Shown: in pieces, positions 1 to 64,000 of the stretch | Layout of the letters: the number at the start of each line of letters is the position of its first letter | Numbering within the stretch: position 1 is the stretch's first letter | Assembly: GCA_030673825.1 (NCBI GenBank) | Contig: JAUTCS010000118.1 | Location: 1 to 64,000 of the forward strand | DNA from: Verrucomicrobiota bacterium JB024 | GTDB taxonomy: Bacteria; Verrucomicrobiota; Verrucomicrobiia; Opitutales; Cerasicoccaceae | Direction of reading: 5' to 3' | Length of the DNA: 64,000 nucleotides | Translations under genes and position numbers: made by a program | Notes under the pieces: generated by a model | The model's database searches: none | Told to the model about the DNA's origin: nothing | What the model saw: the letters and a program-made list of their open reading frames with translations, nothing else

Positions 1-1
1 G

Positions 2-331
2 AATTACGAGGCCGAGATTCTGACGAATCCGGCCTACCTGCGCATGCGTACCTCCGACACGGCACAGGTCTATGTCTTTACCGATCGGCTGCAAAAAGAA
101 GGGCTTCCCTTTGTCTGGCACCCTTGGGGGCGTCGGGACGGTGAGACGCTGCGGTCTTCTCAAAAGCTCAGCGCTGTCGCCCCCTACGGGCTTGGTGAAA
201 CAGTCGCCGTCACCGAACTGGACCAACTCAACTATCCCGGAGCCTCTGCTGCTCCACCGACACCGCCACTGGGGGACGTGCGCATGTGTCTGTACTTTGA
301 CTGGCATGTGGCCCCGACCGAAGTCGAATAA
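2..331 (+). CDS. Pseudopilin-like protein, C-terminal part (cut by window edge)
   Basis: The frame is open from the left edge to the TAA at 329, so only about the last 109 residues are seen; the N-terminal prepilin signal lies outside. The visible tail aligns by eye with the complete pseudopilin at 10562-11197: both carry a 'NPxYLR' stretch and end in 'GDVRM-x-L-x-FDWHV'. In that family the protein is a type IV pilin or type II secretion pseudopilin relative whose C-terminus normally shows an H-x9-DG motif; here the His is Leu and the Gly is Trp. The role is unknown; such genes are numerous in Verrucomicrobiota and often sit beside carbohydrate-active enzymes. Confidence 0.7.
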   Translation, partial: NYEAEILTNPAYLRMRTSDTAQVYVFTDRLQKEGLPFVWHPWGRRDGETLRSSQKLSAVAPYGLGETVAVTELDQLNYPGASAAPPTPPLGDVRMCLYFDWHVAPTEVE

Positions 332-669
332 GTCCGAATCAGCCGGATGTCGACTCGGCGAAGGATATCGCTGCTGAACAGAGTGATGTGCCCGAAGGCG
401 TGCTCGATACTGTGTGGCATACTGGGGGGGAAGCACACCTCGTTGAACCTGGTCGCTCCATTGTTTAACCGCCTGCATTGCGTTGGATCGTGCAGGGATG
501 GATGGGCAACTTCTGCGCGCTTATACCAGACGATACATAGCGCAACAGTTATCGTATAGGTGTGTTTGCCGGCATAATGCGGGAGCGCCTACTGTGGGGG
601 ATAACCTCAAAAGGAAAGGGCTACCATTCTCGCTTCAAGCGACGGTGGTGTTTCCCGGCGGTACGAACG
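332..669. other. Intergenic gap, nothing recognised
   Basis: This 338-base stretch lies between the pseudopilin tail and the oxidoreductase. I see no convincing gene, RNA or repeat. Short open frames run through it, but none resembles a known protein. Confidence 0.5.
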
Positions 670-1677
670 ATGTGTTTTAAAATATGCCTTATCGGTTGCG
701 GCGATTTTGCCGTTCAAGTCCATGGGTCTGCCCACCTGAGCTACGCCCGCAGCCATCCGCGTACGGAGCTTACCGCTTGTTGTGATATCGATGCCGGGAG
801 GGCGAAGGCGTTCGCGGAGCGGTTTGGGTACTCTCGCCACTATTCCGATATGGAGGCGATGATGGACCGGGAAAGGCCGGATGCGGTGGTTGTACTGGTT
901 ATGCCACAGGTTACGACGAAGGTAGTTTCGGCGGTCCTGTCGCGTGGATTACCGGTTTTTTTGGAAAAACCCCCGGGTATGAACCTGAAGGAAATAGACG
1001 ACTTGATCGCCATTTCCACTACGCGCATGGCTCCGTCACAGGTCGGATTCAATCGGCGTTATATGCCGCTGATGCAACGTGCCCGGAAGATTCTTGAGGC
1101 TGATTTTGCGCCGATCCAGCAGGTGAATTACAACATGATCCGCTATGAGCGCAACGATCCTGATTTTTCCATAACCGCGATTCATGCCATTGATGCCGCG
1201 ATGTTTCTGGCCGACAGTCCGTATCGCCGGGTGAGGTTGGATTACGAGGCGCTTGAGGGGATTGATGTGAGCCGTTGGAACGTTTCACTGCGCGGTGAGT
1301 GCGAGTCCGGCACATTCGTCAATATCCATATCCAGCCGATGGCCGGTTATTTGTCTGAATCCTTTAGTGTGCACGGGGTCGGTGTCTCCCTGCTTGGGGA
1401 GGTCCTGGGGCCCGGGCTTACGGCAAATGTTGGGCGACTGGAGCATTGGGTGGCGGACAAGTGCATCGGAGAGTATTCCGACGCGGGGCTTACGAAATCT
1501 GTCCGGCGAGGTGTTGACGGAGAGTTTGCCGCCTTTTGTGATGCCATTCGTTCGGGGAAAACGCCAACACCCTCGCTGGAGCAGTGTCGGCGGCAAGTTT
1601 GCCTGATGGAGGCCCTTCGGAAGCGCGAGACCGGTGTGATTGATTTCTCCGCTTTAGAGTTAAGCGCACCCCGGTGA
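670..1677 (+). CDS. Gfo/Idh/MocA family oxidoreductase
   Basis: A 335-residue NAD(P)-dependent sugar or sugar-derivative dehydrogenase. The N-terminal Rossmann fold shows 'IGCGDFA' at residues 6-12 and the family's 'EKPPG' motif near residue 100, where the Lys contacts the cofactor; the C-terminal half is the substrate-binding alpha/beta domain. I chose the ATG at 670 because it places the Rossmann strand at the N-terminus, as in the family; the frame extends upstream to 562 without family-like sequence. It is followed by a LacI regulator and a TIM-barrel isomerase on the same strand, which suggests a small regulated sugar-oxidation unit. The substrate cannot be read from sequence. Confidence 0.88.
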   Translation: MCFKICLIGCGDFAVQVHGSAHLSYARSHPRTELTACCDIDAGRAKAFAERFGYSRHYSDMEAMMDRERPDAVVVLVMPQVTTKVVSAVLSRGLPVFLEKPPGMNLKEIDDLIAISTTRMAPSQVGFNRRYMPLMQRARKILEADFAPIQQVNYNMIRYERNDPDFSITAIHAIDAAMFLADSPYRRVRLDYEALEGIDVSRWNVSLRGECESGTFVNIHIQPMAGYLSESFSVHGVGVSLLGEVLGPGLTANVGRLEHWVADKCIGEYSDAGLTKSVRRGVDGEFAAFCDAIRSGKTPTPSLEQCRRQVCLMEALRKRETGVIDFSALELSAPR

Positions 1678-1782
1678 TGGTGTCGGCCCTGGCTGGGCTG
1701 ACATCGCTGACTTTCTTTATCGGGTGCTGTCTTGAATCTGTTTGGACATTGACTCGAACCCGTTTCGCGAAAACAGTTGCGT

Positions 1783-2817
1783 ATGGAAGAGCGCAGGGTC
1801 ACGATCCGCGATATCGCCCGTGAGTGTGGAGTTCACTTTACCACGGTTTCGCGGGCCTTGTCCCGCCACCCGAGCATTCCAGATGCAACCTGCGAGCGCA
1901 TTCAGAGCAAGGCGAAGGAAATGGGCTACACGCCCGACCCGATGCTCTCCGCGATCAGTGCGTACCGTACGAGCATACGCCAGCGAAGTTTTCAGGGTAA
2001 TATCGCGTGGGTGACCAACTATCCGGTGGAGAAAGGCTGGGCGAGGCATGAAATATTCCGGCTGCATTTCAAGGGCGCCCGGCAGCGGGCCGATGAACTC
2101 GGGTATCGCCTGGAGGAGTTCTGGCTGGGTGATCCGTCAATGAGAAGCACGCGGGCGGCCCAGATTCTTCAGGCGCGCAACATTCGGGGGCTGCTTATGT
2201 GCGCCCAGCCTACCGCGGGAGTGAAGCTGGACTTTGACTGGTCCCGTTTTTCCTGCGTGACCTTTGGTTATACCCTGGCGTATCCGGCCCTGCATACGGT
2301 GGCTGGGCATACCTTTCATGCGATGGTGAAGGTGATCGAGCATGTGCGGAGCCTGGGATACAAGCGGTTGGGATTCGCGATATCGTCTGCCGGCGACGAG
2401 CGCATATACAATATCTGGTCCGGAGCTTTCTTGACCCAGCAACAGCATTGGCCCCGGAGCGAGCGTGTCCACATGTACTCTCCCCATCAATTAAACGAAA
2501 AAGGTTTTCTGGCATGGGTTCAGAAGTATAAACCCGATGTTATTCTTGCGCAGGAGCAAGGATTGATCAGCGTTTTGGAAAAAGCCGGGTTCCGGGTGCC
2601 GCAGGACATCGGCTTTGCTACTCCTTCTCTGATAACGGATCCGCGGAAGCCCAGCGGCATCGATGAGAATCCGCAACAGATGGGGGCAGCGGCCGTCAAT
2701 ATGCTGGTTGGCATGCTGCAACGAAACGAAATGGATGTACCGGAAAATGCTCACTGCCTGTTGGTGAAGGGGACTTGGTGTCCCGGTACAACGTTGCGGA
2801 ATAAAGCCCATGACTAG
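1783..2817 (+). CDS. LacI family transcriptional regulator
   Basis: A 344-residue repressor-type protein. Residues 6-55 form the LacI helix-turn-helix with the hinge ('TIRDIARECG' then 'TVSRALS'), followed by a periplasmic-binding-protein-like effector domain. A TTG two codons upstream could also start translation, but the ATG at 1783 gives the usual short leader before the HTH. Two sugar-enzyme genes flank it on the same strand, so local control of those genes is likely. I could not identify an operator. The effector is probably a sugar or sugar acid. Confidence 0.9.
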   Translation: MEERRVTIRDIARECGVHFTTVSRALSRHPSIPDATCERIQSKAKEMGYTPDPMLSAISAYRTSIRQRSFQGNIAWVTNYPVEKGWARHEIFRLHFKGARQRADELGYRLEEFWLGDPSMRSTRAAQILQARNIRGLLMCAQPTAGVKLDFDWSRFSCVTFGYTLAYPALHTVAGHTFHAMVKVIEHVRSLGYKRLGFAISSAGDERIYNIWSGAFLTQQQHWPRSERVHMYSPHQLNEKGFLAWVQKYKPDVILAQEQGLISVLEKAGFRVPQDIGFATPSLITDPRKPSGIDENPQQMGAAAVNMLVGMLQRNEMDVPENAHCLLVKGTWCPGTTLRNKAHD

Positions 2818-2951
2818 AGTGCTAAGCACGAGCGTGTGCGCAGCTTCATGATCGCTGATGAGAGCGCAGGTTCTCATCGATACGAAGAGTGCTACAATTT
2901 TCGCGATGAATGCCTTGCCGGGGAATGGCAGATCGTGATGATAGGACAACC

Positions 2952-3800
2952 ATGATGAGACAATTCTCGGAAATGACGATCCGTGAGCTGCCCGGACAGT
3001 GTTGTTTTTCTACGCTCGGCTGCCCCAAATACTCTCTGGAGGAAGCTCTCAGCCTGGCCGAACATTGGGGGTTTGAGGGTGTTGAACTACGCGCCCTGGA
3101 TGGGACGATCGATTTGGTGGAAGCCCTGAGCCGACGTTTTGGAGAACCAGGGAAGTTGGCCGAGGCAATGCAGGGGAGGGCGGTTCGTATTGCCGCTCTG
3201 GATGCGTCGCTGCACGTGCGCCGCCCGAAGCCGGAAGACCGCGAGGAGTTGCTGGCCCTGGCTGGCTGGGCGGATGCGCTGGGTGTGGAGCGTCTGCGTG
3301 TCTTCGATGGCGGTCGGAACGAAACCGCACTGAGCGAGGAAGCGCGCGATGATATGTTGAGTACTCTTGATTGGTGGCAGCAGGAGCGCCGGAAGCGTGG
3401 GTTTCGATGTGACCTGATGGTCGAGACTCATTGGATATTAACAAACCCCGAGTGCTGCCTGGAACTGGCTCGGGCGGCATCCATGCCTGTGGCTATCCTG
3501 TGGGACAGTTTTCATACCTGGGCACATGCTCCCGTTTCACTGGGTGATACCTGGGCAATGCTCAATCCGTATATTTGCCATATTCATTTTCGGGACGGCT
3601 ACCGGGATGAAAGTAAACCGGAAGGCGCGACCTATACCCTCCCGGGGCAGGGGGACTATCCGCTGGAGGCGCTTTTCACCCTTTTGAAGAAAAGTGGTTA
3701 CTCCAACTGGTTCTCACTGGAGTGGGAGTGGCTCTGGCATCCGGAGTTGCCGTCTCTGGAGGAGGCGCTCGTCACGGGCCGTCAGCGCGGGCTGTGGTGA
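2952..3800 (+). CDS. TIM-barrel sugar phosphate isomerase/epimerase family protein
   Basis: A 282-residue xylose-isomerase-like TIM barrel (AP endonuclease family 2 fold). The probable metal ligands sit at strand ends: Glu in 'MVETHW', Asp in 'ILWDSFHTW', His in 'HIHFRDG' and Glu in 'FSLEWEW'. The ATG at 2952 has an AGGA about seven bases upstream. Family members isomerise or epimerise sugars, inosose or hydroxypyruvate-type compounds; the substrate here is unknown. It is the third gene of the run with the Gfo/Idh oxidoreductase and the LacI regulator, and it ends 4 bp from the convergent IclR gene. Confidence 0.85.
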   Translation: MMRQFSEMTIRELPGQCCFSTLGCPKYSLEEALSLAEHWGFEGVELRALDGTIDLVEALSRRFGEPGKLAEAMQGRAVRIAALDASLHVRRPKPEDREELLALAGWADALGVERLRVFDGGRNETALSEEARDDMLSTLDWWQQERRKRGFRCDLMVETHWILTNPECCLELARAASMPVAILWDSFHTWAHAPVSLGDTWAMLNPYICHIHFRDGYRDESKPEGATYTLPGQGDYPLEALFTLLKKSGYSNWFSLEWEWLWHPELPSLEEALVTGRQRGLW

Positions 3801-3804
3801 ACCA

Positions 3805-4563
3805 TTAGGATGACGCTGCCCGGGCGGCTTCGCAGACGGCTTTGGCATACGAGGGCTCGAAGTCCTCGGGCGCGATATTCGTCGTGGGCGCGAAAATGCC
3901 GACTGCCGCAATCACCTCGCGGTCCTCGTTAAACACGGGTGCGGCCATCCCGAGTAAGCCCGGCCCGTACTCTTCCTGGTTAAGTGCATAGCCGCGGGCG
4001 CGGATCGTGTCCAGTTCGGCTCGGAGGGCCTTGCCACCGGTGATGGTTTTGTCTGTGTATACCTTCAGCTTCCGCTTAAGGGATGGCTCCGTCGCTTCGT
4101 CCCAGGCGAGAAAGACCTTGCCGGGAGCGGTGGCGTGGAGATCGTAGCTGGCCCCGATTTCACCGGTTACGGAGATGGGTTTGACGCCCTTGATGACGTG
4201 GATCATTAGGGCCTTGCTCTGGTACGGGACGCACAGGTAGGTTGATTCGCCGGTTTTGCGATTCAATGCCTTGAGCGCCGGGAGAGCCAGGTCCAGTAGG
4301 GTCGTGCGGTTACGGCTGTTGGCGAAAAACTGAAACGGTGCCAGCGTCAACTCGTACACGGGGCTGGCCGCGTGCTGATCCACCCAGCCCAGGTCGGTCA
4401 GCGTCTCAAGGATGCGCAGGCACATGTTTTTGGAAACATCGGCGCGCCGGGCGATCTCGCTCACCCCGAGGGGTTCGCTGCTGTCCTTGATCACACCGAG
4501 GACGGCGATGCTCTTGCGCAATGCCGTCACGTTGTATTCCTGCCCGCTCTTCTTCGTCGCCAT
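3805..4563 (-). CDS. IclR family transcriptional regulator
   Basis: A 252-residue regulator with an N-terminal winged helix-turn-helix (about residues 10-70, 'LGVSEIARRADVSKNMCLRI') and a C-terminal IclR effector domain ('DLHATAPGKVFLAW', 'GLLGMAAPVFNEDREVIAAVGI'). It is divergent from the DapA-type gene at 4714, with 150 bp between them, so it most likely controls that catabolic operon and itself. IclR proteins usually sense aromatic acids, sugar acids or glyoxylate-type metabolites. The binding site is not obvious. Confidence 0.92.
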   Translation of the reverse strand: MATKKSGQEYNVTALRKSIAVLGVIKDSSEPLGVSEIARRADVSKNMCLRILETLTDLGWVDQHAASPVYELTLAPFQFFANSRNRTTLLDLALPALKALNRKTGESTYLCVPYQSKALMIHVIKGVKPISVTGEIGASYDLHATAPGKVFLAWDEATEPSLKRKLKVYTDKTITGGKALRAELDTIRARGYALNQEEYGPGLLGMAAPVFNEDREVIAAVGIFAPTTNIAPEDFEPSYAKAVCEAARAASS

Positions 4564-4662
4564 GCCGTATTCATCCCATTCGCGACGGACTTATTCAATA
4601 CATTTTGGGGCAAGTTTTATCGCTTGGATTGCGTGTTGGTCGTTATAAATATAAAAAATCGT

Positions 4663-4691
4663 TTGACATTTAAAACAACAGATTCGATTAA
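4663..4691 (+). promoter_or_regulatory. Possible promoter of the DapA-to-MBL operon
   Basis: A perfect TTGACA box lies at 4663-4668 in an AT-rich stretch between the divergent IclR and DapA-type genes. Seventeen bases downstream is GATTAA (4686-4691), a weak match to the -10 consensus. It is well placed to drive the operon that starts at 4714 and to be controlled by the IclR protein. Confidence 0.35.
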
Positions 4692-4713
4692 ACGGATGCA
4701 TTCATTTCTATCC

Positions 4714-5775
4714 ATGAGCACGATAATTCCCGAAAAACTTAAGCTCCTCCGTCAGGGTTGTGTCATCCCGGCGGTTCCTTTGGCGCTGGATAACCACCGC
4801 AAATTTGACGCTACCGCGCAGCAGCGCCTGATGCGCTACTACGTGGATGCCGGAGCCGGCGGCGTGGCCGTGGGCATGCACTTCACGCAGTTCGAGATCC
4901 GCAATCCCGGGATCGATCTGTTCAAGCCGGTGCTCGCCGCCAGTGCCGAGGCAGCCGACGAACAGGCCGCCAAGAGCGGGCGCACGATCCTGAAAATCGC
5001 GGGGATCAACGGCGGCACCGCGTCCGCCGTCAAGCAGGCTGAGATCGCCCGCGAGCTCGGCTACGACTTTGCCATTCCCTCGATGATGGCCCTCAAGGGA
5101 GCCCTCGACGAGGACATGCTTTACCATATGCGCAAGATCGCCGAGGTCATGCCGCTGTTCGGCTTTTATCTGCTGACCGGCGTCGGCGGCATCCACCTGC
5201 CGTACCGTTTCTGGCGCGGCGTGATGGAGTTGGACAACATCTACGGCATCAAGATTGCACCGTTCAACCGGTACTTCACCCTGGACGTCACCCGGGCGCT
5301 GGCCGAATCGGGCCGCATGGACGACATCACGCTCTACACGGGCAACGACGACAGCATCATCTACGACTTGATCACTGCCTACCGCTACCATGTCGGTGGC
5401 GAGGAGCGCACCGTGCGCATCGTTGGCGGCCTGCTCGGGCAGTGGGGTTGCTGGACAAAGAAAGCGGTTGATTTGCTGAAAACCTGCCAGGCCGTCGCGG
5501 CGGGCAAGCAGCCGATCACGCCGGAACTGCTGACCCTCTCGGCCCAGATCACGGACGCCAACGCCGCGCTCTTCGACCCCGGTAACGGCTTTGCCGGAAG
5601 TATCCCCGGTGTCAACGAGGTCCTGCGTCGCCAGGGGCTGATGCAGAACGCGCTGACGCTTAAGCCGAATGAAGTAATGTCACCCGGACAGGCGGCCGAG
5701 ATCGACCGCGTGATGGCGGCCTACCCGCACTTGCAGGATGACGATTTTATCCGCGCTAACCTCAAAAACTGGTAA
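4714..5775 (+). CDS. Dihydrodipicolinate synthase (DapA/NanA) family aldolase
   Basis: A 353-residue TIM-barrel class I aldolase-type protein, longer than the usual 290-300. The Schiff-base Lys is expected in 'YGIKIAPFNR'; the Tyr of the relay is likely in 'FGFYLLTG'. Family members cleave or form pyruvate-linked bonds in 2-keto-3-deoxy acids, sialic acid or dihydrodipicolinate. The context (semialdehyde dehydrogenase, alcohol dehydrogenase and lactonase-like genes downstream) favours catabolism over lysine synthesis. The start could also be the ATG at 4696. It is the first gene of an operon read away from IclR, with only 6 bp to the next gene. Confidence 0.85.
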   Translation: MSTIIPEKLKLLRQGCVIPAVPLALDNHRKFDATAQQRLMRYYVDAGAGGVAVGMHFTQFEIRNPGIDLFKPVLAASAEAADEQAAKSGRTILKIAGINGGTASAVKQAEIARELGYDFAIPSMMALKGALDEDMLYHMRKIAEVMPLFGFYLLTGVGGIHLPYRFWRGVMELDNIYGIKIAPFNRYFTLDVTRALAESGRMDDITLYTGNDDSIIYDLITAYRYHVGGEERTVRIVGGLLGQWGCWTKKAVDLLKTCQAVAAGKQPITPELLTLSAQITDANAALFDPGNGFAGSIPGVNEVLRRQGLMQNALTLKPNEVMSPGQAAEIDRVMAAYPHLQDDDFIRANLKNW

Positions 5776-5781
5776 TGCTTT

Positions 5782-6837
5782 ATGAATACAACCATGGATG
5801 TTTTAGACCCCACGGCTCTGCCGGAATACATCACGACTGAAGAGCAGCTCGAAGACCTGCTCTCGACTCCCGACCAGGGCCTGGTCGATGACTTCGCCCA
5901 ACTCGAAGGCGACATTATGGTGCTCGGTGTCGGCGGCAAGGTCGGCCCCACGCTCGCCCGCATGGCGAAGCGTGCCGCCCCGCACAAGCGCGTTATCGGC
6001 GTGGCCCGTTTCTCCGATCCGGAGGTCAAGGCACGCCTCGAAAGTTGGGGCGTGGAGACGCACTCGGCCAACCTGCTCGACTTCGACTCGGTCAAGGCTC
6101 TACCCAAGGTGAAGAACATTGTCTTCATGGCGGGTAAAAAATTCGGCACCGTCGGTGACGAGCCCTACACCTGGGCGATGAACGCCGTGGCACCGACTCT
6201 TCTCGGCGAGACCCTGCACGAGAACCGTTTCGTCGCCTTCTCGACGCTGTGCGTCTATCCCTTCTCCAATATCAACGGTCCCGGCAGCCAGCCCGACAAG
6301 GACCGCCCCACGCCGCTGGGCGAGTACGCCAACTCCTGTGTCGCCCGCGAGCGCGTGTTCCAGTACTACTCCGAGCGCAGCAACAGCCCGGGCCGGCTGG
6401 CACGCCTTAACTACGCCATCGACCTGCGCTACGGCGCGATCCACGACATCGGCCTGTGGGTTTACAACCGCCAGCCGATCGACATCCGCACCGCCGTTGC
6501 CAACTGTATCTGGCAGGGCGAGTCCACCAGCCACATCTTGCGCTGCCTGTGTCATGGCAACATCCCGGCGACGGCTATTAACATCGGTAAGGAACGACCG
6601 GCCGTCGTCCGGGACGTCGCCATGAAGTTCGGCGAGATATTCGGGATCGAGCCCATCTTCAAGGGCGAGGAAACCGATACCGCCTGGTACAACGACACCT
6701 CCGAGGCCATCGGCCTGTTCGGCCCGACCCAGATCGATATCGACACGATGATCCGCTGGAACGCCTGGTGGCTGCAAAACGGCGGCGTCCTTCACAACAA
6801 GCCCACGCACTACGAAGAGCGTGCAGGCTCATTCTAA
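5782..6837 (+). CDS. NAD-dependent epimerase/dehydratase-like protein
   Basis: A 351-residue extended-SDR-like protein. The nucleotide-binding loop is 'GVGGKVG' near residue 49, followed by a Rossmann pattern. At the place of the catalytic Tyr-x3-Lys the sequence reads 'YANSC', so the Lys is replaced by Cys. The Tyr is kept, as is a preceding Ser region ('FSTLCVYPF'). It may therefore be a non-canonical oxidoreductase or a binding protein rather than an ordinary epimerase. It is translated right after the aldolase, and a possible GTG start of the next gene lies inside its 3' end, which indicates one operon. Confidence 0.75.
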   Translation: MNTTMDVLDPTALPEYITTEEQLEDLLSTPDQGLVDDFAQLEGDIMVLGVGGKVGPTLARMAKRAAPHKRVIGVARFSDPEVKARLESWGVETHSANLLDFDSVKALPKVKNIVFMAGKKFGTVGDEPYTWAMNAVAPTLLGETLHENRFVAFSTLCVYPFSNINGPGSQPDKDRPTPLGEYANSCVARERVFQYYSERSNSPGRLARLNYAIDLRYGAIHDIGLWVYNRQPIDIRTAVANCIWQGESTSHILRCLCHGNIPATAINIGKERPAVVRDVAMKFGEIFGIEPIFKGEETDTAWYNDTSEAIGLFGPTQIDIDTMIRWNAWWLQNGGVLHNKPTHYEERAGSF

Positions 6838-6856
6838 TCCTGACCCAAGCAATCGC

Positions 6857-8353
6857 ATGCCCTCCCCGACACTTTCCACCGACATTATCACCCTCCAGAA
6901 CCGTATTGGCGGTCAGCTCGTTGCCAGCTCCGGCACGGAGTACACCGCCGTGAACAACCCTTCGCACGGGATGCAGATCGCACGGACGCCGCACTCGACG
7001 GCGTCCGATGTCGATCAGGCTGTGGCCGCGGCGAAAGAGGCTTTCGCCTCCTGGAAGGCGACGCCGGTCCTCAAGCGCGCCTCTATTATGTTCCGCTACC
7101 GGGAACTGCTGGAGCAGCACTTCGATGAACTGGCCGCGCTCGTGACCCGCGAGAACGGAAAGACGATCCCTGAGTCGCAGGGAGACGTGCGCCGCGGGAT
7201 CGAGGTAGTCGAACTGGCCAGCGGCATAGCCAGCCAGCTCAAGGGCGGACGCCTGCCCAATATCGCCGGGAGTATCGACGGCGAATCCAGCCGCGAACCA
7301 ATCGGTGTCTGTGCCGGGATCACGCCTTTCAACTTTCCGGCCATGGTGCCGATGTGGATGTTCCCTTTGGCTATCGCCTGCGGCAACACCTTCGTCCTTA
7401 AGCCCAGTGAAAAGACTCCTCTCACGGCCATGCGCCTGGCCGAGCTGGCGACGGAAGCCGGGTTGCCCGGCGGCGTGCTCAATGTCGTCAACGGTGCGCA
7501 GGAGGCCGTCGAGCGCCTCTGCACGCACCCCGACATCGCGGCGGTGAGCTTTGTCGGTTCGACCAAGGTGGCCGAAATCGTTTACCGCACCGCGAGCCAT
7601 GCGGGCAAGCGCGTGCAGTCCGCCGGTGGCGCGAAGAACGCCATGGTCGTCATGCCCGACGCGGACCTCGACTCCACGGTGCGCGCGATCATCGGGGCCG
7701 CCTATGGCTGCGCCGGTCAGCGCTGCATGGCCGGATCGACCGTACTGGCGGTGGGTCCTATCGTCGACGAGCTGGTCGCGCGCTTGAAGGACGCTATTGG
7801 CGAGATCACGCTTCTGCCGACTGACGAGCATCCGGACGCCGGGATGGGCGCAGTCATTGACGCGTCTGCCCGCGAACGCCTACTCAAGACTATCGACCAT
7901 ATCGAGGCCGACGGCCTCACCCTGGTAGCTGACGGGCGCAAAGGCCTGCCCGAGGCCGGTTACTTTGTTGGCCCGACACTGGTGGACGGTGTCACTGTCG
8001 ATAAGGATGTGGCGCAGACCGAGCTCTTCGGGCCGGTTCTTACGCTGGGCCGGGTGCACTCGCTACCAGAGGCGATCGATTGGGCCAACAGCACCGGTTA
8101 TGGTAACGGCGCGGTCATCTTTACCAAGGATGGCGGCACGGCCCGCTATTTCAAGCAGCACGTCCAGTGCGGCATGATCGGCGTCAATGTTGGCGTGCCC
8201 GCCGCGATGGCGGCCTTCTCCTTCTCCGGCTGGAACCGATCCTTCTTCGGAGACCTGCATGTGCAGGGCGAGGAAGGTGTGTATTTTTACACCCGTCAGC
8301 AGGTCAGCTTCACGCGTTGGGACGACGAGTACGTCCGCACCCAGGGCTGGTAA
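6857..8353 (+). CDS. CoA-acylating methylmalonate-semialdehyde dehydrogenase family protein
   Basis: A 498-residue aldehyde dehydrogenase. The stretch 'GAAYGCAGQRCMAGS', holding the catalytic Cys, is the signature of the CoA-acylating methylmalonate/malonate-semialdehyde dehydrogenase branch (MmsA/IolA); 'GVCAGITPFNFPAMVP' and 'LKPSEKTPLTA' are standard cofactor-binding stretches. Family members oxidise a 3-oxo acid with decarboxylation to an acyl-CoA. The ATG at 6857 matches the usual N-terminus; a GTG at 6821 overlapping the previous gene is an alternative. In this operon it could turn the aldehyde released by the aldolase, or made by the downstream alcohol dehydrogenase, into acyl-CoA. Confidence 0.9.
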   Translation: MPSPTLSTDIITLQNRIGGQLVASSGTEYTAVNNPSHGMQIARTPHSTASDVDQAVAAAKEAFASWKATPVLKRASIMFRYRELLEQHFDELAALVTRENGKTIPESQGDVRRGIEVVELASGIASQLKGGRLPNIAGSIDGESSREPIGVCAGITPFNFPAMVPMWMFPLAIACGNTFVLKPSEKTPLTAMRLAELATEAGLPGGVLNVVNGAQEAVERLCTHPDIAAVSFVGSTKVAEIVYRTASHAGKRVQSAGGAKNAMVVMPDADLDSTVRAIIGAAYGCAGQRCMAGSTVLAVGPIVDELVARLKDAIGEITLLPTDEHPDAGMGAVIDASARERLLKTIDHIEADGLTLVADGRKGLPEAGYFVGPTLVDGVTVDKDVAQTELFGPVLTLGRVHSLPEAIDWANSTGYGNGAVIFTKDGGTARYFKQHVQCGMIGVNVGVPAAMAAFSFSGWNRSFFGDLHVQGEEGVYFYTRQQVSFTRWDDEYVRTQGW

Positions 8354-8375
8354 CCTTCAACCTTTCATCTGCCCC

Positions 8376-9542
8376 ATGTCCTCCCTCCATCGTTTCGACT
8401 GTGCCTGCGCCATCCTTCACGGGGGCGGCTCTCGCTATCAGGTGGGCTCCCTGGCCAAAGAGCTCGGTGGCCGCCGCGCCCTTATCGTGACCGATCCCGG
8501 CGTGGTTGCGTTCGGCTTCGCCGACGAGATCGCGGCCTCGTTGAAGGAGGCGGGTATCGAGTCAGTGGTCTTCTCGGAGGTTCAGCCGGACCCGACCAAG
8601 CAGAACGTCCTCGATGGCTTCGAGGCTTTGAAGCAAAACAACTGCGACCTCGTGGTCGCCCTCGGCGGCGGTTCCCCCATCGACACTGCCAAGGTTATCT
8701 CCGTGCTGCCGACAAACCAGGCCGATATTGCGACCTTCGCAGGCTTACACAAAATCCCCAACGCCGCACTTCCGCTTATTGCGATACCGACCACGGCGGG
8801 TACCGGCAGCGAGCTGACGAAGGTCGCTGTCATCACCGATACCGCCCGCGACGTGAAGATGATGATGCTCAGCGCGCCCTTGCAGCCGCGAGCCGCGATC
8901 CAGGACTTTGAGCTGACCATGACCATGCCCCCGGCCCTCACAGCTGCCGTCGGTGTGGACACCTTTACTCATGGACTTGAAGCCTATGTCTCGCGCAAGG
9001 CCAACGCCATGAGCGACCCGCTGGCCCTCTCCTGCGTCAGCCTGGTGGGTAAGTACCTGCGCCGCGCCTATACCGACCCCGGTGACCGCGAAGCCCGCGA
9101 GGGCATGATGGTGGCCTCTGGTCAGGGTGGCATGGCTTTCTCCAACAGCAGTGTCTGTCTCGTGCACGGGATGAGTCGCCCCATCGGCGCGGTCTTTCAT
9201 GTGCCGCACGGCCTCTCCAACGCGATGCTCTTGCCAGCGGTAACGCGTTTCTCCATCGGGGGAGCGCCACACCGCTATGCCGAGGTCGCCCGGATGCTGA
9301 GGATTGCTGAACAGGATCGGAGTGATGGCTACGCTTGTGACGCGCTCTGTGAGTGGCTCGAGGCCTTGAACTGTGATCTAAATATTATGCGCCTGTCCGA
9401 GTGGCGAAATGCCTCTGCCGAGAAATTCCACCAGTTCAAAGCCAAGATGGCACAGGATGCGCTCGACTCCGGCTCACCCGCCAACAATCCGAGAGTGCCG
9501 ACGACGGAAGAAATCGAAGACCTTTACGAAAAGGTCTGGTAA
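8376..9542 (+). CDS. Iron-containing alcohol dehydrogenase
   Basis: A 388-residue group III alcohol dehydrogenase. The NAD-binding stretch is 'ALGGGSPIDTAK' and the loop 'PTTAGTGSE' is typical. Metal ligands are visible in order: Asp in 'GVDTFTHGLEAYVS', His in 'THGLE', His in 'LVHGMSRPIGA' and His in 'VPHGLSNAML'. Relatives interconvert alcohols with aldehydes or ketones (propanediol, lactaldehyde, 4-hydroxybutyrate or maleylacetate types). It is the fourth gene of the operon that begins at 4714, 22 bp after the semialdehyde dehydrogenase. Confidence 0.92.
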   Translation: MSSLHRFDCACAILHGGGSRYQVGSLAKELGGRRALIVTDPGVVAFGFADEIAASLKEAGIESVVFSEVQPDPTKQNVLDGFEALKQNNCDLVVALGGGSPIDTAKVISVLPTNQADIATFAGLHKIPNAALPLIAIPTTAGTGSELTKVAVITDTARDVKMMMLSAPLQPRAAIQDFELTMTMPPALTAAVGVDTFTHGLEAYVSRKANAMSDPLALSCVSLVGKYLRRAYTDPGDREAREGMMVASGQGGMAFSNSSVCLVHGMSRPIGAVFHVPHGLSNAMLLPAVTRFSIGGAPHRYAEVARMLRIAEQDRSDGYACDALCEWLEALNCDLNIMRLSEWRNASAEKFHQFKAKMAQDALDSGSPANNPRVPTTEEIEDLYEKVW

Positions 9543-9583
9543 CGTTCCGGGCCGTCGGCACAGGCTTCCATGGCGAAACAACC

Positions 9584-10477
9584 ATGAGTGAGAATTACGT
9601 TTCCTTGTCCATCGTTCCGGCATCCGACTTTCACCTCGACGGTGGCGCCATGTTCGGCATTGTGCCGAAGCCCCTGTGGACGAAGACGCATTCCGCGGAC
9701 GCGCTGAATCGTATCCGGCTGACCACGACGAGCCTGCTTTGGCGTCAGCGGGAGCGGTGTGTGCTGGTCGATCCCGGTATCGGCTCAGCCTGGGACGAGA
9801 CTTTTCTCGACCGTTATGGTGTTGCTGTGAAAGACAGTGAGTTCTCTCAGGCACTCGAGTGGGAGGGATTGTCCTATGATACCATTACCGATGTTTTCCT
9901 GACGCATCTGCACTTCGATCATGTGGGCGGTTGTTTTTATCTGGATGAAGGCGGCGAACTCAGACTGCGTTTCCCGAATGCGGTCCATCATGTTTCCAGA
10001 CGTCAATGGAAATGGGCGAACGAACCGAGCGCCAAAGATCAAGGCAGCTACATCAAGGAACATCTGGAATTACTGGCCTCATCGCAGTGCATGCAATTTC
10101 ATGAAGGGGAGTGGTCCCTGATGTCGGGATTCGATGTGTTCGAAGTGGATGGCCATACCCGGGGCCAGCAGCTTTGCCGTATTCGCATGGGAGGCCGGAC
10201 TTGGGTTTATGGCGGAGACTTGTTCGCGTTGGCCGATCATTTGAGGATTCCGTGGGTCATGGGCTATGACATTGAACCACTGAAAACGCTGACCGCAAAA
10301 GAGACGGTGCTGGAGGAGCATCTTTCGGCGGGCGAATGGCTTATCCTCGGTCACGATGTCAACGTTGTGGCGGGACAGGTTAGCCGCGCTGGGCGATATC
10401 CAGAGCTTGTCCATCGGATCACGCCGACAGCTTGTTCCCAACTGTTGGAATCCGGCGTCATTGAAGACGATATCTAG
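9584..10477 (+). CDS. MBL-fold metallo-hydrolase
   Basis: A 297-residue metallo-beta-lactamase-fold hydrolase with the motif 'THLHFDHVGG' (two-metal site), a later His in 'DGHTRGQQ', and Asp/His in 'GGDLFA' and 'LGHDVN'. The N-terminus resembles the AHL-lactonase/quorum-quenching branch. Close relatives open lactones or cleave other esters; in this setting a sugar lactone is a plausible substrate, but this is inference. It lies 41 bp after the alcohol dehydrogenase and probably closes the operon. Confidence 0.88.
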   Translation: MSENYVSLSIVPASDFHLDGGAMFGIVPKPLWTKTHSADALNRIRLTTTSLLWRQRERCVLVDPGIGSAWDETFLDRYGVAVKDSEFSQALEWEGLSYDTITDVFLTHLHFDHVGGCFYLDEGGELRLRFPNAVHHVSRRQWKWANEPSAKDQGSYIKEHLELLASSQCMQFHEGEWSLMSGFDVFEVDGHTRGQQLCRIRMGGRTWVYGGDLFALADHLRIPWVMGYDIEPLKTLTAKETVLEEHLSAGEWLILGHDVNVVAGQVSRAGRYPELVHRITPTACSQLLESGVIEDDI

Positions 10478-10561
10478 CTTTGGAACGGGGGCATTGCGCA
10501 ACAGTTTTCGCCAAGCTTCAATTGCAGTTTGTGAATCGTCGGCCAAAATGAGATACATACA

Positions 10562-11197
10562 ATGCCCCGTTACCCCAAAGGCTTCAGCTTAATAGAACTA
10601 CTGACTGTGATCGCCGTTATCGCTGTTTTGTCCGGCTTGGTGTTAGTTGGTCTGGGTAAGATCCGACAGCGTAGTGACCGTATCGCGACAGCGGCGAGTT
10701 TGCGCTCGGTGGGCGTGGCGATGCAGTGTTACGCCAGCGAGCATGAGGGGCGATTGCCAGGGCCTCTTTATTATTCCCAGGGGGCTCGCTACAAAAAGGG
10801 CGTACCCGGCTCTCTGGGTTATTATCTCTGGAGCTACCTGGGAAGTCCGGCTCCTACGTCTTCATGGCAAGTCTGCGAGGCTATTACCAACCCGGGATAT
10901 CTGAGGAGTCGTCCCTCGGAAACAAGTCCGGTGTATCTTGTCCAGCGGAGCGTCCGGCTCCCCGGGCAGTCGGGTGTTTCGCCCTTTGGCTATCCTGACC
11001 GGGAGGACCCTTTGCGTACGAGCACGTTGACGGAGTTCGACTTGCGTGAGGAGTGGGCCTTGCAGGATTTGGATCAACAAAGTCCCGATGTAGCTACATG
11101 GGATAAAAGTGATTTTGTCAGTGAGCCGATCCATGGAGATGTACGCATGACGCTTTTCTTCGACTGGCATGTCGAGGCGGTTCCTATCGAGGACTGA
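10562..11197 (+). CDS. Prepilin-type pseudopilin
   Basis: A 211-residue protein with a class III prepilin signal: 'GFSLIELLTVIAVIAVLSG', cleaved after the Gly, methylated Phe, Glu at +5 and a hydrophobic helix to about residue 35. The C-terminus holds 'HGDVRMTLFFDWHV', a variant of the H-x9-DG motif with Trp for Gly. Such proteins are probably exported and assembled by type II secretion or type IV pilus machinery. It precedes a secreted polysaccharide lyase-type gene by 70 bp, so the two may be co-transcribed and the pseudopilin may help display or secrete the enzyme. Confidence 0.85.
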   Translation: MPRYPKGFSLIELLTVIAVIAVLSGLVLVGLGKIRQRSDRIATAASLRSVGVAMQCYASEHEGRLPGPLYYSQGARYKKGVPGSLGYYLWSYLGSPAPTSSWQVCEAITNPGYLRSRPSETSPVYLVQRSVRLPGQSGVSPFGYPDREDPLRTSTLTEFDLREEWALQDLDQQSPDVATWDKSDFVSEPIHGDVRMTLFFDWHVEAVPIED

Positions 11198-11267
11198 GTT
11201 TTTTTCTGAATGGAGTGTCCCGTGAATGCCACTACGCAAAAGGCTCCTCTAAATACCCTTTAATCCG

Positions 11268-13913
11268 ATGATAAATAGACGCAGCCATATACTGAAAGCT
11301 TCCCTGTTCGCATCATGCATGGTGGGCGCGTTTGCCCAAAGCATGAACTACCCCATGGCGCAGGTTCGATACACCGCCGCAGACGTTGAGGACGGCGGAG
11401 ATATCCTGGCGATAAGCCAACCGGTGACGAATGTCGCGACGAGTCGCTGGAACACAGTTATAATCCGGTCTCTGGAGGGCATCGCCTATCAGCCGGAGCT
11501 GGTGCTCCGGGGCGAGGCGGTGGTGAGTGCGGATACGCGTCCCACTCATCTGGGTCTCCTGCTGGTCTGCGAGGGCGGGGAAGAGGGGTTCGCTCGGGTT
11601 CCGGTCGAGGCCGACGGGACGGTGGCTTTCGAGATGCCTGCCTCTGCGTTCGTGCCCGGGTCGAACTCGGCAAACGGTGCCCCGCTTTCGTCGGCGAGCG
11701 CCATCTGCGAGATTCGTATCTACGCAAGTTTCTCCACTGCTGTGACGTCCACTTTCTCACTAGAATCATTTACCATGAAGTACGACAACGATTGGAGTCC
11801 CCTCGACGCGTCCAAGCGCAGGCACGCGCATCTGCTGGAGGGCGATATGAAAATCCCGGCGCAGTGGACGAATGTGCATCCGCGCCTCTATGCCAGTGCC
11901 GATGAGTTGGATGAGACCGCCGCGCGTTATCAAGCGGACCCTACGCTTTTCAGTGCGGTTTTACCCGCAGTTAACGGACCGGAGATGACCGGAGAGATTG
12001 TTCCCTTCGACGAAGGCGTGACCGCGCAGCGTAACGCCATCGCTTTGGCCAAGCTGGCCGTGGCTTATCGCGTGACCGGTGATGAGATTTATCTTAATCG
12101 TATCCGTGAATGGATACCAACCATGCAGAGCTACGAGCCGCCCGCCATGGGTTCGATCGGGGATTCCGTCGGATTGACGGCGGGGCATATTCTCCTGGGA
12201 TGCTCCATCGCCTACGATGCCCTGGCCGGACAGGGAGACCTCGAATTGGAGCAGGTGTTGCTGGATGTGATCCTCAAACAGGGACAGCGGACGTTTGAGG
12301 ATATCGTTTCCTTGCCAAGCTTCCCCTATGAACAGAATCACCTGATCATTCCGGTGTGTGGACTGGCCGTGGCCTCAATGACGGTGGCTGACAGCCACCC
12401 CGAGACGGAAGAGTGGGGCGTGCTGACCGCGAACATGATGAGCCGTACCCTCGATGCCATCGCCCATGACGGATGGTTCTTTGAAGGTATGTGGTACTGG
12501 AACTATACCATGCAGTTTCCCGTCGCCTATGCCGTGACCAGAGAGCGGATAATGGGGGATTGTGTTCTCGACGCGCCGTGCTTTGAGGAAGCGCCTGCCT
12601 ACCTCGCGCATATGACGCTTCCCGATCCACGTTTTGTTTTCGACTTTGCCGACTGGGGGCCGCGGGTGGAACCGGATGGAGTCGGCTTTCAGAAAGGTTA
12701 CGACTGGCCCTGGCATACACTGCCTACCCGAGTGAAAAAGTTTATCCCGTTGCTCTTGCTGAAAGAAGACCCTGCCAATGCGTTCCTGAGCGACTACATC
12801 GCCTGGACCTCTTCGGGTGACGGAGCCATGACGGGAATTCACACCATCGACGCTGTGTTCGAGATGCTTTCGCCGTCGCCGGCTTACGGTGACAAGACAC
12901 GTATGGACCGGACGTACCCGGATTATCCGCCCTATCATTATTTCCCGGATATGGAGGTCGTGCACTGGCGCAATAACTGGGAAGATGCTGATGCCACCGC
13001 TCTGGCATTCAAGTCAGGCCCTCCGGCGGGGCATCACTTCGGCGAGTTGCTGGATGAGAATCCGGACTGGAAGCCCAGCCTGGGCCATGCGCATCCCGAT
13101 GCCGGTTCGTTTATCCTGTTTGGACAGGGCGTGTTTCTCGCAAACGATGCCGGGTATACCGGAGCCAAGGAGACGGCCAACCACAATTCGATTCTCGTCG
13201 ATGGTGTTGGCCAGCACAAGGCCGGGACACCTTGGAAGACGTTCGAGGGTAAGCCTTACGCGGAGTATGACCAGATCCGCATGGAAAATGTCTGGATGGA
13301 GCCGGGCGTAATCGCGGCGACCGCTGTCTATGAAGCGGCTTACGACGACGCCATGGAGCTTGAGGCGATGCGTCGTCATCTTATTCTGGTTGACGGACGC
13401 TTTCTCGTTATCCTGGACGAGTTGTCTTCCGCTCTGCCGCACGAGTACGAGTGGCGCTGGCATTCCGATCAACCGACGCAAGTCTTTGAGGACGATCGCT
13501 ATGTCATGACCAATGGAAGTGGCCAAGTGGTGATCAAATCGCTGAACGAGGTTGTGCAGGTGCAAGTGGCTCCAACGATTGTCGAAACCAGCCTCTTTGA
13601 CGCCAATCTCAGTCGCCCCCAGCAGCGCGGGTATCACCTGGCGCTGACATCCCCACGGCAGCAGGACTTTGAGTTCTTGACCGTGGCCTGCGTTCAAGCG
13701 TCTTCGGAGCAACCGGAAGCCTTTCAGGTCCTTGAGCACACGGACCGGATGGTCAAGATGACCGACGGTGAAAAGGTATGCACGGTCTGGTTTGCGGGTG
13801 CGGAGGGGCAGACTGATGCCTTTGCCTATCAGCTCTGTGATAGCACGGGGCAGGTGGAGGCGTCCGGCTCATCAGGACAGATGCTCCCGACCACCAGCCC
13901 GACCTCCCACTAA
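11268..13913 (+). CDS. Secreted heparinase II/III (alginate lyase) family protein
   Basis: An 881-residue protein with an N-terminal signal peptide (hydrophobic stretch ending 'GAFAQS' near residue 25) and a beta-rich, carbohydrate-binding-like region to about residue 180. An alpha/alpha-toroid lyase domain follows (about 200-500), then a heparinase II/III-type beta-sandwich ('HAHPDAGSFILFGQGVFLAN' and 'NHNSILVDGVGQ'). The family cleaves uronic-acid polysaccharides by beta-elimination; the exact polymer is unknown. Tyr/His residues typical of the toroid are seen in 'YEQNHLI' and 'GMWYWNYTM'. It is likely periplasmic or extracellular and lies beside a pseudopilin gene. Confidence 0.85.
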   Translation: MINRRSHILKASLFASCMVGAFAQSMNYPMAQVRYTAADVEDGGDILAISQPVTNVATSRWNTVIIRSLEGIAYQPELVLRGEAVVSADTRPTHLGLLLVCEGGEEGFARVPVEADGTVAFEMPASAFVPGSNSANGAPLSSASAICEIRIYASFSTAVTSTFSLESFTMKYDNDWSPLDASKRRHAHLLEGDMKIPAQWTNVHPRLYASADELDETAARYQADPTLFSAVLPAVNGPEMTGEIVPFDEGVTAQRNAIALAKLAVAYRVTGDEIYLNRIREWIPTMQSYEPPAMGSIGDSVGLTAGHILLGCSIAYDALAGQGDLELEQVLLDVILKQGQRTFEDIVSLPSFPYEQNHLIIPVCGLAVASMTVADSHPETEEWGVLTANMMSRTLDAIAHDGWFFEGMWYWNYTMQFPVAYAVTRERIMGDCVLDAPCFEEAPAYLAHMTLPDPRFVFDFADWGPRVEPDGVGFQKGYDWPWHTLPTRVKKFIPLLLLKEDPANAFLSDYIAWTSSGDGAMTGIHTIDAVFEMLSPSPAYGDKTRMDRTYPDYPPYHYFPDMEVVHWRNNWEDADATALAFKSGPPAGHHFGELLDENPDWKPSLGHAHPDAGSFILFGQGVFLANDAGYTGAKETANHNSILVDGVGQHKAGTPWKTFEGKPYAEYDQIRMENVWMEPGVIAATAVYEAAYDDAMELEAMRRHLILVDGRFLVILDELSSALPHEYEWRWHSDQPTQVFEDDRYVMTNGSGQVVIKSLNEVVQVQVAPTIVETSLFDANLSRPQQRGYHLALTSPRQQDFEFLTVACVQASSEQPEAFQVLEHTDRMVKMTDGEKVCTVWFAGAEGQTDAFAYQLCDSTGQVEASGSSGQMLPTTSPTSH

Positions 13914-14384
13914 GTGCAGTCGGAACGGCCAGGCCGTCAGTGAAGAATATCCAAGGCATTCTTCTCGGGTCGTGTTGCTTTGCTCCTTTGGGTTCAACGA
14001 TCGACGGAGGCAGGGTATCTGCGCGCGGTAGTATTTGCGCACTGCCTTGCGTGCATTTGGCAGTAACAGTTCGGGTCCTGTATGCTCGCGGTATGTGCGA
14101 CGCCAACGCGTTGGTGTGGTAGATAACTCCTGGAGACTCCAATGCCTGCGCCCGAATGTGTACCGGTCACGCCTATACACTTTGAACGTAAGCCCGCCTG
14201 AGCATATGCGATGTGTGGTTGTTACGTTCCGCGTTGGAGGAATGATGCCTCACTGGCAAAGACTCTTGGGGCGAACCTGACGGGAAGTGCGACGGAAGGG
14301 CTGCTTGTCGGCCTATAAGACTTATCTATGGGCGAGGGTAATACCCTTCCGGCCATTCATCGCTAAGCTTGGTATGCAGCGTCC
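13914..14384. other. Intergenic gap between convergent genes, nothing recognised
   Basis: This 471-base stretch separates the lyase gene from the symporter gene, which point toward each other. No terminator with a clear U-tract, no RNA gene and no recognisable protein is seen. A small palindrome, GGGTAATACCC, lies near 14337. Confidence 0.45.
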
Positions 14385-16160
14385 TCAGGCGGCTGCCATC
14401 TGGTTGCGGAGTCTTTTTGCCTTGAGGTAGAGGAGGCCACCGACGGACAGCATGAGCGCAGCACAGAAAGCGATGGCAAGGCGGCCGGGGAGGGGATTGG
14501 GGACGATCAGGACGCTGCCGATTACAGCCCCGTAGAGCAGGCACAGACAGCCGACCAGACGGGCCTGTTGCTCGGTGTTGTCGCCCCCGATTTCTTTCTC
14601 AAAATCCACCGGAGTTTTCAGCCGCCGGGTGAATTCGTCCAACTGGGCTGTATATGCCTGGTTGTTTGACCGTTTCCGGTAGAAGAAGGTGGTGGCCAGA
14701 AAGTAGAAGCTGGTGAGGGGGATGGTTATGATGTTGGTAAAGGTGAACTTGTTGGAGACCAGATACGCATAGGTGCTCTCGTTGATCCATGGGGTCAGGG
14801 CGGCTCTGGCGGTTTCAGTCGGTAGGATATCGTAGATGAGTACGGTCGTCAAAATACCGAAGATGACCGAGCTCCAGCCGGACCACGCCGGGGTGCGCCT
14901 GGCCAGGATGCCCATGAAGAGCACAACGGTCAGCGGGGCCTGGACGTAGGCGTTTAGGTAAAGGTAGGCGTCAAACAGCGATACACGGCCGCGACACACG
15001 AGCAGGATGGCCAGCAGCATCATGACGACACCGGAAAGCACCGTGCAGAATTGGCCGGCACGGAGCAGTTCATGTTCGCTGGCATTCGGCCTGAAAAGGG
15101 GTTGGTAGAAATTCTTCACCAAAAAGCCGGCGTTGATGTTCAACCCGGCGTCCACGGACGAAAGCGTGGCGGCAAACAGTGCGGCGACCATTAATCCGAG
15201 CATCCCGCTGGGGAGCACTTCCACGCACACAGCGATGTAGGAGGCCTCCGCGGGCAGATTGAAATTGGAATATTTCTCCGCCAGGTCCGGCACGATAATG
15301 AGTGCGCCAATGGCCGGGATGAACCAGAAGACAGGCAGAACCAGATAGCCAATCAGCGGGATAAAGGCCGACTTGCGGGCGTGCTTGTCGTCCTTGGCCA
15401 TGATGTATTTGGCCGCCCCGAAGGCGATGCTGTTCTTCTGGTAGATGCCCCAGATCAGGGCGGTCGTGACATAGAGCCAGTCGTACTTGATGGAGCCGAG
15501 GGGCTTGAAGAACTCCCAATGGCTGCTGGGGATTTGCGAGATAAACGAAGAAAATCCTCCGACATGATGAATCGTCAACCCGGCTACGCCGATGCTGCAC
15601 CCGATGAGCATGAGCGTCTGCACGAACTCGCCAGCGCTCACAGCCCACTTTCCCCCGACGGTGGCCAGAATGATAATCGTGCAGCTGGCCACCACAATAA
15701 TCGGAACCTGGCTGATCCCAAACACACTGGAGAGCAGGATCGACAGTGCGACCAGCCAGACCGCCCCGCCGACATAAGAGGTGACGATTTGCAGCCAGGT
15801 GAACAACTGCTCGTTACCCCTCCCGAAGCGCATGCGAACGGCATCCATGGCCGTGATCAGGCGCAGTCGTCGAAAGCGGGACGAGAACCAGAGGACGGAG
15901 ATGACAAAGCCGGCAATGTCGATGAGGGGGATGCTGAAAAACAGGATGCCGTAGGTGTAAGCCATGCTGGCCGCTCCGGTAAATGTCCAAGCGCTAAAGT
16001 TTGTTACCAGGGCGCTCGCCCCGAGTAGCCACCAGTTCATTTTTCGGCCCCCGGCGAAAAAATCGTTACCACCCTTGTTGAGCTTTTTGAAAATAAAACC
16101 AATGGATGCCATGAACGCGAAATAGAACACAATCATGGCGTAGTCGTAGATCGTCAGCAT
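14385..16160 (-). CDS. Sodium:solute symporter (SSS) family transporter
   Basis: A 591-residue inner-membrane protein with about 13-14 hydrophobic segments and the SSS pattern ('DYAMIVFYFAFMASIG', 'FFAGGRKMNWWLLGASALVTNFSAWTF' region, 'GLMVAALFAATLSSVDAGLN'). Members of this family take up sugars, sialic acid, amino acids or vitamins with Na+. I start it at the ATG at 16160: a longer frame begins with GTG at 16223, but an intrinsic terminator of the upstream gene ends exactly there. It follows a PEP-CTERM gene on the same strand and probably imports a breakdown product made by the neighbouring enzymes. Confidence 0.88.
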   Translation of the reverse strand: MLTIYDYAMIVFYFAFMASIGFIFKKLNKGGNDFFAGGRKMNWWLLGASALVTNFSAWTFTGAASMAYTYGILFFSIPLIDIAGFVISVLWFSSRFRRLRLITAMDAVRMRFGRGNEQLFTWLQIVTSYVGGAVWLVALSILLSSVFGISQVPIIVVASCTIIILATVGGKWAVSAGEFVQTLMLIGCSIGVAGLTIHHVGGFSSFISQIPSSHWEFFKPLGSIKYDWLYVTTALIWGIYQKNSIAFGAAKYIMAKDDKHARKSAFIPLIGYLVLPVFWFIPAIGALIIVPDLAEKYSNFNLPAEASYIAVCVEVLPSGMLGLMVAALFAATLSSVDAGLNINAGFLVKNFYQPLFRPNASEHELLRAGQFCTVLSGVVMMLLAILLVCRGRVSLFDAYLYLNAYVQAPLTVVLFMGILARRTPAWSGWSSVIFGILTTVLIYDILPTETARAALTPWINESTYAYLVSNKFTFTNIITIPLTSFYFLATTFFYRKRSNNQAYTAQLDEFTRRLKTPVDFEKEIGGDNTEQQARLVGCLCLLYGAVIGSVLIVPNPLPGRLAIAFCAALMLSVGGLLYLKAKRLRNQMAAA

Positions 16161-16223
16161 AGGGATATCGGTTGCGTTGGTGGCTAAACTGTTGAGGACC
16201 TGACTGGTCCGATTTTTTGGCAC

Positions 16224-16255
16224 AAAAAAGCCCTGCCACCTTTTCGAGGTGGGGC
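16224..16255 (-). terminator. Intrinsic terminator after the PEP-CTERM gene
   Basis: On the minus strand a GC-rich hairpin is formed by GCCC/GGGC and CACCT/AGGTG with a three-base bulge and a CGAAA-type loop, followed by a run of six T. It lies between the PEP-CTERM gene and the symporter ATG. Confidence 0.7.
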
Positions 16256-16377
16256 AAAGGAGGTCTCCGGCTACCTGAGGCTGAGGGGGGGGGAGCTGCG
16301 GAACTCTTTACGGTGTCAGTTACCGCGCGGTGAGGACGGGAGCAGGGACCAGTAGGAGAATTCCCGCCTTTCTCGCG

Positions 16378-17223
16378 TTAGTCTTTCTTTGAGCGTTGAT
16401 TGCGCACCATCGCCACGACTGCGGAGAGCCCGATGAGCCAGAGCGCGGCCTGCTCTGGTTCAGGTATCTGGTGGCTGATATCCGCTCCCTCGAAGAGGTA
16501 AACATCGTCGAGATACGCCTCGCGCGATAAGCCCGAATAGTCCGTGGAGAAGCGGAAGGTCGTCATGTCGATGCCTCCTTCGGTGTAGACCGTGGAGCCG
16601 GATACTACCGCGATGTTATTTCCCATCAGGACACCGTCGATCCAGATGTCGAAGGTCAATGAGGCGACACTGTCGGAGCCATCATTGTAGGAAACCGCCG
16701 AGTTGGAGGTGTTCACCACCATGTCCACGCGGTGCAGGGTGTCCTGACTATATGCAGCGGTGAAGGTATTATCCAGGTCGCTGAGTACACCACCGTTGAA
16801 GGTGGCCTGAAAGGCATAGTTAGCAGTAGTGTTACTGCTTTCCCCGAAAGTCAGTCTGAACTTGGTGCCGTTTACGGCGCTGGACTCATAGTAAAAAAAG
16901 CTCAAGGTCGCGACCTGGAAGTTCATGCCTGTGGCATCCATGCGGGTCATGCCTGTGTTCGTCGTGTCCCGGACCTGGAGGATTTTATTGCTGGTTCCCT
17001 GGCCGAAACTGTCCGCAGGGCTGAGGGGAGAGCCGTCGTCCAGCACCACGTTCAGCGTGGCATTCGTAGCGGTCGTGATGGAACTCCATTTGGGGCCGGT
17101 CAGGGGTGAGTCCGCTGTGTAGGATTCGAAATTGTCTGAAAAAAGAATGGTCTGCGCGTGGGAAATTGTGGCGGCTGCGACCATCGTCAATAGTAGGCTG
17201 GGGTAATACGTGAGTTTGTTCAT
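16378..17223 (-). CDS. PEP-CTERM sorting domain protein
   Basis: A 281-residue exported protein. It has a signal peptide ('LLLTMVAAATISHAQ'), a beta-rich body of about 220 residues resembling a jelly-roll/LamG-like fold, and the tripartite tail 'IPEPEQAALWLIGLSAVVAMVRNQRSKKD'-type: a PEP motif, a transmembrane helix and a basic end. Such tails are processed by an exosortase, and the proteins are thought to go to the cell surface or exopolysaccharide. No exosortase gene is in this window. A terminator follows it, separating it from the symporter gene. Confidence 0.88.
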   Translation of the reverse strand: MNKLTYYPSLLLTMVAAATISHAQTILFSDNFESYTADSPLTGPKWSSITTATNATLNVVLDDGSPLSPADSFGQGTSNKILQVRDTTNTGMTRMDATGMNFQVATLSFFYYESSAVNGTKFRLTFGESSNTTANYAFQATFNGGVLSDLDNTFTAAYSQDTLHRVDMVVNTSNSAVSYNDGSDSVASLTFDIWIDGVLMGNNIAVVSGSTVYTEGGIDMTTFRFSTDYSGLSREAYLDDVYLFEGADISHQIPEPEQAALWLIGLSAVVAMVRNQRSKKD

Positions 17224-17397
17224 AGAAGACCAGTAAATACCCGGCCAGCATGGGGCACAAACTTCGGCTTACGAAAACAGTTGCGTCAGTTGCATACCCT
17301 GCCTGTTGGAGCCCGATTCGGACTACCTAACCGCGCAGCCCGCGATTACGACTCAGCTCCGGACGACTCGGCAAGCCATGTAAGCTTAACGTGGAAA

Positions 17398-17416
17398 CAC
17401 GCCTGTTGCAGGCGTG
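17398..17416 (-). terminator. Hairpin after the MFS gene, possible terminator
   Basis: CACGCCTG and CAGGCGTG form an 8-bp stem with a 3-base loop. On the minus strand it is followed by TTTCC, a short U-tract. It lies about 40 bp beyond the MFS stop. Confidence 0.45.
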
Positions 17417-17453
17417 CGTCTTAATCCAGTTTGCTAATGCGTTTGCGAGTCGC

Positions 17454-18857
17454 CTAATCGTTTCCGTTCAGGTGGGCATCCTGGTCGATTTGGCTGGATT
17501 GCTCCTCTATCTGGCGCAGGGGTAGCCAGGGGACCAGGAACCAGGCGGGAAGGGAGATTAGTACGCTCAGGTTGTAAGTCCAAAAGTAGCCGACGGCCTC
17601 TTGTGTAAACCCACAGAGGGTGCCCCCCATGATGAAGCCCAGCAATAGGATGCCTCCGGCAATAGCGCCGTAGGTCGCCTTGTTTTCTCCGGCGTTCTTG
17701 GAGATTAGGTCCACCATCACTACAATGGGAGCGAATGAAATCCCATAGCCGAAATTCTCAATCACGCCGGCGGCCAGGACCCACAGGTTTGCTTCGAACA
17801 TCCATGGCTCTTTCAACAGTCCGCCAAAGGTCACGGCGTAGGTATGGATTTCCAGATGCGGGCTGTAAGCTAGATAGGAGTACATGATGTTCGGGATGAA
17901 CATCAGTGGCATCAGGATAAAAAGGACGCGGTGCAGTTTAAAGACTTTGACCAGAATACCTCCGATGATGCCTGCGACCACCATGCTCGCCATGGTGAAC
18001 GGTGACATCACGCCGAGGATTTTCAGGTTGAGACCCATGCCTCCGAGCTCGGGCGGGTCCAGGCAAAAGGGCATCTCGATGTACTTGCACAGTCCTTCTC
18101 CGAATCGGCTCAGAAACAGAAAGAGGAGAATGGTCAGGCCGGACTGTTGACGTACGAAGCTGACGAATATCCGACCGTACGAGCTGGGGGTGAGCTTGAC
18201 GTGTTCCCCTTTGTCCACCAGCGGGTAGGGGAGGACAAACTTGAGGTAAACCCACAGCAGTACCAGCGCGGCGCCGGTCAGCGCAAAGATACCGCCCCAG
18301 GCTATGTGGTAGCCGTGGCGCTCGGCCATGATGCCTGCCAGGTAAATCAGCAGGGTCGACCCAGTCATCAACCCGATGCGGTAGCAGGCGACGTTAATGC
18401 CTGAGTACAGCGCGATCTCCTCGGCATTGAGCGAGGAGACCTTATAGCCCCGTTCGGTGATCTCGAAGATGGACAGCAGGACAATCATACCGAGGAAGAC
18501 GGCGCTGATCAGCAGATAGCTGGTTCCGATGAAATACAGAATACCGGAGAGGGCGAAGATGGAGAGGATGATGGCGAAGAGCGTCCGCATCATGGTCATG
18601 CGGTAGGTGCCCATCCGCTCCACCATCGGCGCCCACAGCGCATTGAACGCGAGCGGTATCTGCAGGGCGGCGGCCAGTCCGACCATGGCGTTACTGGCTC
18701 CCAGGGTCTTATAAACCATTGTCAGAAACACGCCTGAAAAGTCGTGCGCCAGCCCGTTGACATACTCCAGCATGGGCATGAACTTCCAGGCTGGCTTGTG
18801 ATGGGAGACCTTGTGCCCCTTGGGCGGTGCGGTCAGATCGGCATTGGGTTTTAGCAT
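17454..18857 (-). CDS. MFS transporter
   Basis: A 467-residue membrane protein with about 12 hydrophobic helices. The first cytoplasmic loop shows 'MVERMGTYRMTMM', a degenerate form of the MFS loop motif. The topology fits a sugar or oligosaccharide carrier of the major facilitator superfamily. It is the last gene of a minus-strand run (D-lyxose isomerase, sialidase-fold protein, pseudopilin, MFS), so uptake of the sugar handled by that operon is a reasonable inference. The gap to the pseudopilin gene is 99 bp. Confidence 0.82.
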   Translation of the reverse strand: MLKPNADLTAPPKGHKVSHHKPAWKFMPMLEYVNGLAHDFSGVFLTMVYKTLGASNAMVGLAAALQIPLAFNALWAPMVERMGTYRMTMMRTLFAIILSIFALSGILYFIGTSYLLISAVFLGMIVLLSIFEITERGYKVSSLNAEEIALYSGINVACYRIGLMTGSTLLIYLAGIMAERHGYHIAWGGIFALTGAALVLLWVYLKFVLPYPLVDKGEHVKLTPSSYGRIFVSFVRQQSGLTILLFLFLSRFGEGLCKYIEMPFCLDPPELGGMGLNLKILGVMSPFTMASMVVAGIIGGILVKVFKLHRVLFILMPLMFIPNIMYSYLAYSPHLEIHTYAVTFGGLLKEPWMFEANLWVLAAGVIENFGYGISFAPIVVMVDLISKNAGENKATYGAIAGGILLLGFIMGGTLCGFTQEAVGYFWTYNLSVLISLPAWFLVPWLPLRQIEEQSSQIDQDAHLNGND

Positions 18858-18956
18858 GAAAAAGATGATCTGTAGGAGGGCGGGGAAGGTGTCCCCTGCT
18901 CCGGGTTCAAGGGAAGTGGTTGCTGGCTTTCGCTGCCGGGCAGTGGCTGTCCTCGG

Positions 18957-19667
18957 TCAGCGGGCAAGGGTGAGCGCAGTCGTGGGCTCAGACAGGGAGC
19001 CGTCCAGAAACAGGAAAATGCGCTTCCCGTCGAAAGCTCCATCCGCGGGCAGCCGTCCGCTGTCCGCAGACACCCATGACTTCTGGTCGGCGGTGCAAAG
19101 AATTCCCACGCGGTAGGCTTTCTCTGAAAGCTCGGACAGGCGGGGGGGCTGATTCGGGGACTGGGCAGCCCAGCCCATTTGCAGAAACGGTGTTCCGGCT
19201 TCCGCATTGGTGTTGCCTCCCCACGGGCGATCCTCGGCGGCGAGTGAGGCGGGGCCATTGCTGCGCACGTACTGGGCGGTGTGGGTATCTGTCTGGGCCG
19301 CTTCAGACAGGGCGGGACAGCTCAGTACGTCCGAGAGCGTCCGATTGGTGGCCGGTGGCAGGTTGTAGTAGGGGAACAGATAATTATTCAGGTGGGCCTG
19401 CGTCGTATAGGTTGTCGGGTTGACATACCAGGGGAACACGGCCCAGGTGGCCGGTCCCGGCATTTTCCCCTGATGGTCGTTCGCGTAGGCAAGGATCGCC
19501 ATCCCGGTTTGCCGCAGGGATGCCGACGTTTTTGTCTGCATGCTCATCGCGCGGACTTTACCGACCGCCGGAATGATGATGGCTGTCAGTACCGCGATCA
19601 CGGCAATGACCGAAAGAAGCTCGATCAGACTGAAGGCCGGGCGGACGGGTCGGGGAATGCGGGGCAT
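18957..19667 (-). CDS. Prepilin-type pseudopilin
   Basis: A 236-residue protein whose N-terminus carries the prepilin cleavage/methylation signal 'AFSLIELLSVIAVIAVLTA', with Ala instead of Gly before the methylated Phe, and a long hydrophobic helix. The C-terminal 'FDGKRIFLFLDGSLSE' resembles the DG end of the H-x9-DG motif but lacks the His. A purine-rich AAGGA precedes the ATG. It lies 14 bp downstream of the sialidase-fold gene, repeating the pattern of a pseudopilin beside a polysaccharide-active gene seen at 10562-13913. Confidence 0.83.
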   Translation of the reverse strand: MPRIPRPVRPAFSLIELLSVIAVIAVLTAIIIPAVGKVRAMSMQTKTSASLRQTGMAILAYANDHQGKMPGPATWAVFPWYVNPTTYTTQAHLNNYLFPYYNLPPATNRTLSDVLSCPALSEAAQTDTHTAQYVRSNGPASLAAEDRPWGGNTNAEAGTPFLQMGWAAQSPNQPPRLSELSEKAYRVGILCTADQKSWVSADSGRLPADGAFDGKRIFLFLDGSLSEPTTALTLAR

Positions 19668-19681
19668 GGGAAGTCCTTCGG

Positions 19682-21499
19682 CTAAACGAGTTGTCGATGC
19701 GCGCAGGCGTGCCCCACGGCTTCGCTCACCAGGAGGGCGCGGGCATAAATCCGCAACTCGCTCAGGTGTGGAGAAAAATGCGCGTCAGGTTGCCCATTCG
19801 CGTGCGTAAGGGTAGGACTGAAGCGGCTCCATCCGTACTGGCGGTCTTCGCCACCGTCCTGCAAGTGTCCATCCACTACAAACATGACAATGTGAGGCCC
19901 ACCGTCCACGATCAGGCTGACACTATGGCTGGCGGGTGTGAGTGGATCGCTCGTGGCGAGGCAGGTCTGACGGCCGTCTCCGAGGGTGAGCTGCAGCCGG
20001 TGGCTGGAGTCCAAGGCCAACCTTAATCCCTTCCCGCTTGAGTCCATTGTGTCAATGAGGACCGTATCGGCGTTACTGGCATCTACGATAAAATCGAGGG
20101 TAAAGCCCTGGTGCGTGCTGGTGGAAAAGAATTCGCTGGACAGATGATGGTGCTGGAGAAGTTCCGGGAGCCTGGGCATGGGAGCGGATTGCGGCGGCTC
20201 GGCCATGTATGCAAGAAGCGTCTCGTCCTCAATAAAGCTGTTTAGCATGTGCTGATTCAGCAACGTGTCGAGCAGGTGGTCGTCGATGCGGTGAACGCGG
20301 GCGATGGTTTTTTGGGTCTCAGTAATCCAGAAGTGACCGCTCTCCTCGATCAGGTCAGGGTAGCTCATCCGGACCGCCGGGTCGTCATCATAGAGCAGAA
20401 TCTCCGGTTCCGACCACACGATGCGCTTGCCCGAGCCGTCCGGGCTATCGACTTCGCGCCCCGCGCAGAGCCAGGCGGGATTACGTCCTGAGTAAGCACC
20501 GGAGTTGGCCCAATCGTCGATCATGGAGATCGGCCCGTGGCCGCCGTGGTTGTGGAACCAGTACAGGTATCGGCCCGACTGGGTCTTCCAGACAAAGTTC
20601 GCCGCGCGCGGGTGCTTGAACAGTCTCGGGGCTGGATCGCGAGGATCGTAGGAGGCGCATTGCGGGGGAGTCCAGGAGCGTCCGCCGTCCTCGCTGTAGG
20701 CACAAGCGGGATGGCCACCTATCGTGCGGTATACACTGTAGAGGGTGCCGTCGCTGAGTTCGACCACCGTATGCTCTTCAGCCACGCGTCCGCAGTCAGG
20801 GGGAGGACGTAGCCCGACGTCCCCGTCGGGAAGGGTTGTCCACTCGATGCGGGTAGGGTCTGATTCCGTGAGAATATTGTCACTGCGTAAAAAGACGCCT
20901 TCGGATTGAGCGTAAAAGCCGGCTCCCATGGCTCCGACTTTGCTATGGGGTAGGTAAACGCTTCCACTACGGCTGATCATTGGACGTCCGACATTCCAGA
21001 AAAAACGGAGTTTTCCCTGATAGCTGTTTTGCTTGTCGCAGGCAAAGGCTCGGATAGGGATCTCGTGACGCTCGGGGGACCAGCTTTTGCCGTGGTCGTC
21101 GCTGTATTTGAAGACGTAGTGCCCGAGGGAGTCGACACGTTCATAGGTGCCGCCATCTTCACGGAGAACTTCCCGGACACGGTCCGTATTGTGATTGTAG
21201 AACGCGTAAATGCGCCCGGAGGGGACCTTCAGTGCAACGGCATAGGAGGCTTCGGGGCCGTCTGCAGGCTCAAGCGGAACAGGCGATTCCCACGTGTGAC
21301 CCTGGTCGGTGCTGCGCAGGGAGGTGACGATCTGGCCCGGGTCTCCCTCGTCACCGGTTCCTGTGGTGACGACGCAGACCCAGGCACCGTCATCGGCTTT
21401 CACCACGTAGGGTTGATCGCAGTAGTTCAGGGTAGGGATGCGTAATCCTTGGGCCGTATTGCGGGAGTCGGCGGTCTTCTCTTGTTCGGAATGTCTCAT
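19682..21499 (-). CDS. BNR/Asp-box sialidase-fold protein
   Basis: A 605-residue protein with a six-bladed sialidase-type propeller in the first 400 residues. Three Asp boxes are clear: 'STDQGHTW', 'SDDHGKSW' and 'SEDGGRSW'. The C-terminal 170 residues look like a concanavalin/LamG-type beta-sandwich ('FTLDFIVDASNADTVLIDTM' to the end). No signal peptide is visible, so it may be cytoplasmic, or exported by an unusual route. Related proteins are exo-sialidases, rhamnosidase-like enzymes or lectin-like propellers; the substrate is open. The neighbour D-lyxose isomerase starts 23 bp upstream in the same operon. Confidence 0.78.
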   Translation of the reverse strand: MRHSEQEKTADSRNTAQGLRIPTLNYCDQPYVVKADDGAWVCVVTTGTGDEGDPGQIVTSLRSTDQGHTWESPVPLEPADGPEASYAVALKVPSGRIYAFYNHNTDRVREVLREDGGTYERVDSLGHYVFKYSDDHGKSWSPERHEIPIRAFACDKQNSYQGKLRFFWNVGRPMISRSGSVYLPHSKVGAMGAGFYAQSEGVFLRSDNILTESDPTRIEWTTLPDGDVGLRPPPDCGRVAEEHTVVELSDGTLYSVYRTIGGHPACAYSEDGGRSWTPPQCASYDPRDPAPRLFKHPRAANFVWKTQSGRYLYWFHNHGGHGPISMIDDWANSGAYSGRNPAWLCAGREVDSPDGSGKRIVWSEPEILLYDDDPAVRMSYPDLIEESGHFWITETQKTIARVHRIDDHLLDTLLNQHMLNSFIEDETLLAYMAEPPQSAPMPRLPELLQHHHLSSEFFSTSTHQGFTLDFIVDASNADTVLIDTMDSSGKGLRLALDSSHRLQLTLGDGRQTCLATSDPLTPASHSVSLIVDGGPHIVMFVVDGHLQDGGEDRQYGWSRFSPTLTHANGQPDAHFSPHLSELRIYARALLVSEAVGHACAHRQLV

Positions 21500-21522
21500 G
21501 GGGTGGGGGGCTTGGGCGATAC

Positions 21523-22302
21523 TCAGGCTTTGACCTCTGCCACTTGCGGAGTGCTCGCGCGGGGGTATTCATTGCATAGGTAACGCACCCGCGGTTCGTC
21601 CTCAATGATTTTTGGGAAACGGGTGGACCATTCGTCGATAAAGTAGTTGTCGCTATAATCGTCACATACGGTGGAGACTTCACCGCTGACGGTATAGCCG
21701 ATTCCGTCGATGCGTACGCCGGTGCCCTCCTCCGCCCAGAACTGGTGAAATGTCGAAGCGGGAATCGAGATGCTTTCGCCAGGTTCCAGGCGAATTTCCG
21801 AGCCGGCCTTGATGATGCGACGCGTACCGTCTATAGAGGCGGTTATGCTGCCGCGGGGGCTGGGCAAGCCGTCCTCGCCGATGGTGTGCAGGCTGACGAT
21901 TACGTTGCCTCCGCCGCGGTTGATGATGTCCTCGCGCTTGCTCAGGTGGTAGTGGATGGGGGAACGCTGGTTCTCCGGCTCGATGAGGAATTTTTCGGCG
22001 TAGGGCTTGGGATAGCGGTGGTCCTTGGCGGGAGGAAGTCCGTTGCGAAGCGTGAACAGTGTGCGCCCCAATCGGTGGAAGTCCTGGCTGCCGAAATCCG
22101 TCACGTCCCATCCCAGTCCGCAGTCGCGGATTTCGTCTGATTCGGGGCCGGCCTGTTCCCACTGCTCAGGGCTCCAGTGCCCGAAAGTGGGCAGGCTGAT
22201 TCCTAGCCGTTTGAGAACTTCCTCTGAGATGAGGATGGATTGATTAATGGTGGAGCGGCTCAGCGGCGACGATCCAAGTGGGGTTAGGAAAGGCGATTGC
22301 AT
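21523..22302 (-). CDS. D-lyxose ketol-isomerase family protein
   Basis: A 259-residue cupin enzyme. The metal-binding stretch 'IHYHLSKREDIINRGGGN' matches the D-lyxose isomerase signature, and a later His lies in 'STFHQFWAEEG'. The family interconverts D-lyxose with D-xylulose and often D-mannose with D-fructose, using Mn2+. It is the first gene of the minus-strand operon and is divergent from a GntR-type regulator across 125 bp. Its presence suggests that the operon feeds lyxose or mannose-like sugar into central metabolism. Confidence 0.85.
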   Translation of the reverse strand: MQSPFLTPLGSSPLSRSTINQSILISEEVLKRLGISLPTFGHWSPEQWEQAGPESDEIRDCGLGWDVTDFGSQDFHRLGRTLFTLRNGLPPAKDHRYPKPYAEKFLIEPENQRSPIHYHLSKREDIINRGGGNVIVSLHTIGEDGLPSPRGSITASIDGTRRIIKAGSEIRLEPGESISIPASTFHQFWAEEGTGVRIDGIGYTVSGEVSTVCDDYSDNYFIDEWSTRFPKIIEDEPRVRYLCNEYPRASTPQVAEVKA

Positions 22303-22397
22303 GAACGGCTGTATGATCGATCAAAAAAGAATAATCAAGAGAAATAATTTGAGTTTCATCGATAGGATGGGCTTTTGGACTTGTCGGAGGCGTATGT

Positions 22398-22407
22398 GGT
22401 ATATACC
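22398..22407. promoter_or_regulatory. Candidate operator for the GntR/FCD regulator
   Basis: A perfect 10-bp palindrome, GGTATATACC, lies 20 bp upstream of the regulator's ATG, in the space shared with the divergent lyxose isomerase operon. FadR/UxuR-type regulators are known to bind GT-Nx-AC palindromes such as TGGTATACCA. The assignment is by position and resemblance only. Confidence 0.35.
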
Positions 22408-22427
22408 GTGGTGGCGATAATTACTAC

Positions 22428-23126
22428 ATGAACATCAAGCAGGCCAAATCGGGGCAAGTGGAGGTCTTTGAGACCAATGCCGTCAGACTTTATCATCAGC
22501 TCCAGCGGGAAATCCTGATCGGGAAGCTTCACCCTGGTGAGCGTCTTGTGCGTAAGGCCTTGTGCGACCGTTTTAAGGTCAGTCAGTCGACGGTGACGGA
22601 AGCGCTATGGCGCCTTGAGAGCGATGGTTTGGTGGAGAGCGCACCGATGTACGGGACGCGCGTCTGCGAGATTACAATGGAGCGTACGCGCAATGAACAT
22701 ATCCTGCGCGAAGCACTCGAGTGTCAGGTTGCCCGGGAGGTTACGGAGGTGTTGCGCCCGGATGACGAGCCGGTTTTGTTGGAGATGGCGGACGAGGTTG
22801 ATCGCGCGATGCAGGTCGGGGCAAAGTACTCCGAGGCAGGGATGGAGTCACACCGTTCTTTTCATATGAAACTCGCGGAAATAACTGGTTTAGAGATCCT
22901 TATGAAGGAAATGGATCAGCAGTGGAGGCGGCATCTGGTGTTGTTTAACTGGATCAGTTCGAAGCTCCTTCCGGTGCCGCAGGGCTGGCACCGCATGTTG
23001 TTGCTGGAAATTTTTTCGCGTGATCCTGATCGGGCTGAGCGAGCCATGCGCACGCATGTGCGCTATGGGCGCTCCCGTTATCTGGAAGTGGTTGAAGAGA
23101 TCAACAGCGATCATAGCCGGCGCTAG
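22428..23126 (+). CDS. GntR family regulator with FCD domain
   Basis: A 232-residue regulator of the FadR subgroup. A winged HTH occupies residues 15-80 ('LHPGERLVRKALCDRFKVSQ', then 'TEALWRLESDGLVES'), followed by an all-helical FCD ligand domain with His/Asp-type metal contacts ('SHRSFHMKLAEITG', 'MRTHVRYG'). Relatives respond to sugar acids or organic acids. It is divergent from the D-lyxose isomerase operon and most likely controls it. Confidence 0.88.
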   Translation: MNIKQAKSGQVEVFETNAVRLYHQLQREILIGKLHPGERLVRKALCDRFKVSQSTVTEALWRLESDGLVESAPMYGTRVCEITMERTRNEHILREALECQVAREVTEVLRPDDEPVLLEMADEVDRAMQVGAKYSEAGMESHRSFHMKLAEITGLEILMKEMDQQWRRHLVLFNWISSKLLPVPQGWHRMLLLEIFSRDPDRAERAMRTHVRYGRSRYLEVVEEINSDHSRR

Positions 23127-23465
23127 GAATTGTTCGGCCCGCGGGGGTGCGCTGGGTGCACACTCAGCGGCATGCAAATGGTAGCCCTGATTGTGTGGCC
23201 GCGGGGTGACTGATGGTGTTGACGCCGTTTGTTTCTCTGTTTTGAGGCGGAAGTAGCGTGCCGTGCAGGCATGTTGGCGGAGCTGCGTGTCGAGTGCCAC
23301 GGTGGGAGAGGTTCAGTAGGGCGCGTTATTTCTGTATTGTGCCCTTGGATCCGTTTTGGACGGGTTTAAGTTTTTGGAAAAAGACCTTGACCTGGATAAA
23401 TATAATCGATCAAATTTATTTCAACGCTTACGTCGTTGTTAGCTTTAACCCCGAAAAATATTACT
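23127..23465 (+). promoter_or_regulatory. Long leader upstream of the second PEP-CTERM-like gene
   Basis: A 339-base gap without a gene. The last 80 bases are AT-rich. A perfect TATAAT lies at 23401-23406, but no good -35 box is spaced for it. The 10-mer ATCGATCAAA at 23405-23414 also occurs at 22316-22325, in front of the lyxose isomerase gene. Confidence 0.35.
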
Positions 23466-24398
23466 ATGAAAGCATCCTTCCTTAATGGCTTGGTCCTGGC
23501 GCTTGCGCCTTTTGCGTTTACCTCCGGTCTGGTCGCTCAGACGGTGATGATTGACTACAACAGCGAATCCTCCATCTCGGATAATCTGACGAAGGGGCTG
23601 ATGCGCGCCACTTCCGGTACTGGCTACGAAAGCGCGGGCGATCTGACCTACAGCGCGGGTAGTGGCCTCTCGGGCTCCGGTGCGGCCTATGCCCCCAGCG
23701 GTTTTCCTGATAATCTTATGTACGCGACGAAGGCCACGTTTGACGGTGGTTTCACTTCTGCGACGTTTGGAACGTACGTGTACACGCGTGCCGATGTTCT
23801 CACCAACCAGGGTGGGTTGGCTGTGTCGATGGGTTTTGTCAGCCTGGCGACCCCGGAGTCGGGGAATGGTACGGCTAACACCGGTAGCCCGGCTGGCGTT
23901 CCGACGCCGACTCCCCTGAGTGCGTCGAACCAATACTCCCTGGCTGTATCTCTGCGCACCTCGTACGATACCGAGGGCAATGAGGTTTTTGGGTTCAACC
24001 TCTATAGTAATGGGGCGTTGGTCGGGCAGACCTCTTCCAGTGAAACGGTGCTCGTGACTGTGGGCAGCTGGTATTACTGGGAAGCGTCGGTTGGTCATAG
24101 CGGCAACGACTACACGGTGACGGCCTCGCTCTACTCCTCGGATGGTTCAGGTACGATTGGCGGAACGGCTCTGCTCACGAAATCCTTTTCCGTCGAAAAC
24201 GCGGAGCTGTCCGCGCTGGAGGATATTTATGGCCTGCTTTCCGGGCAAAACTCTGGTCGCCGCGGTATCGAGTATCTTGATAATACGAGCTATGAAGTCA
24301 TTCCTGAAGTGTCCCAGTCTTCGTTGATCATGGGTGCCCTTGGCATGTTTGCCCTGTTGGCCGGCCTGCGCCGTTGCCGTCGGGGTTCGAAGTCTTGA
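23466..24398 (+). CDS. Exported protein with PEP-CTERM-like tail
   Basis: A 310-residue protein with a signal peptide ('LALAPFAFTSGLVAQ', cleavage near residue 25), a Gly/Ser/Thr-rich beta body, and a tail 'IPEVSQSSLIMGALGMFALLAGLRRCRRG' in which a near-PEP motif (PEV) precedes a transmembrane helix and a cluster of Arg. It fits an exosortase substrate with a slightly degenerate motif. The ATG at 23466 is preferred because it begins the signal peptide. A strong terminator follows. Confidence 0.78.
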   Translation: MKASFLNGLVLALAPFAFTSGLVAQTVMIDYNSESSISDNLTKGLMRATSGTGYESAGDLTYSAGSGLSGSGAAYAPSGFPDNLMYATKATFDGGFTSATFGTYVYTRADVLTNQGGLAVSMGFVSLATPESGNGTANTGSPAGVPTPTPLSASNQYSLAVSLRTSYDTEGNEVFGFNLYSNGALVGQTSSSETVLVTVGSWYYWEASVGHSGNDYTVTASLYSSDGSGTIGGTALLTKSFSVENAELSALEDIYGLLSGQNSGRRGIEYLDNTSYEVIPEVSQSSLIMGALGMFALLAGLRRCRRGSKS

Positions 24399-24409
24399 TC
24401 TGGAAGCCA

Positions 24410-24453
24410 GGGGTAAGGCCGTCTTTATCGGTACGGCCTTACCCCGGGTTTTG
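24410..24453 (+). terminator. Intrinsic terminator after the PEP-CTERM-like gene
   Basis: A perfect 13-bp stem (GGGGTAAGGCCGT at 24410-24422 with ACGGCCTTACCCC at 24433-24445) with a 10-base loop, followed by GGGTTTTG. The weak U-tract is offset by the very stable stem. Confidence 0.7.
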
Positions 24454-24770
24454 CCTTATGTTGATTCAGCTCTTTGGCAGCCGGTTCCGCTTGCCTGCTG
24501 TACCGTGGTGTCGGGCTAGGGTTGCTTTTTTCACTGCCATCGACTGGGGGAAGCCCGTTCACCCAGTGCATGCCGGGCGCGTTTTTCTCTGTTCTTGCAT
24601 TTTCGGATTTGAGGGACCGGGCACGGACAGGCCCTTTATCTAAATGTAAAAATGCCTATCTAATACTAGGACTAGTGATCCGAAGGTTCCCCCTCCTTCC
24701 CCACAACAGTCACCACCCGTTTTTTCGAACCAGTCTGCATTGCTGGTCATCAGCTTTATCTTCAGTTCTC
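24454..24770. other. Intergenic gap before the GH39-like gene
   Basis: About 317 bases with no recognisable gene. The open frame of the hydrolase extends through it, but the sequence has no family resemblance before the signal peptide at 24771. Any promoter here is not clear. Confidence 0.4.
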
Positions 24771-27401
24771 ATGATTCACCTGAACCGCATTATCTACTCC
24801 GCGCTGGCATTTCTTGCGATCGGTCTGATTCCGCTCCATGCCTCGCGTACTTATAACTTTCCGCTGAACCAGATCGGCGACGACGGCCTGGCGGCGTCCT
24901 GGAGGGACAATTCCTCCTGGGCGGATGTCGATGTCGAGTACCAGGCCGATCAGGTCTTTGAGGAATTAAAAGCCCAGCGGGTGACCGTGTCGGCTGTGCG
25001 CCAGGGACGCGTTCAGATGTTCGGGCCGTCCTTCTCGGTCGAAGAGGGAAAAATATATAGCGTGTCCATCCGGCTCCGCTCATTGGGTGCGCCCGCCTCG
25101 GTGCTGTTTTTGATCCGGGAACCCGGCCCTCCCTACCGTGACAAAGTGGCCGAGCACAGGTTCGAAGCCACGACGGAATGGAAAACGCAGAGCTTTTTCT
25201 TTGAGGCCAAGAAAAACGTTGAGAACTACATGCTGCTCCTCGCTTTTCCGAGCCCGTGCGACGTGGTTATAGAGCGGATCGATATTCTGGAAGAGAGCCC
25301 CGAGGAGTTCACGGATCGCATGGCTCACGCGCATACTGGGGACGGCCTTTTCCGGCACCCGAATCCCGGCTTTCTGCTCGGGAAAACGGGCTACACGACA
25401 ACGGCTGTGATCGATCGCCAGCGGCAGTACCCGCTGCAGATCGGCAAGCAGTATGCGCTCAACCCTCCGGCTTGGGAAATCCGGACGGAGACGGATGCGG
25501 ACGCGACCGCAGTGGTCGAGTTGGGCGACTACAACACAGTTTTCATGACCACGTTGGCCGATCTGCTCCCGGGGCGTCCGTTGACGGTGCTGGCGCGGGT
25601 ACGCCTCACAGAGGGGAGCTTGCCGGTTACGCTTAGTTTTTTCAGTCCGAGCTGGTCCGATGCTCCGGCGGAGCTCTTTACCGTAGGAGAGGAGTGGACT
25701 GTTTTGAAACTGACGGGCACCCCGCCCATGGACGACGGCATCCAGGCGCGAGTCGATTTGACGGTACAGGGAGAGAGTGTGCCCGGGAGCGAACTTGAGA
25801 TCGATTACCTGATTCTGACCAATGAGCCGGACGAGGCTGAAGCCGCTTTGGCCGAAGCCTCTCCTGTGGCGTTTGCGGCCGAGCCTGACAAGGAGATGAC
25901 TTTCTACGTGGTGGGAGAGGACCCGGTCGTGACTCTCTTCCGTGCCGGTGGAACAGGGGAAACGGTCTCGTGGAAGCTGGTGGATGCCGAGGGCCATGAG
26001 TTTCGTTCAGGTACCTGGACGATGGCGGGTGATGGTCCGATCAATGGAGACTCTACCTATACGTTCAAGGATCTGCCCGTGGGCTGGTGGCAGTTACAGT
26101 GGGATGCACCCTGGGCGCAGTTCCCGACCGGCGTGGTAAACTTTGCTGTCGTTCCGCCGATGGAGCGGATTGGCGGGAGCGCTTCGCCCTTCGGGATTCA
26201 TGTGGAGGGCTGCGAGTACGGCCTGGAAAAGATGAACTATATGGGTATCCAGTGGCTGCGTACGCAGAACCCTCTTTGGACGAAATGGTCCGCCGTGCAA
26301 CCTGAGCGCGACACCTGGGTGTACCCGGATGAGTACATCGATCTTTTTATCAACGCGGGGAAGGATATCCTGCTTGATCTTGACCGCACGCCGCGCTGGG
26401 CGGCCCGCAACCCGGACAACTTCCGGCTGACGACGGACTTCATGGACTACCGGGCTGATCTACCGGGCGACTGGCCAGCGTGGGAGGAGTATGTGCGCCG
26501 CATGGTGGAGCGTTATAAGGATCGTGTTCATTACTGGGAAATTTGGAACGAGCCGGACATTCCTTTCCTGCGTCCTCCCGAAGGGATGACCAATGCTGAG
26601 GCTTTCCTGCAACTACTGGAGCACAGCACGCCGGTGATTCGCAGTATCGATCCCACGGCCAAGGTCGTTATCTCCCCGGCATACTACCTGAAAAAGCGTG
26701 GTGATCCGAACGGTTATCAAGAGGATTTTACCGAGCGTTTGATTGAGGCCGGTGGCATGCAGTATGCCGATGTTTACGCCGTCCACTTTTACTTCGCGCC
26801 GGGCCAGCGGGTTTTTGATCATCCCGAGAAGTACGAGGATAAACTCGACAAGGTCCTGGATGCGATGGTCGAGGCTGGCTGTAGCGATCCGCAGATCTGG
26901 AACAGTGAGTGGGGGATTATCAACTTCACCATTCCCACTCACCCCGTCAACCTGCCCAGTACAAACGGTCTTAGCCCGGTCCAGGCTGCACGTGACCTCG
27001 TCGTGTGGAGTGGCGGTATGCTGGCTGCCGGATTGGAGAAGCTCTTCTGGTACGATGGACAGGACAATTACTACCTCCACTTCCATGTGACCAAGAGCTT
27101 GTTCGACTACAAGCAGCCGCGACCGGTGGCGGTCGCTTATGCCGTGCTGACCAAGCAGCTGGACGGTTTGGCTTTTGTCGATGAGGAGCCCGTCGAGGGC
27201 GAGTCTGGTCGGGTGCTTGTCTTTGAAAGCGAGGACGGGAGTCGCCAGGTCCGACTTGCCTACGCGTTTCCGGGCGAGAGCTTTACCTTGCCGTCCGAGG
27301 GTGTCGCCGCAACGACGGATTTTCTCGGGCAGCCGCAGACCGCTTCAGACGGTGGATACACCATCGGAGAGAACCCGGTATATCTGGAAACCGGACTTTG
27401 A
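24771..27401 (+). CDS. Secreted GH39-like (clan A) glycoside hydrolase
   Basis: An 876-residue exported protein. It has a signal peptide ('LAFLAIGLIPLHAS'), two or more beta-sandwich modules to about residue 480, then a (beta/alpha)8 barrel. The acid/base Glu is residue 594 in 'WEIWNEPD' and the nucleophile Glu is residue 713 in 'WNSEWG', both typical of clan GH-A; overall the barrel most resembles GH39-type enzymes (xylosidase, iduronidase). A short beta domain closes the C-terminus. It likely cleaves glycosidic bonds outside the cytoplasm. The PilX-like gene follows after 76 bp. Confidence 0.8.
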   Translation: MIHLNRIIYSALAFLAIGLIPLHASRTYNFPLNQIGDDGLAASWRDNSSWADVDVEYQADQVFEELKAQRVTVSAVRQGRVQMFGPSFSVEEGKIYSVSIRLRSLGAPASVLFLIREPGPPYRDKVAEHRFEATTEWKTQSFFFEAKKNVENYMLLLAFPSPCDVVIERIDILEESPEEFTDRMAHAHTGDGLFRHPNPGFLLGKTGYTTTAVIDRQRQYPLQIGKQYALNPPAWEIRTETDADATAVVELGDYNTVFMTTLADLLPGRPLTVLARVRLTEGSLPVTLSFFSPSWSDAPAELFTVGEEWTVLKLTGTPPMDDGIQARVDLTVQGESVPGSELEIDYLILTNEPDEAEAALAEASPVAFAAEPDKEMTFYVVGEDPVVTLFRAGGTGETVSWKLVDAEGHEFRSGTWTMAGDGPINGDSTYTFKDLPVGWWQLQWDAPWAQFPTGVVNFAVVPPMERIGGSASPFGIHVEGCEYGLEKMNYMGIQWLRTQNPLWTKWSAVQPERDTWVYPDEYIDLFINAGKDILLDLDRTPRWAARNPDNFRLTTDFMDYRADLPGDWPAWEEYVRRMVERYKDRVHYWEIWNEPDIPFLRPPEGMTNAEAFLQLLEHSTPVIRSIDPTAKVVISPAYYLKKRGDPNGYQEDFTERLIEAGGMQYADVYAVHFYFAPGQRVFDHPEKYEDKLDKVLDAMVEAGCSDPQIWNSEWGIINFTIPTHPVNLPSTNGLSPVQAARDLVVWSGGMLAAGLEKLFWYDGQDNYYLHFHVTKSLFDYKQPRPVAVAYAVLTKQLDGLAFVDEEPVEGESGRVLVFESEDGSRQVRLAYAFPGESFTLPSEGVAATTDFLGQPQTASDGGYTIGENPVYLETGL

Positions 27402-27426
27402 GGAATATACGAGATTACGTTGGCTC

Positions 27427-27472
27427 CCATGACTGAGGGTAGGGTTCCACCCTCAGTCGGGGATACCCCCAG
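27427..27472. repeat. Two adjacent hairpins between the hydrolase and PilX-like genes
   Basis: CTGAGGGT and ACCCTCAG form an 8-bp stem, followed at once by GGGG-ATA-CCCC. There is no U-tract, so this is not a classical terminator. It may be a REP-like element or an mRNA-stabilising structure between co-transcribed genes. Confidence 0.4.
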
Positions 27473-27477
27473 CGCCT

Positions 27478-30400
27478 ATGAAGAAGAATAGCCCAGTTGG
27501 AAAGCGTGGATTCGCCTTGATCATTGCGCTGAGCTTGATGGCGTTCATCTTTCTGCTGCTCCTGAGTATGGGGACCCTGCTGCGGGTCGAGAGTACGGTA
27601 TCCAGTGTTCATCGACAGCAGGCACAGGCGAAGGCTAATGCGCTGTTGGCGCTCAATGTTGCCATGGGCAATCTTCAAAAGCTGGCCGGACCGGACCAGC
27701 GCGCGACAGCCGCCGCGGACGTATTGTCGAGCGAGGGCTATGCTGCGATCGACCCGGATGACCATGCGCGCCACTGGACGGGGGTATGGGATGCGACGAG
27801 GTCCCGTGGTGATGGGTTTCTCGGGTGGCTGGTTTCCGCTCCGGCGGGAGGCCTGTTGCAGGCCGAAAGTGATGCTGTCAATCTGCCGCAAACTACCGTC
27901 ACCCTCGTCGGGGCAGGTACGCTGGGGACTGCGGCGTCCATGGAGGCCTTTTATGTGGAGGCTCCGCTTGCCTCTATCATGGAACCGGGTGGCGTCGGAG
28001 AGTCTGGCAGTTTCGCTTATTGGATCGGCGATGAGGGCGTGAAGGCGAAATTTCAGGGCACGCTACCGTCCGAGGACTATCCCTCTGCACCGCGGGCTCA
28101 GGATGATTTTCGGTTGAACCAGAGAAACGCGGTCGAAATGTATGGCGACCTCGCAACGGAGGATGTTGGCGGCCTCATCGATGCAAGTGCGTCGAATCAG
28201 CCGCGTTCAACGACCTGGGGCGGACTGTTTTTACCGGATACCGCCAACACCATTCTTCCCGCGGATGAGAACATCCTTCGGGAGGGCTATTTTGACTTCA
28301 CTCCTGATAGCATCGGGTTGCTGACAGACACCAAAAACGGTGGCTGGAAGAAAGACCTGACCTGGCTCTTTGAGGAGGAAGATGGTGCGGTGGCCGATGC
28401 GCTTGAGGAGATCGATGCCGTGGCCGGCGTTGCGGATTCTCAGATCACAGCGCAATGGCCGGAAAACCGTGGCCGCACGCATTGGGCTCCGGCGCCGACC
28501 TGGGATTTGCTGCGCTCCTATTATCGGTTATCGCGGGAAACCGAACCGCTGGCAGTCCGCTCGCAAACCTCCACCCGTCACGGGATCGTCCCGATTATTC
28601 CGCGGTTTATTATTAATTTTATTCCGGGTTTGAACGGTAGCCTTCAGGATAATGGGACACCTGCGGATTCGAGCGACGATTACTTCACCGGAAATTTGCG
28701 TGTGTATCTGGACGTTCAGGTCGTCCTTTGGAACCCCTACGATTCTTCTGTGCGTCTGCCCGCCTCTGACTTGGAGGTTTTGTGGACGGATGCCGCAGAC
28801 GGTATCAGCCCGGACATGCGGATGGTTTTTGGAGATTATGGATCTGCATCTGAGAGGCAGGCGCATCGGGGCTCGCTGGTTCCGGATTTCAAGGGGCCGA
28901 CGGGCGAGGGGTTTTTTAACTACACCGACCATTTCGCTCAGGCCACCGATTGCTTGGGGTTAAAATTCCGGATGCCGGATACAGTTATGGCGCCGGGAGA
29001 GGTTCTGATATTTACGGTCAGCAACGCCGATAACGGCACTGGATATACCGGCGTCAACGTTCTTGAGAATCGCGCGGGTTTGGGGGCTCCAAATACAGTC
29101 TGGCTGGAGCTGCCAGACCTTATCGACCAGACTTCAACACCTCTGAATGGCCATCAGGTGACTGAGGCTTTCACATTTGAAAAACTGGATAAGAGCGGCG
29201 GTGCCGGGGAAACGACTCTCGTCGAGCATGTTGCGCTGAAGCGACTGGGAACGGCGGGCGACGACGCGGTGGAGAACTACTCCGATTATTACGCGCGTTA
29301 TATCCAGCGTCAGATGGACTCGTCCGATCCGTTCCCTCAAGAGAGTAATCTGGATCCACTGACGGACACGGCCTCCAGCATGAGCAATGGGTTCAGCCTG
29401 GACGAGGGGCAGTGGTTGCAGTTCGATGTTGGGATGCAGGCCTCTCAAACGGGGTACCGAAACTCACGCTGGGCCATGAACTATAATCCGCGGGCGTCCG
29501 TGACTGGCCGTTCGGAAGTCGACCTGTGGAACAACCCTAACCATTTCGGTACGTGGCGCTGCTCGCCCGCAGTCAAGCTGACCAACACGGTCGTGGCCGG
29601 AACAAAGACCCGGGTGGCCGAACGTCCCATTTATTATGGGCCTTACGGCTGGCAATTTCAGCTCAGTTTCTTTTCCCTGCCGCGGCAGGGGTTCAAGCCG
29701 CTGAGTCTGGGCGATTTTCAACACGTCAACGCCTATCCGCGCGGAACCTCCAACTGCTACCTGATCGCGAATTCGCTGGTGGACCTGCGGCTTCAGGATG
29801 TCTCGGATACGGTCCGCTCCCCAAATGCACCGGATACTTACGCTCCTGTTGTTGATGGCTCATACCTGCTTAACGAAGCGCTCTGGGATGGCTACTTCTT
29901 TTCGACGATCGATGGTTCCGTTTTGCAGGCCGATCTGGATAACGGTGAATCTTTTCCCAATTCGAGGATACAGCTTGCGCAGGGAGTGATGCTTGATGCT
30001 TTCGAGGATGATCCGGACCGTTTCTCGGAGGGCGCCGCCGACTTGACCCTGGATGGCGCTTTTAATATTAACTCAACCTCGAAGGAAGCCTGGAAGATGG
30101 TGTTGGCGTCCAGCTACGGTGTTCGCTACACGCCCCAAGGTGATGTCATCGGCAGGGCTCAGGGGGTTGCGTTTTCACGGTTGCTCAAGCCCTTGGGCGA
30201 CACGGATGCGACATGGAGAGGCTATCGCGAACTGACGAAGGCAGAGCTGGAAACCCTGGCGGGGGAGATTGTTCAGGAGATCCGTCGCCGCGGTCCTTTC
30301 CTTACGCTGGCTGATTTTGTCAACCGCCGCCTCGATGCGCCTGCGAGCGGGGCAGGTCTGCAAGGAGTCCTGGCGCAGGCGATCGACAACTCCGGAATCA

Positions 30401-30780
30401 ATAGCAATGACGCCCTCGGCCTTCCGCCCGATACGAACGAGCTGAGCAGCATTAATGCCACCGCCAAGCTGTGGTACATCGAAGAGGCGCTTGTGGGCTC
30501 GCGTAGCGCCGGGGCACCTCGATGGCTGATTCAGGGGGATATTTTGCAGCGTATCGGCGGCATGATCAGTTCCCGCTCTGATACCTTCATTATCCGTACC
30601 TACGGTGAGTCCGCCAGTCCGATTACTGGTGAGGTCGGTCGCGCTTATTTGGAGGCAACCGTGCAGCGCTCGCCGGAGCCGGTAACGCCTTTGGCGGGGG
30701 CGCCGACTGAGCCGGGGGATGCCTTTGGCCGCCGCTTCACGATCGTCAGTATGAAATGGCTGAGGGAGGAGGAAATATGA
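27478..30780 (+). CDS. PilX-like / Verru_Chthon cassette protein A-like protein
   Basis: An 1100-residue protein that starts with a short basic stretch, 'RGFALIIALSLMAFIFLLLLSM' (a prepilin-like or PilX-like N-terminal helix), and 'VESTVSSVHRQQAQAKANA'. The rest is a long soluble region with no recognised catalytic motif. The layout and helix resemble the first protein of the Verru_Chthon cassette described in Verrucomicrobiota and the PilX family of pilus-assembly proteins. I infer a role in a pilus- or secretion-like surface complex. Its stop overlaps the next start (ATGA), and it follows the GH39-like gene, so the three may be co-transcribed. Confidence 0.6.
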   Translation: MKKNSPVGKRGFALIIALSLMAFIFLLLLSMGTLLRVESTVSSVHRQQAQAKANALLALNVAMGNLQKLAGPDQRATAAADVLSSEGYAAIDPDDHARHWTGVWDATRSRGDGFLGWLVSAPAGGLLQAESDAVNLPQTTVTLVGAGTLGTAASMEAFYVEAPLASIMEPGGVGESGSFAYWIGDEGVKAKFQGTLPSEDYPSAPRAQDDFRLNQRNAVEMYGDLATEDVGGLIDASASNQPRSTTWGGLFLPDTANTILPADENILREGYFDFTPDSIGLLTDTKNGGWKKDLTWLFEEEDGAVADALEEIDAVAGVADSQITAQWPENRGRTHWAPAPTWDLLRSYYRLSRETEPLAVRSQTSTRHGIVPIIPRFIINFIPGLNGSLQDNGTPADSSDDYFTGNLRVYLDVQVVLWNPYDSSVRLPASDLEVLWTDAADGISPDMRMVFGDYGSASERQAHRGSLVPDFKGPTGEGFFNYTDHFAQATDCLGLKFRMPDTVMAPGEVLIFTVSNADNGTGYTGVNVLENRAGLGAPNTVWLELPDLIDQTSTPLNGHQVTEAFTFEKLDKSGGAGETTLVEHVALKRLGTAGDDAVENYSDYYARYIQRQMDSSDPFPQESNLDPLTDTASSMSNGFSLDEGQWLQFDVGMQASQTGYRNSRWAMNYNPRASVTGRSEVDLWNNPNHFGTWRCSPAVKLTNTVVAGTKTRVAERPIYYGPYGWQFQLSFFSLPRQGFKPLSLGDFQHVNAYPRGTSNCYLIANSLVDLRLQDVSDTVRSPNAPDTYAPVVDGSYLLNEALWDGYFFSTIDGSVLQADLDNGESFPNSRIQLAQGVMLDAFEDDPDRFSEGAADLTLDGAFNINSTSKEAWKMVLASSYGVRYTPQGDVIGRAQGVAFSRLLKPLGDTDATWRGYRELTKAELETLAGEIVQEIRRRGPFLTLADFVNRRLDAPASGAGLQGVLAQAIDNSGINSNDALGLPPDTNELSSINATAKLWYIEEALVGSRSAGAPRWLIQGDILQRIGGMISSRSDTFIIRTYGESASPITGEVGRAYLEATVQRSPEPVTPLAGAPTEPGDAFGRRFTIVSMKWLREEEI

Positions 30781-31484
30781 GGTACGCTCGACATATCTCG
30801 GGTGCGACTCTTTGTGCGCTGTGCATGATCGCGCCTTTGTTATCGGCTCAGGAAGATGTCTCCGTTGTCAAAACCATCCGCTCTCTCGGTTTGGTTGAGA
30901 AGACTGTTCGGATGTCCTCGCCAGATTTTTCCGGGGGGCAGATACTTCCTTTTTTTGACCGTGCCATTCGGGGGCCGGTTCACTACTTCGGCCCACCTGT
31001 ACTTCAATTGCATACGACCGATTCAGGGGAGGGGGCCGCTAACTCCACTTATCAGGTCGCTCTGCCCAAGAGCGAGGTGGTCCTGCTGTTGGGAATAAAA
31101 TCAACGGGCGGCTTGATGAAGTTCATTGCTCTGCCTGACAGCTATGATTCGCCGGGTGCCACGAGTGTTTCGATCCTGAACCTCACCCGTATGGAATTGT
31201 TTGTCAAAGTAGGGGAGGAAGCGGGAGTAATCGGAGTCGGGACGATTTACCGACAGGATTATCCGGCAGGCGAGTACGACGAGTTGCCGGTTTCAATCGC
31301 TGGGAAATCAGGTGACAGCCTCGTCCCCATTATAAACAACAAGCTGCGGCTCATGCCCCGGCGGACGGTCATGCTGTTGGTTGCAGGTGACGAGGCAGTT
31401 AAAGCCCGTAGGCTGGATCGGGGCGAGGTCGAGGTGTCGGTGGTGTATCGCTCACCGCTTCTGCCCTCTCCATCGAATCCATAG
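30777..31484 (+). CDS. Exported protein of unknown function
   Basis: A 235-residue protein with a signal peptide ('ISGATLCALCMIAPLLSAQE', cleavage near residue 24). The body is predicted to be beta-rich and has no motif I recognise. Its ATG overlaps the stop of the 1100-residue PilX-like protein by 4 bp, so translation is probably coupled and the two products may act together, for instance as parts of one surface complex. A start at 30756 inside the upstream gene is possible but would weaken the signal peptide. Confidence 0.65.
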   Translation: MRYARHISGATLCALCMIAPLLSAQEDVSVVKTIRSLGLVEKTVRMSSPDFSGGQILPFFDRAIRGPVHYFGPPVLQLHTTDSGEGAANSTYQVALPKSEVVLLLGIKSTGGLMKFIALPDSYDSPGATSVSILNLTRMELFVKVGEEAGVIGVGTIYRQDYPAGEYDELPVSIAGKSGDSLVPIINNKLRLMPRRTVMLLVAGDEAVKARRLDRGEVEVSVVYRSPLLPSPSNP

Positions 31485-31511
31485 GGCACTTTCGCTTTTG
31501 TCTGTTGCCCG

Positions 31512-31799
31512 CGGCGGTGGGTGTCGCTGCATGTGCTCGTGGCGACATGGTATTTCCGTGGGAAAACCCAGGACGAGGTCGAGGAGTTCGAGCGGTATTA
31601 CGGAGGCTGGAACGGCTTTGCTGAGGGTCTCGTGCACGGCTTTATCGGCACGGGGGAGTCCCAGATGAACCGTCTTGAGACGCGCTAATCCGAGCTTCTG
31701 AGCAACGAACGCTTCTGGCGCAACGGCTACTACTTGAGCTGGATTGGCGTCATCGTCTGTGGCGGTTGCGTGGCGAACGAGAGGCGAAAGGCTTTGTGA
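31512..31799 (+). pseudogene. Decayed gene fragment with an in-frame stop
   Basis: One frame reads as a plausible protein ('VSLHVLVATWYFRGK', 'EVEEFERYYGGWNGFAEGL'), meets TAA at 31686, and then goes on in the same frame ('LLSNERFWRNGYYLSWIGVI') to TGA at 31797. There is no start codon. The composition and continuing sense suggest the remains of a small membrane-protein gene broken by a nonsense mutation and loss of its 5' end. I do not recognise the family. Confidence 0.5.
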
Positions 31800-32003
31800 G
31801 CTTGGCTCAGTAACAGAGGCTCATCTATCCAAGATGAAGCTACTGGCACGGCATAGGGGTGTGTCGATGACGAGAAGGTTACAGAAGTCGTTTTTCGTGG
31901 TAGATGTTGTGAACACTCGCGACGATAGAGCATCTTCGTTTTACTCTGTCGCAGTCAGCGGAAAATACGTTGGCGTTGGTTGTTTAAGCACCTCGGGTTA
32001 ATT

Positions 32004-32129
32004 CGTCGCGTAGCGACGTTTCCTGCTTGGACAGTCCGTGAAACGCCGCTGACGCGACGTGACTTCAGTCTCCGAGCATAGCCGTGGGTTAAAACCCACG
32101 GCTATGCACACAGCATCGCTACGCGATGC
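32004..32129. repeat. Cluster of REP-like hairpins
   Basis: Three hairpins lie in 126 bases: CGTCGC-GTA-GCGACG (32004-32018); a 14-bp stem CATAGCCGTGGGTT with AACCCACGGCTATG (32077-32106); and GCATCGC-TAC-GCGATGC (32113-32129). No coding frame covers them. They look like repetitive extragenic palindromes and lie downstream of nadB and of the decayed gene. Confidence 0.6.
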
Positions 32130-32212
32130 TCAGCGGGAAAGCCATGACGATACCATCGTGCGACAAAATAAAGCGAATATGCTCTAACGAATCCGCTCAA
32201 AACGCCGCACGT

Positions 32213-32259
32213 GGAGATCCTTCGACGCGTCCGCATGGCGGACTTGCTCAGGATGACAA
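32213..32259. repeat. Short palindromic repeat downstream of nadB
   Basis: A stretch GAGATCC...CTCAGGATGACA encloses GTCCGC-ATG-GCGGAC (32229-32243). From memory, sequences of this pattern are scattered in many environmental bacterial genomes, which I could not check here. Confidence 0.4.
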
Positions 32260-32319
32260 CGGGCGGCGTGATGCGTTTGGTTCGCATCCGACGAGCACAC
32301 GGCCAGCCGCCGCTCCCCC

Positions 32320-33909
32320 TCACCCCCGGAAGCGCTGGACGATGCTGTCCTGGGCGGCGTCGAGCTTTTCGCGGTGGTCGAGGGTGTAGTGCAGGCCGCG
32401 GCTCTCGCGGCGCTGGAGGGCGCAGTCGATGATCAGCTCGGCCACCTGGATGAGGTTGCGCAGTTCGAGCAGCTCGGGCTCGACCTTGAAATTCCAATAA
32501 TACTCGGTGATCTCGCGCTGGAGGTTCTGCACGCGGGTGCGGGCGCGCTGGAGGCGCTTGTCCGTGCGCACGATGGCCACGTAGTCCCACATGGTGCGCT
32601 TGAGCTCGTCCCAGTTGTGGTGCAGGACGACGCGCTCGTCCGGGTCGCGCACGTCCCCGTCGCGCCAGTGAGGCATCTCCAGGGGCTCGTTGCCGTGCGT
32701 CTCCAGGTAGGTTAAAGCGGTCTGGGCGCCGCTGTGGGCGAGCACGCAGGCCTCCAGCAGGGAATTGCTGGCCAGGCGGTTGGCCCCGTGCAGGCCGGTG
32801 CAGGCCACCTCGCCACAGGCCAGCAGGCCGTCAAGCCCGGTGGAGGCGTCGAGCGCGGTGGTGATGCCGCCGCACATATAGTGGCAAGCCGGGACGACGG
32901 GGATCATTTCTTTCGCCATGTTGATCCCGGCCTTCAGGCACCCCTCGTAGATGGACGGGAAGCGGTCGCGGATGGACTCCTCGCTCTGGTGAGTGATGTC
33001 GAGCCAGACATGCTCGTCCCCGGAGCGCTTCATCTCGGCGTCGATGGCGCGGGCCACGATGTCGCGCGGAGCCAGGTCGGCCCGCGGGTCGTAGCGCTTC
33101 ATGAAGGCCTCGCCCGCGGAATTGCGCAAAACCGCGCCCTCGCCCCGGACGGCCTCGGAGATGAGGAAGCGGTCCTTCGTCCGGGCGAACAGCGCGGTCG
33201 GGTGGAACTGGATGAACTCCATGTTGCGCACCTCCACACCCGCCCGGAAGGCGATGGCGATCCCGTCGCCGGTGGCGATGTCCGGGTTGGTCGTAAACTG
33301 GTAAACCTGCCCCACTCCGCCGGTGGCGAGCATGACCACGGGCGCGCCAAAGGTGTGGACGATCCCGGTGTGGACGTTGAGCACGTAGAGGCCGAGCACG
33401 GCGTCGGGGCCGGGGAGCTGGAGCTTGTGCCGGGTGATCAGGTCGATGGCGAAGTGGTGCTCGAGCATCTCGATGTGCTCACTCGTGGCCACGGCGTGCA
33501 GGAGCGCCTCCTCAATGGCCGCGCCGGTCAGGTCCTTGACGTGGAGGATGCGGCGCTTGGAGTGGCCGCCCTCGCGGTGCAGGGAGATGCGCCCGTCCTC
33601 CAGATTGGTGAACTCCACCCCGACGCGCTTAAGCTCCTCGATGCGGGCGGGCCCGGCGCTGACGACCTCGCGCACCACGTCCTCGCGGCACAGCCCGTCC
33701 CCGGCGGTGAGGGTGTCGGCCACGTGCAGCTCAAAGTCGTCCGTCTGCGAGGTGACTGCGGCGATCCCGCCCTGGGCGTAGTTGGTGCTGGACTCCGCCC
33801 GGCTCTTTTTGGTGATGATGGCGACGCGCTTGCCCGCCGCCGCCACCTTCAGGGCGAAACTCAGACCGGCAATCCCGCTGCCGACCACGATGACATCGTA
33901 TGTTTTCAC
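32320..33909 (-). CDS. nadB: L-aspartate oxidase
   Basis: A 529-residue FAD enzyme that oxidises L-aspartate to iminoaspartate, the first step of de novo NAD synthesis. The N-terminal dinucleotide-binding motif is 'VVGSGIAGLSFALK', and 'SSTNYAQGGIAAV', 'EFIQFHPTAL', 'PACHYMCGGI' and 'GANRLASNSLLEA' are all family landmarks of the succinate dehydrogenase/fumarate reductase flavoprotein group. Length is normal (about 530). No nadA or nadC is adjacent. Its upstream region carries short repeats rather than an evident promoter. Confidence 0.95.
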   Translation of the reverse strand: MKTYDVIVVGSGIAGLSFALKVAAAGKRVAIITKKSRAESSTNYAQGGIAAVTSQTDDFELHVADTLTAGDGLCREDVVREVVSAGPARIEELKRVGVEFTNLEDGRISLHREGGHSKRRILHVKDLTGAAIEEALLHAVATSEHIEMLEHHFAIDLITRHKLQLPGPDAVLGLYVLNVHTGIVHTFGAPVVMLATGGVGQVYQFTTNPDIATGDGIAIAFRAGVEVRNMEFIQFHPTALFARTKDRFLISEAVRGEGAVLRNSAGEAFMKRYDPRADLAPRDIVARAIDAEMKRSGDEHVWLDITHQSEESIRDRFPSIYEGCLKAGINMAKEMIPVVPACHYMCGGITTALDASTGLDGLLACGEVACTGLHGANRLASNSLLEACVLAHSGAQTALTYLETHGNEPLEMPHWRDGDVRDPDERVVLHHNWDELKRTMWDYVAIVRTDKRLQRARTRVQNLQREITEYYWNFKVEPELLELRNLIQVAELIIDCALQRRESRGLHYTLDHREKLDAAQDSIVQRFRG

Positions 33910-33920
33910 TTAGTTAGGAA

Positions 33921-33999
33921 AATAACCACAAAGGGCACAGAGAACACAGAGAGGGTTTTTCAGGAAGATTTAACCGCAATGACACAAAGGCGCAAAGCT
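33921..33999. repeat. Two copies of the CACAGAG-type tandem-motif repeat
   Basis: At 33921-33955 an AACCACA start is followed by units of about nine bases around CACAGAG; at 33970-33999 TTAACCGC is followed by CACAAAGG and CGCAAAG units. These are intergenic, in front of nadB and beyond the 3' end of the next minus-strand gene. Confidence 0.6.
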
Positions 34000-34039
34000 A
34001 GACTGAGAGGAATTTTGAGGATTTTAGCCAGCATGAACG

Positions 34040-34765
34040 CTACGGTGTTGGCGGACGGTAATGCGGACGCGAGTCGTAGAACGGAATGCGGCTGAAAAGC
34101 TCCACCGTCGCGATTTCGCGCCACTCGGTCACGATCTCGACCTTGCCGCCGTCGTAGAAATCGCTCTCGATCTGCCGACCGTTCGCTAACTCTTTCGTGT
34201 ATGTTTCGCCGAAGCGCCACTCGGATGCCAGATACCTCAGGCGGTAGCGCACCCGTTCATGCTCACGTACGAAGTCCGCATCTCCGCTACCGAAATCGAA
34301 GTACCACATCGCGACCGCCGCCAGCGGAAAGGTCAGCGTGACCTCGGACTGGCCGGGAACGGAGAACCAATAATCCCCTTTTGCGATCATTGGTATCGTC
34401 GAGCTGCGGTACAGGGGCGAGTACCACTCAAATCTTTTTGAGCCCACTTTTATCGCGTTCCCCTCCATGTCCTGTAACTGGATCGCAATGCCGACAGGCG
34501 GCCCGCCCGAGATGCCCCAATCCTCAAAGTTCATGGCGAAGTTGGTGTAGCCTGACCGGTCTCTCAGCGACGGGTTACGGCAGGTGATGGCGACCCGGTG
34601 CCCGTCCAGCTCCTTCAAGCTATACTCAAAAACCAGTTTGGGCTCGCCGGTCTCTTCCTCCACCTCCTCCTCGGGCGGGACCGATAAATACATCCATGCA
34701 CACTTTCCTCCCCACAGCACGCCCGGCAGAAGCAGGCTGGCCAGGAGCAGGAAGCGGAGGGGCAT
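34040..34765 (-). CDS. Exported protein of unknown function
   Basis: A 241-residue protein with a hydrophobic N-terminal leader ('FLLLASLLLPGVLWGG'), which is a signal peptide or anchor, an acidic linker ('PPEEEVEEETGE') and a beta-rich body with many aromatic residues. No known motif is seen. A GTG two codons upstream (34771) is an alternative start. It is bracketed by inverted copies of the CACAGAG-type repeat (33921 and 34819), so it may have arrived as a unit, though this is speculative. Confidence 0.6.
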   Translation of the reverse strand: MPLRFLLLASLLLPGVLWGGKCAWMYLSVPPEEEVEEETGEPKLVFEYSLKELDGHRVAITCRNPSLRDRSGYTNFAMNFEDWGISGGPPVGIAIQLQDMEGNAIKVGSKRFEWYSPLYRSSTIPMIAKGDYWFSVPGQSEVTLTFPLAAVAMWYFDFGSGDADFVREHERVRYRLRYLASEWRFGETYTKELANGRQIESDFYDGGKVEIVTEWREIATVELFSRIPFYDSRPHYRPPTP

Positions 34766-34818
34766 TCTCACGACAAAGGGCGGGATGGTTTAGAAGATCA
34801 GTTGAGCAACACTCATTT

Positions 34819-34848
34819 CTCTGTGCCCTCTGTGTCCTCTGTGGTTAA
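34819..34848. repeat. CACAGAG-type tandem-motif repeat, inverted copy
   Basis: Three units of CTCTGTG at spacing 9-10 end in GGTTAA. It is the reverse orientation of the copy at 33921 and lies immediately downstream of panC. Confidence 0.65.
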
Positions 34849-34861
34849 ATGCTCTCCCCCC

Positions 34862-35704
34862 TTACAGCTCGATGTTGTCGATGAGGCGGGTTTCCTCGAG
34901 CCAGACGGCGACGGCGAGCAGGCACTTGCCGGGGGTGATTTCGCGGACGGGGTGCATAGTCTCGCGGTCCACGATCTCGATATAAATGATGCGCAGCATC
35001 CGACTCTGGGTGAGCAGGTGGGTGACCTCGGCCTTGACGCGGTCCACGCTGGTGCTGCCGGCCCGGACAAGTTCCTGCCCGGCCTTGAGAGCCTGCTGGA
35101 TTTTGGCGGCCTCGGCCAGCCGGGAGGGCTCCAGGTAGCGGTTGCGCGAGCTCAGGGCCAGGCCGCTGGACTCGCGCACGATGGGCGCGGCCACGATCTC
35201 GACCGGCATAAAGAGGTCCTTGGCCATCTTTTTGAGGATGGCGCACTGCTGGGCGTCCTTTTGCCCGAAAACGGCCACATCGGGACGGCAGAGGTTAAAG
35301 AGGATGGTCACGACGGTGGTGACACCGCGGAAGTGGCCGGGCCGGGTCAGCCCGCACAGGTGCTTGCTGACGACCTCCTCGTTCACGTAGGTGGAGAAGT
35401 CCGGCGGGTAGATCGCCTCCTTCGTCGGGGCGAACACGATATCCGCGCCATGCTCCTCGCAGGCCTTGATATCGGCCTCCAGCTGGCGCGGATACTTGCC
35501 AAAGTCCTCGTTGGCGCCGAACTGGGTCGGGTTGACAAAGATGGACACGACGGTCAGATCCGCGCGCTGGCGGGCCACGTCGATAAGCGAGAGGTGCCCC
35601 TCGTGGAGCGCGCCCATGGTCGGCACGAGCGCCAGGAGTTTTCCCTTTCCGCGCATGCGGATGGCCCACGACTGCATCTCTTGCGGTGATTCGATAACCT
35701 GCAT
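34862..35704 (-). CDS. panC: Pantothenate synthetase
   Basis: A 280-residue enzyme that joins pantoate and beta-alanine with ATP, the last step of pantothenate synthesis. The nucleotide-binding signature 'VPTMGALHEGHLSLI' near residue 30 contains the HxGH motif. 'TVVSIFVNPTQFG', 'AVFGQKDAQQ' and 'LALSSRNRYL' are further family landmarks. Length matches the family. panB and panD are not nearby. It is divergent from dapL, with 114 bp between the start codons. Confidence 0.95.
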   Translation of the reverse strand: MQVIESPQEMQSWAIRMRGKGKLLALVPTMGALHEGHLSLIDVARQRADLTVVSIFVNPTQFGANEDFGKYPRQLEADIKACEEHGADIVFAPTKEAIYPPDFSTYVNEEVVSKHLCGLTRPGHFRGVTTVVTILFNLCRPDVAVFGQKDAQQCAILKKMAKDLFMPVEIVAAPIVRESSGLALSSRNRYLEPSRLAEAAKIQQALKAGQELVRAGSTSVDRVKAEVTHLLTQSRMLRIIYIEIVDRETMHPVREITPGKCLLAVAVWLEETRLIDNIEL

Positions 35705-35818
35705 AACGGCAACGGCTCAGGTGGTGAAAAAACCTATCATCATGCAGAATTATCGATCAGGAAAGGGAAAAAAACATTTTCCTTTTGCCGCGCGATTGGT
35801 TTGCTGGGCCTTTGTACC

Positions 35819-37060
35819 ATGAACGATCCCTACATCCAGCAACTTTTCGCCGAACGCATTGGCGGGGCCGACTACGGCAAGTCCACCGCCATCTACAAGT
35901 TTGAGAAGATCAAGCGCGCCAAGGCCGCCGCCCGCGCCGCCCACCCCGGCACCGAACTCATCGACATGGGCGTCGGCGAACCCGACGAGATGGCCTACCC
36001 GCAGGTCGTCCAGGCCCTCTGCGACGAGGCCGCCAAGCCCGAAAACCGCGGCTACGCCGACAACGGCGGCCCCGAGTTCCGCCAGGCCGTCTCCCGCTAC
36101 ATGAAGAAGGTGTACGGCGTCGAGCTCGACCCGCAGACTGAGGTCATCCACTCCATCGGCTCGAAGGCCGCCCTGCGCATCCTGCCGCTATGCTTCATCA
36201 ACCCCGGCGACATGGCCATCATGACCGTGCCGGGCTACCCGATCTTCGGCACCCACACCAAGTACCTCGGCGGCGACGTTTACAACTGCCCGCTGACCGC
36301 CGACAACGGCTTCCTGCCCGACCTCGACGCCATTCCCGAGCACGTGCGGGCCTGCGCCAAGGTCATGGTCATCAACTACCCGAACAACCCGACCGGGGCC
36401 TCCGCCACGCGCGCGTTTTTCGAGAAGGCCATCGCCTTCGCCAAGGAGAACGACATCGTCCTGGTGCAGGACGCCGCCTACGCCTCCCTCATTTTCGAGG
36501 GCCAGCCGCTGTCCATCCTTCAGGTCCCCGGCGGCAAGGACGTCGCCGTCGAACTGCACTCCCTTTCCAAGAGCTACAACATGACCGGCTGGCGCATCGG
36601 CTGGGTCTGCGGTAACCCGCTCGTGGTCAAGGCCTTCTCCGACGTGAAGGACAATTGCGACTCGGGCCAGTTCCTCGCCATCCAGAAGGCCGCCGCCGTC
36701 GGCCTGGACAACCCGCAGATCACCGAGGAAATCAGCGCCAAGTACTCCCGCCGCATGGACCTGCTGATCGAGGCCCTCGGGGCGTCCGGCTTTGCCGTGA
36801 AGAAGCCCAAGGGCTCGTTCTTCCTCTACACCGCCATCCCCACCTCGGCGGAAAAGGACGGCCAGAAGATCGCCTTCAAGAGCGCGGAAGAGTTTTCCCA
36901 GTTCCTGATCAAGGAACTGCTCATCAGCACCGTCCCCTGGGACGACGCCGGCGCCTTTGTCCGCTTCTCCGTCACCTTCGTCGCCAAAGACAAAGAAGAC
37001 GAAAAGCGCGTCATCGCCGAAATCCGCCAGCGCCTCAGCCGCTACACCTTCAGCTTCTAG
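35819..37060 (+). CDS. dapL: LL-diaminopimelate aminotransferase
   Basis: A 413-residue PLP enzyme of fold type I that makes LL-diaminopimelate directly from tetrahydrodipicolinate, the short route to lysine and peptidoglycan. Landmarks are 'MGVGEPDEM', 'YPNNPTGA' and the PLP Lys in 'HSLSKSYNMTGWRIGW'. The sequence fits the DapL group, known from Verrucomicrobiota, Chlamydiota and plants, better than a plain aspartate aminotransferase, but the latter cannot be fully excluded. Third codon positions are strongly C/G-biased, as in the other housekeeping genes here. Confidence 0.85.
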   Translation: MNDPYIQQLFAERIGGADYGKSTAIYKFEKIKRAKAAARAAHPGTELIDMGVGEPDEMAYPQVVQALCDEAAKPENRGYADNGGPEFRQAVSRYMKKVYGVELDPQTEVIHSIGSKAALRILPLCFINPGDMAIMTVPGYPIFGTHTKYLGGDVYNCPLTADNGFLPDLDAIPEHVRACAKVMVINYPNNPTGASATRAFFEKAIAFAKENDIVLVQDAAYASLIFEGQPLSILQVPGGKDVAVELHSLSKSYNMTGWRIGWVCGNPLVVKAFSDVKDNCDSGQFLAIQKAAAVGLDNPQITEEISAKYSRRMDLLIEALGASGFAVKKPKGSFFLYTAIPTSAEKDGQKIAFKSAEEFSQFLIKELLISTVPWDDAGAFVRFSVTFVAKDKEDEKRVIAEIRQRLSRYTFSF

Positions 37061-37074
37061 CGGGTTGGGAATGT

Positions 37075-37387
37075 GGGGGCTCCGCGCCCCCACACCCCGC
37101 GCCGGGCTTACGCAGCCCGGACCCGCGGCAGCCGAGGGCTGCACCTCCGGTCCGGCGTCCGTGCTGCGCACAAACGCCGGACCGACTTTGAAGCCTTCCC
37201 TGACACAGGCTCGCCATCAGAAGAGGGTATGACTTCCGGCTGTTTTCCAAGGTGGCGACCCAGTTTTGATGCTCCCTCAGCGTTTAGTGAAAGCAGCCAG
37301 GCTGCTTTCACTAAACGCTGATGCGATGCTGCAAGCATCGAAAGTGCAGGCTGTGCCTGCTGCGGGTCTGGGCTGCACAAGCCCAGT
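37075..37387 (+). repeat. Multi-hairpin element, copy A
   Basis: A 313-bp intergenic element between convergent dapL and the LysE-type gene. In order it has a GGGGG/CCCCC hairpin; CCGGGCT/AGCCCGG; GGTCCGGCGT/ACGCCGGACC with an inner GTGC/GCAC; a perfect 21-bp stem (37277-37297 with 37301-37321); GATGC/GCATC; GCAGGC/GCCTGC; and CTGGGCT/AGCCCAG. Copies B and C lie at 41134 and 44945. The long stem has a different sequence from that in B and C but is equally perfect. Confidence 0.85.
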
Positions 37388-37408
37388 ATCCAACCAACTC
37401 CCCTATCC

Positions 37409-38086
37409 TCAGTGGCGGACGGCGAGCGGCATGAGGGTCATGGCGAAGATGAGCAGCAGGATGACGCCGCTGAGGGGGTTGAGTTTGTTGATCGAGTGCA
37501 GGCTGATGCGTTCGGGGACTTTGTTGCCGAAAACGGTGGCCAGGCCGACCATGTAGAGCCACCAGGCCGCCGTACCGACAACCGCGCTGGCTACGATGAG
37601 CAGCCACATGTGGAGGCCGGGGGAGTGGGTATTGAACCCGGCGGCCACACAAAAGGCGAGGTAGCCGAAAAAGCGCATCGGCATGCCCAGAGAGACCGCC
37701 AGCGTGCCGCGAAAAAGGCGCTTGCCGCCCTCGGGCAGCACGGGACAGGTCAGGGAGTCGGCCTTGCGGGTACGGAAGTGCACATAGCTCATGTAGAGAA
37801 AGACTGCTCCGGCCAGCGAACGGAAGACCAGAGCCAGCTTGTCCTGCAAGGGCAGCATCCACAGCACGCTCATCAACGCCACGGCGGCTGCGATCCAGAC
37901 CGCCTGGCCGAGAATGATCCCGAGGGCCGCCCGCAGACCGCCTGCCAAGCCGAATCGGCGGGTCACCTGGACGCACCAGACCGTCCCCGGCACCATGGTG
38001 ACCGCGAAAATAAAACCGAGCACGAAGCCCTTTAGCAAAACGATGGGCACAAGCAAGCAGACAGGGAACGGCGTAACTTGTGCCAC
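37409..38086 (-). CDS. LysE family translocator
   Basis: A 225-residue membrane protein with six hydrophobic helices. The N-terminal 'GFIFAVTMVPGTVWCVQV' matches the LysE/RhtB pattern, followed by 'LRAALGIILGQAVW'. The family exports amino acids or related small metabolites. The frame begins with GTG at 38086; a GTG further in (38050) is an alternative. It is convergent with dapL, with multi-hairpin element copy A between them. Confidence 0.75.
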   Translation of the reverse strand: MAQVTPFPVCLLVPIVLLKGFVLGFIFAVTMVPGTVWCVQVTRRFGLAGGLRAALGIILGQAVWIAAAVALMSVLWMLPLQDKLALVFRSLAGAVFLYMSYVHFRTRKADSLTCPVLPEGGKRLFRGTLAVSLGMPMRFFGYLAFCVAAGFNTHSPGLHMWLLIVASAVVGTAAWWLYMVGLATVFGNKVPERISLHSINKLNPLSGVILLLIFAMTLMPLAVRH

Positions 38087-38305
38087 GCCCCCTGCCCAAA
38101 GGGCAAGCGGGAAAGCCCAACGCGAACCGGACAGGTGGCATATTGGCGCAAAACCACCTGCTGGTGTGTTAAAATCTGTGTCTTTCTGCGTTCAAAGCCA
38201 ATAACCTGTTGACAGGGCTTGTACAAGAATCCACAAAGACGGGTTTCCGCGTCCCGTTTCCGCCGCCTCGGCCCAGAGGGATGCTATGCTGCATAAGACC
38301 ACGCG

Positions 38306-40069
38306 ATGGAGAATTTCGCCGACCAATGCCTTGACATGGCCCAGTCCATTCTGGGTCAGAATATTGCCGCCATCAACGCCGATGGTTCCATAACGCCCGT
38401 CGAGGGCGAGATGGGCCGTTTTGACGAGCCCGGCCACGCCGCCCTCGCCATTGGGGAGTTCCACCGGGCCACCCAACAGACCCGCTTCGGGGAGTACGAT
38501 CTGGTGGACCTGGTGGCGCGCACCGTTACCGCTCAGGCCTTTATCGAGGAGGAGGCCGAGAACGGTCTGGCCTACTCGGCTCTGGGGCTGCTGGCCTTCG
38601 GACCGTCGAAGGAGCGCAACGCCGTTTGGGAGCGCCTGCTCGAGCCGACCCGTGAGACGCTCGACCACCGCCTGCTCCAGCGCACCGACTACGACAACCA
38701 CCTGCAGGCATTCAACATCGCCAAGGCCGTCACGCGCTTCAGCATGGGCCTGTCCAAGAAGGACGAGACCGGCAAGCTGATTGACCGCTTCGTCGAGCGC
38801 ATCAACGCCAACAGCAGCGCCGGCTACTGCGACGACCATCCCGAGGGCTTCGGCGGTTGCTTCGACATTTACGGCGTCCTGAGCTTCGTTTTCATCCGCC
38901 AGGCACTCCAGCTGCACGCGAACATCCACCTGCGCGACCGCAAGCTGCCCAGCCTTCGCACCCACGCCGGCAAGTACATCAAGATGCTGCCCGACATCGT
39001 CCGCCAGGACGGGCTCGGCTGGGCCTATGGCCGCGGCATCGGCGCCTACGGCCAGATGCACTGCATCAGCCTGATCCTGCAGGCCATGCGCGACGGCTGG
39101 ATCTCCGAAGACGACAAGCCGAAGTACACCGACATCCTGCGCCGCCTGTTCCAGTTCTTCTTCACCACGTACCTCGACCACGAGCACGGCTTCCTCGTCA
39201 TTCGTGACGAAGAGCGTACCACGGCCGACACGCACACCACCCGCATGGCCAACTTTGACGCCGCGCGCTACCTGTGCCAGTGGGCCCGTCTGGCCAAGAG
39301 CATCGGCGGCAACATGGACGCCAAGCCCGCCCCCGCCAAGCGCTCCGGCCGCTTCGTGGTGTTCGACAAGAGCCACCGCAAGGAAAACGGCCTGTTCAAT
39401 TACTTTGACCCGGAAAGCAGCCTGCACGTACAGATCCCGCTCGTGAGCGCCGGTTCCGAAGTGGGCAAGAGCAGCTCCTCGCTCGCCTTCCCGCACTGCC
39501 CGGGCATCATCGACTGGCCCGCCAGCAAGCAGATACCGATCCTCCTGCCCGAGCTGCGCTTCGGTAAGGAGCGCGTCATTCCGGCCTTCTACGGCAAGAA
39601 CTGCACCACCGGCCTGGGCCTGCGCAACTCCTTCTTCTTCCGCTACGACCAGCCCGAGCTGATCACGGTGGAGGAGCGCTTCCTCAACGGACTGGGGTCG
39701 TGCAAGGTCAACTGGACCTTCCTCGGCGGCAAGATGACCAGCGAGTTCATCTTCACCGTGAAGAACCAGGTCCAGCTCGACGGTATGCGGTACATCATCG
39801 CCATCGGCGCCCCCCACAGCCGCTACCGTAGCGGCCTGACCTACACCATCGGCGAAGGTGGCCTGCGCCCCGTCGTGGTCAAGGACGACTTCCAGGCCGT
39901 CTGGGGCGAGACCGAGGTCGTGACCGAGGATCCGGAATACCGCAGCTACTGGGGGAACATTCACTACCTCCAGCACTTGGTGCGCGACCATCCGCTCATC
40001 ATGCGTCCCGGTATGAAGTACCGCCTCGTGGTCGAATTCGAGCCCGACATCGCCTTCGCCGACGCCTAG
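38306..40069 (+). CDS. Conserved-looking 587-residue protein, possible alpha/alpha-barrel enzyme
   Basis: A soluble protein without a signal peptide. The N-terminal 390 residues are mostly helical with recurring helical-pair patterns ('DPGLGWAYGRGIGAYGQMHC'-like stretch, 'FGGCFDIYGVLSF'), which recall (alpha/alpha)6 toroid enzymes; the C-terminal 200 residues look beta-rich, as in heparinase or alginate-lyase-like proteins. Strong C/G bias at third positions suggests good expression. I do not recognise a named family or a catalytic set. It stands alone, followed by a terminator at 40177. Confidence 0.7.
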   Translation: MENFADQCLDMAQSILGQNIAAINADGSITPVEGEMGRFDEPGHAALAIGEFHRATQQTRFGEYDLVDLVARTVTAQAFIEEEAENGLAYSALGLLAFGPSKERNAVWERLLEPTRETLDHRLLQRTDYDNHLQAFNIAKAVTRFSMGLSKKDETGKLIDRFVERINANSSAGYCDDHPEGFGGCFDIYGVLSFVFIRQALQLHANIHLRDRKLPSLRTHAGKYIKMLPDIVRQDGLGWAYGRGIGAYGQMHCISLILQAMRDGWISEDDKPKYTDILRRLFQFFFTTYLDHEHGFLVIRDEERTTADTHTTRMANFDAARYLCQWARLAKSIGGNMDAKPAPAKRSGRFVVFDKSHRKENGLFNYFDPESSLHVQIPLVSAGSEVGKSSSSLAFPHCPGIIDWPASKQIPILLPELRFGKERVIPAFYGKNCTTGLGLRNSFFFRYDQPELITVEERFLNGLGSCKVNWTFLGGKMTSEFIFTVKNQVQLDGMRYIIAIGAPHSRYRSGLTYTIGEGGLRPVVVKDDFQAVWGETEVVTEDPEYRSYWGNIHYLQHLVRDHPLIMRPGMKYRLVVEFEPDIAFADA

Positions 40070-40073
40070 CAGC

Positions 40074-40090
40074 CAGGGCATAGCCCTGGA
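40074..40090. repeat. Small hairpin after the 587-residue gene
   Basis: CCAGGGC and GCCCTGG form a 7-bp stem with loop ATA. No U-tract follows. Its short ATA loop resembles the other mini-palindromes in this window. Confidence 0.4.
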
Positions 40091-40176
40091 CCCGTGATGC
40101 TCATGCATCATGATTGCTGCTCCAGCCGGAGTGGCGCGCCAACGCGCGCCTTGGGCAACGGAAAAGCTTTTCTACA

Positions 40177-40207
40177 AACCGGTTCCCGCGAGGGGGCCGG
40201 TTTTTTT
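40177..40207 (+). terminator. Intrinsic terminator of the 587-residue gene
   Basis: AACCGG (40177-40182) pairs with CCGGTT (40197-40202), with inner CCC/GGG pairs, and seven T run from 40201 to 40207. Confidence 0.75.
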
Positions 40208-40267
40208 GTTGGGTGGAAATGTCGTGGCCGTACCGGCGACGTCTCAGATCATCCCACCCCAAAATCC

Positions 40268-40297
40268 TCTGTGCTCCCTGTGGCCTCTGTGGTTAAT
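40268..40297. repeat. CACAGAG-type tandem-motif repeat
   Basis: Three units of CTCTGTG or close variants at 9-10 base spacing end in GGTTAATTC. It lies in the gap before the SDR gene. Confidence 0.6.
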
Positions 40298-40355
40298 TCA
40301 AAAATCCCCCACGTGACAGCTTGCGGGGCCGCGCGGCGGCGCTATACTGGTCCAC

Positions 40356-41117
40356 ATGAGTGATTCCCCCGAACGCATCGCCATCGTCACCGGAGCCAGC
40401 TCCGGCATCGGAGAAGCCACCGTGCGCCATTTCGTATCCCTCGGTTACGGCGTGGTCGGCAACGCCCGCACCGCGCATAAACTGGAGACTCTGGAGAAAG
40501 AGCTCGGGCCTCGCTTCAAGGGCGTGGCCGGGAGCGCCGCCGAGGCCGACGTCATCGCGTCACTCTTCACCGCCGCGCAGGAGAGCTTCGGGCGCGAAGC
40601 CGACCTCGTCGTGGCCAACGCCGGGACCGGCCTGGGCGGCTCCGTCAAGGACGCCGACCTGGACAAATTTGAAACCATCTGGAAACTCAACGTCGAAGGC
40701 GCGCTGCGCCTGATGCAGGAGACAGCACGACGCTTCGTCAAAAAACAGGAGCGCGACTTCCCAAAGTCCGCCGCGGACCTGATCGTCATCGGCTCAGTCG
40801 TGGGTAAGCACATTTCGCCCTTCAGCGCAGTGTACGGCTCGACCAAGTTCGCCCTGCACTCGCTGACCGAAGGGCTGCGTCGCGAGATTGGCCCCAAGGG
40901 CGTGCGCGTCTCCCTCGTCTGCCCGGGCATCGTCTTGAGCGGCTTCCAGGACGCCGCCGGTTACAACGACGAAACCCTCAAGCACTTCCACGAAAAGTTC
41001 GGCCCCCTCATCTACGGCGAAGACATCGCCTCCGCCATCGGCCACCTCGTCTCCCTCCCCCCGCACGTCCACATCAGCGACATCACCGTCCGCCCCACCC
41101 GCCAAGACTACCCGTAA
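40356..41117 (+). CDS. SDR family NAD(P)-dependent oxidoreductase
   Basis: A 253-residue classical short-chain dehydrogenase. The cofactor loop is 'VTGASSGIGEA' near residue 10, 'VVANAGTG' follows strand 4, the catalytic Ser is in 'VIGSVVG', and the Tyr-x3-Lys pair is in 'YGSTKFALHSL'. The full catalytic set is therefore present. The substrate is unknown; the family covers sugars, steroids, fatty acids and many ketones. It is followed by multi-hairpin element copy B and then hisF. Confidence 0.9.
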   Translation: MSDSPERIAIVTGASSGIGEATVRHFVSLGYGVVGNARTAHKLETLEKELGPRFKGVAGSAAEADVIASLFTAAQESFGREADLVVANAGTGLGGSVKDADLDKFETIWKLNVEGALRLMQETARRFVKKQERDFPKSAADLIVIGSVVGKHISPFSAVYGSTKFALHSLTEGLRREIGPKGVRVSLVCPGIVLSGFQDAAGYNDETLKHFHEKFGPLIYGEDIASAIGHLVSLPPHVHISDITVRPTRQDYP

Positions 41118-41133
41118 GCGGGAGGATTTTTGT

Positions 41134-41421
41134 GGGGGCTACGCACCCCCACACCCCGCGGCAGGCGCAGCCTGCACTTTCGGTCCGGCGTCCGTGCTGC
41201 GCACAAACGCCGGACCGACTTTGTAGCCTTCCCTGACACAGGCTCGCCACAAGAAGAGGGTACGACTTACGGATGTTCCCAAAGGTGGCGACCCAGTTTT
41301 GATACTTGGGCATCAGCGATTGCGTGAACCAGTGAAGCTGGTTCACGCAATCGCTGACACGATGCTGCAAGCATCGAAAGTGCAGACTCCGTCTGCTGCG
41401 GGTCCGGGCTGCACAAGCCCG
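41134..41421 (+). repeat. Multi-hairpin element, copy B
   Basis: A 288-bp copy between the SDR gene and hisF, on the same strand as copies A and C. The long stem pairs TCAGCGATTGCGTGAACCAG (41312-41331) with its complement at 41337-41356. The hairpin that reads GCAGGC/GCCTGC in A and C reads GCAGAC/GTCTGC here, so both sides changed together. Confidence 0.85.
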
Positions 41422-41522
41422 GCATCCAACAAAACCACACTCCCCCGCCCTCTCCAGGCTTGCGCCGGGGGTCGCGGGCGTCGAGAGTTTGCCGCGTGAA
41501 AGCGACGGCAAACAGCGGGCAG

Positions 41523-42377
41523 GTGAGCGTCCGCATCATTCCGTGTCTCGATGTCCACGCCGGGCGCGTGGTCAAGGGCGTGAACTTCGTCAACCTGATC
41601 GACGCGGGCGACCCGGTCGAGCAGGCCAAGGCCTATGAGGCTCAGGGCGCGGACGAGCTGGTTTTTCTGGACATCACGGCCTCCAGCGACGAGCGGGCAA
41701 TCATGCGCGACGTGGTCGAGCGCACCGCCTCGGAATGCTTCATGCCGGTGACGGTTGGCGGCGGCCTGCGCACGGTCGAGGACATCCGTGCCATGCTCAA
41801 CGCCGGAGCCGACAAGGTCTCGCTCAACACCGCCGCTGTGCAAAACCCGCAGCTCATCCGCGAGGCCTCGGAGATTTTCGGCAACCAGTGCATCGTCGTC
41901 GCGGTGGACGCTAAACGCACGGCGTTTAATCCGAATGAGGGGGCGAGCCCCCTACGGAGCCAGGAAGGCTCCGACCCCCAAGACGATGAAAATGCCCCCG
42001 CCGAAGATGGGCGCGGCAAATGGAAAGTCTTCACCCACGGCGGGCGCAAGGAGACCGAGTGGGACGTGATCGACTGGGTGCGCGAAGTCGTGCGACTGGG
42101 CGCGGGCGAGATTCTGCTCACGAGCATGGACGCCGACGGGACGAAGGCCGGGTACGACGTAGAGCTGACGCGGGCGGTGAGCGAGGCCGTGGAGGTGCCG
42201 GTCATCGCCTCGGGTGGTGCGGGTACGCTCGACCACCTCGTCGATGTGCTGCGCGAGGGCAAGGCCAGCGCCGTGCTGGCAGCGTCGATTTTCCACTTCG
42301 GCACGTACTCGATCCTCGAAGCCAAGCAAAAGCTGGCTGACGCCGGGCTGCCGGTGCGCCTGCCACTCGAAGCTTGA
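41523..42377 (+). CDS. hisF: Imidazole glycerol phosphate synthase subunit HisF, with insert
   Basis: A 284-residue TIM-barrel cyclase that, with HisH, makes imidazole glycerol phosphate in histidine synthesis. The two catalytic Asp are in '[16 protein letters not shown]' and '[12 protein letters not shown]'. The family is usually about 255 residues; the excess is an insert of roughly 27 residues between 'VDAKR' and 'KWKVFTHGG', part of which is encoded by a REP-like palindrome (41936-41979). The GTG at 41523 gives the normal start; a GTG at 41496 would add nine residues. hisH is not in this window. Confidence 0.92.
41936..41979. repeat. REP-like double hairpin inside hisF
   Basis: GGGGGC-GA-GCCCCC (41939-41952), then TAC, then GGAGCC with GGCTCC (41956-41972). 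It has the same layout as the intergenic copies at 43540 and 49976, with different but still paired stem bases. It lies in frame within hisF and is translated. Confidence 0.75.
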
Positions 42378-42408
42378 GCCTGCCGGGCAAATCGTTAGTT
42401 ATTCACCT

Positions 42409-42816
42409 ATGAAGCTCCCCAAATTGGCCGCCGACCTGCCAAAGGAACTCACCATTCTGGCGGGCATACTCATGGCGATCGGCGCCTTCGCGCTGGTACA
42501 GACGATTGTCTCGCTGGTCACGCTCAGCGGCTTGAACGTGGATTTCAAGATCCTGCTGCTGGTGGCCGGTTACGGGCTCATCCGCCTGAAACCCTACTGG
42601 CGGCTTTTCACGCAGACGATCTCAGTCTTCGTGCTGGTGTTCTCGGCCATGCCGCTGATTATCGCGGCAGTACGCTGGACGCCGCCCTACCCGCCCGGCC
42701 TTCCCGTGGGCACGCAGATTTATTTCTGGTTCATCACGATCCTCAGCATCGGTGCCTGCGGCTGGGCGCTGTACGTGCTCAAAAAGCCGTCCGTGAGCAA
42801 GCTGTTCACGCGGTAG
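42409..42816 (+). CDS. Small membrane protein of unknown function
   Basis: A 135-residue protein with four hydrophobic segments (about residues 15-35, 46-60, 70-90 and 105-125) and a basic C-terminus. No family was recognised. It starts 31 bp after hisF on the same strand and may be co-transcribed with it, but no functional link to histidine synthesis is evident. Confidence 0.6.
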   Translation: MKLPKLAADLPKELTILAGILMAIGAFALVQTIVSLVTLSGLNVDFKILLLVAGYGLIRLKPYWRLFTQTISVFVLVFSAMPLIIAAVRWTPPYPPGLPVGTQIYFWFITILSIGACGWALYVLKKPSVSKLFTR

Positions 42817-42868
42817 TTTTTCTTTTGCTTCGCGGAATGCGTGAGCGATAGGACGTTCGCTTATTGCT

Positions 42869-42934
42869 CACACGGAGGCACAGAGGCACGGAGTTTTGAT
42901 CTTTCTTTGTGCCTTTGAGCCTTTGTGGTTAACC
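42869..42934. repeat. Inverted pair of CACAGAG-type tandem-motif repeats
   Basis: The left arm has CACGGAGG, CACAGAGG and CACGGAG units; after a short spacer the right arm has CTTTGTG, CTTTGAG and CTTTGTGGTTAA units. The two arms are imperfect complements. It lies between the small membrane protein and the convergent SufU-like gene. Confidence 0.6.
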
Positions 42935-42944
42935 TTTTCTTTTT

Positions 42945-43376
42945 TTAAACCGGCCCCACCGCGAGCAGCGCCCGCCACGGGAGCATGGCGCACTTGACGC
43001 GCGGGGGCAGGTGGCGAATACCACCCAGCGCGGCTAAGTCCTCCCAAAAGTCCACCTCGTTCGCCGCCGGTTCGGCTCCGGTGAGGAACTCACGAAAACG
43101 TCCGGCCAACGCCTGTGCCTCGGACACGGTTAGCCCGGCGATCCGCTCACTCATGAGTGAACACGAGGCCCGCAGCACGGCGCTTCCGGCGGCTTCCCAG
43201 CCCACGACGGCGATTTTTCCGTCCACTCCGGCGGCGAGGGTCAGCCGCACTTCGTCTCCTGCTTCGGGGTTCTTCGCCTCGGCGCGGTGCGTAGGCGCGC
43301 TCAGCAGGCCCTGCGCGCGCGGGCGCTTGCTGTGGTCGAGCAGGATTTCCTGATAAAGCTCCGGAGTCAGCGGCAT
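42945..43376 (-). CDS. SufU-like Fe-S assembly protein with altered cysteines
   Basis: A 143-residue protein of the SufU/IscU scaffold fold. Of the three conserved Cys only the last is kept ('RVKCAMLPW'). The first motif NPxCGD reads 'NPEAGD', and the Cys of the second is Ser ('WEAAGSAVLRASCSLM', which has a new Cys three residues later). Known SufU proteins bind Zn through these Cys plus Asp and take sulfur from SufS. It lies downstream of sufS on the same strand, so a link to Fe-S assembly is likely, but its metal site must differ. The ATG at 43376 was chosen by family alignment. Confidence 0.8.
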   Translation of the reverse strand: MPLTPELYQEILLDHSKRPRAQGLLSAPTHRAEAKNPEAGDEVRLTLAAGVDGKIAVVGWEAAGSAVLRASCSLMSERIAGLTVSEAQALAGRFREFLTGAEPAANEVDFWEDLAALGGIRHLPPRVKCAMLPWRALLAVGPV

Positions 43377-43385
43377 GGCTTTTTT

Positions 43386-43415
43386 TAACCGCAAAGGGTG
43401 CAAAGGACGCAAAGC
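43386..43415. repeat. CACAGAG-type tandem-motif repeat
   Basis: TTAACC is followed by GCAAAGG, GCAAAGG and GCAAAG units spaced 9-10 bases apart. It lies just upstream of the SufU-like gene, within the sufS to sufU gap. Confidence 0.6.
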
Positions 43416-43539
43416 TTATTTGCGGCCTGTTCATCCTGCCCACCCTCTCAGAAAAAAGCGACTGCCAGCGAGTCCGCTCCTTGGGACAACCCTTCTGCTC
43501 CCCCCCAAAGGGGCAGCATAATAGAATCCCCATTGCCGG

Positions 43540-43605
43540 GAGTAGCCGCCTTTTTGGCGGCGTAGGGGGACTTGTCCCCCTCGGTGCCAGCGGAGGTACT
43601 CCGCC
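43540..43605. repeat. REP-like hairpin element between sufS and the SufU-like gene
   Basis: GTA-GCCGCC-TTTTT-GGCGGC, then GTA, GGGGGAC-TT-GTCCCCC, then CGGAG-GTA-CTCCG. The layout matches the reverse complement of the element at 49976-50045 and the element in hisF. Confidence 0.7.
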
Positions 43606-43609
43606 CTGC

Positions 43610-44875
43610 CTAGCCGAGGAACAGGCGGCGGATTTTTTTCAGGCTGGCGACGAGGGCGTCCACTTCGGCGCGGGTGTTGTAAAAGGCGAAGGAGGCGCGG
43701 ACAGTGCCGGTGAGGCCGAAGCGCTCCCACAGCGGCATGGTGCAGTGATGTCCGGTGCGCACGGCAATACCGTCGGCGTCGAGCATGGTGCCGATGTCGT
43801 TGGGGTGGATGCCCTCGATCATAAAAGACACGAGAGCGACCTTGTTCGGGGCGCGACCATAAATGGTCAGCCCCTCAATTTGGCTGAGCTGCTCCGTGGC
43901 GTAGGCGAGCAAGTCCTGCTCCTGCGCGGCGATGGCGTCGTGACCGATGCCGTCCAGATAGTCGAGCGCGGCGGCCAGGCCGACGGCCCCGGCGATGTTG
44001 GGCGTGCCCGCCTCGAAGCGCTCGGGCAGGCCGCGATAAGTCGTCCCGGCGAAGCTGACGCGATCAATCATATCGCCGCCGCCCTGGTACGGGGGCATGG
44101 CGCCGAGCAGGTCGGCCTTGCCGTAAAGGACGCCGATGCCGGTCGGGCCGAAAATCTTGTGCCCGCTGCACACGAACCAGTCGCAGTCCAGCTCGCGTAC
44201 GTCGATCTTCAGGTGCGCGGCGGACTGGGCCCCATCCAGCAGCACGGGAATGCCGTGGGCGTGGGCCTTGGCAATGAGTTCCCTGGCCGGGTTGAGCGTG
44301 CCGAGGGAGTTGGAGGCATGACAAAAGGCGGCCAGCTTCGTGCGCGGGCCGATGAGCTTTTCCCACTCGTCCACGAGCAGCTCACCTGCGTCCGAGATGG
44401 GTGCGACCACGAGCTTGATGCCGAGGCGGGATTCGAGCATCTGCCACGGGACGATGTTCGCGTGGTGCTCCATCACGGTGAGCAGCATTTCGTCCCCGGC
44501 GGTCAGGTTAGCCCCGCCCCAGGAGCTGGCCACGAGGTTGATCGCCTCCGTCGCCCCCCGCGTGAAGACGCACTCACGCGCCTCGGCGGCGTTAAAGTAC
44601 CGCGCCACGGTCTCGCGGGCGGCCTCGTAGGCCGCCGTCGCCTCCTGGCTCAGGTGGTGGACCCCCCGGTGGATATTCGCGTGCTCAGTCGAGTAGTAGC
44701 GCTCGATCCGCTCGATGACCGCGCGCGGCTTCTGTGCCGAGGCACCGTTGTCGAGATAGACGAGCGGCTTGCCGTTGATCGTGCGCCCGAGCACCGGAAA
44801 ATCCTTGCGCCACGCCTCAACGTCCGCCCCCGGACGCTCCTCCAGCGCAGCCCCTGCCTGCTTATTTGGAATCAT
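43610..44875 (-). CDS. sufS: Cysteine desulfurase
   Basis: A 421-residue PLP enzyme (group II desulfurase) that takes sulfur from cysteine for Fe-S cluster building. Landmarks are 'YLDNGASAQKPRAV', 'TRGATEAINLVA', 'MEHHANIVPWQ', the PLP Lys in 'FVCSGHKIFGPTGIG' and the active Cys in 'RTGHHCTMPLW'. The ATG at 44875 leads into 'WRKDFPVLGRTINGKPLVYLDN', as in the family. The SufU-like gene follows after 233 bp of repeats; sufBCD are not in the window. Confidence 0.95.
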   Translation of the reverse strand: MIPNKQAGAALEERPGADVEAWRKDFPVLGRTINGKPLVYLDNGASAQKPRAVIERIERYYSTEHANIHRGVHHLSQEATAAYEAARETVARYFNAAEARECVFTRGATEAINLVASSWGGANLTAGDEMLLTVMEHHANIVPWQMLESRLGIKLVVAPISDAGELLVDEWEKLIGPRTKLAAFCHASNSLGTLNPARELIAKAHAHGIPVLLDGAQSAAHLKIDVRELDCDWFVCSGHKIFGPTGIGVLYGKADLLGAMPPYQGGGDMIDRVSFAGTTYRGLPERFEAGTPNIAGAVGLAAALDYLDGIGHDAIAAQEQDLLAYATEQLSQIEGLTIYGRAPNKVALVSFMIEGIHPNDIGTMLDADGIAVRTGHHCTMPLWERFGLTGTVRASFAFYNTRAEVDALVASLKKIRRLFLG

Positions 44876-44944
44876 TCTTAGTTGAGAACCTAGCTCAAAA
44901 CCAGCAACCCGCAAGCCAAATGCCGGGAATGTTTTGTGGTTTGT

Positions 44945-45257
44945 GGGGGCTACGCACCCCCACGCCCCGCGGCAGGCAAAGCCTGCACTTTCGGTCCAGC
45001 GTCCGGGCTTCGCCCAAACGCCGGACCGACTTTGTAGCCTCTCCTGACGAAGGTCCGCCCAAATCAGTATGGGACACGTATGGAGTCGAAAAGGGGGCGA
45101 CTCAGTTTGGATACTTGGGCATCAGCGATTGCGTGAACCAGTGAAGCTGGTTCACGCAATCGCTGACACGATGCTGCAAGCATCGAAAGTGCAGGCTGTG
45201 CCTGCCGCGGGTCCGGGCTGCGTAAGCCCAGCGCGGGTGCGGGGCGCGCAGCCCCGC
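44945..45257 (+). repeat. Multi-hairpin element, copy C
   Basis: The third copy lies between the EEP-type gene and sufS. The core (44945-45231) matches copy B closely, including the identical 20-bp stem (45122-45141 with 45147-45166). The inner hairpin GTGC/GCAC of A and B is GGGC/GCCC here. An extra hairpin, GCGGGGC/GCCCCGC, follows at 45239-45257. Confidence 0.85.
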
Positions 45258-45259
45258 CC

Positions 45260-46243
45260 TCAAAAGGCCAGCTCGACGCAGACGGGGCGGTGGTCGCTGG
45301 CCGTGAGGGAGTCGGGCAGCAGGTCGATGACGCGGGCCGAGCCGAGGACAATGCGCTGGGCCAGGGCCGGGGAGGCCAATAAAAAGTCCACGCGCTCGTA
45401 GAGGTCGCGCTTGCGGTAGTGGAAGGTCCAGGCCTCCCCGCGCGAGTCCACCGCCTCGACGAATTGAGCCAACTCGCGGTCCCCCACCCGCAGGAAACGC
45501 CGCAGCGCGGAGCTGTCGCGGGCGTCGTTGAAGTCGCCCGTGACGAGGTAATTGTCCGTCTGCGGGTCGGGGAAGGCCGCCCGGATGCGGTCACGGGCAG
45601 CCTGGGCCTCGGCGGCACGTTGGCTGGCGGCCTGCGGGTCGTCGTCGCGGACGGTCCAGCGGCTTTTCAGGTGGACGACAAAGAGCGTCCAGGGCACTCC
45701 GTCGGTTTCGAAGCCCACCTCCAGCAGGCCACGGCGGACGGCCTCACGTTCGCCGCCGAGGGTGAACGCCAGCCGGTCGTGGGTGATGACGCGAGCGAAG
45801 GGCAGACGCGAGAGCACGGCGACACGGCGCTCCTCGTCCGGCCCCATAAGGATCGCGGTGTGCGGGTAGTCCAAGCCCTCGGCCTTCAAATCGCGCTGAA
45901 GCTCCTCCAGGTACGCCGGACCGCCCACCTCCTGCACGGCCAATACATCGGCATTGGCGGCGCGTATGCACGCCCGCAGGGCGGTTTTCTCGTCCTCGGG
46001 CTTGGGGTAATCCTCGCGCCAATGCCCGCTCGCCATGCGGTCCATCGACAGGTAGTTGTTTAAATTATACGTCGCCACCCGCACCGTGTCGGCGGCGAGG
46101 CCGAGCGGGAGAAGCACACTCAGCACGACGAGCAACGAGGCCAGCCTCCGCCACGCCGGGACACCCCGGACATGGTTCGCGGATTGCCCGACCGAATGCG
46201 GATTTGCGGAAAAATCGAGGTTATCCGTGCCCATCCGCGTCAT
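45260..46243 (-). CDS. Exported endonuclease/exonuclease/phosphatase family protein
   Basis: A 327-residue protein. After a leader it has a hydrophobic signal ('LASLLVVLSVLLPLGLAAD', ending near residue 51) and then the EEP fold: 'VATYNLNNYL', 'VLAVQEVGG' (metal Glu), 'VVHLKSRW', 'LVTGDFNDA' (Asp/Asn) and 'TASDHRPVCVEL' (Asp/His pair). The catalytic set is complete. Exported EEP proteins are nucleases or phosphoesterases. The long stretch before the signal lies in a short repeat, so the true start may be the ATG at 46234 or further in. It is the upstream neighbour of element copy C. Confidence 0.85.
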   Translation of the reverse strand: MTRMGTDNLDFSANPHSVGQSANHVRGVPAWRRLASLLVVLSVLLPLGLAADTVRVATYNLNNYLSMDRMASGHWREDYPKPEDEKTALRACIRAANADVLAVQEVGGPAYLEELQRDLKAEGLDYPHTAILMGPDEERRVAVLSRLPFARVITHDRLAFTLGGEREAVRRGLLEVGFETDGVPWTLFVVHLKSRWTVRDDDPQAASQRAAEAQAARDRIRAAFPDPQTDNYLVTGDFNDARDSSALRRFLRVGDRELAQFVEAVDSRGEAWTFHYRKRDLYERVDFLLASPALAQRIVLGSARVIDLLPDSLTASDHRPVCVELAF

Positions 46244-46253
46244 CCGTGGTTAA
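46226..46253. repeat. CATCCGTGG-type tandem-motif repeat
   Basis: The units CATCCGCG and CATCCGTGG are followed by TTAAAC. It overlaps the likely start of the EEP gene and is related to the copies at 53463 and 57603. Confidence 0.5.
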
Positions 46254-46272
46254 ACCCCGTTCGCTGCCGACC

Positions 46273-47520
46273 TCAGCCGCCCTTGAGGGCCGTTTCGCGC
46301 TCCAGAAGTGTGGGGTGCGAGTAGTGGAAGGCGCTGTAGAGGGGGTGCGGGGTGAGGTTGCCGAGGTTTTTCTCGGTCAGCTTGTGCAGGGAGGCGACGA
46401 GCGGCTGCGGGTCGCCGCCCATGACTTCGCGTGCAAAGGCATCGGCCTCGTACTCGTGCTTGCGGGAGAGGCCGTTCATGAGTGGCGAGAGCCAGAAGCT
46501 GAACAGCCCGCTCAGCAGCATGAACAGCAGCAACGCCGGGACCATCCCGTCCGCCACCTGGAACCCAAAGGCCTGGAAAAACCACGCCTGCCCGGCCACC
46601 CAGCCCAGCACCGCGAACCCGGCCAGGCTGGCCAGGGCGGAGAGGATGAGCATTTTCGGGATGTGGCCCTTTTTGTAGTGGCCGATCTCGTGGGCGAGCA
46701 CGCTCTCCAGCTCGATGTCCTCCAGTTGCTCGACCAGCGTATCGTAGAGCACGATGCGGCGGAACTTGCCGAAGCCGGTGAAAAAGGCGTTCGAGTGGGT
46801 GGAGCGCTTGCTGCCGTCCATCACGTGGATGGTGCGGGCGGAGAAGCCCGTGCGCTCGCCGAGCTTGAGCAGGCGTTCACGCAGGTCGCCCTCGGGCAGC
46901 GGGGAGAGCTTGTTAAAGAGCGGCAGGATCAGGCGCGGGTATAGCAGCAGCAGGAGGAGCTGAAACCCGAAAAACGCCACAAAGGCCCACAGCCACCAGG
47001 TTTGCGGCAGCGCCCGGAAAAACCACAGCAGCAGGCACAGCAGCGGGTAGCCGAGGATCGCGCCGAGGAGAAGGCCCTTGAGCTTGTCGCTCACCCAGGT
47101 GCCGAGGGTGGTCTTGTTAAAGCCGTAGCGGGCCTCGATCTTGAAGGTGCTGTAGAGCTCCAGCGGGATGCCCGGCAGCGAAAGCACGATGAGGATGGCG
47201 AAAAGCACCAGCCCCTGCCCCCACAGGCCCGTGCCGAGCCAGCCGGTGAGCCCGTCGAACAGCCACGGCAGCAGCCCGGAGGCCAGCACCACGGCCAGCA
47301 CGAACGCGTCCCAGGCCGTTTCGATCATCCCGAAGCGCGTGTGCGTCAGCGTGTAGGAGACGGACTTTTTGTACGTTTCCTCATCCATGACCCCGGCAAA
47401 GGCGTCGGGGAGCCGGTCGGCGTGACGGAGGACTTCGCCGCGGTTGAGCCAGTCCAGGACCAGCTCCACCACCAGCTTCAGGCCGATGAGGACGAGAATT
47501 GCGATCAGGAAGGGATGCAT
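46273..47520 (-). CDS. M48 family (Ste24-type) membrane metalloprotease
   Basis: A 415-residue membrane protein with about seven helices. The zinc site is 'LAHEIGHYKKGH' with the third ligand Glu in 'HEYEADAFAREV', as in CAAX-protease Ste24/HtpX-type enzymes. The N-terminal region 'STFKIEARYGFNKTT' is the Ste24-specific stretch. Such proteases cleave membrane or mistargeted proteins; bacterial substrates are largely unknown. The ATG at 47520 begins the first helix. Confidence 0.9.
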   Translation of the reverse strand: MHPFLIAILVLIGLKLVVELVLDWLNRGEVLRHADRLPDAFAGVMDEETYKKSVSYTLTHTRFGMIETAWDAFVLAVVLASGLLPWLFDGLTGWLGTGLWGQGLVLFAILIVLSLPGIPLELYSTFKIEARYGFNKTTLGTWVSDKLKGLLLGAILGYPLLCLLLWFFRALPQTWWLWAFVAFFGFQLLLLLLYPRLILPLFNKLSPLPEGDLRERLLKLGERTGFSARTIHVMDGSKRSTHSNAFFTGFGKFRRIVLYDTLVEQLEDIELESVLAHEIGHYKKGHIPKMLILSALASLAGFAVLGWVAGQAWFFQAFGFQVADGMVPALLLFMLLSGLFSFWLSPLMNGLSRKHEYEADAFAREVMGGDPQPLVASLHKLTEKNLGNLTPHPLYSAFHYSHPTLLERETALKGG

Positions 47521-47705
47521 GAGGGAAGTTTTTTCGGCGGGGGGCAGCGTGGTGGCGGCCCCCGGCCCGCAGTCGAACCCCCATGCCATAACGCCCGCAG
47601 CCCGGTGGCAAGGGCGAATTACACCCCCTTTTCGGGGGGCCGGGCGGAGCCAGAATCAGGCTTGCGTTTGCGCCTGCGCCGGGTTTCACTTATCCGTAAC
47701 CTAAC

Positions 47706-47960
47706 ATGCCTAAAACGCAAACGACGGAAGACGCTGCGTCTTTCGAGGAAGCCCTGGAACGGTTGGAAAATATCGTCGAGAGCCTCGAAAGCGGAGACAT
47801 CCCGCTCGCCGACCTGGTCACCAAGTACGAAACGGGCACCCGGCTGGCGAAGTTTTGCCAACGCAAACTCGACCAAGCAGAACAAAAGATCGAAAAACTC
47901 CGGCAGGAAGACGGCCAGGCCACCCTTGAGCCTTTCGAGGGGCCCGCGGCGGACTCCTGA
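47706..47960 (+). CDS. xseB: Exodeoxyribonuclease VII small subunit
   Basis: An 84-residue helical protein with the family pattern 'SFEEALERLENIVESLESGDIPLADLVTKYE'-like (long amphipathic helix) and 'LDQAEQKIEKL'. XseB binds the large subunit XseA to degrade single-stranded DNA; xseA is not in the window. It lies directly upstream of dxs, a common pairing in bacteria, with 68 bp between them. Confidence 0.9.
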   Translation: MPKTQTTEDAASFEEALERLENIVESLESGDIPLADLVTKYETGTRLAKFCQRKLDQAEQKIEKLRQEDGQATLEPFEGPAADS

Positions 47961-48028
47961 CCACTTTCTTTTTCTTATCCGGGACTCAGACTCTAACTCT
48001 CTCTCCCCGACTATTCAGACTATACGTT

Positions 48029-49975
48029 ATGGCTATACTTCCCTCTATCAAGGGCCCTCAGGACGTCAAAGCACTCAATAAGGAAGACCTTCCCCAGCTG
48101 GCGAAGGAAATCCGGCAGGAAATCCTGGAGGTAACCTCCGAAAACGGCGGCCACGTCGGCCCGAACCTCGGAGTGGTTGAACTGAGCATCATGCTCCACC
48201 GGCACTTCAGCACGCCGCAGGACCGCTTCGTGTTCGACGTGTCCCACCAGGGCTACGTCCACAAGCTGCTGACCGGCCGCCAGGGAGAAAAATTCCGCAA
48301 GCTGCGCCAGAAGGGCGGCTACAGTGGCTTCCTCATGCGCGACGAGTCCGAGCACGACTGCTTCGGCGCCGGTCACGCCGGTACGGCCCTCTCCGCCGCC
48401 GTCGGCATGGCCACCGCCCGCGACCTTAACGACAGCCCCGAGCATGTCGTGGCTATCATCGGCGACGCCGCCCTGACCTGCGGCATCACCATGGAGGCGC
48501 TCAACAACATCAAGAGCAGCTGCAAGAAGCTCATCGTTATCCTTAACGACAACAAGTGGTCGATCGCCCCGAACGTCGGCGCCATCCCCACCTACCTGAA
48601 CGAGCTCATCACCAACCCGGTGTACAACCGCTTCCACCAGGACGTGGAGAGCTTCCTCAACGCCGTCCCCGGCGGCCAGGCGATCAAGAAATTCGGCAAG
48701 AAGGTCAAGCAGGAGACCAAGGACTTCCTCATCGACCAGAATCCCTCCCTTTTCGAGAAGTACGGCCTGCGCTACATCGGCCCCATTGACGGGCACGACA
48801 TGGACCTGCTGGACCAGTACCTCCAGTTCGCCAAGGAGTCGGACGAACCGGTCATCCTCCACACCCTCACGACCAAGGGCAAGGGCTTCGACGTGGCTCT
48901 GGGCGACCCGGAAAAGTGGCACGGCACCAGCCCCTTCTGCCTCTCCAGCGGCAAGCCCAAGGCCGGCAAGGCCAGCGCTCCCCCCGCCTACCAGGACGTT
49001 TTCGGCAAGGCCCTCGTGGACTTCGCCAAGGCCGACAAGCGCGTCGTCGGCATCACCGGCGCCATGCCCTCCGGCACCGGCCTGAAGCACCTTTCCGACG
49101 AGGTCCCCGGCCAATACTTTGACGTGGGCATTGCCGAGGAGCACGCTGTGCTCTTCGCCGCCGGTCTGGCCACCAGCGGCATCAAGCCCGTCGTGGCCAT
49201 TTACTCGACCTTCCTCCAGCGCGGCATCGACCCGATCATGCACGACGTCGCCCTGCAGAAGCTCGACGTGATGTTCTGCATGGACCGCGCGGGCCTCTCG
49301 CCCAACGACGGCCCCACCCACCACGGCCTCTTTGACATTTCCTACCTGCGCGCCGTCCCGAACGTCATCCTCATGCAGCCCAAGGACGAGGACGAACTCG
49401 TGGACATGATGAAGACCGGCCTCGATTTCAAGGGCCCGAGCTTCATCCGCTACCCGCGCGGCTCCGGCGTTGGCGTCACCATGAAGGACGAGCCCGAAGC
49501 CCTCGAAATCGGCAAGTCCGAGACCCTGCGCGAAGGCGACGACATCGTCATCTGGGCCCTCGGCCCGATGGTGCAGGACGCCCTCAAGCTCGCGAACAAG
49601 ATTTCCGCCGAGCAGGGCCTGAGCGTCGGCGTGGTCAACGCCCGCTTCGCCAAGCCCATCGACACCACTCAGCTGTTCAAGGACGCCCAGCACGCCCGCC
49701 TCATCGTCACGATGGAGGACCACGTGCGCAAGGGCGGCTTCGGCTCCGCGGTGATCGAGGAGCTCCAGGACGAGGGCATCATGACCCCGGTCGTCCGCAT
49801 CGGCTGGCCGGACAAGTTCATCGCTCACGGCAGCGGCAACTCCGACCTGCGCGCCGCCAACGGCCTTAGCCCCCAGGACATGGAAAACGACATCCTCACC
49901 CGCTACCGGGCCCTGCCTGCCGCCACGGTCGAGGCTGCCTCCGACACCTCCGTCCCCTTCCCCTCCGGCAAGTAA
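48029..49975 (+). CDS. dxs: 1-deoxy-D-xylulose-5-phosphate synthase
   Basis: A 648-residue thiamine-diphosphate enzyme that condenses pyruvate and glyceraldehyde 3-phosphate, the first step of the MEP isoprenoid pathway. The ThDP site is 'GDAALTCGITMEALNN', the N-terminal His region is 'FDVSHQGYVHKLLTGR', and 'DRAGLSPNDGPTHHGLFDISYLR' is the transketolase-type central motif. Third positions are heavily C/G-biased, which suggests high expression. A terminator follows at 50099. Confidence 0.95.
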   Translation: MAILPSIKGPQDVKALNKEDLPQLAKEIRQEILEVTSENGGHVGPNLGVVELSIMLHRHFSTPQDRFVFDVSHQGYVHKLLTGRQGEKFRKLRQKGGYSGFLMRDESEHDCFGAGHAGTALSAAVGMATARDLNDSPEHVVAIIGDAALTCGITMEALNNIKSSCKKLIVILNDNKWSIAPNVGAIPTYLNELITNPVYNRFHQDVESFLNAVPGGQAIKKFGKKVKQETKDFLIDQNPSLFEKYGLRYIGPIDGHDMDLLDQYLQFAKESDEPVILHTLTTKGKGFDVALGDPEKWHGTSPFCLSSGKPKAGKASAPPAYQDVFGKALVDFAKADKRVVGITGAMPSGTGLKHLSDEVPGQYFDVGIAEEHAVLFAAGLATSGIKPVVAIYSTFLQRGIDPIMHDVALQKLDVMFCMDRAGLSPNDGPTHHGLFDISYLRAVPNVILMQPKDEDELVDMMKTGLDFKGPSFIRYPRGSGVGVTMKDEPEALEIGKSETLREGDDIVIWALGPMVQDALKLANKISAEQGLSVGVVNARFAKPIDTTQLFKDAQHARLIVTMEDHVRKGGFGSAVIEELQDEGIMTPVVRIGWPDKFIAHGSGNSDLRAANGLSPQDMENDILTRYRALPAATVEAASDTSVPFPSGK

Positions 49976-50045
49976 CGGGGAGCCCCCGCTGGCACTGAGG
50001 GGGCAATGCCCCCTACGCGGCCAGACAGGCCGCTACCCCCGGCAA
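49976..50045. repeat. REP-like hairpin element after dxs
   Basis: CGGGG-AGC-CCCCG, then GGGGGC-AAT-GCCCCC (49999-50013), TAC, GCGGCC/GGCCGC (50017-50033), TACCCCCGG. It begins immediately after the dxs stop and has the same order of parts as the elements in hisF and at 43540. Confidence 0.75.
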
Positions 50046-50098
50046 CGGCGGGAGCGGAAGGAAGGGAAGAAACGACGTCAGTTCAAAAACACCTTTCA

Positions 50099-50128
50099 CG
50101 CACGGGTCTTCGGGCCCGTGCGTTTTTT
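50099..50128 (+). terminator. Intrinsic terminator of dxs
   Basis: CGCACGGG (50099-50106) pairs with CCCGTGCG (50115-50122) around an 8-base loop; six T follow. Confidence 0.85.
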
Positions 50129-50224
50129 GTGTTCTGGGCAAGCGGAGCAAAAATTTGCTCCGGTGCCGACCTCCCCACGCGCTTGTCCCAATGGGCCACT
50201 GAAAAGCGCAGCACAGCTGAACGG

Positions 50225-51181
50225 CTAATACTGCGAGACCTCGCGGTCCTTGGGGATGATGCGAGTCACGAGCTTGAGGCGGGCCTGCGGCTCGACACAC
50301 TCCACGCTGAGATGAGCGGTATTCATATCCCTAGCATTTTGTTCCGGGTTCGGAGGATAGCTCTCTACAAAAGCGGGCTTAAAGGCCGACACCTCGACCG
50401 GAGAATCTGCCTGGATGATAAACGTGAAGTACGAGGTCTCCACGATAGTCTGCTGTTTCTCCTCCACACGCGTGACGGCCCCCGGGCTCATCGCCGTCCC
50501 GAAAAAGGAGAAACGGAAGCGCTTACCCAGATGGGCGGCAACCTCATCGACGATGCGGACTTCGCCCCCGGCCTGCCAGAAGACATCCCGGCTCCAGACT
50601 GACAGATCCGGATCAGCGGCGGCCAGGTCCAGGTGCACATCCCCGCCCGCATCGTCGATGCGGCGGACATGCACGGGGATATCCGACGTTCCGAGAAGGG
50701 GATACTCCAATCCTTCTTCGTCGGCATACGGGTCTTCGACGACCGACATTGGTAACATCATCCCATAGCTCCACTCCATCTCTTTCGGCTGAGCCTGTAC
50801 CACCGCCCCGGGCATCATACGGACACCCTTCACCATCCCGCTGATCGTTACATGCGGCGTTCCTTGCGTCCCCTCAATCCACACGACAAGAGCCACCGGC
50901 AGCTCCCCGCTGACCTCACGCTTGCCATCCAGCGAAAAGCTTCCGCCCCCTTCGCCGACCGCGTAGGCCAGCATCCGCATCCGCTCCGGCGAAGCATCAG
51001 CCGCGGGGCTGCTGGCGTCCGCATTCGGGGCTGCGGGTTTCCCCGGAGAGGCCGATTTAGACGCGGACGGAACGAACGTATCCGTGTCGGGCTGAGAGGC
51101 GGGCGGCTTGCAGCCGGGTAAAATAAGCGCGAAGGAAAGCGCGAAAACAAGCAGGGGCGGGCGGGCAATCACGCCGGTCAT
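50225..51181 (-). CDS. Predicted lipoprotein of unknown function
   Basis: A 318-residue protein with a type II signal peptide: hydrophobic 'LLVFALSFALI' and lipobox 'LPGC' with Cys at residue 24. A Ser/Pro/Ala-rich linker of about 40 residues follows, then a beta-rich domain without known motifs. It is probably anchored to the outer or inner membrane. The ATG at 51181 was chosen because it places the signal at the N-terminus; an upstream in-frame start adds nine polar residues. Confidence 0.7.
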   Translation of the reverse strand: MTGVIARPPLLVFALSFALILPGCKPPASQPDTDTFVPSASKSASPGKPAAPNADASSPAADASPERMRMLAYAVGEGGGSFSLDGKREVSGELPVALVVWIEGTQGTPHVTISGMVKGVRMMPGAVVQAQPKEMEWSYGMMLPMSVVEDPYADEEGLEYPLLGTSDIPVHVRRIDDAGGDVHLDLAAADPDLSVWSRDVFWQAGGEVRIVDEVAAHLGKRFRFSFFGTAMSPGAVTRVEEKQQTIVETSYFTFIIQADSPVEVSAFKPAFVESYPPNPEQNARDMNTAHLSVECVEPQARLKLVTRIIPKDREVSQY

Positions 51182-51646
51182 GATGGGATCCTTCCCTGAG
51201 AAATACAACGCGATATTCCCTGGCTGAGGTCACCGGCTGTGAGAGGAGGCCGGTTTCCAGCCCCGTCCACCGATCCGACTTAGGACGCGACAGCTCATTT
51301 TTTCGCCCCCCTCACCGGAATATCCCCGCTCTCGCCCACTCTTAGCTGCGATGAATTTGCTCAACATCTTACAGGCTGGGGTAAAAAATCTGCCCACCCG
51401 TTCGACAGAAGCCATTAGCATGGCTTTTGTTTGTAAAATTTATGCTAAAGCAGTCGTAAATGGGATCAAAAGGGTATCCCGGGGCGTCTTCGGCGGCCAG
51501 CAGGTAGGGTTTTTGCTTTATTTCCAAAAAATAAAAATATTATTCTTAAATCCATCGCGGAACTGACGATTAAAATTGAACGGGTCAAACTGTATCCATG
51601 ACCCAAGGGGAAACAAACAGGGTAACATCTTTACGCAACACGCATC
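51182..51646. other. AT-rich gap between divergent genes
   Basis: This 465-base stretch separates the lipoprotein gene from the thioester-domain gene. The right half (from about 51360) is AT-rich and probably holds the promoter of the latter, but I see no clear boxes. A 71-codon frame at 51351-51566 shows no protein-like features and is left out. Confidence 0.45.
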
Positions 51647-52465
51647 ATGAACAACACCATCCTCAAGACCACTCTCGGTAAGGCCGCTCTGGCCGCCGTT
51701 GCGATCTGTGGACTTGCCGCTGCCGCGAACGCCACCCCCGTGTCGTTCAAGTTTGACAGCGTTTCCAACAGCACGACCGTCAAGGCCAAGCTCAACGGAC
51801 AGACAAAGAACCTCTACGTCGGCACGCTGGACTTGACGCTTTACGACAGCGGCTCTGGCAACAGCGCCCAGACTGTGGCCTTCTGTGCCGAGATCGGCCA
51901 GTCGATCTCCATCGGCTCGACCTATACCAATTACAATGTGACCTCACTGACCGAGGCCAACATCGGCCTGAGCGAATCCCAGGCGCGCAACGCCGCCATC
52001 CTGTTCGACCTGTACTACCAGGGGCAGGACGCCAGCAGCTGGACCACGATGGAATCCACCGCTTTCCAGCTCGCCCTGTGGGAACTGACTCACGACGACG
52101 ACGGCAGCATGGTCTCCAACGGCCTCAGCCGCGGCGACTTCAAGGTCAGCATCGACGACCAGAACACGGGCGACTACAATACGACCCGCAACTACGTCAA
52201 CAAGGCCATGGACTACCTCAACCAGGTCGAAGCCCTGGCCAAGAACGGCTACAACCCGTACAGCGAACTGGTCGCCTTGACCAGCACCACCAACCAGGAC
52301 CTCGTCGTCCTCGGTGTGGCCATCCCCGGTGGCGGTGGCGGTGAACCGGTCGCGGTGCCCTTCGGCGTCAATCCGATGCCGGGTCTGGCCATCATCGGGC
52401 TGTTTGGCTGGCGTCGTCTGCGCAAGCGGATGAACGCCCGGGCCGAAGAGGCCCAGGCTGCCTAA
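51647..52465 (+). CDS. Thioester-domain surface protein with PEP-CTERM-variant tail
   Basis: A 272-residue exported protein with a signal peptide ending near 'AAANA' (residue 29). 'VAFCAEIG' (Cys 80) and 'AFQLALWELTHD' (Gln 141) fit the Cys-Gln pair of thioester (TQXA-like) domains, in which an internal bond can attach covalently to a surface or polymer. The tail has 'VPFGVNPMPGLAIIGLFGW' followed by 'RRLRKRMN': a variant of the exosortase sorting signal with a 'PFxxxP' motif. An intrinsic terminator and an HpsJ-like gene follow. A purine-rich stretch precedes the ATG. Confidence 0.75.
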   Translation: MNNTILKTTLGKAALAAVAICGLAAAANATPVSFKFDSVSNSTTVKAKLNGQTKNLYVGTLDLTLYDSGSGNSAQTVAFCAEIGQSISIGSTYTNYNVTSLTEANIGLSESQARNAAILFDLYYQGQDASSWTTMESTAFQLALWELTHDDDGSMVSNGLSRGDFKVSIDDQNTGDYNTTRNYVNKAMDYLNQVEALAKNGYNPYSELVALTSTTNQDLVVLGVAIPGGGGGEPVAVPFGVNPMPGLAIIGLFGWRRLRKRMNARAEEAQAA

Positions 52466-52488
52466 TACAACCGGAGATATTTCATGTT

Positions 52489-52518
52489 GCCAGGCATAGT
52501 GCCTGGCATCATTTTTTT
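52489..52518 (+). terminator. Intrinsic terminator after the thioester-domain gene
   Basis: GCCAGGC (52489-52495) and GCCTGGC (52501-52507) form a 7-bp stem with a 5-base loop, followed closely by seven T. It ends only 11 bp before the next start, so it may limit rather than abolish transcription of the HpsJ-like gene. Confidence 0.8.
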
Positions 52519-52529
52519 CCGAAGTCATC

Positions 52530-53282
52530 ATGAAGCAGCGCCTCAAGCAGATCTACCGTCCCCTCGAAGTTCCAGAGTGTATCCCCAGCCCGCTCCCCGT
52601 CGTGGGTGCGGCTTTGGTTATCTACTCCCTTTTCCAGTACGCCTACATCATCTATCCGATCCAGCCGGGCAATTCGGACTGGGAGTTCCTGGTCATCGGC
52701 GCGTTGGTGGACAACGCTTTCACGCCCATCCTGGGCATCGCGCTGTTCCTCTTCGGCGGGGCTATCGAAATGCCCCTGTGGCGGATCGTCGGCTCGCGCA
52801 TCCTGACCTGGCTCAGCCTCGCCTTCGGCGTGATCTACCTGTTACTGGTCCCGTTGGCGCTCAACGACGGCATGCGCATCGGCCGCTATATGAACGCGCA
52901 GATGGCCACGGCGGAAAACATCTCCCAGTCCCAGCAGCAGAAGGTCCGCAAGGCACTCGACAGCGCCACCACCATGCAAGAGCTGGAGGTGCTCACCACC
53001 GTGCTGAACCTCACGCCCTCGATGGAGCAGCGCAACAAGCAGATGCCCGACGACTCCTTCGTCGCCCGGCGCGAGTGGCTCTGGGAAACCATCCGTTCCA
53101 ACCAGAAGCGCATGCTCGAAGAGGCCAAGGCACTCTACACGGCCAACCGCACCACCCTCCGCAAGGACATGATCAAGGCCGCCTTCGGCTCCACGTTCAT
53201 GGCCGCCGTTTACCTGTACTTCTTCTTCGCTTTCAAGATGGTCCGCAAAAAGTACCGCCTGGTCGAAGACGAGGACCTCTGA
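52530..53282 (+). CDS. HpsJ-like membrane protein
   Basis: A 250-residue inner-membrane protein with helices at about 24-44, 53-90 and 90-115, a soluble helical region (about residues 120-210, 'SQSQQQKVRKALDSATTMQELEVL') and a last helix near 218-238 followed by an acidic end. The layout recalls HpsJ-type proteins, which in cyanobacteria accompany exosortase or polysaccharide-secretion systems. Placed right after an exosortase-type substrate, it may help export or anchor it. The family assignment is by resemblance only. Confidence 0.55.
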   Translation: MKQRLKQIYRPLEVPECIPSPLPVVGAALVIYSLFQYAYIIYPIQPGNSDWEFLVIGALVDNAFTPILGIALFLFGGAIEMPLWRIVGSRILTWLSLAFGVIYLLLVPLALNDGMRIGRYMNAQMATAENISQSQQQKVRKALDSATTMQELEVLTTVLNLTPSMEQRNKQMPDDSFVARREWLWETIRSNQKRMLEEAKALYTANRTTLRKDMIKAAFGSTFMAAVYLYFFFAFKMVRKKYRLVEDEDL

Positions 53283-53330
53283 GCGGCAAGCAGAGTCCGC
53301 TGATTTTCCCTGTTAAACCCACCCACAAAG

Positions 53331-53360
53331 AAATCCCGGTCGTTGCGGCCGGGATTTTTT
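53331..53360 (+). terminator. Intrinsic terminator of the HpsJ-like gene
   Basis: AAATCCCGG (53331-53339) pairs with CCGGGATTT (53349-53357), with T to 53360. Confidence 0.85.
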
Positions 53361-53373
53361 GTGGAGAAAGCCT

Positions 53374-53592
53374 GCCCGCGAAGCCACGCGAAGGGACGCG
53401 AAGCAGGGTCAGTCCCTTTGGACTGCGGCAGCTAAAGTCTCAACTGCTCGGCTTTTTGCTTTTCACACGGATCACACGGACGCCGCAGCCAACGAAAAAC
53501 ATCCATGTTATCCGTGGTTGAAGAAATTTCTCTCTCTCCCGAAACGAAGCCGTCCGGCGACCTTCGCGCCTCTTCGCGTGCCTTCGCGGGCA
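53374..53592. repeat. Nested inverted tandem-motif repeats
   Basis: An outer pair of GCGAAG-type arrays (53374-53405 and, inverted, 53560-53592) encloses an inner inverted pair of CACGGAT/ATCCGTG-type arrays (about 53463-53483 and 53500-53520). Units are 9-10 bases long. The stretch lies between the HpsJ-like gene and the convergent RsbW-type gene and contains no gene. Confidence 0.6.
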
Positions 53593-53626
53593 AAAAACAA
53601 CCGTCCCCCGGTCCGCTGTGCCCCCC

Positions 53627-54058
53627 TCACTCGTCGTCTTCGGGCAGGTCGGGGACGTTGCGCTTGCGCAGGGTAAAGGTGTTGGTGTCGTCCACTCGGC
53701 TGTACGCGATGTGGTCCATCAGCTTCTTGCAGAAAAAGATACCCAGGCCGCCGATGGGGCGATCCTCCAGCGGAGCGTCGATATCCGGCTCTTTGGCGTC
53801 ATGGAGCGGGTCGAAAGGCTTGCCGTGGTCGCGCACAATCGCCTCCACCTCACCGTCCTCCAGGCGCAGGGACAGGTAGATGTGGTGCTGGGAGGGCACC
53901 TCGTAGGCGTAGGAGATGATGTTGGTCAGGACCTCGTCCAGGCAGAGGTTAAAGGTGTGCACCACCGCCGGGTGCACTTCGTGCTCCTCGCCAAATTGTT
54001 CCAGGTCGGCCGCCAGCTGGTCGAGCTCCTTGAAGTCGTTGATGTAGGTAAAGTCCAT
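53627..54058 (-). CDS. Anti-sigma regulatory factor (RsbW-type serine kinase)
   Basis: A 143-residue GHKL ATPase-fold protein. The N box is 'NLCLDEVLTNIISYAY', the G1 box 'VRDHGKPFDP' and the G2 region 'GGLGIFFCKKLMDHIAY'. RsbW/SpoIIAB-type kinases bind a sigma factor or phosphorylate an antagonist. It is encoded 97 bp downstream of a SpoIIE-type phosphatase, the usual opposing partner. No anti-anti-sigma (STAS) gene is in the window. Confidence 0.9.
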   Translation of the reverse strand: MDFTYINDFKELDQLAADLEQFGEEHEVHPAVVHTFNLCLDEVLTNIISYAYEVPSQHHIYLSLRLEDGEVEAIVRDHGKPFDPLHDAKEPDIDAPLEDRPIGGLGIFFCKKLMDHIAYSRVDDTNTFTLRKRNVPDLPEDDE

Positions 54059-54155
54059 CGGTGAGAGTGAATGTCGGTCTGGGTGGTTTTTCGGGAAACC
54101 CCGCGGCGAAACGCTTCGGACGCGGGTTTCCTATCGGAACATAGGGCCGGAAGGG

Positions 54156-55358
54156 TTACTTGAAAATAATTTCCATGAGGGAGAAGTCGTCTTCGAAGGC
54201 GGAGTGGCCCTGGGCCTGGCGGACCCAATCGACCATGCTGGCGACCTTGGTCTTGCCCTCGGCGGGCGGCAGGCACAGTCCCTCGCCGAACTCCTCCTCG
54301 GTCATCATGCCGCGTCCATCGGCGTAATCGACCTCGTACACCCCGTCGCTGAAGACGTAGAGCTTGCTTCCAGCGGGCACCTGGGTGCTGTCCGTGGTGA
54401 AGGGTGCCCCGAGCATCCCACCGATGACCATGCCCGGCGTGGAAAGCGTCTGGAGTGAGCCCTGCGGGTTGGCCGGGTCGGTGATGAGCACAGCGGGCGG
54501 GTGGCCCCCGGAGGAAAACTTCAGTGTGCGGGTGGGCCGGTGGAAAACGCCGTACCAGAGCGTGAAGTACATCTGGTTGTGCTTGTCCATGTCGAAGGCC
54601 TCATTGAGCCCCGAGAGGACCGCACCGGGATCGCGGAAGTCCACCCCCGGCAGCGACTGCGCGCGCAGGACGTTGATGGCGGAGACCGAGTGCAGGGCCG
54701 CCCCCACCCCATGCCCGGTCACGTCGAGCAGGTAGATGGCGAAATGCTCCTCGTCGAGATCGTGATAGCCGAAGGTGTCCCCGGCCAGGTCGGAAGAGGA
54801 GATAAAAACCCAGTCGGTCTTGACGATGTCGTTCTCCATCGGGTCCGGAAAGAGCGAACGCACGTAGCGGGCGGCCTCGTCAAGCTCGGCCTTAAGCGCG
54901 GCCTCGGCCTGTTGGCGCTGAAGCAGGTTCAGGTAGCCCTTGGAGTGGTAGCGGATGCGGGCGATCACTTCCAGCTTGTCGGGGAGCTTGACCATGTAGT
55001 CGTTCGCCCCCAGCTCGAAAGCCCGCTTCTTCGTCTCCGGCTCCTCCTTGGAGGACAGGACGATCATCGGCACCTCCTTCGTCTCGGCCTTGGCGCGGAA
55101 GAACTTCACCAGCGTGAGCCCGTCGATGTCGGGCATGACGAGATCCTGCAAGATAACCGTGGGCTTGATCTCCAGCGCGGTCTCAATGGCCTTGGAAGGG
55201 TCGTTGATGGCGTGAAAGGCGATGTCGGGCTCACCGGCGAGCATGCGGCGCACGGCTTCGCAGACCATGGCCTGGTCGTCCACCATGAGGACCTTGATAG
55301 CCGGCTCCTGGCCGGGACTGTCGGGATGGGCAAGAGCCTGGGTGAGAGCATCCTTCAT
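54156..55358 (-). CDS. Response regulator with SpoIIE/RsbU-type phosphatase domain
   Basis: A 400-residue two-domain protein. Residues 20-140 are a receiver: 'VLMVDDQ' acidic pair, phospho-acceptor Asp in 'LQDLVMPDIDG', and 'VLSSKEE' and 'MVKLPD' for the Ser and Lys. After a coiled linker ('LLQRQQAEAALKAELDEAARYVRSLFP' region) comes a PP2C-like SpoIIE phosphatase with Asp residues in 'SSDLAGDTFGY', 'LLDVTGHGVGAALHS' and 'VFSDGVYEV'. It would dephosphorylate an anti-anti-sigma factor when activated by a histidine kinase. The ATG at 55358 is preferred to a GTG seven codons upstream. Confidence 0.9.
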   Translation of the reverse strand: MKDALTQALAHPDSPGQEPAIKVLMVDDQAMVCEAVRRMLAGEPDIAFHAINDPSKAIETALEIKPTVILQDLVMPDIDGLTLVKFFRAKAETKEVPMIVLSSKEEPETKKRAFELGANDYMVKLPDKLEVIARIRYHSKGYLNLLQRQQAEAALKAELDEAARYVRSLFPDPMENDIVKTDWVFISSSDLAGDTFGYHDLDEEHFAIYLLDVTGHGVGAALHSVSAINVLRAQSLPGVDFRDPGAVLSGLNEAFDMDKHNQMYFTLWYGVFHRPTRTLKFSSGGHPPAVLITDPANPQGSLQTLSTPGMVIGGMLGAPFTTDSTQVPAGSKLYVFSDGVYEVDYADGRGMMTEEEFGEGLCLPPAEGKTKVASMVDWVRQAQGHSAFEDDFSLMEIIFK

Positions 55359-55405
55359 GCCCGCGGATTGAAACCGCACCCGCCCCGGACGGCAAGAATG
55401 GAAGT

Positions 55406-55557
55406 GGGGAGTTTGAGAGTTTGAGAGTTACGGTGGGCGCGTGCGCCCAAACAGAAGGTGGACGATTCCGGGCCGAAAAAGAAAAATCTCGCTCCCGTGT
55501 CACCACGTCAGCATCTTCCAACTCTCAAACCGTCGAACTTTCAAACTCTCAAACTTA
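55406..55557. repeat. Inverted pair of TTTGAGAG-type arrays before rpmB
   Basis: GTTTGAGAG units at about 55408-55428 face CTCTCAAAC/CTTTCAAAC units at about 55516-55556, with 90 bases between. The arms could pair as an imperfect long hairpin. It lies between the phosphatase gene and rpmB. Confidence 0.6.
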
Positions 55558-55629
55558 AAAAAAACCCTTGCCATGCGGCGGGGAACGGCTAATTTGCCAC
55601 GTTTTTCACCTAAGAGGAGAACCAATTCC

Positions 55630-55860
55630 ATGTCACGCATCTGCATCGTCACCGGCAAACGCCCCGTCCGCGGTCGTCGCATCCATCGTAAGGGTCAGAC
55701 CAAGAAAAGCGGCGGTATCGGCACGCACGTCACCAAGACCGTCAAGCGCACTTTCCGCCCGAACCTGCAGCGCGTCCGGGTCAAGCTCCCCAGCGGCCAG
55801 GTCAAGCGCGTCTGGGTGTCCGCCAAGGCCCTCAAGGCCGGCAAGGTTGAGAAGGTCTAA
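55630..55860 (+). CDS. rpmB: 50S ribosomal protein L28
   Basis: A 76-residue basic protein with the L28 pattern 'CIVTGKRPVRG', 'SGGIGTHVTKTVKRTFRPNLQ' region and 'VKRVWVSAKALKAGKVEKV'. It is part of the large ribosomal subunit. A good Shine-Dalgarno (AGGAGA) precedes the ATG by about ten bases, which is unusual among the genes here, and an intrinsic terminator follows. It is a single-gene unit; rpmG is not adjacent. Confidence 0.95.
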   Translation: MSRICIVTGKRPVRGRRIHRKGQTKKSGGIGTHVTKTVKRTFRPNLQRVRVKLPSGQVKRVWVSAKALKAGKVEKV

Positions 55861-55890
55861 GCCCCTCGCCCCAGCGAACCCTTTCCAAAA

Positions 55891-55913
55891 CCCGGCCAAG
55901 GCCGGGTTTTTTT
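55891..55913 (+). terminator. Intrinsic terminator of rpmB
   Basis: CCCGGCC (55891-55897) and GGCCGGG (55900-55906) with a seven-T run directly after. Confidence 0.9.
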
Positions 55914-55963
55914 ATGTCTATTCCGTTGCCACAAGTGCAGAAGCCCCACTAAGTTAGGGCATT

Positions 55964-56920
55964 ATGCAAGCGGGACATACCGTTACGCGCCACTACCCCC
56001 TCCCACGAATCGATTTTGCCGACTTTTGGGACATCTGCGGGACGTTCATGCGCGTACACCCCAGCCTTTCCCACATCCGCTACACCATCGAGGGCTCCGA
56101 GACCACCCTGGCCGACCGCGAGGCCGACGTCTCCAAAATCCTGGGCCGCCTCCAACGCAAGCCCCAGGACATCCTGCTGATGGAGGCCGAGTTCGAGGGG
56201 CCGAACACGCGCGAGGGTTTCGCCAAGGCCGTTTACCGCCCCGTGCCGGTCGAGGACGAGCCCGCCGGGCTCACCCTCACCTCCCAGAGCATCACCAAGC
56301 TCCAGCTCTACCAGTTCGAGAGCCTGCTGTACGACAAATACAACCTCGACGACGCCGCGCATACCTCAATCGAGTTTGGCAAGCCCTGCGAGATCCTGGC
56401 CGCGATCATCGACCTGCGCGGCTTTTCCCAGTTCTGCGAAAAGCCCAACATCGAGTCCCCCTACACCTGCGGACTCATGCACTCCTTTTACCAGGCCGTC
56501 CGCCACAGCTACATCAAGTACCCGCCCGAGCTGATGAAATTCCTCGGTGACGGCGTGCTCGCCCTCTGGGAAACCACCGCCCAGGACCGCGAGATCGCCA
56601 TCGACATCTGCCTCTCCGGTTCACTCGACATCAACAACCGCTGGCAGGTCGTGCGCCGCAGCTCGCAGTTCACCCACGGCGCGCCCGAAGAGGTCGCCAT
56701 CGGCATCTCTTTCGGCCTGGCCAGCCAGCTCCCCGAGGTCGGCGACTACATCGGCCGCCCCATCAACATCGCCAGCCGCCTCAGCAGTGTCTGCCCCGGT
56801 GGTCAACTCTACGTGGACAAGTCCGTCCCCAGCATCGGCCCCGAGTACGCCAAGGACGACGCCACCGCCCATATCAAAAGCTTCGGCCGCTACTACATCT
56901 GGCGCATCCAGGCCGGGTAA
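55964..56920 (+). CDS. Class III adenylyl cyclase-type protein
   Basis: A 318-residue protein. The C-terminal 190 residues are a class III nucleotide cyclase domain. Both metal Asp are present ('AAIIDLRGFSQF' and 'MKFLGDGVLALWE'), as are the adenine-selecting Lys (in 'MKFLGD') and Asp (in 'GDYIGRPIN') and the Asn/Arg of 'NIASRLSSV'. It should therefore be an active adenylyl cyclase. The N-terminal 120 residues have no recognised domain and may be a sensor. No membrane helix is visible. Confidence 0.85.
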   Translation: MQAGHTVTRHYPLPRIDFADFWDICGTFMRVHPSLSHIRYTIEGSETTLADREADVSKILGRLQRKPQDILLMEAEFEGPNTREGFAKAVYRPVPVEDEPAGLTLTSQSITKLQLYQFESLLYDKYNLDDAAHTSIEFGKPCEILAAIIDLRGFSQFCEKPNIESPYTCGLMHSFYQAVRHSYIKYPPELMKFLGDGVLALWETTAQDREIAIDICLSGSLDINNRWQVVRRSSQFTHGAPEEVAIGISFGLASQLPEVGDYIGRPINIASRLSSVCPGGQLYVDKSVPSIGPEYAKDDATAHIKSFGRYYIWRIQAG

Positions 56921-56927
56921 CGAATAA

Positions 56928-57073
56928 GTTTGAGAGTTTGAAGGTTTGAGGGTTTGAGAGTTTGATTTGGCTGCCACCCTGGAGGCTGCACCATTTGACG
57001 TGCTCCCATCACGCCGCCACCGATCCGCCTTCCCCCAACGCTCAAACCTTCAAACCTTCAAACTCTCAAACTT
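56928..57073. repeat. Inverted pair of TTTGAGAG-type arrays before gluconokinase
   Basis: Four TTTGA-type units at 56929-56965 face CTCAAAC/CTTCAAAC units at 57040-57073, with 74 bases between. The layout is the same as at 55406-55557, while the enclosed sequence is different. Confidence 0.65.
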
Positions 57074-57077
57074 CGTC

Positions 57078-57566
57078 ATGGTAATAATAGTAATGGGCGT
57101 ATCCGGCTCGGGCAAAAGCACGATCGGGGAACAATTGGCCACCGCCACCGGCGGGACCTTCTTCGATGGGGACGACTTCCACCCACCCGCCAACGTCGCC
57201 AAGATGCACGCGGGCATCCCGCTCGACGACGCCGACCGCTTGCCCTGGCTGCAACGCCTGCGCCAGTTGATCGAGGAACAGGCGACCAAGCCCGCCCCGT
57301 CCGTCATCGCCTGCTCTGCGCTCAAGCGTACCTACCGCGAGATCCTCGCCCCCGGCGGCGACCCGCGGGTGCACTTCGTCTACCTGCAAGGCTCCTTCGA
57401 GCTCATCGCCGCCCGCCTTCACGCCCGACACGGGCACTTCATGCCCGAGAGCCTGCTGCGCAGCCAGTTCGACGCCCTGGAGGTCCCCCAGGACGCCCTC
57501 ACGGTCGATATCACCCCGCCGCCCGAAGCCATCGTGACCGAGCTGCGCGGAAAGCTCGGGGTGTAG
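57078..57566 (+). CDS. gntK: Gluconokinase
   Basis: A 162-residue P-loop kinase that phosphorylates gluconate to 6-phosphogluconate for the pentose phosphate or Entner-Doudoroff route. Landmarks are 'MGVSGSGKSTIGEQLA' (Walker A), 'FFDGDDFHPPANVAKM', 'GIPLDDADRLPWL', 'IACSALKRTYREIL' and 'HARHGHFMPESLLRSQF', all typical of the GntK/IdnK family. Length is normal. No gluconate transporter is adjacent. Confidence 0.95.
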   Translation: MVIIVMGVSGSGKSTIGEQLATATGGTFFDGDDFHPPANVAKMHAGIPLDDADRLPWLQRLRQLIEEQATKPAPSVIACSALKRTYREILAPGGDPRVHFVYLQGSFELIAARLHARHGHFMPESLLRSQFDALEVPQDALTVDITPPPEAIVTELRGKLGV

Positions 57567-57602
57567 CGCCTCCCAAGCTCCTTGAAATAAGCAAAATTCC
57601 TT

Positions 57603-57662
57603 TTACCACGGATAACTCGGATATTGATTTCTCATCTGTACTATCCGCGACATCCGTGGTTT
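57603..57662. repeat. Inverted pair of CACGGAT-type tandem-motif repeats
   Basis: CCACGGAT/CTCGGAT units face CATCTGT/TATCCGCG/CATCCGTGG units over 60 bases. It belongs to the same family as the inner arms at 53463-53520. Confidence 0.6.
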
Positions 57663-57700
57663 AAAAAAAAGGGCCGCCGGGATTTTTCCCGACAGCCCTG
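57663..57700 (-). terminator. Intrinsic terminator of the acetyl esterase gene
   Basis: On the minus strand an AGGGC..CGGGA arm pairs with TCCCG..GCCCT around a short loop of A, with small internal mismatches, and eight T follow. Confidence 0.8.
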
Positions 57701-57712
57701 TAAAAAACAATC

Positions 57713-57743
57713 CCTTCGCGGCACTTCGCGTGCCTTCGCGGGC
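57713..57743. repeat. CTTCGCG-type tandem-motif repeat
   Basis: Three CTTCGCG units at 9-10 base spacing end in GGGC, matching the right outer arm at 53560-53592. It lies just past the 3' end of the esterase gene. Confidence 0.6.
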
Positions 57744-57750
57744 AGACGCC

Positions 57751-58713
57751 TTATAGCCCCATGATGAACTGGAACATCTCCTCGCCCGCGCCGGGCAGAT
57801 TCTCGTGGCCGAAGTCCGGGTAGAGCAGGTACGACTTTTGGGCCGTGATCGCGTTGTAGGCGGCGAACTGCGTGGAGGGCGGGCAAACGTCATCGCTCTG
57901 CGAGATGGCCATCAACACCTCACCCTTGATGCGCGGAGCCAGGTGCGTCACGTCGATGTAGCCGAGCTTTTCAAAGATCTCCTCCTCACGCTCGTGGCGG
58001 GGGTCGAAGCGGCGGAAGTAGTCCCGCAGACCGGTGTAGGCGCGCTGGTCGAGCCCCATCTCCCACACACGGCGGTAGTCGCAGAGGAAGGGGAAGGTCG
58101 AGCTGACGCGCTTGATCTCGGGCACGAGCCCGGCGCAAGCCAGCGAAAGCGCCCCGCCCTGGCTGCCGCCGATGGTGCCGACGCGGGTCGCGTCCACCCA
58201 CTCGAAACCCATCACGATCCGGGCCATCAGCGCGGTGTCGAGGAAGACGTTGCGGTAGTACATCTTCTCGGGCTCGTCATCGAGGCCCTTGATGATGTGC
58301 CCGTGCAGGGTATTGCCACGCGTGGGCACGATGTCCTCGGAGAGGCCGCCCTGGCCGCGGCAGTCCAGCCCGGCCACGGTGAAGCCTGCCGCCACATAGG
58401 GGAGCATAGCCACCCAGTCCGGTGAGGAGCCGGAGTAGCCGTGGAAAAACAGCAGCGCGGGCGCGGGCTCCTTCGGCAGGTGCTTCGGGGTCACCACACG
58501 CGCGTGGACACGAGCGCCGCCGGTGCCAGTGAAGTGCATCGACTGGCAGGTGGCGTAGCTGACCGGAAAGTCCGCCTCGCGGAAGGTCACCTGCGGATCG
58601 AGCGCGTCCAGCTCGGACAGCCCCTTGGCCCAGAAGGCGTCGAAGTCAGCCGGGCGGGGGTTCGTGCTGGTAAAATTAACAAGTTCGTGGAGCGGTTTAT
58701 CAACGACGGGCAT
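57751..58713 (-). CDS. Acetyl xylan esterase / cephalosporin-C deacetylase family protein (CE7-like)
   Basis: A 320-residue alpha/beta hydrolase with the CE7 pattern: the 'DFDAFWAKGLSELDAL' N-terminus, 'FFHGYSGSSPDW', 'GLDCRGQGGLSED', the nucleophile Ser in 'TIGGSQGGALSLA', Asp in 'SQSDDVCPPST' and His in 'DFGHENLPG'. These enzymes remove acetyl groups from xylo-oligosaccharides and similar esters, usually in the cytoplasm; no signal peptide is seen. It has its own terminator and no sugar-gene neighbours. Confidence 0.9.
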   Translation of the reverse strand: MPVVDKPLHELVNFTSTNPRPADFDAFWAKGLSELDALDPQVTFREADFPVSYATCQSMHFTGTGGARVHARVVTPKHLPKEPAPALLFFHGYSGSSPDWVAMLPYVAAGFTVAGLDCRGQGGLSEDIVPTRGNTLHGHIIKGLDDEPEKMYYRNVFLDTALMARIVMGFEWVDATRVGTIGGSQGGALSLACAGLVPEIKRVSSTFPFLCDYRRVWEMGLDQRAYTGLRDYFRRFDPRHEREEEIFEKLGYIDVTHLAPRIKGEVLMAISQSDDVCPPSTQFAAYNAITAQKSYLLYPDFGHENLPGAGEEMFQFIMGL

Positions 58714-58832
58714 AAGACTTCCTGCTTAAACCCCGGCGCGAAAAAAGCAAGCGCACGCATCATCTCAACGCACAAAATATGCGCAACAGTTGTCGACACC
58801 GGCCCGCCCACGGCAGGACTATCTGTACCCGC

Positions 58833-59240
58833 TCAGGAAGCGAAAACTTTGGCGAAGGGCTCGACGGGCTGCTTTTCCCATTGTTCGTGAGTGCAGCCGT
58901 AAATCGCCTGAAAGACCGCGTCGAAATCGTCGTCCACCAGCGAAATGGCCTCCTCGTCGCTCTTGCCGTTGGCGATGGTGGCCTTGCAGATCCAGTGGCG
59001 ATTGGTGAAAGCGTCGGCCAACAGCTGGAACTCCACCTCCGGGTATTCCTTGGAGAGGGCCTTGAGCTCCTTGAAGGGGGGCTCCCAGTCGGTGTTGAAG
59101 TTCACCCGGCCATTGTCCACCCGGACAAAGTTCCACTGCTCCCGTGCGAGCTTTTCCAAAGCCGCCGTGGCGGCTTCGCGTTGGGCGTCGTCACCGCCGC
59201 TGACGGTGATGAGGTTGTTGATGTCCCGTTCTTCAGCCAT
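58833..59240 (-). CDS. Small protein of unknown function
   Basis: A 135-residue acidic, soluble alpha/beta protein ('EVEFQLLADAFTNRHWICKATI', then 'DDDFDAVFQAIYGCTHEQW') without a recognised domain. The codon use looks like that of the neighbouring real genes. The ATG at 59240 is preferred; the frame also opens at 59303, which would add 21 residues. It lies between the esterase and the response regulator, all on the minus strand, but with wide gaps. Confidence 0.6.
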   Translation of the reverse strand: MAEERDINNLITVSGGDDAQREAATAALEKLAREQWNFVRVDNGRVNFNTDWEPPFKELKALSKEYPEVEFQLLADAFTNRHWICKATIANGKSDEEAISLVDDDFDAVFQAIYGCTHEQWEKQPVEPFAKVFAS

Positions 59241-59401
59241 GGTCAGGTAGAAATCCCGGCGCGTAAGTTTGCGCCACTCATAAAAGGCGAAGGCATTAGG
59301 CATTCAACCCGCCCGGGTCAACCGCCTTTTTTCCGGGCGTTCTTCCAGCCCAGATGACATCCTATCCGGAGAGAGATTCCTCTCCGCTCTCACGACAGGG
59401 T

Positions 59402-59845
59402 CTACCCCCCGATCTGCGCCAGGACGTGGCGGACATGCTCGCTGTAGTATTGCTCGTCACGGTCGAGCGCCTCGATCGCATGCTGAAACTCTTCCAATCC
59501 CTCGCCCTTTTCGATAAAACCGTCCACCTGGCCGTCGCGGGCCACTCGAACGTTCTCCGGCGTAGCCGCTCCGGTGAAAAGAATCACCTTCGAGGCCGGC
59601 AGCTCGCGCTTGATCAGGTAGAGCGCCTCCAATCCAGAGATGGCGGGCACGCGGATGTCCGCCATGATCAGATCCGGCTTTTTCTCAATAATCTCGCGCA
59701 TCGCCTCGGCCCCGTCACCGCAACCGCCAACGATTTCAATTTGCGTAAAGGAGGAGATATACGTTTGTACCAACTCCCGCAGCAAGGGCTCGTCTTCAAT
59801 GATGTAAGCCGTTTTCACCTCAATAGATAGAGCCTGAAAGTGCAT
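59402..59845 (-). CDS. Single-domain response regulator
   Basis: A 147-residue CheY-like receiver. The acidic cluster is 'YIIEDEPLLRELV', the phospho-acceptor Asp is in 'DLIMADIRVPAISG', the Thr is in 'VILFTGAA' and the Lys is in 'GFIEKGEG'. About 25 residues follow the fold and there is no output domain. It may act in a phosphorelay or by protein contact. No histidine kinase is adjacent. A GTG at 59818 ('VKTAYIIEDEP') would give the more usual short N-terminus and may be the true start. Confidence 0.88.
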   Translation of the reverse strand: MHFQALSIEVKTAYIIEDEPLLRELVQTYISSFTQIEIVGGCGDGAEAMREIIEKKPDLIMADIRVPAISGLEALYLIKRELPASKVILFTGAATPENVRVARDGQVDGFIEKGEGLEEFQHAIEALDRDEQYYSEHVRHVLAQIGG

Positions 59846-60093
59846 GCAAATACAGTCAATCCGCAATGTTCAGTTTTAAGCACGGTTTATACCCCATACA
59901 TTTATCTACATAATATTACCGATTCGCATTTAGAACCAACTGGAGATTGCTTTTTGCCTCAATAAGCCGCCCCAATCGCCGTCCACCTTAAGCCTTCACC
60001 CCCGGCAATATCCCTAAGCATACCCCAAGAAAAGCACTTAGAATATTTCGGGATATTTATCTGACAGACAAGGGCCACCGCGCTCTCACGCAC

Positions 60094-60169
60094 TGGCAGG
60101 GGCAGAGGGACTCGAACCCCCGACCAATGGTTTAGAAAACCACTGCTCTATCCGCTGAGCTATGCCCCC
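60094..60169 (-). tRNA. tRNA-Arg (anticodon TCT)
   Basis: A 76-base cloverleaf with encoded CCA. The acceptor stem pairs GGGGGCA with TGCCCCT (one G-T pair); the D stem is GCTC/GAGC; the anticodon arm is GTGGT-TTTCTAA-ACCAT, reading TCT; the T arm is GGGGG-TTCGAGT-CCCTC. It would decode AGA codons, which are rare in the surrounding GC-rich genes. An integrase gene starts 92 bp beyond its 5' end. Confidence 0.95.
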
Positions 60170-60260
60170 AAATTTTTAATAAACAAATACTTATGCAAAT
60201 ATTTCAAGGGCGACTCTTCGCACTTGTCACCCATTTGTGTAACCAGATAGACTTTCACCC

Positions 60261-61334
60261 ATGAGCAACCCCAAGAAAGCCAGGCAACCGGGCTTCCTGA
60301 AAGTGGGAGAGTGTCTATATCGCCATGAAACATCGGGCACTTACTATGCGCTGGTGAAGTCCAACGGCAAGCAAATCCGCCGCTCCCTCAAGACTCAGGA
60401 TTTACCCCTCGCCAAACGGCGCCTGCGCGAGTTTCGGGAAAAAATCGGACGCCTCGACCTCACCGACGGGAAGTCGAAGCTCCTCTTCCCCGAGCTGGCC
60501 GAAAAATGGCGTGCCACCCTCGCCCCGCACCTCAAGCCCAGTTCCACCCTTCGGCGCGATTCCAGCATCATACAGCTAAACCGTTTCTTCGGTCAGCAGC
60601 TCGCCCGCACCGTCACCCGCACCCTTTGCGAAGACTGGGCGCAGACACGCTCCCCGCAGATCGCCGCCTCCACCTTTAACAACGAACGCGACACCCTGAT
60701 CGCCATTTTCGAGTATGCCCGCCGTGAAGGCATCGTCTTGGACAATCCCGCCGAAGTCCTCCCCCGCCGCAAGCAGCCCAAGCCCGCCATCCTCATCCCC
60801 ACCCGCGAGCAATACGAGGGCCTATTGAAAACCATGCGCGGTATGGACATCCGCTACTGGGCAGCCGCCGATCTGGTCGAGCTACTCGCCACCTCCGGCA
60901 TGCGCAAAGGCGAAGCCAACGCCCTACACTGGGAAGACATCGACTGGAACCGGGGAGCCTTTACCGTGACTGGTGGCGAAGGCGGCACCAAGAACCACGA
61001 AGCCCGCATCGTCCCGCTTTTCCCCGCACTGGAAGCCTTCCTCCGTCGCAGGCTGGCCGAATACGGCGACACCCTACCCGCCCCCGAGTCTGTCATTGTC
61101 CCGGTCAAAGACGCGAAAAAAGCCCTCGAAACCGTCTGCCAGCACAACGGCTACCCGCACTTTACCCACCATTGCCTGCGACACTTCTTCGTCAGCAACG
61201 CCATTGAGAAGAATGTGGACTTCAAAACCATCGCCGCCTGGGTCGGCCACAAAGACGGCGGCGTCCTCGTCGCCAAAACCTACGGCCACCTCCGCGACAC
61301 TCATTCTTTTGAAATGGCCAAGCGGATGGCATGA
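60261..61334 (+). CDS. Tyrosine-type site-specific recombinase/integrase
   Basis: A 357-residue phage-type integrase. The N-terminal part (about residues 75-165) is a core-binding SAM-like domain; the catalytic part shows Arg in 'LLATSGMRKGEANALHW', His-x2-Arg in 'THHCLRHFFVSNAI', His in 'WVGHKDGG' and the nucleophile Tyr in 'AKTYGHLRDTH'. All catalytic residues seem present, so it may be active. It lies next to tRNA-Arg and before an AT-richer operon, as expected for an integrated element, although it is on the 5' side of the tRNA. Confidence 0.92.
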   Translation: MSNPKKARQPGFLKVGECLYRHETSGTYYALVKSNGKQIRRSLKTQDLPLAKRRLREFREKIGRLDLTDGKSKLLFPELAEKWRATLAPHLKPSSTLRRDSSIIQLNRFFGQQLARTVTRTLCEDWAQTRSPQIAASTFNNERDTLIAIFEYARREGIVLDNPAEVLPRRKQPKPAILIPTREQYEGLLKTMRGMDIRYWAAADLVELLATSGMRKGEANALHWEDIDWNRGAFTVTGGEGGTKNHEARIVPLFPALEAFLRRRLAEYGDTLPAPESVIVPVKDAKKALETVCQHNGYPHFTHHCLRHFFVSNAIEKNVDFKTIAAWVGHKDGGVLVAKTYGHLRDTHSFEMAKRMA

Positions 61335-61447
61335 TCTCAAACGAATAGGCCCCCTCAACCATGGACCCCGGCGTCATCCGGGCCCCATCTACGCTCAACC
61401 ATCCCAAGCACCCATAGAGTCCAAGGCTAGGTCGTGAGCATAGAAAG

Positions 61448-62203
61448 TTAGCCCTTTGATTTTCGTAAAAACACTATTCCGACAAGCACAATTATTAACG
61501 CGCCCAATGCCCATATCCACCAATTGGTACTTATCGACTCTTCAATAATTTGCTCTGCATGTACAGGCGGTTTAGGCGCTGCACTCTCTACATCTCCTTG
61601 CTCTCTCTCTGTCGGAGCTTTTTCACCAGCTTGGGCTGTTTGCAGTTCCACCGATTCGACTCCATCTCCTTGTGTACCATGAGCGCGTAGATAATTTTCA
61701 AAGAACTTCGCCCTGGAAGGATTATCGGAGAACAAAAGTCTGGCCTTACCCGCCAGATTGAGCAATCCCGCAGAAGGATTGCTAGTTGTCCACATGTCAC
61801 GGTGCTTTTCGTCAGCTGGAAACAATGCCCATGTAAACTGTTGCTCGCTAATATGGTTAGAATCTCGATTGTCTATGCACTCAGTTATCAGCGAGATATA
61901 CTCCTTTGGCTCCAAAACCTGAGCTGCGGCAAAGAATATTGCTTTCTTCGTATCACTGCTTGCGATGTAATCAACCTCGGAGGCTAGCAATTTCCAATGT
62001 GCCTTGATCACTTGCTGGGCTTGCTGAAATGATGCATAGTCATTTAGGCCCTGTCGCATTTCAACAACGGCAACCGGATCGCGATATTTTTCCGGTATGG
62101 ACGCTTCTGTTGACTCAATATATGAGCGCAAAGCATCAACGTTAACGTCAACTGCCCCAAATGTAGAGCTAATCCCAAAGAATAAAAGAATAAGTATTTT
62201 CAT
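61448..62203 (-). CDS. Exported, membrane-anchored protein; candidate immunity protein
   Basis: A 251-residue protein with a signal peptide ('ILILLFFGISSTFGA', ending near residue 17), a helical periplasmic body of about 170 residues, an acidic/Pro-rich linker, and a C-terminal helix ('WWIWALGALIIVLVGIVFL') followed by basic residues. No family was recognised. Its ATG overlaps the stop of the upstream large protein gene by 4 bp. Because that protein ends in an amidase-like domain that would act on cell wall, an exported neighbour of this kind fits an immunity protein. Its base composition is more AT-rich than the genes left of 60 kb. Confidence 0.65.
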   Translation of the reverse strand: MKILILLFFGISSTFGAVDVNVDALRSYIESTEASIPEKYRDPVAVVEMRQGLNDYASFQQAQQVIKAHWKLLASEVDYIASSDTKKAIFFAAAQVLEPKEYISLITECIDNRDSNHISEQQFTWALFPADEKHRDMWTTSNPSAGLLNLAGKARLLFSDNPSRAKFFENYLRAHGTQGDGVESVELQTAQAGEKAPTEREQGDVESAAPKPPVHAEQIIEESISTNWWIWALGALIIVLVGIVFLRKSKG

Positions 62204-64000
62204 GGCTCGAATGCTCTTAGTCGTGATGTTCCGTCTCCAAATCTTGAATATTTTTTATTAACAGTTCCAGACACACCAGAACCAATCCCATCTCCGTCAT
62301 AGTCCGTAATGGCGGCGTGCCCAGCATCCCCTGGGTTGGGATGTGCGATTATCCAACCGGGCTGAAGGAAGGTTGCTGTTGATAATAGAGGCCAGCACTC
62401 AATGTATGTCGAGTCTTCAGAAGATTCGCCTGTGTCCTCAATTCCGGCCCATTCATTCGCTAGCGGGGGATACTCATTAAGGAAACCATTGATGGCGGGC
62501 ACACTTGCCCCAGCTTCGACGGCTCGGTGCGCAACAAAAATATTACATCGAATAACGGAATTACCAGATGCAGGATATTCAGGAAAGCCATATTGCTCAG
62601 GAACGATATTGTATCCCGCGTATACTTCGCTTCCGTAAAAGTTTTGGGCCCTCTTGCATATCTCCATCTGGATTGTTTTATCGCAAATCCCAATTGAATC
62701 GGGATCGCCTTTTTTTCCAAACCCATAAGCAAACCCATCAATCACTTCGTCTTCCAATCTTTCATAATCGACAATGACGTCAGTACCTATAACTGCCCTG
62801 ATCTGGTAAATCGCAGGGATAGCAAATGCATGCGAAAAACTCAATCCCGTAGCTCCTTCACCAATATCATGCCAGTCCGTATAACTGTCATCGTTTCTTC
62901 TCGCGCGATACTGCCATTTAATAAATCCATCCGCAGTGTCCACTACATCAAAAAACTGAGGCGCCAATGCTACATCAAGCATCTCCCCCTTCAATGCGAG
63001 ACCGCCATTTTCTCGTATTGAAGCACCATTTCGACGGACTTCAATTTGAGCAGGCAACAGCAGCACGATGCGCTCTTGCCCTGTCGTAGCGTTGGTCGAA
63101 GTGGCGGCGATCATACCATGAGAGTTCATTTTGATAATGCGTAAACCACCAATAGACTCATCACCAACGAGATCCTCAAGCCGATAGGGACCGTCAAAAG
63201 AATCTAAATAGCTTCCCGGATTATTGGGATCGGCAGTACGCATCCAGATGGCCTGCTCCATTCCAGCCAAATATCCCCAGATTATCCAATCTCCAGACTC
63301 CGATGAAGAAACATAGCGAAGAGAATATGCACTGGGGATGGTAATCGCGTTCTCGGAATCTCCATCTTTATACAAAACGCTTCCAGACAATACCGCGTTT
63401 TGATTGTTAACCGCTGCAATAGCTGAAGGGAAATCACCCTTCATGTAAATATGGTTTCCATCAGGACTCACTGCCTCGAAATGAGGCATGTCTGAGCTAT
63501 AGTAACTGTTATACGAATCACTATAATAGACAGTCTGAACTCCACTAGCATTCAATATTCTGAGAACTCCGTAGTACCCTGGATCATAAAACGCAGTTGT
63601 ATAAACGTTACCAGCTTCATCGTTAAAAGCATTACCAATGACATAAGCAGAGTCTCTATCTGCGGTCCATTGGTCCGGATAGTAATCGACACTCCAGGAT
63701 GTTCCGTCAAAGGCTGATATTTTTTGGCAATAATGAAAGTTATAGGTTTTTACATAGGGAAATTCTTCCCAAACTGGATCTAGCGTATTTGTGAGAATCA
63801 TTCCATTAACATCTAGCCCAACAACTTTCGGGGGATATCCAATAGTACGCGCGGTGCTATCCGTAAAGTACCCTAATTCCATGATTCGTCCATAAGTCGT
63901 ATATTCCACAATTCTTCCATATACAATGCCACCGGGAAAATCCACATCTGAAACATTTCCCCAATTCCATAGCTTAAGCGGAATATCCTGCGGATATACA
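62200..64000 (-). CDS. Large protein with C-terminal CHAP/NlpC-P60-like amidase domain (5' part outside window)
   Basis: The frame is open to the right edge, so at least 600 residues are encoded. The first 350 visible residues are rich in Tyr, Ser and Gly with repeated beta patterns, like a propeller or RHS-type exported region. The last 150 contain 'NSVIRCNIFVAHRAVEAGASVP' (Cys codon at 62545) and 'PGDAGHAAITDYDGDG' (His codon at 62317), the order and spacing of Cys/His peptidoglycan amidases found at the ends of bacterial toxins. A cell-wall target is inferred. The downstream overlapping gene may encode its immunity protein. AT-richer than the core genes. Confidence 0.7.
   Translation of the reverse strand, partial: VYPQDIPLKLWNWGNVSDVDFPGGIVYGRIVEYTTYGRIMELGYFTDSTARTIGYPPKVVGLDVNGMILTNTLDPVWEEFPYVKTYNFHYCQKISAFDGTSWSVDYYPDQWTADRDSAYVIGNAFNDEAGNVYTTAFYDPGYYGVLRILNASGVQTVYYSDSYNSYYSSDMPHFEAVSPDGNHIYMKGDFPSAIAAVNNQNAVLSGSVLYKDGDSENAITIPSAYSLRYVSSSESGDWIIWGYLAGMEQAIWMRTADPNNPGSYLDSFDGPYRLEDLVGDESIGGLRIIKMNSHGMIAATSTNATTGQERIVLLLPAQIEVRRNGASIRENGGLALKGEMLDVALAPQFFDVVDTADGFIKWQYRARRNDDSYTDWHDIGEGATGLSFSHAFAIPAIYQIRAVIGTDVIVDYERLEDEVIDGFAYGFGKKGDPDSIGICDKTIQMEICKRAQNFYGSEVYAGYNIVPEQYGFPEYPASGNSVIRCNIFVAHRAVEAGASVPAINGFLNEYPPLANEWAGIEDTGESSEDSTYIECWPLLSTATFLQPGWIIAHPNPGDAGHAAITDYDGDGIGSGVSGTVNKKYSRFGDGTSRLRAFEP

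Follow-up and report, generated by a model that had tools for sequence, protein, structure and literature searches.

The described systems closest to the repeat treated here are REPs and BIMEs, in which short palindromes are arranged in composite units with many intergenic copies, at the 3' ends of genes. PMC12306157 describes how REPs affect attenuation, the stability of mRNA and translation close to the stop codon, and among the Verrucomicrobia, PMC3733652 describes palindromic intergenic repeats, i.e. GTAG-tagged REPs, in Opitutus terrae. MITEs and REPINs are likewise small, non-autonomous and dispersed, with partly complementary ends. By definition, a REPIN consists of two REPs plus a RAYT. 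Another relevant process is template switching between inverted-repeat arms, which in the account of PMC8604942 homogenizes the arms and inverts the spacer with no need for selection on a fold, and for which that source gives an arm limit of >9 bp in yeast. Quasipalindromes in E. coli, as treated in PMC7202029, constitute a related system.

Within the window (the whole 64,000 nt stretch analyzed here), three intergenic copies of a unit of ~290 bp, named A, B and C, were found on the + strand at 37072-37386, 41131-41422 and 44942-45231, in agreement with the earlier sequence-only reading. The left half of the unit is a GGTCC-type hairpin of ~15 pairs with an inner stem. It is followed by a variable spacer and by the right half, where a hairpin of 21-22 bp with a loop of 3 nt, taking up ~45 nt, precedes the short GC-rich hairpins that close the element. 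Copy A is located between convergent genes, namely an aminotransferase gene (35801-37060, +) and a gene at 37409-38086 (-), as called with a simple GC3 script. It comprises an outer left hairpin TGTGGGGGC..GCCCCCACA (37072-37094), an extra hairpin CCGGGCT..AGCCCGG (about 37102-37120), the hairpin of the left half CGGTCCGGCG..CGCCGGACCG (37148-37184), the box of the right half GGTGGCGACCCAGTTTTGATG (37251-37271), the long hairpin of 21 bp with its 3 nt loop (37277-37321), and a right end with the hairpins GATGC, GCAGGC and CTGGGCT (37324-37386). Copy B is flanked by an SDR gene (40356-41117, +) and a His_biosynth gene (41460-42377, +), with the left-half hairpin at 41181-41217, the long hairpin at 41313-41357 and the right-end hairpins at 41360-41422. 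The corresponding parts of copy C are found at 44992-45028 (inner stem GGGC/GCCC), 45122-45166 (arms as in copy B) and 45169-45231. This copy does lie upstream of a sufS-like Aminotran_5 gene (43610-44914, -), as had been pointed out, but equally directly past the stop codon of the neighboring Exo_endo_phos gene (45260-46243, -).

All the stem variants quoted in the sequence-only reading are present in the three copies. The supposedly common ordered set of hairpins is not identical throughout, since the extra hairpin of copy A has no counterpart at that place in B and C. The long stem is perfect over 21 bp in copy A, whereas in B and C it has 20 Watson-Crick pairs and is closed by a T-G pair. 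The claim that stems differ and yet stay paired has an exception in the last hairpin of copy C (CCGGGCT/AGCCCAG), where a C-A mismatch leaves one stem change uncompensated. Long-range pairing of the element ends, which appears in the predicted fold of copy B, was rejected as a family feature: many copies have a left end CACCCTCG or CACCCCCG against an unchanged right CGAAAGTG, so that, as read from the alignment, end-to-end pairing is not kept.

The right-end core occurs 51 times in this genome (G000), 52, 21 and 16 times in the congeners G001, G002 and G003, respectively, and twice in a genome from another genus of the family (G005), with no occurrences of a control pattern. Forty-seven of the 51 cores were retrieved from G000, all from the three congeners and one of the two from G005, while a slightly wider core pattern gave 4 further sites. 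At up to 3 mismatches, this genome contains the right-half box 43 times (control 0). Searches with the element as query were scored for 40 out of 82 candidates in G000 and for 13 candidates per genome in the cross-genome comparison. The covariance model R1, scored for 19 candidates per genome in 177 genomes of the order, gave strong matches only within the genus (19 out of 19 in each of the four members); of the other 173 genomes, nine gave weaker matches, the strongest being that of G005 (E 2e-12). The two halves of the unit are found joined or singly and end modules interchange, i.e. palindromic modules appear in varied intergenic combinations, as is characteristic of BIMEs. The best reading is that A, B and C belong to a new, genus-specific, composite and palindrome-rich family of intergenic repeats, BIME-like and non-autonomous. 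A large REP/BIME-type unit had been one of three suggestions made from the sequence, and is the one that fits best; the REP tag is absent (see below). As regards the palindrome of 20-40 bp in many intergenic copies that is typical of REPs, the copies are many and intergenic, and a near-perfect hairpin of 21-22 bp, ~45 nt in all, is set in a composite of ~290 bp. Its stem sequence is hypervariable.

At each of 141 sites, the best hairpin close to the core was taken to be the long stem, and 28 sites were dropped for lack of a usable one (19 without any, 9 with short or spurious ones), and the pairing percentages therefore apply to copies that retained it. In the 113 remaining copies, 2310 out of 2366 pair cells are Watson-Crick, 21 are GU, 5 AC and 30 other. 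Distinct stems number 35 out of 43 in G000 and 42 out of 43 in G001; conserved are the fixed length of 21-22 bp, the outer T.....ATT and the loop-side CAG. Among the 73 distinct 21-bp stems, 1512 of 1533 cells are paired, against 72.8% when arms are swapped between copies. For 46 distinct copies picked for a near-perfect stem, the figure is 98.6%; shuffling lowers it to 80.2%, and sliding the partners to 37.5% or less. In G001, 13% of sites in the unpaired box beside the stem depart from consensus, rising to 21% in the more diverged half, while non-Watson-Crick pairs make up 1.1-1.2% in the stems, which shows that pairing has been kept up and is not merely recent. The copies in G003, which are possibly inactive, have 9.6% non-Watson-Crick pairs. 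Conservation of the stem sequence itself at orthologous sites was rejected, as orthologues are no closer than random partners. With stems registered on the loop, those at nine orthologous sites of G000 and G001 differ at 8.0 out of 20 pairs versus 8.2 for random partners (P 0.42), and those at 12 sites over all genome pairs at 8.5 versus 8.8. Nearest neighbors inside G000 differ at 1.4 pairs.

That paired change implies a maintained fold, of RNA or single-stranded DNA, fails as stated, and the paired changes themselves lend no support to a new family of non-coding RNA. In helix 1, cells changed on both sides number 225 versus 6 changed on one side, with 10 wobble cells in all. Compensatory change by way of tolerated G-U intermediates was not recognizable: such a route is open to 120 out of 333 changed Watson-Crick cells, near the one third expected without preference, and GU makes up 21 of the 2366 cells. 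Furthermore, where close stems have loops differing at all three positions, the loops are reverse complements in 16 out of 49 pairs; shuffling gave a mean of 5.1, and none of 1000 shuffles had as many. The 6-bp GATGC hairpin beside the long stem has a single pair of reverse-complementary loops in 141 copies (GGTA in 12, TACC in 1), and this near absence of loop inversion agrees with the limit of >9 bp for arms given for yeast in PMC8604942. Taken together, the lack of preference for G-U routes, the rarity of wobbles and the inverted loops point to template switching between arms in DNA. The long hairpin apparently owes its lasting self-complementarity to copying between the arms at the DNA level, and not to protection of an RNA fold. 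In the mechanism we propose, such copying would be the main process, at times inverting the loop, and recopying or gene conversion would spread the right halves and homogenize them inside each genome. Template switching alone is no explanation for the fixed length of 21-22 bp and the conserved bases. It also counts against the proposal that copies with identical stems show an inverted loop in 0 out of 18 pairs with non-identical loops. GU moreover outnumbers AC by 21 to 5 (p = 0.0025 without correction for common descent), a hint that one strand is under some selection. The likeness to quasipalindromes as described in PMC8604942 lies in arm homogenization and spacer inversion; the loci there are single and scattered, whereas here one dispersed family offers 113 comparable stems. 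As a whole, a BIME/REP-type non-autonomous repeat, maintained by template switching and recopying and surviving where promoters are spared, is the explanation we favor, at a probability of about 0.62. A more radical variant, in which the hairpin is a replicating palindrome whose arm and loop in each round template the other arm in a single-stranded hairpin, the family spreading and renewing its perfect palindrome by hairpin priming with no Y1 transposase, seems improbable.

The same stems could be read as those of a structured non-coding RNA or 3' UTR RNA family, with a selected fold and ordinary compensatory evolution. The strand-dependent GU excess and the conserved stem length would suit this, as would a covariation score of 0.430 (0.095 when shuffled), the 23 pairs in which both partners have changed, and a strong predicted fold (copy B, z = -10.4 on the + strand). 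This fold is, however, just as strong on the - strand (z = -12.2; 0 of 200 shuffles equal in each), the orientation relative to genes is not fixed, and two copies are inverted in place between species. One-sided intermediates are moreover nearly absent, and the unpreferred G-U routes and the inverted loops likewise count against selection of a fold. Comparison with Rfam gave no family for the element: at the gathering score the window yielded only a tRNA and ten other loci nothing, while relaxing to E up to 10 gave three matches below threshold, none relevant, among them mir-1756 on the stem of copy C (24.8 of 100 bits). We regard the RNA reading as unlikely. The family represents a clear natural case where strong covariation, which is usually held to prove selection for an RNA fold, is explainable by template switching in DNA.

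Members of the family are situated at the 3' ends of genes, for the most part where two genes converge. Out of 96 sites, 65 are convergent, 29 tandem and 2 divergent, compared to 9, 23 and 9, respectively, of 41 gaps in the window, and the stop codon of the converging right-hand gene is found 60-125 nt past the GATGC core in 75 out of 82 cases. Gene context ruled out a gene leader or riboswitch, bearing out the earlier remark that no single type of gene has the element as its leader. If copies survive where promoters are spared, the transcripts of both neighbors would run into strong hairpins, and REP-like effects would be likely by analogy, such as attenuation, protection of mRNA 3' ends or a damping of translation close to the stop codon. 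The position bias may reflect tolerance only. The bias, the closeness of the element's end to a stop codon and the presence of elements at about 12 coinciding sites in G000 and G001 would also be explained by an element that selection has retained for a bidirectional role at 3' ends, as a domesticated terminator, attenuator or supercoil insulator between convergent genes. Under the favored reading, the coinciding sites, six of them matched on both flanks and six on a single one, as sorted by eye from 31 listed pairs, need inheritance or a strong site preference. Selective removal of insertions elsewhere would nevertheless produce the same bias, and most of the 49-53 sites are unshared. Site A has only a left-half relic in G001, and at site C in G003, the element is missing, with 129 nt between the aligned homologous genes versus 457 here and flanks too diverged to give exact ends. 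An intrinsic terminator was likewise rejected, as the six terminator-like sites at 36900-45400 (shuffled mean 7.7) are all outside the three copies. Domestication appears unlikely. The dispersed copies and the site lacking the element in a congener would be compatible with the suggested non-autonomous mobile element, for example a MITE moved in trans by some transposase, its hairpin rebuilt each round by fold-back synthesis in a single-stranded intermediate. Left and right ends, themselves palindromes, match inversely over ~28 bp (query 25-52), two groups (e.g. L001-type and L006-type) contain copies whose loop plus arm is the reverse complement of another copy's arm plus loop, and the possibly inactive G003 copies have the 9.6% of non-Watson-Crick pairs given above. 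No target duplication was seen beside the three copies, however; the longest shared word was 3 nt at A and 4 nt at C, with none of at least 3 nt at B. A copy-time mechanism alone does not explain the near-perfect arms of diverged G001 copies, and no larger element with cargo was seen in ~1.5 kb flanks. The one transposase family searched, Y1 (PF01797), does not track the element: in six genomes, four matches were found in G000 (three over the cut-off) and five in G005, with none in G001, G002, G003 or G006, and the eight module patterns tried were absent from the nine Y1 loci examined, so a RAYT partnership was rejected. For the element, neither of the REPIN parts was found, and a MITE seems quite unlikely. 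A last reading, chance palindromes or an assembly artefact, to which the several G000 contigs that start or stop inside copies might point, is already refuted by the 53 sites on a single 3.75 Mb contig of G001 and the zero pattern controls.

Compared to REPs and BIMEs, the favored BIME-like repeat thus persists in three of four genus members where no Y1 transposase was detected. The tests applied to its 113 hairpins in four congeners, i.e. the G-U route, loop inversion and the short hairpin as internal control, would be usable also for other palindromic repeats and candidate non-coding RNA families. Lastly, in contrast to the REPs of Opitutus terrae (PMC3733652), the element is not a GTAG palindrome. 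The REP tags GTAG and CGTC abut the stem (within 2 nt) in one of the 113 copies each, and occur within 12 nt of it in 15 and one, respectively. Palindromes containing GTAG are present in this genome as separate repeats, e.g. at 43560-43610 and 49976-50040 in the window.

All three copies of the hairpin-rich intergenic repeat claimed by the sequence-only reading are present on the + strand of the window, at 37072-37386 (copy A), 41131-41422 (copy B) and 44942-45231 (copy C). They follow a common plan. The left half comprises a GTGGGGGC hairpin, a GCAGGC-type hairpin and a GGTCC hairpin containing an inner stem. After a spacer comes the right half, in which a box resembling GGTGGCGACCCAGTTTTGATG precedes the long hairpin (21 bp, 3-nt loop); its right end carries a GATGC hairpin as well as GCAGGC-type and CYGGGCT-type hairpins. 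The claimed common order of hairpins holds for this plan, apart from one extra left hairpin in copy A, and the claim that stems stay paired between copies stands in general, apart from a mismatch in the last hairpin of copy C. The stems of copies B and C finish in a T-G pair. By Pfam, the neighbors are Aminotran_1_2 and a gene without family assignment (A), SDR and His_biosynth (B), and Aminotran_5 (sufS-like) and Exo_endo_phos (C). Terminator-like or promoter-like sites were looked for in the interior of the three copies, and none were found. Elsewhere, left-half hairpin variants have different yet largely paired arms (ATAAAGG.., ATTCATGG.., ATTCAGG..; loci L095, L006, L126 and L212), and in several copies (L023, L093, L122, L300) a module TCCGGCTGGACCAGC lies within or adjoins the GCAGGC end hairpin, as if a palindrome were nested in a palindrome.

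The element is a real, well-populated new family of BIME-like type. A search with copy B, in which 40 of the 82 candidates were scored, matched many contigs of the JB024 genome. The right-half box, with at most three mismatches, occurs 43 times in JB024, 15, 2 and 1 times in the congeners G001, G002 and G003, and 0 times in another genus of the family (G005) and in the control. The corresponding counts are 19, 1, 3, 0 and 0 for the left-half core, and 51, 52, 21, 16 and 2 (control 0) for the right-end core. G002 and G003 mainly harbor a sister subfamily with a box like GGGGTGCAACYCAGTTTGGATGC and an unchanged hairpin plan. When a covariance model of the element was run against 177 genomes from the order (19 candidates scored per genome, stricter filters), matches were strong in the four genus members and weaker in nine further genomes. 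No Rfam family reaches threshold for the element copies; three matches were listed below it. Several JB024 contigs break inside copies (L005, L020, L017, L019, contig starts).

Out of 141 sites, 113 kept a long stem of at least 18 bp, 19 had none, and nine were short or spurious. Stem length is 21 bp in 87 and 22 bp in 14, together 101 of 114, a count that includes one spurious site. Among 73 distinct 21-bp stems, 1512 of 1533 cells (one base pair in one copy) are paired, versus 72.8% after swapping arms between copies; in 46 aligned copies, picked for at most two mismatches, the figure is 98.6%, versus 80.2% shuffled and at most 37.5% slid. In this alignment, 21 of the 22 helix 1 pairs show a both-sided change in at least one copy. 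The family in G003 looks as if decaying, since 9.6% of stem pairs there are non-Watson-Crick. Some copies are without the long palindrome (L175, L168, L144, L115). GATGC flanks it on either side in intact copies, so that its loss by slippage is possible.

Template switching in DNA, by which one arm of the long hairpin would be copied onto the other and the arms would stay paired, explains these paired changes better than a selected RNA fold. It is supported by the predominance of both-sided changes in helix 1 (225 cells, versus 6 altered on one side), with wobble pairs in 10 cells overall. Moreover, of 333 changed Watson-Crick cells, 120 were reachable through G-U, while 128 were flips and 85 other transversions; the wobble route is therefore not preferred, which again supports arm-to-arm copying. 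So does the situation in G001, where 13% of the sites in the unpaired box are diverged against 1.1% non-Watson-Crick pairs, the values in the more diverged half being 21% and 1.2%. The excess of GU over AC in long stems (21 versus 5, p = 0.0025, copies treated as unrelated) may be a trace of selection on the + strand.

Further support for arm-to-arm copying comes from the loops, which are often reverse complements where stems are close. Among non-identical loops with at most two stem differences this was the case in 22 of 124 pairs (shuffled mean 7.4; 0 of 2000 shuffles gave as many), and among loops differing at all three positions in 16 of 49 (shuffled 5.1; 0 of 1000). A loop occurs together with its reverse complement in seven of 40 stem clusters, four of which, read by eye, contain the three-position cases, and in two groups the loop and right arm of one copy are the exact reverse complement of another's left arm and loop. 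However, identical stems gave no inverted loop pairs (0 of 18), one-position differences only a weak excess (6 versus 2.3; 29 of 1000 shuffles), and the loop pairs compared are not independent, as the copies are related. In the 6-bp GATGC hairpin the loop is almost never inverted, in keeping with the requirement for arms of more than 9 bp reported for yeast (PMC8604942). Part of this hairpin's constancy is due to ascertainment, as the site-finding pattern demanded it.

About 12 sites in JB024 and G001 coincide by flanking genes (six by both flanks, six by one). At nine of these, with stems registered on the loop, 8.0 of 20 pairs differ, versus 8.2 for random partners (P 0.42), and stem differences to the nearest neighbor are 1.4 within JB024 and 2.4 within G001. 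When left half and spacer were compared in 12 pairs, the orthologue was the clear best of 53 in three (scores 77-154, median 16); in a fourth it also ranked first, at a lower score (49), and the remaining pairs were unremarkable. By this comparison some copies are inherited although their stems differ, which points to right halves having been recopied or converted within a genome. Independent insertion at favored places is possible for the other coinciding sites. At two of the roughly 12 coinciding sites the element is inverted in place, with flanking genes alike on both sides (L015/L097 versus L099; L095 versus L243). Among relatives, G003 has no element at the site of copy C, and in G001 a relic of the left half, with a different stem, occupies the site of copy A.

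Using a simple GC3-based gene caller, genes were called on both sides of 96 sites, with 19 more incomplete. The 96 comprise 65 convergent, 17 + 12 tandem and two divergent sites; the 41 gaps of the window as a whole comprise nine, 23 and nine, respectively. In 75 of the 82 cases with a converging right-hand gene, the distance from its stop codon to the GATGC core is 60-125 nt, which places the stop near the element end. This bias fits a 3'-end role and the clearing of promoter insertions alike, without separating the two. Like BIMEs, the element is modular, palindromic and intergenic, with its copies situated at gene ends. It does not belong to the tagged REPs, and in three of the four genomes it is not tied to a Y1 transposase. 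JB024 has four Y1 transposase-like matches (L184, L186, L188, L190), three above cut-off, and the three congeners have none. The element may be MITE-like; a target duplication was looked for beside copies A, B and C and not found, and a search for an autonomous partner, covering the Y1 family, gave none. A literature search, with most subscription journals outside its reach, returned for this family or Verrucomicrobia REPs the GTAG repeats of O. terrae alone, reported as REPs (PMC3733652).

Other repeats occur nearby. At 43560-43610 and 49976-50040 there is a distinct composite repeat that combines GTAG-containing palindromes with adjacent GGGGC hairpins, and similar stretches adjoin several element copies. 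At 40070-40135, in the tandem gap ahead of the SDR gene, and at locus L136 there are members of a third family, likewise modular (GCAGGGCATGCCCTGCACCCGTGATGC-like) and seen in G001 as well. Lastly, CGCGAAG/CTTCGCG motifs are repeated in convergent intergenic gaps at 53380-53400 and 57720-57740.

What the first reader, a model, noticed from the sequence alone, without database searches (positions are those of the whole stretch)
61448..64000. Candidate cell-wall toxin and immunity pair beside an integrase and tRNA
A large protein ends in a Cys/His amidase-like domain ('IRCNIFV' and 'GHAAITDYDGDG'), of the kind placed at the C-terminus of contact-dependent or RHS-type toxins. The next gene overlaps it by 4 bp and encodes a signal peptide, a periplasmic body and a membrane anchor, which is where immunity against a peptidoglycan enzyme would have to act. 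Both genes are AT-richer than the core genes and lie next to a tyrosine recombinase and a tRNA gene. If correct, this is an acquired antagonism module with an immunity protein of no family I recognise.
Basis: partly seen in the sequence, partly recalled or inferred. Interest (0 to 1): 0.75.

Follow-up and report, generated by a model that had tools for sequence, protein, structure and literature searches.

The report
Secreted toxin-immunity pair in Verrucomicrobiota island
A mobile DNA island in a Verrucomicrobiota bacterium carries a secreted cysteine-enzyme toxin next to its probable protector protein, and relatives in Akkermansia and other genomes show the pair diversifying, breaking and changing delivery system the way bacterial competition weapons do.

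Summary
The truncated gene was completed from the contig (683 aa): signal peptide, about 360 unassigned residues, an Ig-like domain, and a C-terminal Cys/His domain (C569, H645). Profile searches place this domain in at least 25 loci, almost all Verrucomicrobiota/Kiritimatiellota. A relative in a T6SS VgrG island matches Pfam CHAP (E 6.6e-5), so it is CHAP-like. In nearly every locus an exported protein starts within about 20 bp of the toxin's stop. P0002 (251 aa) belongs to this partner family, which has no Pfam, NCBIfam or PDB match. The signs of a polymorphic toxin system are: divergence rising along the operon (94, 70, 50, 28% identity from toxin N-terminus to partner between two copies in one genome); toxins broken while partners stay intact (three genomes); arrays of partner genes; and, in relatives, the same two upstream secreted genes heading RHS proteins or metallopeptidase-type toxins with unrelated exported, membrane-anchored partners. 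The operon lies in an 11.9-kb integrative element bounded by a 38-bp tRNA-Arg repeat. Peptidoglycan as target, and delivery to other cells, remain inferred. It is an ordinary kind of system with an undescribed toxin-immunity family.

The parts
62200..64000 (-). Toxin gene (3' 1801 bp in the window; complete gene is contig C118:62200-64251, 683 aa, P0001): signal peptide, about 360 unassigned residues, Ig-like domain, C-terminal Cys/His domain
62203..63099 (-). Conserved Ig-like plus catalytic module (residues 385-683), present in at least 25 related loci
   Evidence: AF2 model pLDDT 87.8
62545..62547 (-). Predicted catalytic Cys569 in KCN/RCN motif at the N-terminus of a predicted helix
   Evidence: alignment; DSSP helix 184-195 of the domain model
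62317..62319 (-). Predicted catalytic His645 in GH..I.DYDG at the start of a predicted strand
   Evidence: invariant; DSSP strand 261-265
61448..62203 (-). Immunity-like partner P0002 (251 aa): signal peptide, all-helical periplasmic body, disordered linker, C-terminal TM helix 228-250; overlaps toxin stop by 4 bp (ATGA)
60261..61334 (+). Tyrosine recombinase (integrase) of the element
   Evidence: Pfam PF00589 5.5e-18
60094..60169 (-). tRNA-Arg (TCT), the attachment site
60132..60169 (.). 38-bp direct repeat, left copy (5' half of tRNA-Arg); right copy at C118:72042-72079, outside the window

Best explanation
This is a polymorphic toxin-immunity module carried as cargo of an 11.9-kb integrative element in tRNA-Arg(TCT). 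The 683-aa protein is exported by Sec. Its C-terminal CHAP-like papain-fold domain (Cys569/His645) is a toxic hydrolase, most likely a peptidoglycan amidase or endopeptidase acting in the envelope of competing cells. The 251-aa protein is exported, held in the inner membrane by its C-terminal helix, and binds and blocks that domain in the periplasm, protecting the producer and its kin. Shown: gene order, export signals, family membership of both proteins, pairing, rapid co-diversification, and shared leader genes with RHS toxins. Inferred: enzymatic activity, peptidoglycan as target, direct binding, and how the toxin leaves the producer and reaches other cells.
For: (1) Pairing: the partner starts from -16 to +22 nt of the toxin stop in 24 of 25 loci; in the other (L034) it starts with the same 4-bp overlap but is truncated after 61 aa. 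Every partner-profile hit with E<=1e-5 in 388 genomes lies next to the toxin domain or its remnant. (2) Polymorphism: two copies in G149 are 94% identical in the N-terminus, 70% in Ig, 50% in the catalytic part and 28% in the partner; an Akkermansia pair gives 82/82/56/38. (3) Toxin lost, partner kept: G221 (frameshifts, DYDG changed to DYGG), G033 (only the last 71 aa in frame), G216 (core with the Cys lost). (4) Tandem partner genes in L053 and L026. (5) Leader module: P0004 78% and P0003 35% identical to genes ahead of an RHS protein in G128 (RHS_repeat 1.3e-76); in G164 P0003 (54% over 355 aa) is fused to a protein with a C-terminal HEVGH motif followed by a partner with no match beyond the TM tail; further RHS cases. 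(6) In G255, which has a T6SS (VipB 1.1e-131), the same catalytic domain lies in a VgrG-DUF4123 island with a 4-bp-overlapping partner of the same family; Pfam CHAP 6.6e-5. (7) Cys at a helix start, His at a strand start.
Against: No experiment. P0001 itself has no Pfam match and the CHAP link runs through relatives. Fold search did not retrieve a CHAP or NlpC structure because the Ig domain dominated. No delivery machinery is identified; no T6SS in this genome. The G255 partner has no apparent signal peptide, which fits a periplasmic target poorly. Partners of the Opitutales group do not link significantly to P0002's group (about 1% probability), and L041's neighbour is unrelated. L034 has a truncated partner beside a toxin that itself lacks an evident N-terminus.
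Confidence: 0.78

Rival explanations
1. It is a toxin-immunity pair, but the Cys/His domain is a papain-like protease or deamidase acting on a protein target, possibly in the cytosol, rather than on peptidoglycan; the exported partner only protects the producer's own periplasm during secretion.
For: CHAP/papain-like folds are not restricted to peptidoglycan; an interbacterial Cys protease toxin that targets GyrB and ParE is reported (PMC12136450, abstract). The G255 T6SS version has a partner without an evident signal peptide.
Against: CHAP, the only family with meaningful sequence similarity, is mostly cell-wall amidases/endopeptidases (established knowledge). All 26 partners examined have an N-terminal hydrophobic segment (control 34%), several with a C-terminal TM.
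Confidence: 0.22
2. The pair is a housekeeping or developmental cell-wall enzyme with a membrane-anchored regulator or anchor protein.
For: Co-conserved pair, both exported; CHAP-like enzymes also serve in normal wall turnover (established knowledge).
Against: Sporadic: 14 of 388 phylum genomes, absent from the three same-genus genomes sampled; lies in a mobile element; pseudogenised toxins, partner arrays and N-to-C divergence gradient; leader genes shared with RHS and metallopeptidase-type toxins.
Confidence: 0.07
3. The enzyme is a phage or element-encoded lysin (release or entry enzyme) and the partner its inhibitor or spanin-like companion.
For: CHAP-like domains are common in endolysins (established knowledge); the module is on an integrative element.
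Against: No relatives in IMG/VR, phage or plasmid records; the element has an integrase and a rolling-circle type Rep protein but none of its examined proteins matched a virion family; most relatives are not next to phage genes.
Confidence: 0.03

Closest known systems
Sec/T2SS-type polymorphic toxin systems with RHS stalks (Zhang et al. 2012, PMC3482391)
   Same: Exported large protein with C-terminal toxin domain, adjacent immunity gene, exchange of C-terminal modules under a conserved leader; sister loci with the same leader genes are RHS proteins
   Different: P0001 has no RHS repeats; its toxin domain and immunity families match none of the profile libraries searched; two extra secreted leader genes (P0004, P0003) precede it
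NlpC/P60-clade peptidase toxins of polymorphic systems (e.g. Haliangium Hoch_2166, in PMC3482391)
   Same: Papain-like Cys/His domain at the extreme C-terminus, predicted to degrade target cell walls
   Different: Here the only meaningful family match is CHAP, through relatives; no match to NlpC/P60 was found
T6SS peptidoglycan amidase effectors and periplasmic immunity proteins (Tae/Tai type; established knowledge; Serratia pairs in PMC3533786)
   Same: Cys/His amidase-like effector with exported cognate immunity encoded next to it; the G255 relative sits in a VgrG-DUF4123 island
   Different: P0001 is a large Sec-exported protein in a genome without VipB; its partner is an all-helical type I membrane protein without known homologues
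CHAP domain (PF05257)
   Same: Cys and His order and spacing; E 6.6e-5 for the G255 relative, 0.0033 and 0.018 for L043 and L048
   Different: No member scanned reaches Pfam's cut-off of 26 bits (best 23.8)

Membership tests
Polymorphic toxin system | Variable C-terminal toxin domain behind a conserved N-terminal or leader part | tested here: met
   Leader P0004/P0003 heads RHS, HExxH and CHAP-like toxins; identity gradient 94/70/50/28
Polymorphic toxin system | Cognate immunity gene immediately downstream | tested here: met
   24 of 25 loci, -16 to +22 nt from the toxin stop
Polymorphic toxin system | Arrays of immunity genes, or immunity genes kept without an intact toxin | tested here: met
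   Arrays in L053 and L026; toxin broken but partner intact in G221, G033, G216
Polymorphic toxin system | Export signal or secretion-system marker | tested here: met
   N-terminal signal segment in P0001; VgrG island for the G255 relative
Polymorphic toxin system | Toxicity and specific neutralisation | not testable with these tools
   needs expression experiments
RHS toxin | RHS repeats in the toxin protein | tested here: not met
   No Pfam match in P0001; no RHS repeat in this genome assembly
CdiA (contact-dependent inhibition) toxin | TPS secretion domain and filamentous haemagglutinin repeats with a CdiB partner | tested here: not met
   No Pfam match in P0001; no CdiB-like gene among the element's proteins scanned
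CHAP domain (PF05257) | Score above Pfam cut-off | tested here: not met
   Best 23.8 bits against 26; P0001 itself unmatched
CHAP domain (PF05257) | Catalytic Cys at helix start and His at strand start, in that order | tested here: met
CHAP domain (PF05257) | Fold match to a solved CHAP/NlpC structure | tested here: inconclusive
T6SS effector | T6SS in the genome or MIX/PAAR/VgrG linkage | tested here: not met
   No VipB in G000; met only for the G255 relative
tRNA-borne integrative element | Integrase plus direct repeat of the tRNA at both ends | tested here: met
   related integrases at the same tRNA in G229 and G128

The most novel reading that the evidence does not exclude
The two conserved upstream secreted proteins (P0004, with a recurrent C-terminal 'KDTxIxFxP'-like motif, and the TSP3 protein P0003) are parts of a dedicated, undescribed export or display route by which Verrucomicrobiota without T6SS present RHS, metallopeptidase-type and CHAP-like toxins, several of them with exported immunity proteins.
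Probability: 0.3. Interest if true: 0.8.

Novelty: new variant of a known kind. Interest (0 to 1): 0.6.

Why it matters
It identifies an apparently undescribed toxin and immunity family pair in a phylum that includes the gut symbiont Akkermansia, where my literature searches found no described antagonism system of this kind. It gives specific proteins to test, shows one toxin domain used under two delivery contexts (Sec/RHS-type leader and T6SS), and points to two conserved leader genes that could explain how Verrucomicrobiota without T6SS deploy toxins.

Tried and rejected
Fold search of the Ig-plus-catalytic model returned Ig-like matches only and did not test the catalytic fold; a single match to a Bacteroides T6SS effector N-terminal domain (9jdh, rank 22) was not taken as evidence. 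P0002's model has no PDB match below E 0.3. Sequence search of PDB with the domain profile gave nothing. PADLOC gave only weak HTH (mad1) and Csm2 matches, not taken as defence. CHAP search in the order gave one hit, not followed further. No relatives in phages, plasmids or IMG/VR. Weak partner-profile matches in G029 and G293 C2/C92 cover only the linker and TM part of the profile and were discarded. The idea of a clean empty site in relatives failed: related integrases occupy the same tRNA in G229 and G128.

Full report
WHAT IS THERE. The window is bases 1-64000 of contig C118 (107,410 bp) of a 4.6-Mb assembly that I take to be Verrucomicrobiota from its relatives. Reading past the window edge completes the large gene: contig 62200-64251, minus strand, 683 aa (P0001). 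It is the third gene of a four-gene co-directional set: P0004 (281 aa, C118:65446-66291), P0003 (388 aa, 64264-65430; two TSP3 repeats, weak Big_1), P0001, and P0002 (251 aa, 61448-62203), which overlaps P0001 by ATGA. All four begin with signal-peptide-like segments. P0002 also has one C-terminal TM helix; its AF2 model (pLDDT 80) is an all-helical body, a disordered linker and the TM helix.

THE ELEMENT. A 38-bp exact direct repeat, the 5' half of tRNA-Arg(TCT), lies at 60132-60169 and 72042-72079. Between the copies are a tyrosine recombinase, the four-gene operon, an AbrB/MazE-like plus PIN-domain pair, an unknown 282-aa protein, an HTH_17 protein, a rolling-circle type replication protein (REP_ORF2-G2P, 4.3e-10) and a 441-aa unknown. 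GC falls to 39-55% over much of it against 60-66% over most of the transketolase side. In two congeners the same tRNA carries a related integrase: in G229 split into two frames with a near-identical PIN gene and no toxin, in G128 a remnant.

THE TOXIN DOMAIN. Only residues about 385-683 find relatives: 11 of 388 phylum genomes by sequence, 14 by profile, and 21 loci in the GTDB contig set, nearly all labelled Verrucomicrobia, Kiritimatiellae, Opitutales or Akkermansia (the two odd labels, Flavobacteriales and Clostridia, are MAG contigs of 4.5 and 9.2 kb). That scan used one peptide pattern, so counts are lower bounds. Across 22 sequences the invariant or near-invariant residues include those of (K/R)CN.FV, PP..W, PG and GH..I.DYDG. 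The model (pLDDT 88) has an Ig-like domain then a mixed domain with Cys569 at the start of a helix and His645 at the start of a strand. Pfam CHAP is matched over the Cys-to-His stretch by L043 (0.0033), L048 (0.018) and the G255 relative (6.6e-5), the last just under Pfam's cut-off. I call the fold CHAP-like; it was not confirmed by structure comparison, because the Ig domain took all top hits.

THE PARTNER. In 24 of 25 loci with enough sequence a gene for an exported protein starts between -16 and +22 nt of the toxin's stop; in the other (L034/G293) it starts with the 4-bp overlap but breaks off after 61 aa, 67% identical to the L033 partner. All 26 partner-type proteins checked (including those of tandem arrays) have a strongly hydrophobic N-terminus, against 34% of 242 other ORFs in the same loci; eight, including P0002, have a C-terminal TM segment by a simple hydropathy cut. 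P0002 is 36% identical to L036 (1e-30) and 27% to L033 (2e-23); profile comparison joins P0002, L033 and L036 to L035, L037, L038, L043 and L051 (99.6%), and this whole group to L039 (98%), the Kiritimatiellae group (94%) and Akkermansia L025 (83%). The Opitutales group links to the Akkermansia group (97.5%) but not significantly to P0002's (about 1%), and L041's neighbour is unrelated. In 388 genomes every partner-profile hit with E <= 1e-5 lies beside a toxin domain or its remnant. A weaker hit at G221:C1:1301286 (E 6.6e-4) is a 337-aa exported-type protein with no toxin-domain hit nearby, perhaps an orphan.

WHY A POLYMORPHIC TOXIN SYSTEM. (a) Two copies in G149 are 94% identical in the N-terminus, 70% in Ig, 50% in the catalytic part and 28% in the partner; an Akkermansia pair gives 82/82/56/38. 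(b) Three genomes keep an intact partner beside a ruined toxin: G221 (frameshifts; DYDG changed to DYGG), G033 (only the last 71 aa in frame), G216 (core with the Cys missing). (c) L053 and L026 carry two or three successive partner-like genes. (d) Homologues of P0004 occur in 15 of 388 genomes and head other toxin-type loci: in congener G128, P0004 (78%) and P0003 (35%) precede a 2074-aa RHS protein (RHS_repeat 1.3e-76); further RHS proteins follow in G128, G211, G048, G320 and G085. In congener G164, P0003 (54% over 355 aa) is fused to a 1319-aa protein with a C-terminal HEVGH motif, followed by an exported, TM-anchored protein unrelated to P0002 outside the TM tail; G048 and G066 have similar HExxH-type proteins with exported, TM-anchored neighbours. 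So the leader genes stay while the toxin end and the protector change. (e) In G255, which has a T6SS (VipB 1.1e-131; ten other genomes tested gave no hit), the catalytic domain (profile 8.9e-19) lies in a 318-aa signal-less protein near VgrG and DUF4123 genes, with a partner of the same family (3.6e-9) again overlapping by 4 bp.

MECHANISM AND LIMITS. Shown: anatomy, pairing, export signals, family relations and evolutionary pattern. Inferred: that the domain is an active hydrolase, that peptidoglycan is cut, that P0002 binds it, and that it acts on other cells. Exported, membrane-anchored partners fit a periplasmic target, but they would also be needed merely because the producer exports the toxin, and the signal-less G255 partner is a warning. 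No secretion route beyond Sec is identified for P0001.

NOVELTY. The architecture class is known (PMC3482391 describes Sec-dependent polymorphic toxins, including NlpC/P60-clade wall-cutting toxin domains and a Verrucomicrobial RHS toxin). The toxin domain matches no Pfam family above cut-off, the partner matches no Pfam, NCBIfam or solved structure, and six literature searches returned no description of this pair; the library is open-access only. I rate it a new variant of a known kind.

Noticed in passing
60132-60169 and contig C118:72042-72079: The element duplicates the 5' half of tRNA-Arg, so it sits on the promoter side of the tRNA and must supply or carry its promoter; the integrase lies divergently just upstream.
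   Followed up: partly
contig C118:66915-67759 (outside the window): AbrB/MazE-like and PIN-domain genes overlapping by 4 bp, a likely type II toxin-antitoxin pair; a near-identical PIN gene is in the sibling element of G229 (L121:10440-10862).
   Followed up: partly
contig C118:70336-71661 (outside the window): AT-rich (about 39% GC) 441-aa protein with no accepted family match, whose N-terminus (GIALAADSAVT) recalls proteasome-type Ntn hydrolases (from memory).
   Followed up: no
contig C118:69145-70224 (outside the window): Rolling-circle type replication protein (REP_ORF2-G2P, 4.3e-10) in an integrated element, next to an HTH_17 protein.
   Followed up: no
L041:6711-7571: The gene after this toxin encodes a protein repeating part of the toxin's own N-terminal region instead of a partner-family protein; further similar copies follow downstream.
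   Followed up: no
L035:1669-2547: A second small Cys/His protein with TM segments follows the partner gene; its motif order suggests another amidase-like enzyme.
   Followed up: no
L121:8234-9304: Sibling element at the same tRNA-Arg in a congener: closely related integrase split into two frames, different cargo, no toxin operon.
   Followed up: partly
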